This document shows, in pieces, positions 1 to 26,852 of a DNA stretch of 26,852 bases. This stretch comes from a virus. The notes below the pieces were generated by a model. The model had not been told where the DNA came from. It was given only the letters and a program-made list of their open reading frames with translations, and made no database searches. How positions within the stretch are numbered: position 1 is the first letter of the stretch; every line of letters begins with the position of its first letter. Both the position numbers and the translations under genes were made by a program. The stretch is from the IMG/VR virus record IMGVR_UViG_3300012929_000040, positions 1-26,852 of that record. One strand, 5' to 3'.

Positions 1-212
1 ACACGTGTGAGCTGATCTCGAACTCCGTCAAAAGCGGAACCCCCGCCGGGCAGTCTCAGCACATCCGCATGTTCCTCGCCGACCTCGGGTCTACAGAGGC
101 AGCCCGAAGGGCGATGGATGTCAAGATCACTCGGACCGAAGCCGAAGACCCAACTAAGGTGATCACCCAGCAGCGTGTTGCCGAACGGCGTGCCGCCCGT
201 CAGGCGCAGTAA
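1..212 (+). CDS. Partial upstream protein, possibly small terminase subunit
   Basis: An open frame runs from the left edge to a TAA at 210-212 and gives about 69 residues of a C-terminus. The tail is rich in Arg, Ala and Gln and ends RRAARQAQ. There is no diagnostic motif in the visible part. It directly abuts the ATG of the large terminase (TAA then ATG with no gap), and the small terminase subunit often sits in this position, so that is the likeliest identity. This rests on position only. It could also be an unrelated early-operon protein. Confidence 0.5.
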   Translation, partial: TCELISNSVKSGTPAGQSQHIRMFLADLGSTEAARRAMDVKITRTEAEDPTKVITQQRVAERRAARQAQ

Positions 213-1814
213 ATGCCAGCCATCCGGATTCGTCCGGAGCCCCCTGACGATGGTATGACTCTCGGTTGGGCGGTCTACGCGTGGATGTCTAATAACTTGG
301 TCCACGGCATCACGGGCGAGCAACTAGAGCTGAACGACGAGACGTTAGAGTACGTTCTATCGTTCTACGCCCTGGATGAAGAGGGCATGTGGCTTTACGA
401 CCGCGCGGCTATGCGGCGAGCTCGGGGGACTGGTAAAAGCCCACTCGCGGGTAACATAGCTGATGCCGAATTGTGCTGCGAGCACGTCCGCTTCGGTGGA
501 TGGGATTTGATGGATGATTATGGTAACCTAGGCGGGCTTCCCGCTATGGCCCCTCATATCCAAATCGTAGCCACAACGCTAGAGCAGACCAAACCCATAT
601 TCGAGATATCGGCCGCAGCGTTCACCAACAAAGCGATCGAGAAATATCAGCTCGATATAGGTATCGAAGCTATAGTCAAAAAGGCGTGGCCTCCAGGCCG
701 AATCAAGAGAGTAGCGAACAACCCTCGTGGGTTGCGAGGACCTCGTCCTACTTTGACCATAGCCGAAGAGGTTTCCGAGTGGGTGGTCGGCAACTCGGGT
801 CACGCAGCTATGGTACGTATTCGGTCTAACCTAGCGAAAGATCCGACGGGCACCGCAAGGTTGGCCGAGTTCGGAAACGCTTTTGTACCTGGCGAGGATT
901 CACACGCCGAACGCACGTACAAAGCGTTCACCTCCCAGATAGAAAAAGAGAACGTAAGCAGGATACTCTACGACTCGCTAGAGGCGGACCCAAGTCTTCG
1001 GTTGAACGTACCCGAAGAACTAGAGGAAGCTATCCGCCAGGCAGCGGGGGATTCGGACCTGAATGTACGGACCCTGGTCAACACGGCGCTCGATGAATCG
1101 ATCACGGTTTCGCAGTTCCGGCGTGAACACCTCAACCAAATCCTATCTTCCGAAGATTCGCTCATCTCTGCGCAGTTGTTCGATGCACAATCGCAAGGTG
1201 TTGCCCCGTTGGGGCCGGAAGACGTAATTACGTTGGGTTTCGACGGGTCTTTGACGGGAGACGGTACAGCTATCGTCGCCTTCCGCCTCTCTGACCGATC
1301 GTTCCACCTTCTACACTATTGGGAGCCGGATCCGTTGGAGCCCGAGTGGCGTATCGACGAGACAGCGGTTGACGAGGCTTTCCGAGCGGAGATGTTCCGC
1401 CGCCCGGTTTGGGCCGCCGGTTGCGACGTACATCCTTTTGAGTCTTGGGTGTACGCCTGGGAGCGAGAGTTTGGCCAGAAGATGAAGGCGAAAGCTAGTT
1501 CGGCTGGGAACTTGATCCGGGATAACCGAACAGATCTTAGGGCACTAACTTTCTCGTGTGAAGCGTTGGTTAACGAGATAGAATCCGGATCTGTCTGGTT
1601 CTACGCTTCTTATCGTATGCGCGAGCATTGGGGTAACGCTAAGCGTCGTCTCAATAACCACGGTTACTCGTTCGGTAAGATCACGAAGAATTCAAGACAG
1701 CGTGTGGATATCGTAGCTGCCTCTCTTATGGCTTATATAGCGGCTACAGCTCTCGCTAAAACTCCGTTGACCGAACCCGTCACCCCGGGTCGAGTCGTTC
1801 GTATCAACCAATAA
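213..1814 (+). CDS. terL: Terminase large subunit (packaging ATPase/nuclease)
   Basis: This is the motor protein that cuts concatemeric phage DNA and pumps it into the prohead through the portal. The 533-residue length is normal for the family. The N-terminal ATPase domain has a Walker A-type loop RGTGKS at residues 71-76 and a Walker B-like strand ending in two acids, LTIAEEV, at 181-187. The C-terminal RNase H-like nuclease domain shows its metal-binding acids at D344 (LGFDGS), around D405 (GCDVHP) and at D499 (RVDIVAAS). The ATG follows the upstream stop without a gap. The portal gene begins 14 bases downstream. The combination of ATPase and nuclease motifs with the following portal and capsid genes makes this assignment firm. 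Confidence 0.95.
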   Translation: MPAIRIRPEPPDDGMTLGWAVYAWMSNNLVHGITGEQLELNDETLEYVLSFYALDEEGMWLYDRAAMRRARGTGKSPLAGNIADAELCCEHVRFGGWDLMDDYGNLGGLPAMAPHIQIVATTLEQTKPIFEISAAAFTNKAIEKYQLDIGIEAIVKKAWPPGRIKRVANNPRGLRGPRPTLTIAEEVSEWVVGNSGHAAMVRIRSNLAKDPTGTARLAEFGNAFVPGEDSHAERTYKAFTSQIEKENVSRILYDSLEADPSLRLNVPEELEEAIRQAAGDSDLNVRTLVNTALDESITVSQFRREHLNQILSSEDSLISAQLFDAQSQGVAPLGPEDVITLGFDGSLTGDGTAIVAFRLSDRSFHLLHYWEPDPLEPEWRIDETAVDEAFRAEMFRRPVWAAGCDVHPFESWVYAWEREFGQKMKAKASSAGNLIRDNRTDLRALTFSCEALVNEIESGSVWFYASYRMREHWGNAKRRLNNHGYSFGKITKNSRQRVDIVAASLMAYIAATALAKTPLTEPVTPGRVVRINQ

Positions 1815-1827
1815 AGGAGGGCACCCG

Positions 1828-3279
1828 ATGACAGCTCCTCTCGATCTTTTTGCAGACGAATCAGGAAAAATAGATCCGGGAGAGGCTCTTACCGAACTAC
1901 TGCGCAGCTACAGGGATCAAGCTCGATTTCTAGTTAGGGCTGACAACTATTACCGCGCGGAACCCTCTTCGGTTAACATCGGGTCCCGAATTCCCCCGGC
2001 TCTCGCTTTGTTCAGGACTCCTTGGCCCGCCGTCCGCGCTGCGGTAAACGCGTACACCGACCGGGTATCTATCGAAGATATCAAACTGTCTGACGATGAC
2101 CAGACAGCAGAAGAGATTCGCGACCCTATTCAGCCCGCTTTGACCATGGCTATTCTAGAAGCTGTGGCTATAGGTAACGGGTATCTTCGGACCGTAGTCA
2201 AGTCGGATGGGTCTCTTCTGTTCACAGCGGTTCGAGGTCGAGACGGAGCTTTCCTAGAGGATCGGGACACCGGGGAAACCTTAGCTACTATGCGCGTGCA
2301 CCGCCCTAGGCGTTGGATCGGGCCGGTCTCGGCCCCCAGGCGTGTGACGGTGTACACCCCCGGGCGAGCTACCACGTTCGCGATCCAAGGGACATCCACC
2401 GTCAACAACGCTGGATGGGGCATCCTTGAGGATATCACGTTCCCAAAGGCCCCGGACGCGATGCTTATGCGGCCGATCCTGAACCGCCAGAGGGCGGGGG
2501 AAGAATACGGTCGCTCAGAAGCTCGGGACTTGTACCCACTTCAGGATCAAGGGTCGCGCGCGCTCACCAACATCGCCATCATCTCGGATTCGCTGGCGGT
2601 GCCCCAACGGGTTCTCATCGCTAGTCAGCCTGACAGCTTCAAAGACTTGTCGATGATTCAGACGTATTTGGACTCGATCCTGACTCTGTCGGGCACGGAC
2701 GTACACGTGGATCAATGGCAAGCTGCTCAGCTATCCCCTTTGCTAGAGCAGATGCTCATGCTGGGTCGGCAGGCTTCGGCTATATCCGGTATCCCTATTA
2801 TCTACTGGGGGATCGCTGGCGATCGGACCCAGGCAGCTGACGCCATCCGAGAAAACGATGCGCGATTGGTTATCCGCGCTACCCAGTTGAGTAAACAGTG
2901 GACGCCAGCGGTCAAAGGATGTATCGAAGACGCTTCTCGGCTCTTGGGACGTAACCCCGGGCAAGTCGAGCTGGTCTGGTCGGATCCGGCTACCCCGACC
3001 CCCGCCGCAGCGGTAGACGCGGCCGTAAAGTTGGCCTCTATCCCCCCTGTGGCCGGTGAACCGGTGATCGATCGAGAGTATCTGTGGGACGTCATCCGCA
3101 TGCCCCCGGAATCTCGCGAGAGGATCCGGGAGCTTGGTGATTCGGTGACTCTAGCCCAACTGCTGACGCCGCCGGAGGCGGGTGCTAATGAACCAGGCTC
3201 AGTCCCTCCGGGTCCGCCAACGAACCCTGGAGGCCCTCCTAACGTCCCTCCGAAGGTTCGTCCTGCCCCTGCTGGGTAA
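1828..3279 (+). CDS. Portal protein
   Basis: This 483-residue protein is assigned as the portal, the dodecameric ring at one capsid vertex through which DNA enters and leaves and to which the connector attaches. The start ATG has a strong Shine-Dalgarno sequence, AAGGAGG, at 1814-1820. The size, the position immediately after the large terminase, and the MuF-like gene immediately after it fit an SPP1-like portal of the kind common in actinobacteriophages. The last roughly 35 residues are a low-complexity Pro/Gly tail. That tail is encoded where the next gene has already started in another frame (overlap 3188-3279), which may explain its composition. There is no catalytic motif to check, so identification rests on context and overall character. 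Confidence 0.88.
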   Translation: MTAPLDLFADESGKIDPGEALTELLRSYRDQARFLVRADNYYRAEPSSVNIGSRIPPALALFRTPWPAVRAAVNAYTDRVSIEDIKLSDDDQTAEEIRDPIQPALTMAILEAVAIGNGYLRTVVKSDGSLLFTAVRGRDGAFLEDRDTGETLATMRVHRPRRWIGPVSAPRRVTVYTPGRATTFAIQGTSTVNNAGWGILEDITFPKAPDAMLMRPILNRQRAGEEYGRSEARDLYPLQDQGSRALTNIAIISDSLAVPQRVLIASQPDSFKDLSMIQTYLDSILTLSGTDVHVDQWQAAQLSPLLEQMLMLGRQASAISGIPIIYWGIAGDRTQAADAIRENDARLVIRATQLSKQWTPAVKGCIEDASRLLGRNPGQVELVWSDPATPTPAAAVDAAVKLASIPPVAGEPVIDREYLWDVIRMPPESRERIRELGDSVTLAQLLTPPEAGANEPGSVPPGPPTNPGGPPNVPPKVRPAPAG

Positions 3280-3904
3280 GAAGTCCAACCCGGCCCTGGT
3301 GAGGGCTGTAGGGGCTGCTACGCGCCCTTACGTGAATCGAGCTAGGTCCACGTTGGCTGTTTCGGCTACGCAACAATACAGAGCGTTTCTAGCCGGAGAA
3401 CACCCGATCGTGAAGCCCGCCCTGAACCGGTTCACAAAACCCGCGTGGAGCGGCTCCGTGAATAAAGTCCTTTCGCCAGGTGAGGTTATCACTGAAGAAC
3501 ACATCACTTCCTTAGAGCATAAGGCAGCATGGTGGGCTCAAGACGCCGAGCGCGGGACTTTGATTCACTACGCCAGCCAAGACAAGAGGGTATACGCGTG
3601 GGCGCGTGTGGACGGGGAGCCTCCCTCTTGCCCTTTCTGTACGGTGCTCATCTCTAGAGGTGCGGTCTACCATACCCAAGACGCAGCTACCGTAGGGGAA
3701 ATCGGGCAGTTCCACACCGGGTGCAAGTGCACCGCAGTCCTCGTTTCGCGAGACACCCTCACCTCGTTCGAAGGGTATCAGCAACAGCTAGACGCTGAAG
3801 CCGAATATGTCGCAGCGAGGAAACGAGCCACCAACAAAGACCTTTCGGGGATTGTTGCGGCTATCAAAGAATTGCGCGCTAACTCCGAAGGGAAGACCCC
3901 GTGA
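3188..3904 (+). CDS. MuF-like minor capsid protein
   Basis: This 238-residue protein has the features of a MuF/SPP1 gp7-type minor head protein, which is packaged inside the prohead near the portal. In the C-terminal half there is a Cys/His cluster: C148 and C151 in PSCPFC, then H176, C179 and C181 in FHTGCKC. This is the usual metal-site-like signature of the phage MuF family. I chose ATG 3188 because GGAGG lies at 3174-3178, nine bases upstream; the in-frame GTG at 3182 would be too close. The gene starts 92 bases inside the portal gene in a different frame and ends with a 4-base GTGA overlap with the scaffold gene. No separate capsid protease was recognised in the window. Confidence 0.85.
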   Translation: MNQAQSLRVRQRTLEALLTSLRRFVLPLLGKKSNPALVRAVGAATRPYVNRARSTLAVSATQQYRAFLAGEHPIVKPALNRFTKPAWSGSVNKVLSPGEVITEEHITSLEHKAAWWAQDAERGTLIHYASQDKRVYAWARVDGEPPSCPFCTVLISRGAVYHTQDAATVGEIGQFHTGCKCTAVLVSRDTLTSFEGYQQQLDAEAEYVAARKRATNKDLSGIVAAIKELRANSEGKTP

Positions 3905-4413
3905 CGGACAAAGACTTGTCCCACCTGTCAGATGAAGATCAAGCCTACATCAAGTCGCTTCGCGAAGAGGCTAAGACCAACCGGATCAAAGCCTCCGATT
4001 TGCAGACCGCCATCGCAGAACGCGATTCGGCGGTAGCAGAAGCTACCACCAAGCTGACGGATTTCGAAACGAAGCTGAAGGCTGCGAACGACGTAGTAGG
4101 TAAATATGACACGCTCAGGGATGAGCACGCGCAAGCCCTCGTTCGAAGTGAAACGAATGAGCTTCAGCTAGCTAAGCTCAACGCCGCTTTGGACGCGGGT
4201 ATCCCACACACCTTCGCCGGTCGCCTACAAGGAGACACGGTAGAAGCTATCAAGGCCGACGCCTTGAGCCTCAAGGAGTCCATCGGAGGTCAGACCGGCC
4301 GTGGCCGGGTAGCTTTTGACCGCACGAACGTGTCTTCCGAAACCGGGTCGCAGAACGCTCCGGAGTTTCCATCCATCGCAGCTCACTTTGCTGCAGCTTT
4401 CGGAGAAGAGTGA
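3901..4413 (+). CDS. Capsid scaffolding protein
   Basis: This 170-residue hydrophilic protein is rich in Glu, Lys, Ala and Asp, with a long predicted coiled coil from about residue 10 to 100. It ends in a short segment, FAAAFGEE, of the kind that contacts the capsid protein. Scaffolds of this type fill the prohead interior and are lost on maturation. It starts with GTG, overlapping the stop of the MuF-like gene by 4 bases, with a GAAGGGAAG ribosome site upstream. The capsid gene follows after 4 bases. The position between MuF and capsid genes is the canonical scaffold slot. No protease motif is visible, so a self-cleaving scaffold-protease looks unlikely. Confidence 0.85.
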   Translation: MTDKDLSHLSDEDQAYIKSLREEAKTNRIKASDLQTAIAERDSAVAEATTKLTDFETKLKAANDVVGKYDTLRDEHAQALVRSETNELQLAKLNAALDAGIPHTFAGRLQGDTVEAIKADALSLKESIGGQTGRGRVAFDRTNVSSETGSQNAPEFPSIAAHFAAAFGEE

Positions 4414-4417
4414 CTAA

Positions 4418-5350
4418 ATGGCTACCCTTTCTAGCGGACAGTTCTACATCCCAGCGGCCGAAGCGGCTCCGCTGCTCTCGCGTTCGCGCCGGGAATCTTT
4501 CGTCCTTCAGAACGCTCACCAGATCCCGGTTACCGCTTCTGGTGCCGTCGTCCCGGTGTTCGTCGACAACATCGATGGTGCGTTCGTGGCTGAAGGTGCT
4601 TCCAAGCCCATCGCCGACGTGACCGCGACCACGAAGCAGATGATCATCCACAAGTGGGCGGTCATCGTTCCGGTTTCGGAAGAGTCGGTTACCGACCAGA
4701 ACTCGGTTCAGCTTCTGACCGAAATCGCCACCAACGCTCAGTCGGGCTTCGGCCGCGCGGTGGACAAGCTCGCTATCACCGGCTCCGGTGTCGCTGGCCA
4801 GTCGTTCATCGACCAGACCACCAAGAGCGTGATCCTGGGTACGTCTTCGACGGCGGCGGGCGGCGTTTGGAAAGACCTGAACGAGGGTCTTCGCCAGTTG
4901 GCGGAGGACACCACGGTTGGTCACATCCCGCGCGTGTGGACCGGTTCGGTTTTCGACGCGGTTGTGGAGCCCGACTTCAACGAAGCGGTTGATCTGAACG
5001 GTCGCCCGATCTTCGCGGACACCATGGTAGGCGAAGCGAACTCGGCTCAGCGGTACGGTCGGCTCCTTGGCCGCCCCTCTGCGCTGCTGACTCAGGTTCA
5101 GCAGAACAACGCCACGACTCACCGTGTGGTCGGCTGGGCCGGCAACTGGGAGCGTGTCTACTACGGCTTGGTCGGCGACATCCGAGTGGACTACGACAAC
5201 CGCGCTTCGTACGTGGTCGGCGGGGTCACCCGGTCCGCTTTCCAGGACAACTTGGTTCTGGTCCGCGTGGAAGCCCGTATCGGCGTGCTGGTGGCCGACC
5301 CGGAGGACTTCGTGGCCTTCTACCACGCAGGTAGCACTCCGCTGAGCTGA
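4418..5350 (+). CDS. Major capsid protein (HK97 fold)
   Basis: This 310-residue protein is the expected main shell subunit. It starts at ATG 4418 with GGAGAAG upstream. The N-terminal region (LLSRSRRESFVLQ, then a VPVTASG-like stretch and EGASKPIADVT) and the E-loop/P-domain-like order that follows are typical of the HK97-fold capsids of actinobacteriophages. No N-terminal delta domain is seen, which agrees with a separate scaffold gene. By eye, codon choice is more GC-rich and uniform than in the flanking genes, as expected for the most abundant virion protein. That bias also creates a long spurious antisense frame over this gene. It could only be confused with a decoration protein, but size and context argue against that. 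Confidence 0.92.
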   Translation: MATLSSGQFYIPAAEAAPLLSRSRRESFVLQNAHQIPVTASGAVVPVFVDNIDGAFVAEGASKPIADVTATTKQMIIHKWAVIVPVSEESVTDQNSVQLLTEIATNAQSGFGRAVDKLAITGSGVAGQSFIDQTTKSVILGTSSTAAGGVWKDLNEGLRQLAEDTTVGHIPRVWTGSVFDAVVEPDFNEAVDLNGRPIFADTMVGEANSAQRYGRLLGRPSALLTQVQQNNATTHRVVGWAGNWERVYYGLVGDIRVDYDNRASYVVGGVTRSAFQDNLVLVRVEARIGVLVADPEDFVAFYHAGSTPLS

Positions 5351-5361
5351 TTGGATTCGCT

Positions 5362-6444
5362 GTGACGATGTATCGATCGAAGCACGGCACCATCGCCGGA
5401 GGCCCACCAGAGATGGTCCGCCGGATGCTGTGCATGGGGGCTCAACCCCTTGTCGAAAGGTCTCGTCACAGCGAGCCCCGCCAGAACCTGGGTCGCAAAG
5501 CTCGGGTTCTGGCGGTGGTTCACGGTTGGATGCCTTATCTAGCCGCTGGGTCCGAACGAATGATGCAACACATGATCGACGCCCTTCCCCGAGATGAGTT
5601 CGAAGTCAGCGTGTTGTCGTTCGGGTTTGAGGACAATATATGTGAAGATTACCTCTACGAGAACACGCCAGTCCACGTGGGTTATTCCACAGAGGAAGTC
5701 CCAGACGTGATCATAACCCATCACGGTCCGGCATCTCGGGTAGTCCAGGATATGTCTCTGCAATTCCCAGACGCCCGTATAGTCACGGTGTTCCACAACG
5801 AACGCTACGACATCCCGGATATCCTCCGGCTGAACGCAGACCTACAAGTTTACAATACTTCGTGGGTTCGTGACGCGGTGAACTCAAGTTCCCCGAGTAC
5901 GGTCGTTCACCCGCCTCTCGATCCTTCTCGGCATAGAGTGGGTAAGCGGGGCAATAAAGTGACCCTTTGTAACCTTCAAGATAACAAAGGTGTCCACGTT
6001 TGGAACGAACTCGCTCGTCGCATGCCTAACGTCGAGTTTCTCGGGGTAATAGGTTCCCACGGGGAGCAAATCCCGGTAAAGCTTGCGAACGTCGAGATTC
6101 AGCCGTTGACGCAGGACATGCGGGAAGTCTGGTCCAACACCAAGATCCTACTCATGCCCTCCGGATACGAATCCTACGGTATGGTGGCAGCAGAGGCTTG
6201 TGTCTCTGGCATCCCCGTGATCGCAAACCCAACCCCCGGTCTGGTTGAATGCTTGGACAACGCAGGTATCTTTGTTCCGAGGGACGACATCGATGGGTAT
6301 GAGCGAGTCATCCGGCTACTGTTGGAAGACAAAGAGCAGTACCGAATCCACTCGGAGATGGCAGAGCTTCGAGGGCGAGAACTTGCAGACCAGACAAATA
6401 GCGAACTGAAAAGGTTCGTCCAAAAAATGAGGGGGTTGGTCTGA
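5362..6444 (+). CDS. GT-B fold glycosyltransferase, GT4-like
   Basis: This roughly 360-residue protein has the features of a family 4 type glycosyltransferase, which moves a sugar from a nucleotide-sugar donor to an acceptor. Near the N-terminus there is a donor/acceptor loop of the type HGWMPYLAAGSER (residues 54-66). In the C-terminal Rossmann-like domain there is the family EX7E motif, E270 and E278, in PSGYESYGMVAAEA, followed by GIPVIA and GLVECL. The first 45 residues precede the fold and contain AGGPPEMVRRML, which I do not recognise. GTG 5362 and ATG 5368 have no clear ribosome site, whereas the in-frame ATG 5413 has GGAGG at 5398-5402, so the start is uncertain. Its place directly behind the capsid gene suggests it glycosylates virion proteins, which is an inference. 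Confidence 0.88.
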   Translation: MTMYRSKHGTIAGGPPEMVRRMLCMGAQPLVERSRHSEPRQNLGRKARVLAVVHGWMPYLAAGSERMMQHMIDALPRDEFEVSVLSFGFEDNICEDYLYENTPVHVGYSTEEVPDVIITHHGPASRVVQDMSLQFPDARIVTVFHNERYDIPDILRLNADLQVYNTSWVRDAVNSSSPSTVVHPPLDPSRHRVGKRGNKVTLCNLQDNKGVHVWNELARRMPNVEFLGVIGSHGEQIPVKLANVEIQPLTQDMREVWSNTKILLMPSGYESYGMVAAEACVSGIPVIANPTPGLVECLDNAGIFVPRDDIDGYERVIRLLLEDKEQYRIHSEMAELRGRELADQTNSELKRFVQKMRGLV

Positions 6445-6893
6445 TGGCGCTAGCAACACCGGCGGATGTCGCTGCCCGCTTAGGCAGGGCTCTAAACGTA
6501 GGGGAGATCGCTCAGGTCTCCGCATACCTAGAAGACGCTCAGTCGGCTATCCTGTTTAGACTCCCGGATATCCTGGTAGCGGCTGAGACCGACTCGACTT
6601 TGCGGCAGAATCTCATCTCGGTCGAGTGCTCGGTCACCCTTCGGGCGGCACGAATCACCGACTCTATCCAGTCAGCTTACCCAGCTGTTGAAACTTTGAC
6701 ACCTGCCCCGGCTAACAGGGCTAACGTCACGGTGCTGGACACCGAATGGCGCAAGCTCGGGCTGAAGTGGTACAACGCTTTCTCTTTATCGCAGAACAAC
6801 GCAGCTTTGAACCCGAGTGGGCTGCCCCCGGGGTTCTTCCCCGACAGGGGTTTCGGCCCTTGGTGGACCGAGGGTATTCAGGATGACGGCTGA
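6444..6893 (+). CDS. Head-to-tail adaptor protein
   Basis: This 149-residue protein begins MALATPADVAARLGR and continues with helical segments rich in Ala, Leu and charged residues (VAETDSTLRQNLISVEC...RAARI). This is the usual look of HK97 gp6/SPP1 gp15-like adaptor proteins, which dock under the portal and prepare the head for tail joining. The start ATG overlaps the glycosyltransferase stop by one base (TGATG), and the next gene overlaps this one in the same way, so the three genes are probably translationally coupled. The C-terminus is rich in Pro, Gly, Trp and Phe (PPGFFPDRGFGPWW). The assignment rests on size, N-terminal pattern and position. Confidence 0.75.
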   Translation: MALATPADVAARLGRALNVGEIAQVSAYLEDAQSAILFRLPDILVAAETDSTLRQNLISVECSVTLRAARITDSIQSAYPAVETLTPAPANRANVTVLDTEWRKLGLKWYNAFSLSQNNAALNPSGLPPGFFPDRGFGPWWTEGIQDDG

Positions 6894-7186
6894 TGGAAAA
6901 GATAAAGATCTACTCAAACCTAGAGCGCACTATAGCTCATAGCGTGGAGATGGAGCGGATACTAGGCGATGAGGCTTTCAAGCTCACGCTTAAAGCCCGA
7001 ACGCGCCTGGCTGCTCACCACAAGACCGGTGATCACCGAGTCACGCAGAGTAAAGGCCGAGTTGACCACTTCGTGAACTTGGAGGGCCGAGCACCCCTAG
7101 CTGTTGAAAAGGGTTGGCACGGTAAAGACGGACAGTTCCACCCAGGTCTCCATATTCTTCGGGGGTCTATCGGGGGCACGTTGTGA
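6893..7186 (+). CDS. Small head-tail connector protein, DUF5403-like
   Basis: This 97-residue basic protein has a short N-terminal helix (LGDEAFKLTLKARTRLAAH), then HKTGDHRVTQSKGRVDHFVNL and a C-terminus ending HILRGSIGGTL. The pattern of a KAR..LA.H..TGDHR segment followed by strands is what I recall for DUF5403 proteins, found in this position in actinobacteriophages, but I could not run a domain search. It overlaps both neighbours by one to four bases. It probably acts as a head completion or stopper-type connector. Another small connector family is the main alternative. Confidence 0.65.
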   Translation: MEKIKIYSNLERTIAHSVEMERILGDEAFKLTLKARTRLAAHHKTGDHRVTQSKGRVDHFVNLEGRAPLAVEKGWHGKDGQFHPGLHILRGSIGGTL

Positions 7187-7611
7187 TGCTCGATGCGGTC
7201 GCCGTAGTTGTCGACGCCCTTGTTAAAGCGGGGTTCGATGCTCACCCTACTGCGGCCGAGATGTCCGAGGGCAACCCGGTGATCCCGAAAGAGGCACTTA
7301 GTTCACCCGGATTCATCTGGGTAGAAGAATCCCTAGCCGGAACTACCACCCACATCCTATACTCCGATCGGCCTCAAGTAGAGACGATCGTATACAGCAA
7401 TCTTGGCGCAGCTCAGGCTACGCTCCTCGCACGTCAAGCTCAGACAGCTTTGGCAGATGCGATAGGTGTTCCACTCCCGTCCGGAGGAATCCACGGGGTG
7501 TACACCCTAATCCGACCGCACCGGGAGGATTTGCAAGGTCTACCGCTGGGCGTTGGAAGATCCACCGCTTTGTATGACCTACTTCTGTCAAACACCGCGA
7601 AATGGAGCTAA
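7183..7611 (+). CDS. Tail terminator/neck protein
   Basis: This 142-residue protein has the mixed alpha/beta pattern of phage tail terminators: an N-terminal helix (VAVVVDALVKAGF), strands around the middle (GFIWVEES, THILYSDRPQVETIVYS), a helix (AAQATLLARQAQTALADAI) and further strands (IHGVYTLIRP). It precedes the major tail protein, the usual place for a terminator, which caps the tail tube and joins it to the head. It starts at GTG 7183 (4-base overlap) or ATG 7186 (1-base overlap) with GGGGG at 7172-7176. Naming is by context and secondary-structure pattern, not by a motif. Confidence 0.65.
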   Translation: MMLDAVAVVVDALVKAGFDAHPTAAEMSEGNPVIPKEALSSPGFIWVEESLAGTTTHILYSDRPQVETIVYSNLGAAQATLLARQAQTALADAIGVPLPSGGIHGVYTLIRPHREDLQGLPLGVGRSTALYDLLLSNTAKWS

Positions 7612-7614
7612 AAA

Positions 7615-8214
7615 ATGCCCTCGCCTGGCTTGAACGACGCTGGATATGTTCTCCTTAACAACACTACCCTTTACACGGCGGCCGTCGATACGGCAGCGGT
7701 CGATGCAAACTCTCTGGACACTCCGGGTGTCGCGTGGACCATTCTCGGACACGTCGGTGATGAGACCGGTAAGGGCAACATCGTCCTAACCAAAGACGGC
7801 GGAACCGCGACCACCAAGGGGTCTATGACGAAGCGGGCTATCCGCCAGGTTGTCGATCCGGTGTTCCACGGTGTAGATGTCGACATCACGCAGTGGACGC
7901 GCGACGTTTTGGCGCTGTATCACGGCACCTCCGGCGGTACCAACCCGACGGCTATGCAGATCGAGGGTGTCTCGGATGGTTCTACGACCAACCGGGCCAT
8001 GCTGGTGGTCTGGGCTGACGGCACCAAGCGAGTGGGGCTGTACGCCCCCAACGTGTCTTGGACCGGTCGTGACGCTATCGACACCACTTCGGTTGCGGAC
8101 GCGGTAGCCATCCCGTTGCACGGCGCCTTCCTGGACTCCCCGACCTTGGTCGGCCCAGCGAGCAAGGCCCTGCGCTACACGTGGATCTCGCCCACGCTTC
8201 TGGTCCTTTCTTGA
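7615..8214 (+). CDS. Major tail protein (tail tube subunit)
   Basis: This 199-residue protein has the look of a tail tube subunit: mostly short beta strands and Gly/Thr/Asp-rich turns (GHVGDETGKGNIVLTKDGGTATTKG, then VWADGTKRVGLYAPNVSW and VADAVAIPLHG). It starts at ATG 7615 with GGAG just upstream and lies between the terminator-type gene and the tail assembly chaperones, the standard slot. A terminator-like hairpin follows seven bases after its stop, which would fit high production relative to the chaperones downstream. Codons look more uniform than in the small connector genes, again fitting an abundant product. Confidence 0.88.
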   Translation: MPSPGLNDAGYVLLNNTTLYTAAVDTAAVDANSLDTPGVAWTILGHVGDETGKGNIVLTKDGGTATTKGSMTKRAIRQVVDPVFHGVDVDITQWTRDVLALYHGTSGGTNPTAMQIEGVSDGSTTNRAMLVVWADGTKRVGLYAPNVSWTGRDAIDTTSVADAVAIPLHGAFLDSPTLVGPASKALRYTWISPTLLVLS

Positions 8215-8220
8215 TCCTCG

Positions 8221-8260
8221 GCCCGGGGACCCGACTTAGGTCTACTCCCCGGGCTTGTTT
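8221..8260 (+). terminator. Terminator-like hairpin after major tail gene
   Basis: A perfect 9-base stem, GCCCGGGGA at 8221-8229 and TCCCCGGGC at 8246-8254, is separated by a 16-base loop and followed by TTGTTT. It starts six bases after the major tail stop codon. The T-run is short and interrupted, so it may be a partial terminator that lets some transcripts continue into the chaperone and tape measure genes. Confidence 0.75.
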
Positions 8261-8271
8261 CAAAGGTTAGT

Positions 8272-8292
8272 CCCCGTTCCTTTAATACGGGG
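8272..8292 (+). other. Second intergenic hairpin
   Basis: CCCCGT at 8272-8277 pairs with ACGGGG at 8287-8292 around a 9-base AT-rich loop. No T-run follows, so it is not a standard terminator. It could be an RNA processing or stability element between the tail tube and chaperone genes, or simply chance. Confidence 0.4.
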
Positions 8293-8317
8293 CACCTTCA
8301 TTCAAGGTTAAGCTACG

Positions 8318-8329
8318 TCCCTGAAGGGA
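8318..8329 (+). promoter_or_regulatory. Ribosome site for the chaperone gene, within a small hairpin
   Basis: The likely Shine-Dalgarno GAAGGGA (8323-8329) lies nine bases before ATG 8339. Its core GGGA pairs with TCCC at 8318-8321 around a TGAA loop. The stem has only four base pairs, so any effect on translation would be modest. No other good ribosome site is visible for this gene. Confidence 0.4.
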
Positions 8330-8338
8330 TCCCCCGCC

Positions 8339-8683
8339 ATGACGGCACTCTCAGTTCTTCGAGCTCGCGCACTAGAGAAGTACGCCCCTTATCAGTTGGA
8401 ACTGGACGACGGCTCGATCGTTGAACTGAAGTCGGTTATGGTTCTCTCGGATGAGGAGCTGAAGCAGTTCACCAGCTCTCAGAAGAACCTGAACACGTTC
8501 GATGATGAGGATGACTCTTTCGGGGTCAAGAGCGAGTTCGTGTCTTTGATCTCAGGTGTTTCTAGTGATCGAGCACGGACGGCGGAGGCTTTGGATCGGG
8601 AATCGCTGGGAGTCCTGACTTTGATCCTGGAGGATTACGTGGGGTCCCTTTCCGAGGGCACCAAAAGCGAAAGCGCTAGCTGA
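8339..8683 (+). CDS. Tail assembly chaperone, short form (gpG-like)
   Basis: This 114-residue protein is the unshifted product of the tail chaperone locus. It is acidic and helical (LSDEELKQFTSSQKNLNTFDDEDDSF, then LDRESLGVLTLILEDYVGSL), ending KSESAS before a TGA at 8681-8683. Proteins of this type hold the tape measure protein in an assembly-ready state and are not in the finished virion. The locus sits between the major tail and tape measure genes, the invariant place for this pair in long-tailed phages. The last codons overlap an open downstream frame, see the frameshift site entry. Confidence 0.85.
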   Translation: MTALSVLRARALEKYAPYQLELDDGSIVELKSVMVLSDEELKQFTSSQKNLNTFDDEDDSFGVKSEFVSLISGVSSDRARTAEALDRESLGVLTLILEDYVGSLSEGTKSESAS

Positions 8684-9068
8684 TCTGATCGAGGAATACG
8701 AGGGACCGCTTACAGCGGACTTTCGTAAGACGTACGGGCTCCGGTTGATCACTGCGGTTGAAGAATTAGAGGAACAAGAGCTTTTGGACCTGATCCTCTG
8801 GTTGCCCCCTGGCAGCGCTTTCTCAGCCGTTAGGGAGGCAGGTGGGGTCAACAACCGAGCTACCCAGCTTTTTGGGTGGACGGCAGATTCCGAGTTCCGA
8901 CTAGGGCAATTGAACCTCCTCCAGAAGATCAGCTATATCTTGGAGCAAGTCAACAGCAAGAATAACGTGACGGTGCCGAAGCCTATCCCCGGTCCCCGCA
9001 GTAAGCCAGACCCCACAACCGATGCTAACGCCATCGCTCGAAAGCTCATGGCAGCCCAAGGAGATTAA
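8339..9068 (+). CDS. Tail assembly chaperone, frameshifted long form (gpGT-like)
   Basis: The second frame is open from 8625 to the TAA at 9066-9068. It continues with helical sequence, ALADLIEEYEGPLTADFRK, YGLRLITAVEELEEQELLDL and WLPPGSAFSAV, which looks like the usual T part of G-T fusions. Across the junction no good start with a ribosome site was found; TTG 8745 lies inside the well-formed sequence. Position arithmetic puts the first frame at 2 mod 3 and the second at 0 mod 3, so ribosomes must move +1 or -2, not the usual -1. With a +1 slip at AAAA (8663-8666) the product has about 242 residues. The tape measure gene starts three bases after the stop. Confidence 0.8.
8645..8680 (+). promoter_or_regulatory. 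Programmed ribosomal frameshift region (+1 or -2)
   Basis: The switch between the two chaperone frames must occur after 8624 (a TGA in the downstream frame at 8622-8624) and before the TGA at 8681-8683. The best candidate is ACC AAA AGC at 8660-8668: Lys-tRNA on AAA (8663-8665) can re-pair perfectly with AAA one base on (8664-8666). A second candidate is TCC CTT TCC at 8645-8653, with re-pairing on TTT. No heptamer for a -1 slip leads into the right frame. The exact site is inferred. Confidence 0.6.
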
Positions 9069-9071
9069 GCT

Positions 9072-12000
9072 ATGGCTATCGTAGGCGTAGCATCCATCAG
9101 GGTGCGGCCAGACCTAACCGAGTTCCGAAAGGAACTCAAAGCGGAACTAGCGTCTATCAAAAATGCGGTTACGATCAAGGTAGACGCTGATGTAAAAGAC
9201 GCCAGGGCTAAGATCGAAGCTTTTGTAGCAGCTCAACAGGCTAAGGACATCACCAAAAACCTCAAGGTAAACGTAGATAAGAACTCAGCTAAACAAGCTG
9301 AGAAAGAGGTTTCTGGAGTTATCAACGCGCTAGCGTCTGCTGAAAAGGCGGTCTCTGGTTTTGGCATCGGTGGCAACATCTTGGGTGGCGCTTTACTCGC
9401 TCTCCCTAACGTGCTGCACACGATCATCCCTCTTTTGACCTCAGCAGCGGGGGCCGCACTACTTATCCCCGGGGCTTTGGTGTCTGCGGTTGGTGTCTTC
9501 GCTGCGGTCAAGCTGGGTATCGACGGCATACACCACGCTTTCAACGGGCTGAATCCCACTATCAAAGCGTTGGGTTCTCAGGTATCAAACTCGTTCCAAA
9601 CGTCGTTGACTCCGGCCGTCAACAACTTGAAAAAGATCCTCCCACAGTTGAGCGTGGGTTTTAGAACTATCGCCACATCCATCGGTGGTGTCGCTACCAA
9701 GATCACCCTTATGCTCAAGGCCGGAGATAACACCAAGAATCTGAATTCTATCTTGTCGGGAACAGGCAGGATCATCCAGAACTTGGGCGTCGCGTTGGTG
9801 CCTTTGATCCAAGCCTTTCTGAACGTAGCCAAAATCGGCACAGACACCTTCGTTCAGTTGTCGTCCCATATAGGTGGGGCTGCTCAGAGGCTAGCGGCGT
9901 TCACGGGGTCATCGGCGGGTATCAAAGACATCCACGACCGCATCCTTCTGGCTGTAGCCGCTTTCAAAACGCTAGGTGACATCATCCATACCCTCGGTTC
10001 CATCATCGGGGGCGTGTTCTCCGGGTTGGCTCAAGGTGGTGGATCTGTCGGTGGAAGTTTGGTCCAGACGTTGCATTCGATCAGCGACGCTATCCACTCT
10101 ATCAAAGGACAGCAAGCCCTAGCCGCCCTAGGCACAGCTTTGGCCGCTGTAGGTCACGCCGTGGCTCAGACCCTTGGACCTGCTCTCCAAGCTTTGTTCC
10201 CGATCCTTACGGTCGTCTTCGGGTTCATCGCGGACCACGCTAATATCTTCGGTCCCTTGATTGTCGGGCTCGTGGGCATGAAACTGGCATCGCCGCTGGC
10301 GGCTAGCGGTATCAAGTTGGTTTCCGGAGCGCTTGAGTTGCTGTCGGCCAGTCCTTTGCTCCTGGTAGTAGCGGCTATAGCCGGACTCATCATAGCTACC
10401 GGAAATGCTCAGCCCGTTATCAACGCGCTCAAAAGGGCTTGGGAGAGTATTCTCCCCGCTCTCCGCGAGTTGGGTAACGCTGTTCTACCGCCGCTGAAAA
10501 GGCTGTGGGAGGACTTGAAACCGGCTATGAAAGGCGTTGCGGACATCATCGGTAAGGTGTTCGACGTGTTGACGCCGGTAGCCGAGCTGTTGTTGAAGTT
10601 GGCTACGTTCATCATTCCTTTGGTGATCAAGTTTTTGGACCTGCTGCTCATCCCTATCAACGCCGTTATCAAAGCGCTGGACTTCCTATCTAACCTGAGC
10701 TTCACCCAGCTAATAGCTAATTTTAGCACGTTGTTGACCGCTCTATCTAAAACAGGGGCGGTTACCGGACTTGTAGACCACCTTCAGTCCCAGTTGGACG
10801 CGCACTCGAAAGGGTTCTTGAAGCCTTTTACCGACGTTGTGAACGAGGGTTTGTTCTCCTTGGGTAAGGGTCCGGAGGCGTCTGCAGCGGGTAAACGAAT
10901 CGTAGACAGCCTTACGTTTGGTATGTCTTCCGCCGGTCCGAGGATTCACGATTTCTTCGCCGGAACCCTAACGGGCATCGTAGGCTTTATCAACGGAAAC
11001 CTCGGGAAGTTCCAAGATCCTGGCAAAGGTATCGTTGATGCTATCCAAGGCGGTATGTTCCTGGAGAACGTCCGAGTCCAAGAGCAGACGGTGTCGAAGA
11101 TCTTGGATAGCGTCATCGGGGTGTTCCAAAAGCACTCCGGGGACTTCGCTCAGGTCGGTCAGGACATCGCGAGCCGGTTGTCTGACGGCATGACTCTGGC
11201 TCAACAGGCTGCGGTTGACGCTGGCGTCAACCTCATGGGTAAAGTGTTCTTCGGAATAACTTCTCAGAGCTTGCAGTCAACCCAGTTTGGTATCAACTTC
11301 GTCCAGCTGTTCAACCAAGGAATCAGCTCTCAGCAGCAGGCTGCTATCAACGCCGGTATAAACACGGTGGGTTCGGTGTTCTTCGGTCTACACACCCGGG
11401 ACGGCGAGTTCCTGCCTTTCGGTATCAACGTCATCACTCTTTTCAACAGCGGCATGACCCTCGCCCAGCAAGCTTTGTTCCAAAAGGCTTCTGACATCAT
11501 CACCGGGGTAGTCAACCAGCTGAAAGGTCGAAACGGCGACGTGTTCGCCGCCGGGGCCGAGAAAGGTACCTCGTTCGCTTCCGGGATCACGAGCCGGGCG
11601 ATCGATGCTTACCGAGCGGGTGACGCTGTAGCCGCCAACTTGCCCCCCCACTTCGGGACCTCGCTGTTCGGGGTTGGGCAAGTGATTATGGATTCGCTCA
11701 TCAACGGTATCCAGTCCAAGAAGAACTTCCTTCAGCAAGTTCTGGGCGGCATCACCGCTTTGATCCCTCTTTCTAAAGGTCCGCCTTCTAAAGACAAAGT
11801 GCTATTGAAGCCCGCTGGCGAGGCGATTATGGATGGGTTGATCAACTCTATCCTAGGGAAGCAGCTGGAACTTCAGGCTGCTCTCGCCAGCGTGACGGGC
11901 ACCATCTCGTCCGCTTTCGACCCGAACGCTTCGGCGTTCAACCCGGCTATCTCCGCTCAACTAGGGGCTTCGCTGGTGAGCTCGAACACGATCGCCCCGG

Positions 12001-12113
12001 CTCCGGTCGTCGTGAACGTGAATACAGATACGCCCGCTCTGAAGGACTTCATTTCGGTTCAGATAGACGACGGAAACCGAGACACTCGCCGTAGGGTTTT
12101 GGCAGGGGGTTAA
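9072..12113 (+). CDS. Tape measure protein
   Basis: This 1013-residue protein is the longest in the window and sets tail length. At the usual 0.15 nm per residue it would give a tail near 150 nm, which is an estimate. AAGGAG lies upstream of ATG 9072. The N-terminus (residues about 1-90) is charged and helical (FRKELKAELASIKNAV, IEAFVAAQQAKDITK). Hydrophobic segments follow at about 98-160, 385-425 and 500-535. From residue 617 to about 880 there are seven tandem units of about 44 residues, each starting with a GM or GI motif: residues 617, 661, 706, 750, 794, 838 and 879. The region near 905 has KGPPSKDK, akin to SPSK-type motifs common in these proteins. No peptidase or muramidase motif was seen. 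Confidence 0.95.
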   Translation: MAIVGVASIRVRPDLTEFRKELKAELASIKNAVTIKVDADVKDARAKIEAFVAAQQAKDITKNLKVNVDKNSAKQAEKEVSGVINALASAEKAVSGFGIGGNILGGALLALPNVLHTIIPLLTSAAGAALLIPGALVSAVGVFAAVKLGIDGIHHAFNGLNPTIKALGSQVSNSFQTSLTPAVNNLKKILPQLSVGFRTIATSIGGVATKITLMLKAGDNTKNLNSILSGTGRIIQNLGVALVPLIQAFLNVAKIGTDTFVQLSSHIGGAAQRLAAFTGSSAGIKDIHDRILLAVAAFKTLGDIIHTLGSIIGGVFSGLAQGGGSVGGSLVQTLHSISDAIHSIKGQQALAALGTALAAVGHAVAQTLGPALQALFPILTVVFGFIADHANIFGPLIVGLVGMKLASPLAASGIKLVSGALELLSASPLLLVVAAIAGLIIATGNAQPVINALKRAWESILPALRELGNAVLPPLKRLWEDLKPAMKGVADIIGKVFDVLTPVAELLLKLATFIIPLVIKFLDLLLIPINAVIKALDFLSNLSFTQLIANFSTLLTALSKTGAVTGLVDHLQSQLDAHSKGFLKPFTDVVNEGLFSLGKGPEASAAGKRIVDSLTFGMSSAGPRIHDFFAGTLTGIVGFINGNLGKFQDPGKGIVDAIQGGMFLENVRVQEQTVSKILDSVIGVFQKHSGDFAQVGQDIASRLSDGMTLAQQAAVDAGVNLMGKVFFGITSQSLQSTQFGINFVQLFNQGISSQQQAAINAGINTVGSVFFGLHTRDGEFLPFGINVITLFNSGMTLAQQALFQKASDIITGVVNQLKGRNGDVFAAGAEKGTSFASGITSRAIDAYRAGDAVAANLPPHFGTSLFGVGQVIMDSLINGIQSKKNFLQQVLGGITALIPLSKGPPSKDKVLLKPAGEAIMDGLINSILGKQLELQAALASVTGTISSAFDPNASAFNPAISAQLGASLVSSNTIAPAPVVVNVNTDTPALKDFISVQIDDGNRDTRRRVLAGG

Positions 12114-12116
12114 ACC

Positions 12117-13523
12117 ATGACGCTAGCCATAACCTACGACGACACAGAGGAACTAGGTCGGGTCCGCCTGACTTTCTCGGGCTACGACACAAGCGCGGAC
12201 TACGCGTTGGTAGAGCGATCTACAGATCAGATTACCTGGACGACCGTCCGTGGGGGTGACCAGTCCACCCTCACGGCCGGGGCCGGGCACTTGGATGACT
12301 ACGAGTTCTCGGCTTCGGTTACCAACTACTACCGGGTCACGGCCGTCGACACAGCAGACCCGCTGTGGGTAGCGGAGGGCACGGCGGGTATAGGCAACAA
12401 CGCATCGGTAACCCCGGGGTTGCCTGCCTGTTTGACCGGGGACATTATGGTGTTGCAAGCGTCTATCCGAAACTCGGGGACGGGTACGGTAAACGTTCCC
12501 TCTGGATGGACATCTCTTATAACTTTTGGGAACTGCTTAGTGGCCTACAGGGTCAAACAAGCGGGCGACACGGCACCCACCGTCACGTTTGCGGGTGGTG
12601 TAGCCGGAGCGGACACCCTAGCCGGGATCTTCGCTTTGCGCGGGGTGACCGTAACCGGGGCCAACATCGCAACTTCGCTTTTGAACACGTCGGCTCAGGA
12701 CATCATCACCCCGGCTATCGGTTGGTACGGGAAAGATATCACCACCCGGTACGGGTGGAAGCAGTCGGTGAGCTCGGGATTCCCTACTCCGGGGTATACC
12801 GTAACGATTTCTATGAGCGGATCAGGTACAGGAGCCGCTCAAACAGCAGCCTACGTTGTGAGGACCTCTGCTAGCACGACGGTGACGAACGAGCCTCAGG
12901 TGACTATCTCGTCATCCGGCGGCTCCGCCGCTATCTCTCGGGGCATGGCCATCTCGTTTCGAAAGACGCCTTTCACGAACCAGGACACAGGCAATATCAC
13001 GCCGACGGTCTCTTACTACCGGATCAAAAGCCCGAGTCACCCTTCGTTGAACGTTCGGGTCACCCCGTTGGATACCCCAAACATCAGTCGTCCAGCGCGG
13101 ACAGGCGTCTTCGACGTTTTGAACCGAACCCTCCCGGTTACGGTTTCCGACGTCCAGTCCTCCCGCAGGTTCACGCTCTCGGTAGATGTGTCGGGATACA
13201 GCGCTATGCGTGATATGGATAACCGGTTGGCTCTGGGTGAGCCTTTGTTTCTTCAGGCGCCCACACAGCCAGACGCTATCCCGACTATATACTTCGTAGC
13301 GGGGGACGTTTCGTACGTGGAGGATGCTCTTTCCTCGGGTTCGTATACGTTCACGATCCCCGTGATCGAAGTGGCTAAACCCGGTTCTACGGTCTTCGGT
13401 GATTTGTATTTCTGGTCGGACGTAGTCGCCAACTACGCGACGTGGACGGATGTCGTCGCCGCTAACGCTACGTGGTCCATCCTTATGGACCGAATCTCAA
13501 CCAACTCCGTCATCGTACCCTAG
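12117..13523 (+). CDS. Distal tail (Dit-like) minor tail protein with inserted domain
   Basis: This 468-residue protein follows the tape measure gene, where the distal tail hub protein is encoded. Residues 1-90 look like a fibronectin type III fold (YALVERSTDQITWTTV, NYYRVTAVDTADP). Residues about 91-285 form a Gly/Thr/Ser-rich beta domain with the pattern LTGDIMVLQAS, VPSGWTSL, LVAYRVKQAGDTAP, which I recognise as a recurring lectin-like module of secreted and phage proteins. Residues about 325-468 have the Dit-type order: FDVLNRTLPVTVSD, RFTLSVDVSGY, LALGEPLFLQAP and YTFTIPVIEVAKPG. The middle module probably binds host surface sugar, an inference. It ends just before the AGGAGG of the next gene. 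Confidence 0.75.
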   Translation: MTLAITYDDTEELGRVRLTFSGYDTSADYALVERSTDQITWTTVRGGDQSTLTAGAGHLDDYEFSASVTNYYRVTAVDTADPLWVAEGTAGIGNNASVTPGLPACLTGDIMVLQASIRNSGTGTVNVPSGWTSLITFGNCLVAYRVKQAGDTAPTVTFAGGVAGADTLAGIFALRGVTVTGANIATSLLNTSAQDIITPAIGWYGKDITTRYGWKQSVSSGFPTPGYTVTISMSGSGTGAAQTAAYVVRTSASTTVTNEPQVTISSSGGSAAISRGMAISFRKTPFTNQDTGNITPTVSYYRIKSPSHPSLNVRVTPLDTPNISRPARTGVFDVLNRTLPVTVSDVQSSRRFTLSVDVSGYSAMRDMDNRLALGEPLFLQAPTQPDAIPTIYFVAGDVSYVEDALSSGSYTFTIPVIEVAKPGSTVFGDLYFWSDVVANYATWTDVVAANATWSILMDRISTNSVIVP

Positions 13524-13533
13524 GAGGCTTTCG

Positions 13534-14664
13534 GTGCGCGCTGTATCCGACACCTTCCTACAGACGATCCGAGGGGCTCACAAAGCGGTGTTCCGGGCTC
13601 GTGTTCTGAGCCCGGGACTAACCGGCACCAATCCCGGGCCGCTGAACTCGGACGGATCCCCGACGAACGAGATCACCATCCTCTCCGGGGACGTCACTTT
13701 CTCGACCGGAGCGGACGTCAACGGCACTCTGGACATGACGACGTCTATGACCTGGCCTGCTCTCAGTTCATCTTTGGGTTCCCCATACGGACAAGAGATA
13801 TTTGTCGAGCGGGGTATTCAATACGGGAACGGGACTAAAGAATGGGTGGGCCTGGGTTACTTCCGAATCGACTCCGTAGAGCAGGTAAACGCCCCCAAAG
13901 GGGCTATCCGAATCGGCGGGTCGGACAGGATGGCTAACGTCCGAGACGGGCGTGCTATCCAACCCGAGCAATACCTGACCGGTGCGTCTGTCGGAACTGT
14001 TTTGGACACGGTTATAGGCACTGTTCTACCCGGGGTGACTACCGTCTACGACTTCTCGGCTTACACCACTTATTTGGTAGCCGACCACATCCTAGATCAA
14101 GACCGGTTGGCTTTCGTGCAAGAGCTGGTGACAGCCTACGGAAAAGTGTGCTACTTCGACTACAAAGGCCGATTCGTAGTCAAGAGCACGCCGACCCTCG
14201 CCAACACCCCGGTGTTCGATATCAACTCCGGTCGCAACGGCGTGCTGGTTTCTATGAAGCGAACAGTATCCCGGGACGGGGTTTTCAACGGGGTTGTGGC
14301 TTCTGGTGAGCCTGTGGGCGAAGCCCCACCGGTGAGCAGTCAGGTGTTGGACCTGGTTACGTCGTCGCCCACCTACTGGTTCGGACCGTTCGGAAAGGTC
14401 CCCCGGTTCTTCACCTCGTCGTTCCTGACTACGGTCGATCAATGCACCTCCGCCGCGACCTCGCTTCTATCCAACTCAACCGGGATCCCTTACACGGTCA
14501 ACCTCGGTGTTGTCCCCAACCCAGCGCTAGAAGGCTGGGATACCGTGCGCGTCACTTACAACGACAAGTTAAACCCAGAGATACACGTCATCGACACAAT
14601 TACGTACAACCTGGGCGTTTCCGACGTTATGGGGATAGACACCCGCAAACAGTATCTGGTTTAG
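13534..14664 (+). CDS. Minor tail protein, DUF5047 type
   Basis: This 376-residue protein begins MRAVSDTFLQTIRGAHKAVFR and contains ARVLSPGLTGTNP, DVTFSTGADVNGTLDMTTSM, YGQEIFVERGIQYGNG and GLGYFRIDSVEQ. I recall this order from the DUF5047 family, present in the tail-tip region of many actinobacteriophages. I chose GTG 13534 because AGGAGG lies at 13522-13527; the frame is open further upstream but that would run back into the previous gene. The protein probably forms part of the baseplate-like tail tip around the hub. Its role is known only by position. The spike-like gene begins nine bases after its stop. Confidence 0.8.
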   Translation: MRAVSDTFLQTIRGAHKAVFRARVLSPGLTGTNPGPLNSDGSPTNEITILSGDVTFSTGADVNGTLDMTTSMTWPALSSSLGSPYGQEIFVERGIQYGNGTKEWVGLGYFRIDSVEQVNAPKGAIRIGGSDRMANVRDGRAIQPEQYLTGASVGTVLDTVIGTVLPGVTTVYDFSAYTTYLVADHILDQDRLAFVQELVTAYGKVCYFDYKGRFVVKSTPTLANTPVFDINSGRNGVLVSMKRTVSRDGVFNGVVASGEPVGEAPPVSSQVLDLVTSSPTYWFGPFGKVPRFFTSSFLTTVDQCTSAATSLLSNSTGIPYTVNLGVVPNPALEGWDTVRVTYNDKLNPEIHVIDTITYNLGVSDVMGIDTRKQYLV

Positions 14665-14673
14665 GAGATCGGT

Positions 14674-15423
14674 GTGGCTGGACTAGATGACATCGCGGGG
14701 CTTATCCAAAAAGGGGTTGACGGACCTGTCGGACCGGAGGACTCCGCTTTCCACACGGGGACCGTAGTTTCTTGGAACCGGACGACCGGAGCTAACGTCA
14801 TTTCGGTCAACGGGGTAAACCTGTCGAACATCCGGAGTCTCCAGTCGGGGATCCCAAACTGGTATACCGCAGGTGACGTAGTCATCATCATCCGGAAGCA
14901 AACCCAATATTTCATCTTGGGGCGAGTAGCCGCCCCGGGCGGAACTGGGGGATCTGGGCCGGTGACGGTAGCGGATAACTTCAACACCGTGTTCGATACA
15001 GCTAACGTTTGGGCGGATAACCCCTCGTTCCCAAACTCACCTCAGGCTACCGTGAACATAGGGTCTAGTCGTGCGGCTATCGTCAGCTACGAGTGTGAGG
15101 TTTACGTCCGAGCGGGGGACCCAACCTTCGGTCCAGATGTTCACAACCCTCTGGCTGAAGGGGGCATATCTTTTGCTGTCTCCGGAGCTACAACCATAGC
15201 AGCGGGGACCTATTCGGAACAAGCCGCGTATAACCGCGTCGAGTTTTGGGGTTGGGCTGCTCATCAGGCTGTACAGACGTTGGTAACAGTCCACGGGGAG
15301 TTTCAGATGGGTCCCTCGCTAGTCGGCCTTAACCCCGGATCTAACACTTTTACCATGAAGTATAAAACCCAAGGTGGAACGGCTCAGTTTATCAACCCCC
15401 ACATGTCTATCGTACCTCTATAG
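14674..15423 (+). CDS. Minor tail protein with N-terminal OB-fold, spike-like
   Basis: This 249-residue protein starts at GTG 14674 behind AGGAGA. Residues about 26-92 have the strand pattern of an OB-fold (HTGTVVSWNRTTGANVISV, VNLSNIRSL, YTAGDVVIIIRKQ, QYFILGRVAAPG), as in tail-tip spike and hub proteins. A Gly-rich linker at about 93-100 leads to a C-terminal beta sandwich (AAIVSYECEVYVRAG, GGISFAVSG, NTFTMKYKTQGG). The N-terminal half probably docks on the tail tip and the C-terminal half faces outward, an inference from domain types. There is no enzymatic motif. Confidence 0.65.
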   Translation: MAGLDDIAGLIQKGVDGPVGPEDSAFHTGTVVSWNRTTGANVISVNGVNLSNIRSLQSGIPNWYTAGDVVIIIRKQTQYFILGRVAAPGGTGGSGPVTVADNFNTVFDTANVWADNPSFPNSPQATVNIGSSRAAIVSYECEVYVRAGDPTFGPDVHNPLAEGGISFAVSGATTIAAGTYSEQAAYNRVEFWGWAAHQAVQTLVTVHGEFQMGPSLVGLNPGSNTFTMKYKTQGGTAQFINPHMSIVPL

Positions 15424-15433
15424 GAGATATACG

Positions 15434-15739
15434 TTGTCGGTCTATACTTTGAACCCGTTTATCCAAGCCGCTAAGAGGTGGACCGGAGAGGAAACCACAA
15501 CTGAGTTTGAGGCGTTTATAGCGGACGAGATGCTTTACTCAGGGTGCACGGTGAGTATTAGTGGAACGGATCTTGTCCTCACTGGTTATCCTCCTTTTAG
15601 CCCTTCGGGTAGTCATCTTCCTCTAGGTTATTGGTTGGTAGGGCCTAAGGTTTGGTCGGGTAAAAGGGACAACCCCGGAAGCCCTAATTATGAAATGGTT
15701 ACGGACACGTTGTTCCAAGCTAAGTACACCTCTGTTTAA
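15434..15739 (+). CDS. Small hypothetical protein in the tail module
   Basis: I do not recognise this 101-residue protein. It begins at TTG 15434, five bases after AGGAGAT, giving MSVYTLNPFIQAAKRW. The N-terminal 30 residues are helical and acidic (WTGEETTTEFEAFIADEML); the rest is strand-like (GCTVSISGTDLVLTG) with Gly/Pro loops and ends FQAKYTSV. By eye the gene uses more A- and T-ending codons than its neighbours. Upstream ATGs in the same frame lie inside the previous gene and lack ribosome sites. Its position suggests a minor virion protein or an assembly helper. Confidence 0.7.
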   Translation: MSVYTLNPFIQAAKRWTGEETTTEFEAFIADEMLYSGCTVSISGTDLVLTGYPPFSPSGSHLPLGYWLVGPKVWSGKRDNPGSPNYEMVTDTLFQAKYTSV

Positions 15740-15755
15740 CTAAGGAGATAGGCGT

Positions 15756-16352
15756 ATGCCTACGACTACGAACTACGCCTTCCCCTACCCGGCTCTGTCC
15801 GACTCGCCGAACGGTCCGACTCAGATCGGAAACCTGGCGGTAGCTGTCGACTCCCAGATCCTTACTACGACCAACGCGTACGTAGCAGCAGATGCTGCGT
15901 TAGCACAAGGTAAGGTCATCCGTCGTCACCGTAGGACTACGTCCAGCACGGCATCGTCTGCGCTGACAGGAGTTCTGACGCTTGCTATCCCCGTCGTATC
16001 TGGTCGACTGTATATTATCCAAGGTAAGGTGCACCCTAACTCTACCGTGGCGGGCGACACCCTAGCCATTTCAATTCTTTTTAACCTAGGGGGAGCGGTT
16101 ACCACTGGTAGTCCGGTTATGCCTTCCGGTCAGATCCTGGCGGCACCTGGTTCGGGTACTACAGGTTGGGGTAGCGTGAATATGAACGCCTCTTATACCC
16201 CCGGGTCCACCAACACTCTGAACATCATGTTAGCCACGTTCCGAAACGCCGGGACGGGCAACGTCAGCTTGTTCGCAGACGGTAGCCGGAACACGGATAT
16301 CGAAGTGTGGGACGCGGGCGTAGACCCCGGTGTGGGTGGTGTAAACCTCTGA
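15756..16352 (+). CDS. Minor tail protein
   Basis: This 198-residue protein starts at ATG 15756 behind AAGGAGATA. The N-terminus, MPTTTNYAFPYPALSDSPNG, followed by TQIGNLAVAVDSQI, is a recurrent leader of actinobacteriophage tail-tip and fibre proteins that attaches to the tail tip. The remainder is a Gly/Thr/Ser-rich beta domain (ALTGVLTLAIPVVSGRLYIIQGKV, TDIEVWDAGVDPG) of the jelly-roll type, compatible with receptor or carbohydrate contact. Its TGA overlaps the ATG of the lysin by one base, so tail and lysis modules are directly coupled. Confidence 0.72.
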   Translation: MPTTTNYAFPYPALSDSPNGPTQIGNLAVAVDSQILTTTNAYVAADAALAQGKVIRRHRRTTSSTASSALTGVLTLAIPVVSGRLYIIQGKVHPNSTVAGDTLAISILFNLGGAVTTGSPVMPSGQILAAPGSGTTGWGSVNMNASYTPGSTNTLNIMLATFRNAGTGNVSLFADGSRNTDIEVWDAGVDPGVGGVNL

Positions 16353-17299
16353 TGGCTTTCGGAATTGATATCTATCGGTACCAAACGGTCAACGACTGGT
16401 CTGCGGTCAAGCGAGCGGGTGTCACGTTCGTCTACGTCAAAGGTACAGACGGCGGGGGTCAAGCCCCTGTTCACGCAGACGTCCAAGTAGGTGGGGCACA
16501 CGCGGCCGGGATTCCGGTCGGGCTGTATCACTTCGCTCAGAAGTACCCCTCACCGGAGAATCAGGCCGACGTTCTGACGAACGAGGTCAGACGCCTACAC
16601 GCTGACGGTTTGCCCCCCGCTTTGGACCTGGAGGACAACCCTCCGGCTGGCTTGTACTGGTCGGCTACCGAAGCCCGCCAGTTCGCGATGCGGTTCCTCG
16701 CGCGCCTCCGGAACAACGGGTTCGCGCGCGTGTGCCTCTACTCGAACACGTCGACGCTAAGCGCTATCGGCGCGGACACGTTGGGTATCTCGGGTACGGA
16801 GATCTGGGCCGCCAACTACGGAGCCAACGACGGCCGTCAGCACGCTTACACCTACTCCGGCCACGTAGATGTCCACCAGTACACCTCGGTGGGTGGCGTA
16901 CCCGGCATCGTAGGCAACGTGGACTTGAACCAGTCGCTCACCGACTTCTCCGGGCCGGTAGTGCCGGATCCGAAACCTACCCCGAAGGATGACGACACCA
17001 TGATCGTAGCTTCACCACATGCGCAGATTCTGTTATCGGGTGGCGTTGTCATCGGACTAGGGCCTGACAGCGCCGGTCCCGTCAACGACGGGACCGTGTT
17101 CCCCCGCCTCCACGTCACCGACGACGAGCTGAGCCAGATCGTAGCCAACTCGGCTAGCTTACTGAGCGTCCCCGCCAAGCTGGACGCCCTGACCGCCAAG
17201 CTCTCGCAGCTGTCTACCGGCAGCGTGGACGCTGCGGCTCTGGCCTCTGCGGTCGCCGACCACATCGGTGATGGAAGCTTGACTATCCGAAAGCTGTAA
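16352..17299 (+). CDS. Endolysin, GH25-family muramidase
   Basis: This 315-residue protein cuts the glycan strands of peptidoglycan at the end of infection. Residues 1-200 match the GH25 barrel: GIDIYRYQ with D6, YVKGTDG, GLYHFAQ, then the catalytic ALDLED with D92 and E94, ARVCLYSN, EIWAANYG, DVHQY and NVDLNQS. A Pro/Lys/Asp linker (PDPKPTPKDDD) leads to about 100 C-terminal residues that I do not recognise; these contain heptad-like Leu/Ala spacing (LSVPAKLDALTAKLSQL), so they may oligomerise or bind the wall. The ATG overlaps the previous stop (TGATG). There is no signal peptide, so release by the holin is expected. Confidence 0.92.
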   Translation: MAFGIDIYRYQTVNDWSAVKRAGVTFVYVKGTDGGGQAPVHADVQVGGAHAAGIPVGLYHFAQKYPSPENQADVLTNEVRRLHADGLPPALDLEDNPPAGLYWSATEARQFAMRFLARLRNNGFARVCLYSNTSTLSAIGADTLGISGTEIWAANYGANDGRQHAYTYSGHVDVHQYTSVGGVPGIVGNVDLNQSLTDFSGPVVPDPKPTPKDDDTMIVASPHAQILLSGGVVIGLGPDSAGPVNDGTVFPRLHVTDDELSQIVANSASLLSVPAKLDALTAKLSQLSTGSVDAAALASAVADHIGDGSLTIRKL

Positions 17300-17320
17300 A
17301 ACCCGGAGAGGAACCCGACT

Positions 17321-17644
17321 GTGGATCTACCACTCACACCCGCCCAGTTGGGGGTAGCCGGGGCTCTCCTCGGTATCGTCGTCTGGGTGATCTACGCGCT
17401 GTTGAAAGGCAAGATCGTCCCCCGGTCGGTTGTCGAAGACATCCGCAAAGATCGGAACGAGCGTTTGAACGAAGCGCTTCACATCATCAAGATCCAACAA
17501 GACGCGGCGGAGAAACGAGACAAAGCCCTATCCGAAATCGGCCCTATGTTGCGAGAACTAGCGGACAACGGTCAGACCGTAGTAGCGCTGGTTGAAGCCC
17601 TCAAAAAGGCCGTCATGAGTAATCAAGTGGTCGGGGGACCCTGA
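17321..17644 (+). CDS. Small membrane protein, one TM plus coiled coil (holin candidate)
   Basis: This 107-residue protein starts at GTG 17321 behind GGAGAGG. It has one hydrophobic helix at about residues 9-28 (LGVAGALLGIVVWVIYALL) and a long charged helix after it (DIRKDRNERLNEALHIIK and on to about residue 100). A short outside N-terminus, one transmembrane segment and an inside coiled coil is a common layout for lysis-region membrane proteins of actinobacteriophages. It may be a holin or a regulator of one. Its TGA overlaps the next ATG by one base. Confidence 0.65.
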   Translation: MDLPLTPAQLGVAGALLGIVVWVIYALLKGKIVPRSVVEDIRKDRNERLNEALHIIKIQQDAAEKRDKALSEIGPMLRELADNGQTVVALVEALKKAVMSNQVVGGP

Positions 17645-17892
17645 TGATTCCTACATGGCTCAAACGAAAGCTAGGAATCAAAGTGGACTCGGTACACCCG
17701 GACGACGTTCGTCAAGCTCTGGACGAGAACCTAGAACGAGCGGAAGCTTCCCAGAGGGAAGCGACCAAAGTCCTAGCCGAAGTCAAACGCACCCGACAAA
17801 AGTCTCGCGACGCTCACGACAGGATGGCCCGCTTGAGGGAAGATAACCACTTCGCCGACATGATGTACCAAGCCCTGGGGGGTTCTAGATGA
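17644..17892 (+). CDS. Small coiled-coil protein of the lysis cassette
   Basis: This 82-residue, highly charged protein begins MIPTWLKRKLGI and forms a probable coiled coil at about residues 25-62 (LDENLERAEASQREATKVLA). It ends with REDNHFADMMYQALGG; an ENHF/NHFAD-type end is something I have seen in small lysis-region proteins of actinobacteriophages, but the function is not known. It overlaps both neighbours (TGATG upstream, ATGA downstream), so it is made together with two membrane proteins and may bind their cytoplasmic coils. Confidence 0.7.
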   Translation: MIPTWLKRKLGIKVDSVHPDDVRQALDENLERAEASQREATKVLAEVKRTRQKSRDAHDRMARLREDNHFADMMYQALGGSR

Positions 17893-18209
17893 CGATCACA
17901 GGACCCGCCCTGGATATCTACTTTGGTGTTTTGTACTTCGCTTGGGTGGGCTCGCTCATCTTCCCCATCGTCTACGGGTTCACACGACCGTGGAGCAAAA
18001 ACCCCGTCGGTCGACTTTTGGTAGCTGATTCTGCGGTCATCGCTCTGGCTTTGACCTTGGTTGTTATCCGGCCTATCTTCGGGGACTTCCCAGGCCGACA
18101 GTTCCTTAACTACTTGATCATCGTCGCGCTAGCTTTTGTCATCTGGTGGCGGGTGATCCTGTTCTTCCGAATCGGCAAAGCCGACAGGTCAGACAAACAC
18201 AAGGAGTAA
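17889..18209 (+). CDS. Three-TM membrane protein (putative holin)
   Basis: This 106-residue protein has three hydrophobic helices at about residues 10-30, 43-64 and 72-94, with the loop PWSKNPVGRLL after the first and a basic C-terminus (RIGKADRSDKHKE). The motif VYGFTRPWSKNPVGR resembles the class of small three-TM proteins found beside the endolysin in many actinobacteriophages and often called holins. ATGA overlap with the previous gene. With two other membrane proteins nearby, I cannot say which one forms the lethal hole. Confidence 0.65.
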   Translation: MTITGPALDIYFGVLYFAWVGSLIFPIVYGFTRPWSKNPVGRLLVADSAVIALALTLVVIRPIFGDFPGRQFLNYLIIVALAFVIWWRVILFFRIGKADRSDKHKE

Positions 18210-18216
18210 ACACCTC

Positions 18217-18546
18217 GTGAACAAGTACGCAAAGGCATTTATCGCTGCCCTGACGGCCGCTTCCGGGTCTTTGGTCACCGGCCTAGCCGATGGCAAGTTG
18301 AGCCTGCCTGACATCCTTCTGGCGGCTCTTGTGGCCGTCGCCGCTGGCCTGGCTACAGCAGGTGTGAAGAACGCTGGCTACGTGTCGGCCGACCAGGTGG
18401 CTAACCTGGAGAACCTGGCTCAGGCCGCGTATACAGCCTACGCTAACAAGCTGGGTGGCAAGACGCCTTCGGGCGATCCGCTGCCCGCGTGGGCTGACGT
18501 GTCGGCTCAGGTTAGAAGCGCGTGGCTGTCCGGCCAGAACGCTTGA
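18217..18546 (+). CDS. Two-TM membrane protein, probable holin
   Basis: This 109-residue protein begins at GTG 18217 behind AAGGAG. It has a first hydrophobic helix at about residues 6-22 (KAFIAALTAASGSLVTGL), a short hydrophilic turn (ADGKLSL) and a second helix at about 30-50 (PDILLAALVAVAAGLATAGV). The hydrophilic rest ends WLSGQNA. The two-TM topology and the position after the endolysin match the common holins of actinobacteriophages, which open the membrane for the muramidase. The long tail of about 55 residues is larger than usual. Confidence 0.7.
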   Translation: MNKYAKAFIAALTAASGSLVTGLADGKLSLPDILLAALVAVAAGLATAGVKNAGYVSADQVANLENLAQAAYTAYANKLGGKTPSGDPLPAWADVSAQVRSAWLSGQNA

Positions 18547-18566
18547 TCTAAAAAAGGGAGATCGGG

Positions 18567-18953
18567 GTGTTCGTCGCTATGGGTAATCCAACGTCCTACG
18601 GTCTGAGCTTAGACCAAGGTTCCACTTTCAGAACTCAGATCACTTGGACAAACCCGGACGGCACCCCGATCAACCTGACCGGATACCGGGTTTTGTTCCA
18701 GCTTAGGCCAACAGCCGATACTGTTCTCGCCGCTTTCACTTTCGATTCGGCTCACCTAACCACCGGTCAGCATATCCAATCGCTAGACGCTACAGGCGTC
18801 ATCAACGTGACTCTGGATGACGAGGTTACCGCGACTTTGGTCGCTGGCGTATACGCGTATGACCTTCTGGTCGAAAGCGCATCCGGCGTCCGAGACAAAA
18901 TCCTCTACGGTACCGCTCAGGTCCGCTCTACGGTCACCCGAGTCACACCGTGA
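18567..18953 (+). CDS. Beta-rich adaptor protein of the receptor-binding module
   Basis: This 128-residue protein contains MGNPTSYGLSLDQGSTF, ITWTNPDGTPINLTGYRV and FQLRPTADT, then VINVTLDDEVTA and GVYAYDLLVE. This Ig-like strand order is typical of small baseplate and fibre-adaptor proteins (BppU N-terminal-like), which dock fibres to the tail tip. I chose GTG 18567, six bases after GGGAG at 18556-18560; ATG 18579 lacks a proper ribosome site. A GTGA overlap ties it to the next gene. It lies after the lysis cassette, so the receptor-binding genes are separate from the main tail block. Confidence 0.65.
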   Translation: MFVAMGNPTSYGLSLDQGSTFRTQITWTNPDGTPINLTGYRVLFQLRPTADTVLAAFTFDSAHLTTGQHIQSLDATGVINVTLDDEVTATLVAGVYAYDLLVESASGVRDKILYGTAQVRSTVTRVTP

Positions 18954-19225
18954 TCACGGTCAGGGATACCGAGCGACTCGTCATCTCAGCCCCCGGTCCC
19001 CAAGGCCCTGCCGGGCCACCCGGCCCAGACGGCGGGGGTTTTACGTTCACCCAGTCAAGTCCGCTGTCCGCGTGGACCGTAAACCACAACTTGCACCGCT
19101 ACCCAAACGTCTCGTATGTAGATCCGTCCGGTGTAGCCCAGATAGCCGACGTAGAGCACATCAGCACAGACGTCGTGTACGTCCAATTCCCATCACCCGT
19201 CATCGGGAAGGTTGTGTGTAGCTGA
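18950..19225 (+). CDS. Small tail fibre protein with collagen-like segment
   Basis: This 91-residue protein starts at GTG 18950 (4-base overlap). After ITVRDTERLVISA it has a short collagen-like run, GPQGPAGPPGPDGGG, which in phages makes a trimeric shaft. The C-terminal 60 residues (FTFTQSSPLSAWTVNHNLHR, VSYVDPSGVAQIADVEH, YVQFPSPVIGKVVCS) form a beta-rich tip. The same order of strands, with W/YxxxHxL then D..T.....V, ends the next gene's product, so the two may carry related tips. It is probably a receptor-binding fibre. Confidence 0.7.
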   Translation: MITVRDTERLVISAPGPQGPAGPPGPDGGGFTFTQSSPLSAWTVNHNLHRYPNVSYVDPSGVAQIADVEHISTDVVYVQFPSPVIGKVVCS

Positions 19226-20106
19226 TGGCAACTAAGGTAGCTAACGGCCTAGACCTGCAAGCTCAGAGAATCGTATCCGTCGCGGACCCTTCAGCGGCTC
19301 AGGATGTGGCCACCAAAGCGTACGTCGACAACATCGCGGCCGGGCTCGCGTGGAAGAAAGAAGTGGTTGTAGCCACAACGGCTAACGGTGCACTAGCCAC
19401 TGCGTTTGCTAACAGTCAGACTATCGATGGGTACACCCTGGTCACAGGAGACCGTATCCTACTGAAGAACCAGACCACCCAGACCGAGAATGGTCTGTAT
19501 GTGGTCGCCGTCTCCGGGGCTCCGACGCGTGCGGTAGACGCGAACACCACATCCGGTCTTCAATCGGCTACGGTGTCTGTGGTCAAAGGTACGGTCAACA
19601 AGGACACGAGCTGGACGCAGACGGCTGATGACCCGACCGTCGGAACTACGAACTTGGTCTTCGCCCAGTTCGGCGCTGGAAACGTGTATACCGCAGGTAA
19701 CGGTCTGACAGGTACCACAACCTTCTCGGTTCTGGCCAACGGGTCTTCGATCGATGTCTCGTCTTCCGGGGTCAAGATTGCGGATGCGGCTGCGGGCTCT
19801 GGTCTGACGGCTTCGGCGGGCGTGCTGAACGTAGGCGCGACTACCGGCATTACGGTGGCTGCGGATACCATAGGCGTCGACTACGCGGTCACCGCGACCC
19901 GATACTCAACTACGGTCGGAGACGGGTCGTCTCTGTCGTATGTGCTAACCCACGGGTTGACCAACAAAAACGTCCAGGTTGTGTTGTACGAGACGACCGC
20001 TGGTAACGCGTGGATCCCAGACGTCACCGCTCGTACAACGACTACGGTCACTCTTGGGTTCGCGGTCGCACCCACATCCTCGTTCTTCACGGCTGTCATC
20101 GAATGA
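19225..20106 (+). CDS. Tail fibre protein
   Basis: This 293-residue protein begins MATKVANGLDLQAQRIVSVA and has DPSAAQDVATKAYVDN, the common fibre head motif (usually called the TKxYVDN type). Then come VATTANGALATAFANSQTID and GDRILLKNQTTQTENGLYVV, a well-known fibre repeat unit, and a Gly/Thr/Ser-rich shaft. The last 65 residues (SLSYVLTHGLTNKNVQVVL to TSSFFTAVIE) resemble the tip of the preceding gene. TGATG overlap upstream and ATGA overlap downstream. This is a strong candidate for the host-recognising fibre, possibly modular and exchangeable between phages. Confidence 0.85.
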   Translation: MATKVANGLDLQAQRIVSVADPSAAQDVATKAYVDNIAAGLAWKKEVVVATTANGALATAFANSQTIDGYTLVTGDRILLKNQTTQTENGLYVVAVSGAPTRAVDANTTSGLQSATVSVVKGTVNKDTSWTQTADDPTVGTTNLVFAQFGAGNVYTAGNGLTGTTTFSVLANGSSIDVSSSGVKIADAAAGSGLTASAGVLNVGATTGITVAADTIGVDYAVTATRYSTTVGDGSSLSYVLTHGLTNKNVQVVLYETTAGNAWIPDVTARTTTTVTLGFAVAPTSSFFTAVIE

Positions 20107-20300
20107 GCATCAAACACGCGGGACGCATCTCCGAGCAATACACAGTGGCGGACTTCGGCTTTGTGTCTTCTCTGGGCGGGTTTTACTCCGTGCCCTCCGG
20201 GGTTACCGAGTACGTGCCCTCTGGGCGTTTGACGACCGTTCACAACAAGACCACGATAGATGGACGACTCGTCATTGACGGGAGAGTAGGGAGTCTCTAA
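20103..20300 (+). CDS. Small hypothetical protein between fibre and tailspike
   Basis: This 65-residue protein (MSIKHAGRISEQYTVADFGF to DGRVGSL) starts at an ATG overlapping the fibre stop (ATGA) and ends with TAA overlapping the tailspike ATG (TAATG). The overlaps at both ends support it as a real gene. It is mostly beta-like (YSVPSGVTEYVPSGRLTTV, KTTIDGRLVIDGRV). I do not recognise it. It may be a linker, capping or trimerisation partner of the fibre or tailspike. Confidence 0.65.
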   Translation: MSIKHAGRISEQYTVADFGFVSSLGGFYSVPSGVTEYVPSGRLTTVHNKTTIDGRLVIDGRVGSL

Positions 20301-22138
20301 TGGCTCAGATCGATCTCGCCGTTGACGCCGCCCCCGCCACTCCGGCCTTAGGCCGTCGGGCGTTCTACTTCGACTCCAACGGGGCGCCATCATACCTGGA
20401 CACAGCAAGCCGAAAGCACTTCTTCGCTTCTAACGCAGCTTGGTTCGACGTCACCAACTACGGCCTGGTTGGTGACGGGTCTACCGACAACGTCTCAGCG
20501 TGGAACACGCTGTACTCCTTGCTCCCGGTTAACGCAACCGTCTACTTCCCCTCGGGTACCTACAACTGTGCCACAGAGCTTGCGATCAACGCTAACAAAC
20601 AGATCCGGATCACCGGAGACGGTGAACAACGTTCGTTGATCCAAGCTACATCGGCTGCTATGAACACTTTCAACATGAGTGCGGCGGCTGCGTATAACAC
20701 GTTTGACAACCTAGGGTTCCGAGCGTCGGTGACCAAAACAGCGGGTGCGGCCATCTTCCTTAACAACGCCTCCGCCTACGGCTCCGACGTCAAACAATGC
20801 TCGTTCGTCGGGATGTTCTATTCGGTCTACGCCTCCGGAAACCTGGCGGGAAACGCGTCGGTCTTCGATGATCTGAACATCACCGGTCCACCGGTCAACG
20901 GCCGGGGTATCAAGATCGATGGGGCTACGTGCAACTGCGTCATCTCAAACACCACGATCAACTTCGGTGCGGGGTCTGCGGCCATCGCGGGTACCGCCTG
21001 CATCGATATCAATCAATCAGGTGCCGTCCAAATCGTTGGATGCGACATCATCGGTGGAGCGAACTCGTTTCTTCTGAACGCTTCTGGTGGCGGGTCTCAG
21101 TCTATCGCAGCTGTGTTCGTGTCGAACACGTTCTTCGACCAGTCCGGCGGGTCGACGGTCAAGATCACCGGAGCTAACGTTGTCAACCGAGTCAAGTTCG
21201 TTCAGTGCGGTATCACAACCGGGAACGTATCCGGTGGCTCCGCTGTGGAGATCGCATCCACAGGTACGGGGGCTGCGGGAACAGCTACAGCAGCCGCTGA
21301 TGGCATCGACTTCGTGGACTGCGACCTGTATCCGAACGGGACCACAGGTACGTCTAACGGGTTCCTGATTTCGGGTGCTCAGGGCGTGACCGTCCAGTCG
21401 TCCCGTATATCCGGGTTCACAAACGGTATTCAAGCGACACCCATCGTATCCGCCGGTTACACTAAGATTTCGGTCCAAGATTGCACCATAGGCCCTACGA
21501 ACAACTTCACGACTGGGAACACGGTCGGGATTTTGTTGAACGCCGGTTCGTTCACTTTCGGTTCGGTTATAGTCACGGGAAACAGCCTCGTCGGGAATAC
21601 GACGACCGCAACGGATAACTCAACCGTAGCCACTGCCGACCTGAAGATCTTCAAAGACAACACCGGTCACTACATAACCGGAGCTATCGCCACCAACCGG
21701 GGTGGAGTCACCTCCTCGACGACCGACACCCAGTTGTTCAACGCTCGGGTTCCGGCTAACGCCGTCTCGGTCGGCAAGACGTACCGGGTCACGGTATGGG
21801 GTCAGTCGTCTTCTACCGGCACGTTGACCTTTAAGATCCACGCGGGTGCTGCGGGTACGATATCAGACGCTACGGTCTTCACCGACACCACGTCTGCCGC
21901 TCAAGCGGCCAACGCTTGGGCTATGTTCGAAGCGGTCGTTCAGATCGTGACGATCGGTTCTTCAGGTACGGTTGGTGCAGCGGGGGATACGGTCGCTACT
22001 TCAGCCCTCCTGGGCGAAACTACAGCTGCTGAAACCCTCGCTACTGTGAACACAAACGCAGCTTGGTTCATCGGTGTGTCCTGCGCTTGTTCGCTCGGTA
22101 CGTACACGGTCAAATATGGGGTTGTGGAGGCTCTCTGA
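20300..22138 (+). CDS. Tailspike with pectate-lyase-like beta-helix
   Basis: This 612-residue protein has the entry motif of pectate-lyase-superfamily spikes: VTNYGLVGDGSTDN at residues 51-64, then YFPSGTY at 82-88 and RITGDGEQRS. A right-handed beta-helix follows to about residue 450, with repeated short strands and Asn/Gly/Ser turns (VVNRVKFVQCGITTG, VEIASTGTG, VQSSRISGFTNG). Residues about 455-612 form a beta-sandwich tip (VGKTYRVTVWGQSSSTGTL). Such spikes bind and often cut host surface polysaccharide. No catalytic acids can be assigned from sequence alone. The gene closes the rightward operon, 33 bases before a strong terminator. Confidence 0.85.
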   Translation: MAQIDLAVDAAPATPALGRRAFYFDSNGAPSYLDTASRKHFFASNAAWFDVTNYGLVGDGSTDNVSAWNTLYSLLPVNATVYFPSGTYNCATELAINANKQIRITGDGEQRSLIQATSAAMNTFNMSAAAAYNTFDNLGFRASVTKTAGAAIFLNNASAYGSDVKQCSFVGMFYSVYASGNLAGNASVFDDLNITGPPVNGRGIKIDGATCNCVISNTTINFGAGSAAIAGTACIDINQSGAVQIVGCDIIGGANSFLLNASGGGSQSIAAVFVSNTFFDQSGGSTVKITGANVVNRVKFVQCGITTGNVSGGSAVEIASTGTGAAGTATAAADGIDFVDCDLYPNGTTGTSNGFLISGAQGVTVQSSRISGFTNGIQATPIVSAGYTKISVQDCTIGPTNNFTTGNTVGILLNAGSFTFGSVIVTGNSLVGNTTTATDNSTVATADLKIFKDNTGHYITGAIATNRGGVTSSTTDTQLFNARVPANAVSVGKTYRVTVWGQSSSTGTLTFKIHAGAAGTISDATVFTDTTSAAQAANAWAMFEAVVQIVTIGSSGTVGAAGDTVATSALLGETTAAETLATVNTNAAWFIGVSCACSLGTYTVKYGVVEAL

Positions 22139-22170
22139 CACCGCCCACGCGCTGGCGATCAACCGGTGAG

Positions 22171-22218
22171 TACGAAAAAGCCCCCAAGCTCACACAAGAG
22201 CTTGGGGGCTTTTTCGTG
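22171..22218. terminator. Bidirectional terminator between convergent operons
   Basis: The 19-base arms are 22173-22191 and 22198-22216, pairing perfectly around the 6-base loop ACACAA. The outer part of the stem is A5 on the left and T5 on the right, so both strands read as a GC stem (GCCCCCAAGCTC) followed by a U-run. It lies between the tailspike (+) and the first leftward gene (-) and would stop transcription from both sides. Confidence 0.95.
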
Positions 22219-22225
22219 TTCGAAA

Positions 22226-22408
22226 TTAGAGCTCAGATACCGAAAACCGATCACGAGCTTCTTCATATCCTTGATCAAACAAAGTACTCACCTTGACCCC
22301 GTGGATCTTGGTCCGGCCTCCGTCTAGGTAGAAAGCGCAACCCGCATTGTAGTCGTCGTCTCCCCACGCGTATGCGACCGCTAGCGCGTAGTATTCGTAC
22401 TGGTTCAT
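22226..22408 (-). CDS. Small hypothetical protein, last of leftward operon
   Basis: This 60-residue acidic protein (MNQYEYYALAVAYAWGDDDY to RFSVSEL) starts at the ATG at 22408. The frame is open upstream to a GTG at 22471, but that start lies inside a hairpin and lacks a ribosome site. I do not recognise it. The sequence ATGAACCAGTAC at its start is repeated 32 bases upstream, where it opens an 11-codon frame whose TGA overlaps this ATG. It has no clear ribosome site of its own, so coupling to that small frame is possible. Its stop is eight bases from the operon terminator. Confidence 0.6.
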   Translation of the reverse strand: MNQYEYYALAVAYAWGDDDYNAGCAFYLDGGRTKIHGVKVSTLFDQGYEEARDRFSVSEL

Positions 22409-22440
22409 ACCGACGGCCAAAGAGAAATGTACTGGTTCAT
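22397..22440. repeat. 12-base direct repeat at a gene start
   Basis: GTACTGGTTCAT occurs at 22397-22408 and again at 22429-22440, 32 bases apart. On the minus strand both read ATGAACCAGTAC, each a start codon and the MNQY codons, but in different frames. Confidence 0.85.
22405..22440 (-). CDS. Possible 11-codon leader peptide
   Basis: ATG at 22440 begins MNQYISLWPSV followed by TGA at 22407-22405, which overlaps the ATG of the next gene (ATGA). The first four codons match the start of that gene exactly because of a 12-base direct repeat. No good ribosome site is visible. It may be a leader peptide or a leftover of a small duplication. Confidence 0.3.
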   Translation of the reverse strand: MNQYISLWPSV

Positions 22441-22454
22441 GCCGAAAGAATAGC

Positions 22455-22484
22455 ACGGCCCCTAGCCACACGGTTGGGGGCCGT
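22455..22484 (-). terminator. Hairpin between leftward genes, possible weak terminator
   Basis: ACGGCCCC at 22455-22462 pairs perfectly with GGGGCCGT at 22477-22484 around a 14-base loop. On the minus strand the stem is followed by GCTATTCTTTC, which is only partly T-rich. It lies ahead of the last leftward gene and could act as a weak terminator or attenuator. Confidence 0.5.
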
Positions 22485-22494
22485 TACTAAGCTG

Positions 22495-22638
22495 TTACCT
22501 AAGAGGGCAAGCGCAAGGGTTCTTCCCACAGCTAGGACAGCGAGGGGGGATTCTCGGGTCTGTGCTAGTGAGCGTGCTTCGAAGACTCCCTTTTGACGCT
22601 GTACCACACGTTACAATCGGTGCAGTAAGCCTGCTCAT
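22495..22638 (-). CDS. Possible overlapping small Cys-rich protein
   Basis: A frame overlapping the 3' half of the gene at 22565-22720 can start at the ATG at 22638, directly behind GAGAGG, and gives 47 residues ending PPRCPSCGKNPCACPLR. The part before residue 30 coincides with another gene and is unlike a normal protein. The CPSC...C.C end, which lies outside that gene, looks like a metal site. It may be a real overlapping gene, the end of a frameshifted protein, or chance. The ATG at 22698 opens the same frame earlier. Confidence 0.35.
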   Translation of the reverse strand: MSRLTAPIVTCGTASKGSLRSTLTSTDPRIPPRCPSCGKNPCACPLR

Positions 22639-22720
22639 TTTCCTCTCGGAGCCTTCGAATCGTTCCCTCGTCTTTAGCGTCGTCTTTTGACTGGTCATCT
22701 TTGTCTTTACCTTTTCCCAT
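22565..22720 (-). CDS. Small charged protein with putative zinc site
   Basis: This 51-residue protein starts MGKGKDKDDQSKDDAKDEG, a very hydrophilic Lys/Asp leader, then a short helix (IRRLREENEQA) and the end YCTDCNVWYSVKRESSKHAH. The spacing C-x2-C-x12-H-x-H can bind a metal ion, as in small zinc fingers. The ATG at 22720 lies three bases after the stop of the membrane protein gene, with AGGGTAGG upstream. The family is not recognised. Possible roles are nucleic acid or protein binding; this is inference from the motif only. Confidence 0.6.
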   Translation of the reverse strand: MGKGKDKDDQSKDDAKDEGTIRRLREENEQAYCTDCNVWYSVKRESSKHAH

Positions 22721-22723
22721 GAC

Positions 22724-22930
22724 CTACCCTAGGAAGTGAGCTGCCCGCAAGACCCAAAACCCGATTTGGATAACGAACCCGAACAGCAAGGCCGAGAGCA
22801 CGACACCGAAGAACATGTTGCCGACCCCGCCTACGGCCTTCCGCCACGTTGGGTCCACGCTTCGGATGAGCAGCCCCGCTGAGCCGGACAGCAACAGGAA
22901 CACAAAAGCGATCACGAACTCGTTCATCAC
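22724..22930 (-). CDS. Small two-TM membrane protein
   Basis: This protein of 67 or 68 residues has two hydrophobic helices, about residues 4-24 (EFVIAFVFLLLSGSAGLLI) and 38-62 (NMFFGVVLSALLFGFVIQIG), joined by RSVDPTWRKAVGGVG. GTG 22930 and ATG 22927 are adjacent start options; GGTGAT lies upstream. An overlapping frame in the same direction gives an Arg-rich product and is rejected. The function is unknown. Position in a replication operon, not the lysis cassette, argues against a primary holin; interference with superinfection is one possibility among several. Confidence 0.65.
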   Translation of the reverse strand: MMNEFVIAFVFLLLSGSAGLLIRSVDPTWRKAVGGVGNMFFGVVLSALLFGFVIQIGFWVLRAAHFLG

Positions 22931-22966
22931 CTATCACCGCTTCGATTTGGTAAGGCCGGAGAGTGC

Positions 22967-23176
22967 TCATCTCTGGCCCGGCAAGGGCCACCGTCCGGTC
23001 CAGGGCGGAGTTGGGGTGGTGTTCTCAGGGACCAGCTCAACCCAGGGTTCGCCCACCGTCTGGTCTTTCTGCTCACTCAGGGATGTGAACCCGTCCGGGA
23101 TTTCGTAAATGGTGTAGTCATCGAACTGGATTAGCAGGGAGTCGTCGTCCGGGTGCGCCCATACGCGTACGCTCAC
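22967..23176 (-). CDS. Small hypothetical protein
   Basis: This 69-residue protein starts with GTG 23176, overlapping the stop of the microprotein gene upstream by 4 bases (GTGA), and reads MSVRVWAHPDDDSLLIQFDD, YTIYEIPDGFTSL and a Pro/Trp-rich end (PTPPWTGRWPLPGQR). The alternation of strand-like segments suggests a small beta fold. I do not recognise a family. GGGGGATAGG lies before the start. The overlap with its neighbour supports it as a real gene. Confidence 0.65.
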   Translation of the reverse strand: MSVRVWAHPDDDSLLIQFDDYTIYEIPDGFTSLSEQKDQTVGEPWVELVPENTTPTPPWTGRWPLPGQR

Positions 23177-23268
23177 CGCCTATCCCCCTTCCAATTCGGG
23201 TCGTCCGGGCAACCGTATTTGTCACAGAGGCCGCCGTGCGTACAGACGTGTTTGGTGTCTTCGTTCAC
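23173..23268 (-). CDS. 31-residue Cys-rich microprotein
   Basis: This small gene reads MNEDTKHVCTHGGLCDKYGC followed by PDDPNWKGDRR. It starts at GTG 23268, sharing GTGA with the stop of the HAD-like gene, and its own TGA shares GTGA with the start of the next gene. Four-base overlaps at both ends in one short frame are hard to explain by chance. Three Cys (residues 9, 15, 20) and two His (7, 11) could hold a metal ion. No family is recognised, and it is below the length that gene callers normally report. Confidence 0.65.
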   Translation of the reverse strand: MNEDTKHVCTHGGLCDKYGCPDDPNWKGDRR

Positions 23269-23690
23269 AGCCAGTCCTTTCTCCGGGTGTCGTTACGTTC
23301 GTCCCAACCGTCCGAGAACCCCCGCTCGTACGCGGCTTCAACCGCGCCCTGAGGGTCGCTCCAGTCGGGTGAATCTATGTCCACGTTCCGGTCGTCGATC
23401 ATAACCCCGAACAGGCCCTTGCCGCAGATGATCGAGCGGATAGGGATCCCGTGATACTCGCACCAAGCCTCGATCGCTTGGTAGTCGGTCCACCCGCGAG
23501 ATGTGTGGATAACAATCTTCCACCCCGCATCGTGGAGAGCTATCGCTTTGTTCACGTTCTCCAGGATCGGAGGGCCGATCTCCGATGTCGGGTTGTTAGG
23601 CGTCCACCGGGGTTCGGCTAGCGTGCCGTCCAGATCGATGCCCGCCCACTTCAGGTCGCCCAGAGGAGGAGGCTGTTGGAAATCGGACAT
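23265..23690 (-). CDS. HAD-superfamily phosphatase-like protein
   Basis: This 141-residue protein has all four HAD motifs in a minimal format without a large cap: motif I GIDLDGTLAEP with nucleophile D19 and D21, motif II IVIHTSRG with T63 or S64, motif III GKGLFGV with K91, and motif IV VMIDDRNVD with D99 and D100. Such proteins act as phosphatases on nucleotides, sugars or nucleic acid ends. The place beside DNA polymerase suggests a role in nucleotide metabolism or DNA end processing, an inference. It starts at ATG 23690 with only a weak ribosome site and overlaps the microprotein gene by 4 bases. The substrate cannot be read from sequence. Confidence 0.82.
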   Translation of the reverse strand: MSDFQQPPPLGDLKWAGIDLDGTLAEPRWTPNNPTSEIGPPILENVNKAIALHDAGWKIVIHTSRGWTDYQAIEAWCEYHGIPIRSIICGKGLFGVMIDDRNVDIDSPDWSDPQGAVEAAYERGFSDGWDERNDTRRKDWL

Positions 23691-23697
23691 AGGTTCA

Positions 23698-23907
23698 TCA
23701 ACCCCCTAGCCAAGAGTACGGGGAAGGCTCTCCTTGGGGTACGTGCTGGACGCTGCCCACCAAGCAAAAATCCGGGTTACCGCTCTGGCAGTAACAATGC
23801 GCATCGTCTTTCAACGAAAAGATGGGCTGGACGGTAACCGCCATCATGTTGCTGAAGATGCCGTCTACCCCGTATAGCTCGACGGCTAGAGATTTTTTAT
23901 CCACCAT
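23698..23907 (-). CDS. Small hypothetical protein with Cys cluster
   Basis: This 69-residue protein begins MVDKKSLAVELYGVDGIFSN and contains AHCYCQSGNPDFC (three Cys and one His within 13 residues), ending SPYSWLGG. I chose ATG 23907, six bases after GAGG; an ATG at 23919 in the same frame is further from that site. It starts 11 bases inside the upstream DUF6378-like gene. I do not recognise a family. The His/Cys cluster could bind a metal ion. Confidence 0.65.
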   Translation of the reverse strand: MVDKKSLAVELYGVDGIFSNMMAVTVQPIFSLKDDAHCYCQSGNPDFCLVGSVQHVPQGEPSPYSWLGG

Positions 23908-24397
23908 GAGATGCCTCATCCGTCTCGAATCCGCACGCTGCGTAGCCGATGATGTCAGCCCAATTATCGCGCTTGGGTGATGCGATGATCCTAGCCATTT
24001 TGAGTTGGATCATCACGAGCGCGATATCAGTAGCGGTGAGGGACTCTTTCAGCTTGTGCCCGAGTTGCACGTTGAGCAACGCAGCTGTGTTCTCGAAGTT
24101 TTGGGTTGGCGAGCCGTAGCTAGCGTTGCGATCACCGTGAACCAACTTCGAAGCCTCGTCCAAAATCTCCTGACGAGGTGTCGTCTCATCCTTTACCGAC
24201 CCGGGTGTCTGCAGAAACCCGGGTTGCATAACAGGGACATCCGCACTGCGGAATCGCAGTGTATCCGGGTCTACGTTGTAACCGCCCACCCAAATCCAGC
24301 CATCGTCACCCGTTTCGAACGACTCAAGTATACCCGATCGAACTTGACCTGACCACCAGTCTCGCGCGAATACGTAGTCCCCTGGTTGTGCGATCAT
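23897..24397 (-). CDS. DUF6378-like protein with SH3-like N-terminus
   Basis: This 166-residue protein starts at ATG 24397, which shares a base with the polymerase stop (TGATG), with AAGGAG upstream in the end of the polymerase gene. Residues about 1-55 look like a small SH3-type barrel (AQPGDYVFARDWWSGQVRSG, DDGWIWVGGYNVD). After a Pro/Thr linker, residues about 75-158 carry ILDEASKLVHGDRNASYGSP, ENTAALLNVQLG, ATDIALVMIQLKMARI and KRDNWADIIGYAA. I recall this GDR..YG.P..NF and K.DN..DI.GY signature from DUF6378, common in phage genomes. The function of that family is not established to my knowledge. Confidence 0.75.
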   Translation of the reverse strand: MIAQPGDYVFARDWWSGQVRSGILESFETGDDGWIWVGGYNVDPDTLRFRSADVPVMQPGFLQTPGSVKDETTPRQEILDEASKLVHGDRNASYGSPTQNFENTAALLNVQLGHKLKESLTATDIALVMIQLKMARIIASPKRDNWADIIGYAACGFETDEASHGG

Positions 24398-26328
24398 CAA
24401 TGCGCACACTCCTTCCAAGTCCGGCCCGGAGGGCCGTGACCAAACGGGAACTCGATCTTCTGACCGTGTCCCTCCGGCTTCCAACTCCTGGTGAAGCACC
24501 TTAGCACGAACGCCAGATCCCGGTCTAGAGTAGCACGAGGCATGCTCAGGAGGACAGCATCGTGGTTGGTGATCTTGATCATACGCACGTACCGGTTGGG
24601 TAGGTTGATCAAGCCATCGGCTATGATCTCGTTCGTCGACGACTGCCCGACGAGGGCCGGGGGCTGGGTGAACGTAGACCCGGTGATGACCATACGCCTC
24701 CCCCAGTCGTTCATCACGAACCCGTGGTCAGCCCCTTGCTTCGACATAGCCTCTTGCCAGCGGACGACTTCTGGATACGCTCGGTTCAACCCGTCTAGGA
24801 ACTTCTTAGCCTCTGGGAACGAGATACCCAGCGTCTTAGACAGCTTGGCCGGTTGGACTCGGTATCCCCACGCGTGGCCCCCAGCCTTCGCTCTCGGCCT
24901 CAAGACCTCGCGCTCGGCTTCAGCACGCTCAGCCCCCCATACGGCTGCGGCGTTGAGCATGTGGCCATCCTGCCCGGGTTGGAACCGGATAGCGAAGTTC
25001 CGGTCTCCGGACTCGGCTGCTACGCAGCGGGCATCAGCGTTCGAAGCATCAATCTCGATCAAGACCTCATCGTCGTTGTCCGCTAGCCAGTAGTCTTTGT
25101 GGCTGTCGTCCCACACCGTAAGTCCGGGTTCGGTCGTCGACTTCCGGCCCGAGCGCTGTCCAGGCCAGATCGAAGGGTGAACCCAACCGTCTGGGTGTAC
25201 AGAGGCTAGGGCAAGCTCTGGCAGACTTCGTTGCCCCGCGAGGGTGGCTACCAGCTCCGCCAACTCAAGGGCGTCTGATCGAGCATCCTCGTCTCGGACC
25301 CAAACTCCGTCCACCTCGGTCCAGCCACAAGCCTTCCTGATCGAATCCCCACCGAAGCTGGGGGCACCCGTCGGGGTGCGCTCTAGGTCCATCTCTTTCA
25401 CGCCTACCGACTTGAGAGCCAGCAGCAGGGCGGCTTTGCCCTCTTTAGAAGCTAGGGGCTTCTTACCGTGGAGAGGCAGTCCGAATCGCTCGTGGAGGTC
25501 GTTTAAGTTATGAGCGTAGGCTTCAGCCATACTCTGGACGCGGTCGTTAGCCGCTTCGTGGTCGAGTCGAAACCCGTTGCGCGAGATCTGAGCGTCGATG
25601 CCTGCTTTGACCTGCTCTCGCCACGCGTAGTGGTTCATCGGATGTCGTTCTATCAACCCGCGAGCTACTTCGCGGAGACACCGAACGTCTTGTTCCAAGT
25701 AGCTCCGAAACTCGGGTAGGTCGAGAGGGATAGCCCCGTAACCGCAGCACACCCCCTCGATCGGCTTGCGCGTGGTAGCGAGCTTAGGTTCACCTTTCCG
25801 AGGGCCGGACTTGTACACAGCGGGTTCGCCATCTGGTCCGACCATCTGCGGTCGGTAAGTACCGTACTCATCGGCGAGTTCCGAGAGGTCGGTGGACTTA
25901 CCCTCAACCCCGAGCTGAAACGCTTGGTTATCCAGCGAGTACCACTTTCGGTACTCGCCTACGTTCTTACAGCGTCGAGGCCCTTTGCGCCCTGTGTACA
26001 GCCCCTCGGGGGCTGGGTTGGCTAGGGTCGCGTGGATAAACGTGTCGAGAACCCGTTGGTCGCGAGACATCTGAAGAGGCTCATCGGAGTCTCGACCGAA
26101 CAACACGCTGAGATCGAACGCATGCCCGTTATGCGCGACCACCACCCCGGCCGAGCGAATGATGTCGACCATCTCATCGTAATCTTCGGTGATCGTGACC
26201 TCGTCGGAATCACCCCACGAATACCCTCCGAGTCGGAAGTACTCACGAGGGGACATACCGTAACGTTCGGTCACAGAGTGTGTTTCCAAATCGAACCAGA
26301 GGTATTCGGGGCCGAACGCTACGGTCAT
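24397..26328 (-). CDS. DNA polymerase I-type phage replicative polymerase
   Basis: This 643-residue family A polymerase has a 3'-5' proofreading domain and no 5'-3' exonuclease. Exo motifs: FDLET with D13 and E15, VAHNGHAFD with D72, and YLEQD with D214. Polymerase motifs: A EIDASNADAR with D427 and D432, B RPRAKAGGHAWGYR with R477, K481, H485 and Y489, and C NHDAVLL with H589 and D590. ATG 26328 follows GGAGGG. Compared with E. coli Pol I, motif A has Asp in place of E710, motif B has His in place of F762, and motif C has Ala after HD instead of Glu. The catalytic Asps and the B-motif Arg, Lys and Tyr remain, so it should be active. Confidence 0.93.
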   Translation of the reverse strand: MTVAFGPEYLWFDLETHSVTERYGMSPREYFRLGGYSWGDSDEVTITEDYDEMVDIIRSAGVVVAHNGHAFDLSVLFGRDSDEPLQMSRDQRVLDTFIHATLANPAPEGLYTGRKGPRRCKNVGEYRKWYSLDNQAFQLGVEGKSTDLSELADEYGTYRPQMVGPDGEPAVYKSGPRKGEPKLATTRKPIEGVCCGYGAIPLDLPEFRSYLEQDVRCLREVARGLIERHPMNHYAWREQVKAGIDAQISRNGFRLDHEAANDRVQSMAEAYAHNLNDLHERFGLPLHGKKPLASKEGKAALLLALKSVGVKEMDLERTPTGAPSFGGDSIRKACGWTEVDGVWVRDEDARSDALELAELVATLAGQRSLPELALASVHPDGWVHPSIWPGQRSGRKSTTEPGLTVWDDSHKDYWLADNDDEVLIEIDASNADARCVAAESGDRNFAIRFQPGQDGHMLNAAAVWGAERAEAEREVLRPRAKAGGHAWGYRVQPAKLSKTLGISFPEAKKFLDGLNRAYPEVVRWQEAMSKQGADHGFVMNDWGRRMVITGSTFTQPPALVGQSSTNEIIADGLINLPNRYVRMIKITNHDAVLLSMPRATLDRDLAFVLRCFTRSWKPEGHGQKIEFPFGHGPPGRTWKECAH

Positions 26329-26329
26329 G

Positions 26330-26524
26330 TTACGAAGCCCTCCGGGATGAGTTCGTGTAGTCGTCGGTGATAGAGACGGTGGCGATACCCCGATGAGACA
26401 AAACCAGCTCGCCTACCCGGGCCATAACCGAGTTGAAGTCATGTGACATAATCTCGAACCGGCCATCCACTTTGATCTCCCAGGGTTGCCCGTAGGAGCG
26501 GAAGACCGAGATCATAGGTGGCAC
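26330..26524 (-). CDS. Small hypothetical protein upstream of polymerase
   Basis: This 64-residue protein starts at GTG 26524, five bases after GGAGGT, and ends one base before the polymerase ATG. It has strand and helix segments (ISVFRSYGQPWEIKVDGRFE, NSVMARVGELVLSHRG, ATVSITDDYTN) consistent with a small alpha/beta fold. No family is recognised. The tight coupling to the polymerase and the hairpin just before its ribosome site suggest it is a regulated partner in replication. Confidence 0.65.
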   Translation of the reverse strand: MPPMISVFRSYGQPWEIKVDGRFEIMSHDFNSVMARVGELVLSHRGIATVSITDDYTNSSRRAS

Positions 26525-26537
26525 TTTCTACCTCCAA

Positions 26538-26559
26538 GCCCGGCCCCGAAGGGCCGGGC
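26538..26559 (-). promoter_or_regulatory. UUCG-capped hairpin ahead of a ribosome site
   Basis: GCCCGGCCC at 26538-26546 pairs perfectly with GGGCCGGGC at 26551-26559. On the minus strand the loop reads TTCG closed by C and G, the very stable cUUCGg tetraloop. It stands a few bases before the GGAGGT of the gene at 26524 and 9 bases after the stop of the SSB-like gene. No T-run follows, so it is more likely an RNA stability, processing or translation element than a terminator. Confidence 0.7.
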
Positions 26560-26568
26560 GGTCTAGGT

Positions 26569-26852
26569 TCAGAACGGGGGTTCGTCGGTCAACGAGCTGG
26601 AGTTCTTCTCGCGGTAAGCGTCCGGAGTCGGACCCCACGGGTCTGCGTTCCCCGGCTCCGACAGCACAGTGACCGTCCAGTCGACCCAAGGCTTACCCTG
26701 AGGCTTACCGTTTCGGCGCAAGAACAGCTTAGCCCCTATAGGGGGGCGAGCTTCGATCAGAGCGTTCTTCACCACTTCACCGCCCGCGCGGAACTCTTTC
26801 CCGTCCTCGAACGTCAGGAGGGGAACTCCGGTGATCGGCTCCGGCTGGTGGC
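26569..26852 (-). CDS. Partial protein with SSB-like acidic tip
   Basis: The frame is open from the right edge to a TGA at 26571-26569 and gives at least 94 residues of a C-terminus. It contains EPITGVPLLTFEDGKEF, NALIEARPPIGAKLFLRRNG and PWVDWTVTVLSEPG, and ends SSSLTDEPPF. An acidic end closing in Pro-Phe after a Ser-rich stretch is the docking tip of single-stranded DNA-binding proteins (typical DDDIPF). With the polymerase next in the operon, a phage SSB-like role fits, but no OB-fold can be shown because the N-terminus is outside the window. A start at GTG 26775 is possible but has no reason to be preferred. Confidence 0.6.
   Translation of the reverse strand, partial: HQPEPITGVPLLTFEDGKEFRAGGEVVKNALIEARPPIGAKLFLRRNGKPQGKPWVDWTVTVLSEPGNADPWGPTPDAYREKNSSSLTDEPPF

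Follow-up and report, generated by a model that had tools for sequence, protein, structure and literature searches.

A putative +1 frameshift site, AAA_AGC, in the tail assembly chaperone gene of a metagenomic virus

Two overlapping open reading frames of a metagenomic viral record very probably represent a single tail assembly chaperone gene, the sequence of which points to a +1 slip at AAA_AGC. The window, i.e. the whole stretch of DNA analysed, comprises 26,852 bases. Since the +1 chaperone shift is an already known kind, the window provides a further member rather than a new kind. The motif AAA_AGY, which was present in the sequence of every junction of +1 geometry examined, nevertheless makes a good candidate for a common signal.

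Reading frames of the chaperone locus

The short chaperone ORF of the window (ATG 8339 to TGA 8681-8683, frame 2) encodes 114 amino acids. In the acceptor frame (frame 0), the last upstream stop codon is TGA 8622-8624, and the frame is then open from 8625 to TAA 9066-9068. As was originally predicted, the positions of the stop codons in all frames allow frame 2 to be joined to frame 0 by a +1 or -2 move only, and positions 8625-8683 correspond exactly to the overlap between the stops. The third (-1/+2) frame is open at 8680-8688 only, that is, for two codons at the junction, and a -1 join is thus ruled out by the sequence. Likewise, the search of the overlap for a -1 heptamer of the X_XXY_YYZ type revealed neither GGGGGAA nor CCCCGGAA. 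The sequence ACC AAA AGC is found in frame at 8660-8668. The features of the locus are listed in Table 1.

Table 1. Coordinates of the chaperone locus and of the adjacent genes in the window
Feature	Position	Strand	Basis
Major tail protein gene, upstream	7615..8214	+	Pfam Phage_TTP_17 E=2.5e-23; phrog_117
Short tail assembly chaperone (G-like)	8339..8683	+	ORF; phrog_330 E=4e-10; Pfam GP24_25
Acceptor (T-like) open frame, entered by frameshift (proposed)	8625..9068	+	phrog_393 E=3e-13 alone
Overlap, must contain the shift	8625..8683	+	stops in each frame
Slip site AAA_AGC (predicted)	8663..8668	+	sequence; conservation; longest invariant run of clade alignment
Tape measure protein gene, directly downstream	9072..12113	+	phrog_305 E=4e-64

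In addition to its similarity to phrog_330, the short ORF matches the Pfam family GP24_25 (mycobacteriophage tail assembly protein) with 34.6 bits (cut-off 27.4), and the fusion, when read with a +1 shift at AAA_A, shows a nearly full-length match to phrog_393 (E=1e-22, residues 4-227). As all three are tail assembly chaperones, the predicted identity of the gene is borne out. The arrangement is that of the lambda G/GT type, with two overlapping ORFs flanked by the genes for the major tail protein and the tape measure protein, and with both parts as well as the fusion homologous to known chaperones.

It seems highly improbable that the downstream protein is initiated separately and that no fusion is made. 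Two related loci (L003 and L010) do have an in-frame ATG just upstream of the site, and mycobacteriophage Saroj is annotated with two separate genes. In the window, however, the earliest ATG, GTG or TTG of the acceptor frame is TTG 8745, located downstream of the conserved LADLIEEYEGPLTADFRKTYGLRL segment, so that independent initiation would cost the protein this, its most conserved, part. Moreover, an early acceptor start is not conserved across the clade, and separate initiation would not require the AAA spelling described below to be conserved.

A G+C-rich hairpin with a 10-bp stem is located at 8220-8256, in the gap that separates the chaperone gene from that of the major tail protein. 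It is not a plain terminator, since the window has no T-run there. The hairpin at the same place is stronger in L003 (z -5.5) and L011 (z -3.4), and L031 is devoid of it (z +0.8). The window gave no hit in scans for Rfam families and tRNAs.

Conservation of the slip site

No match at 1e-5 was obtained among isolate phages by tblastn of the short ORF or by blastn of the region; viral contigs scanned with one protein at a time (the fusion or the major tail protein) likewise gave none, and neither did a scan of genome contigs for prophages. Scans of viral contigs yielded L002/L003, L010, L011, L031, L019/L037 and L024/L038. Two of these, L024 and L019, were first found by a DNA pattern containing AAAAGY, and were recovered again, together with L031, by C-terminal peptide patterns devoid of the slip site. 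The same +1/-2 geometry, along with an in-frame AAA_AGY, is present in six metagenomic loci (L003, L010, L011, L031, L037/L019 and L038/L024). The site reads ACC AAA AGC in the window and L031, GCA AAA AGC in L003 and L010, ACG AAA AGT in L011 and ACG AAA AGC in L037 and L038, and the longest stretch without variation in the alignment of the clade's junctions is AAAAG. In L031, which lacks GCGCT, AAA AGC is kept though the next codons differ.

The coding frame switches at the site. L003 and L010 share 89% identity. Of the 36 differences between them upstream of the site, 24 fall at position 3 of the zero frame, and of the 43 downstream, 30 fall at position 3 of the +1 frame, the phase of the third positions switching in the block that holds the AAAA site. 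The source of the window being a metagenomic viral record, one might suspect an artificial frameshift caused by a lost or gained base, i.e. an assembly error or a decayed gene. This is extremely improbable, given purifying selection in both frames and the recurrence of this geometry in isolate genomes and in several contigs that were assembled separately.

In the 6364 codons of the window's genes, in-frame AAA-AGC occurs three times (the slip site counted) and AAA-AGT not once, and about 0.006 occurrences would be expected by chance in the 20-codon overlap. In-frame XXX_X, on the other hand, is frequent in the same genes (93 occurrences); hence the AAAA tetramer alone would say little, and it is conservation that counts. 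In all 17 chaperones whose frames have the +1/-2 geometry (eleven from mycobacteriophages and six from the window's clade), an in-frame AAA_AGY was found within the overlap; none of the seven with -1 geometry has one there. The association would have a Fisher p of 3e-6 if the rows were independent; as the loci are related, these are not 24 independent trials, and the tree requires only two changes of direction. In each of the 17 loci, AAAA is the sole in-frame XXX_X of the stretch examined (either the whole overlap or the final 25 codons of it), and AAA re-pairs perfectly one base forward (AAA_A), as expected for +1 slippage in the P site. The original prediction had pointed to ACC AAA AGC as allowing a perfect +1 re-pairing on AAA and had proposed that the conservation of AAAA be checked in relatives. 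The outcome is positive, and on the sequence evidence both the site and the direction are very likely right.

The spelling of the lysine codon is informative as well. With the slip site excluded, the ratios of AAA to AAG in the chaperones of the clade are 1:11, 2:10, 0:18, 0:18, 1:18, 1:17 and 0:11, yet the slip-site codon is AAA every time. Since AAG would be synonymous in the zero frame, something besides the protein sequence must keep AAA at this position. The post-shift A-site codon, GCG, is commoner in the window than the zero-frame AGC (30.3 versus 9.6 per 1000 codons; AGT, 3.6).

Proposed mechanism and direction of the shift

Most ribosomes would terminate at 8681, releasing the short form. 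When peptidyl-tRNA-Lys occupies AAA 8663-8665 and AGC, a minority serine codon of the window, stands in the A site, a fraction of ribosomes, as we infer, would move +1 onto AAA 8664-8666 and continue with GCG 8667-8669. The shifted ribosomes would reach 9066 and produce a 242-aa fusion with the junction ...SEGTK|AKALADLIEEY.... The two forms may, by analogy with lambda gpG/gpGT, chaperone the tape measure protein and recruit the major tail protein. No downstream RNA structure is shared by the six loci (z-scores from -1.5 to +1.3), and no Shine-Dalgarno-like stimulator is conserved among the loci. GAGGG, situated 4 nt upstream of the site, is present in the window only and is not better than 27% of gene positions.

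The frame outcome would be the same in the case of a -2 slippage of the Mu kind. This could occur on AAA_AGC itself or close to it, or else at GC_GCT (8673-8677), by re-pairing of tRNA-Ala with GCG instead of GCU. Such a product would exceed that of the +1 shift by one residue, and the -2 move at AAA_AGC would give the junction GTKSAKALADLIE. GC_GCT is found in the window, L003, L010, L011 and L037, and a -2 move has been described for the equivalent shift in Tweety, a cluster F phage (PMC2884959). Nevertheless, we regard a -2 shift as very unlikely. The bases preceding AAA vary among the loci of +1 geometry (ACC, GCA, ACG, TCG, CCC, CCG) and leave no consistent -2 re-pairing, which favours +1: after a -2 move tRNA-Ser would come to lie on AAA and tRNA-Lys on a codon that differs between phages (CCA, CAA or CGA), whereas the +1 move always places tRNA-Lys on AAA. 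GC_GCT, in turn, is missing in L031 (GAG GCA ATT GCT) and in the mycobacteriophages compared, all of which retain AAA_AGY, and in ThulaThula and Mangethe the stop codon directly follows AAA AGT. A conserved re-pairing sequence of the Mu type was thus sought at both places and rejected.

The chaperone shifts of Karhdo (PMC10793310) and Maravista (PMC11256854) were described as +1. The cluster F site has been labelled both -2 (Tweety) and +1 (Fruitloop, Karhdo, Maravista), a disagreement that can be addressed via AAA_AGY. The conserved motif supplies a mutable site and a predictable peptide, which makes the questions of motif and direction testable in phages of Mycobacterium smegmatis.

Comparison with other phage chaperones

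The chaperone frameshift is -1, -2 or +1 depending on the tailed phage (PMC5009743). That +1 is rare, as was initially assumed, appears overstated: it is annotated in the mycobacteriophages Fruitloop, Karhdo and Maravista, and the 2718 positive sites of the PRFect training set include 350 forward versus 2368 backward ones (PMC10274946). The PRFect paper (PMC10885494) states that a general +1 motif for forward frameshifts has yet to be identified. In a search that covered mainly openly accessible literature, we found no paper that names AAA_AGY as the signal, which is not evidence of novelty.

The eleven mycobacteriophages with +1/-2 geometry and an in-frame AAA_AGT in the overlap are Che8 and Fruitloop (both F1), Saroj, JangDynasty, Catdawg, BIB3, Redi, MichelleMyBell, Baka, ThulaThula and Mangethe; the GenBank record of Fruitloop carries the note "+1 programmed frameshift". 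These chaperones (phrog_978/621) resemble that of the window in gene position, geometry and in-frame AAA_AGY. They differ in family by profile (phrog_978 or 621 for Che8, JangDynasty and Baka versus phrog_393 as the best match of the window), in the A-site codon (AGT versus AGC) and in the distance from the shift to the stop (2 to 18 codons versus 6). The tightest junction seen is AAA AGT TGA of ThulaThula and Mangethe (L039:1350-1358 and L040:1353-1361). In Saroj (L042:1324-1743), the AAA_AGT site and +1 geometry are present, and the annotation of two chaperone genes probably reflects a missed join.

The closest protein family of the window's chaperone is that of the L5/RER2 kind (phrog_393/330), represented by Wile, SWU2, Charm and CosmicSans and the Streptomyces phages Shaeky and Shady. 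Unlike the window, these have -1 geometry and G_GGG_GAA or C_CCG_GAA sites. Together with Icee they make up the seven -1 chaperones that lack AAA_AGY in the overlap; six of the seven harbour GGGGGAA or CCCCGGAA, and Icee has CCCAAAC. Phage Mu (-2) and lambda G/GT (-1) share the two-product logic with the window, but not the direction and the slip sequence. Listeria phage PSA, as proposed here for the window, shifts +1 via slippage of the P-site tRNA; it does so, however, at CCC_UGA and ACA_CCC_UCC, on a proline codon, in capsid and tail shaft genes, and with a stop codon or a pseudoknot as the stimulator (PMC5009743).

In the tree of 20 fused chaperones, the clade of the window (support 99/98) joins the -1 family of L5/RER2 and Streptomyces phages with a support of 100/100. 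It stands outside the +1 mycobacteriophage family, within which Icee (cluster E) represents a -1 member. At least two changes of shift direction are forced by this topology, providing a case of the direction changing within one gene family. Comparison of the window clade with the Che8 tail assembly chaperone by hhalign gave no significant match; the kinship of the two chaperone families therefore rests on weak PHROG cross-matches, such as that of P0004 to phrog_978 (8e-6). On balance, we are inclined to consider AAA_AGY a dedicated +1 slip signal common to two families of actinobacterial phage chaperones with a distant kinship (the phrog_393-like clade and phrog_978/621). It would be either ancestral, with -1 sites arising twice (in the L5/RER2 group and in cluster E phage Icee), or reached independently.

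Two further genes of the window deserve mention. A glycosyltransferase-like gene (5362-6444; Pfam Glycos_transf_1, phrog_2170) lies between the major capsid protein and head-tail genes and is also present in L002/L003, and a DNA polymerase-like protein (phrog_17, E=1e-58) is encoded on the opposite (-) strand at 24397-26328.
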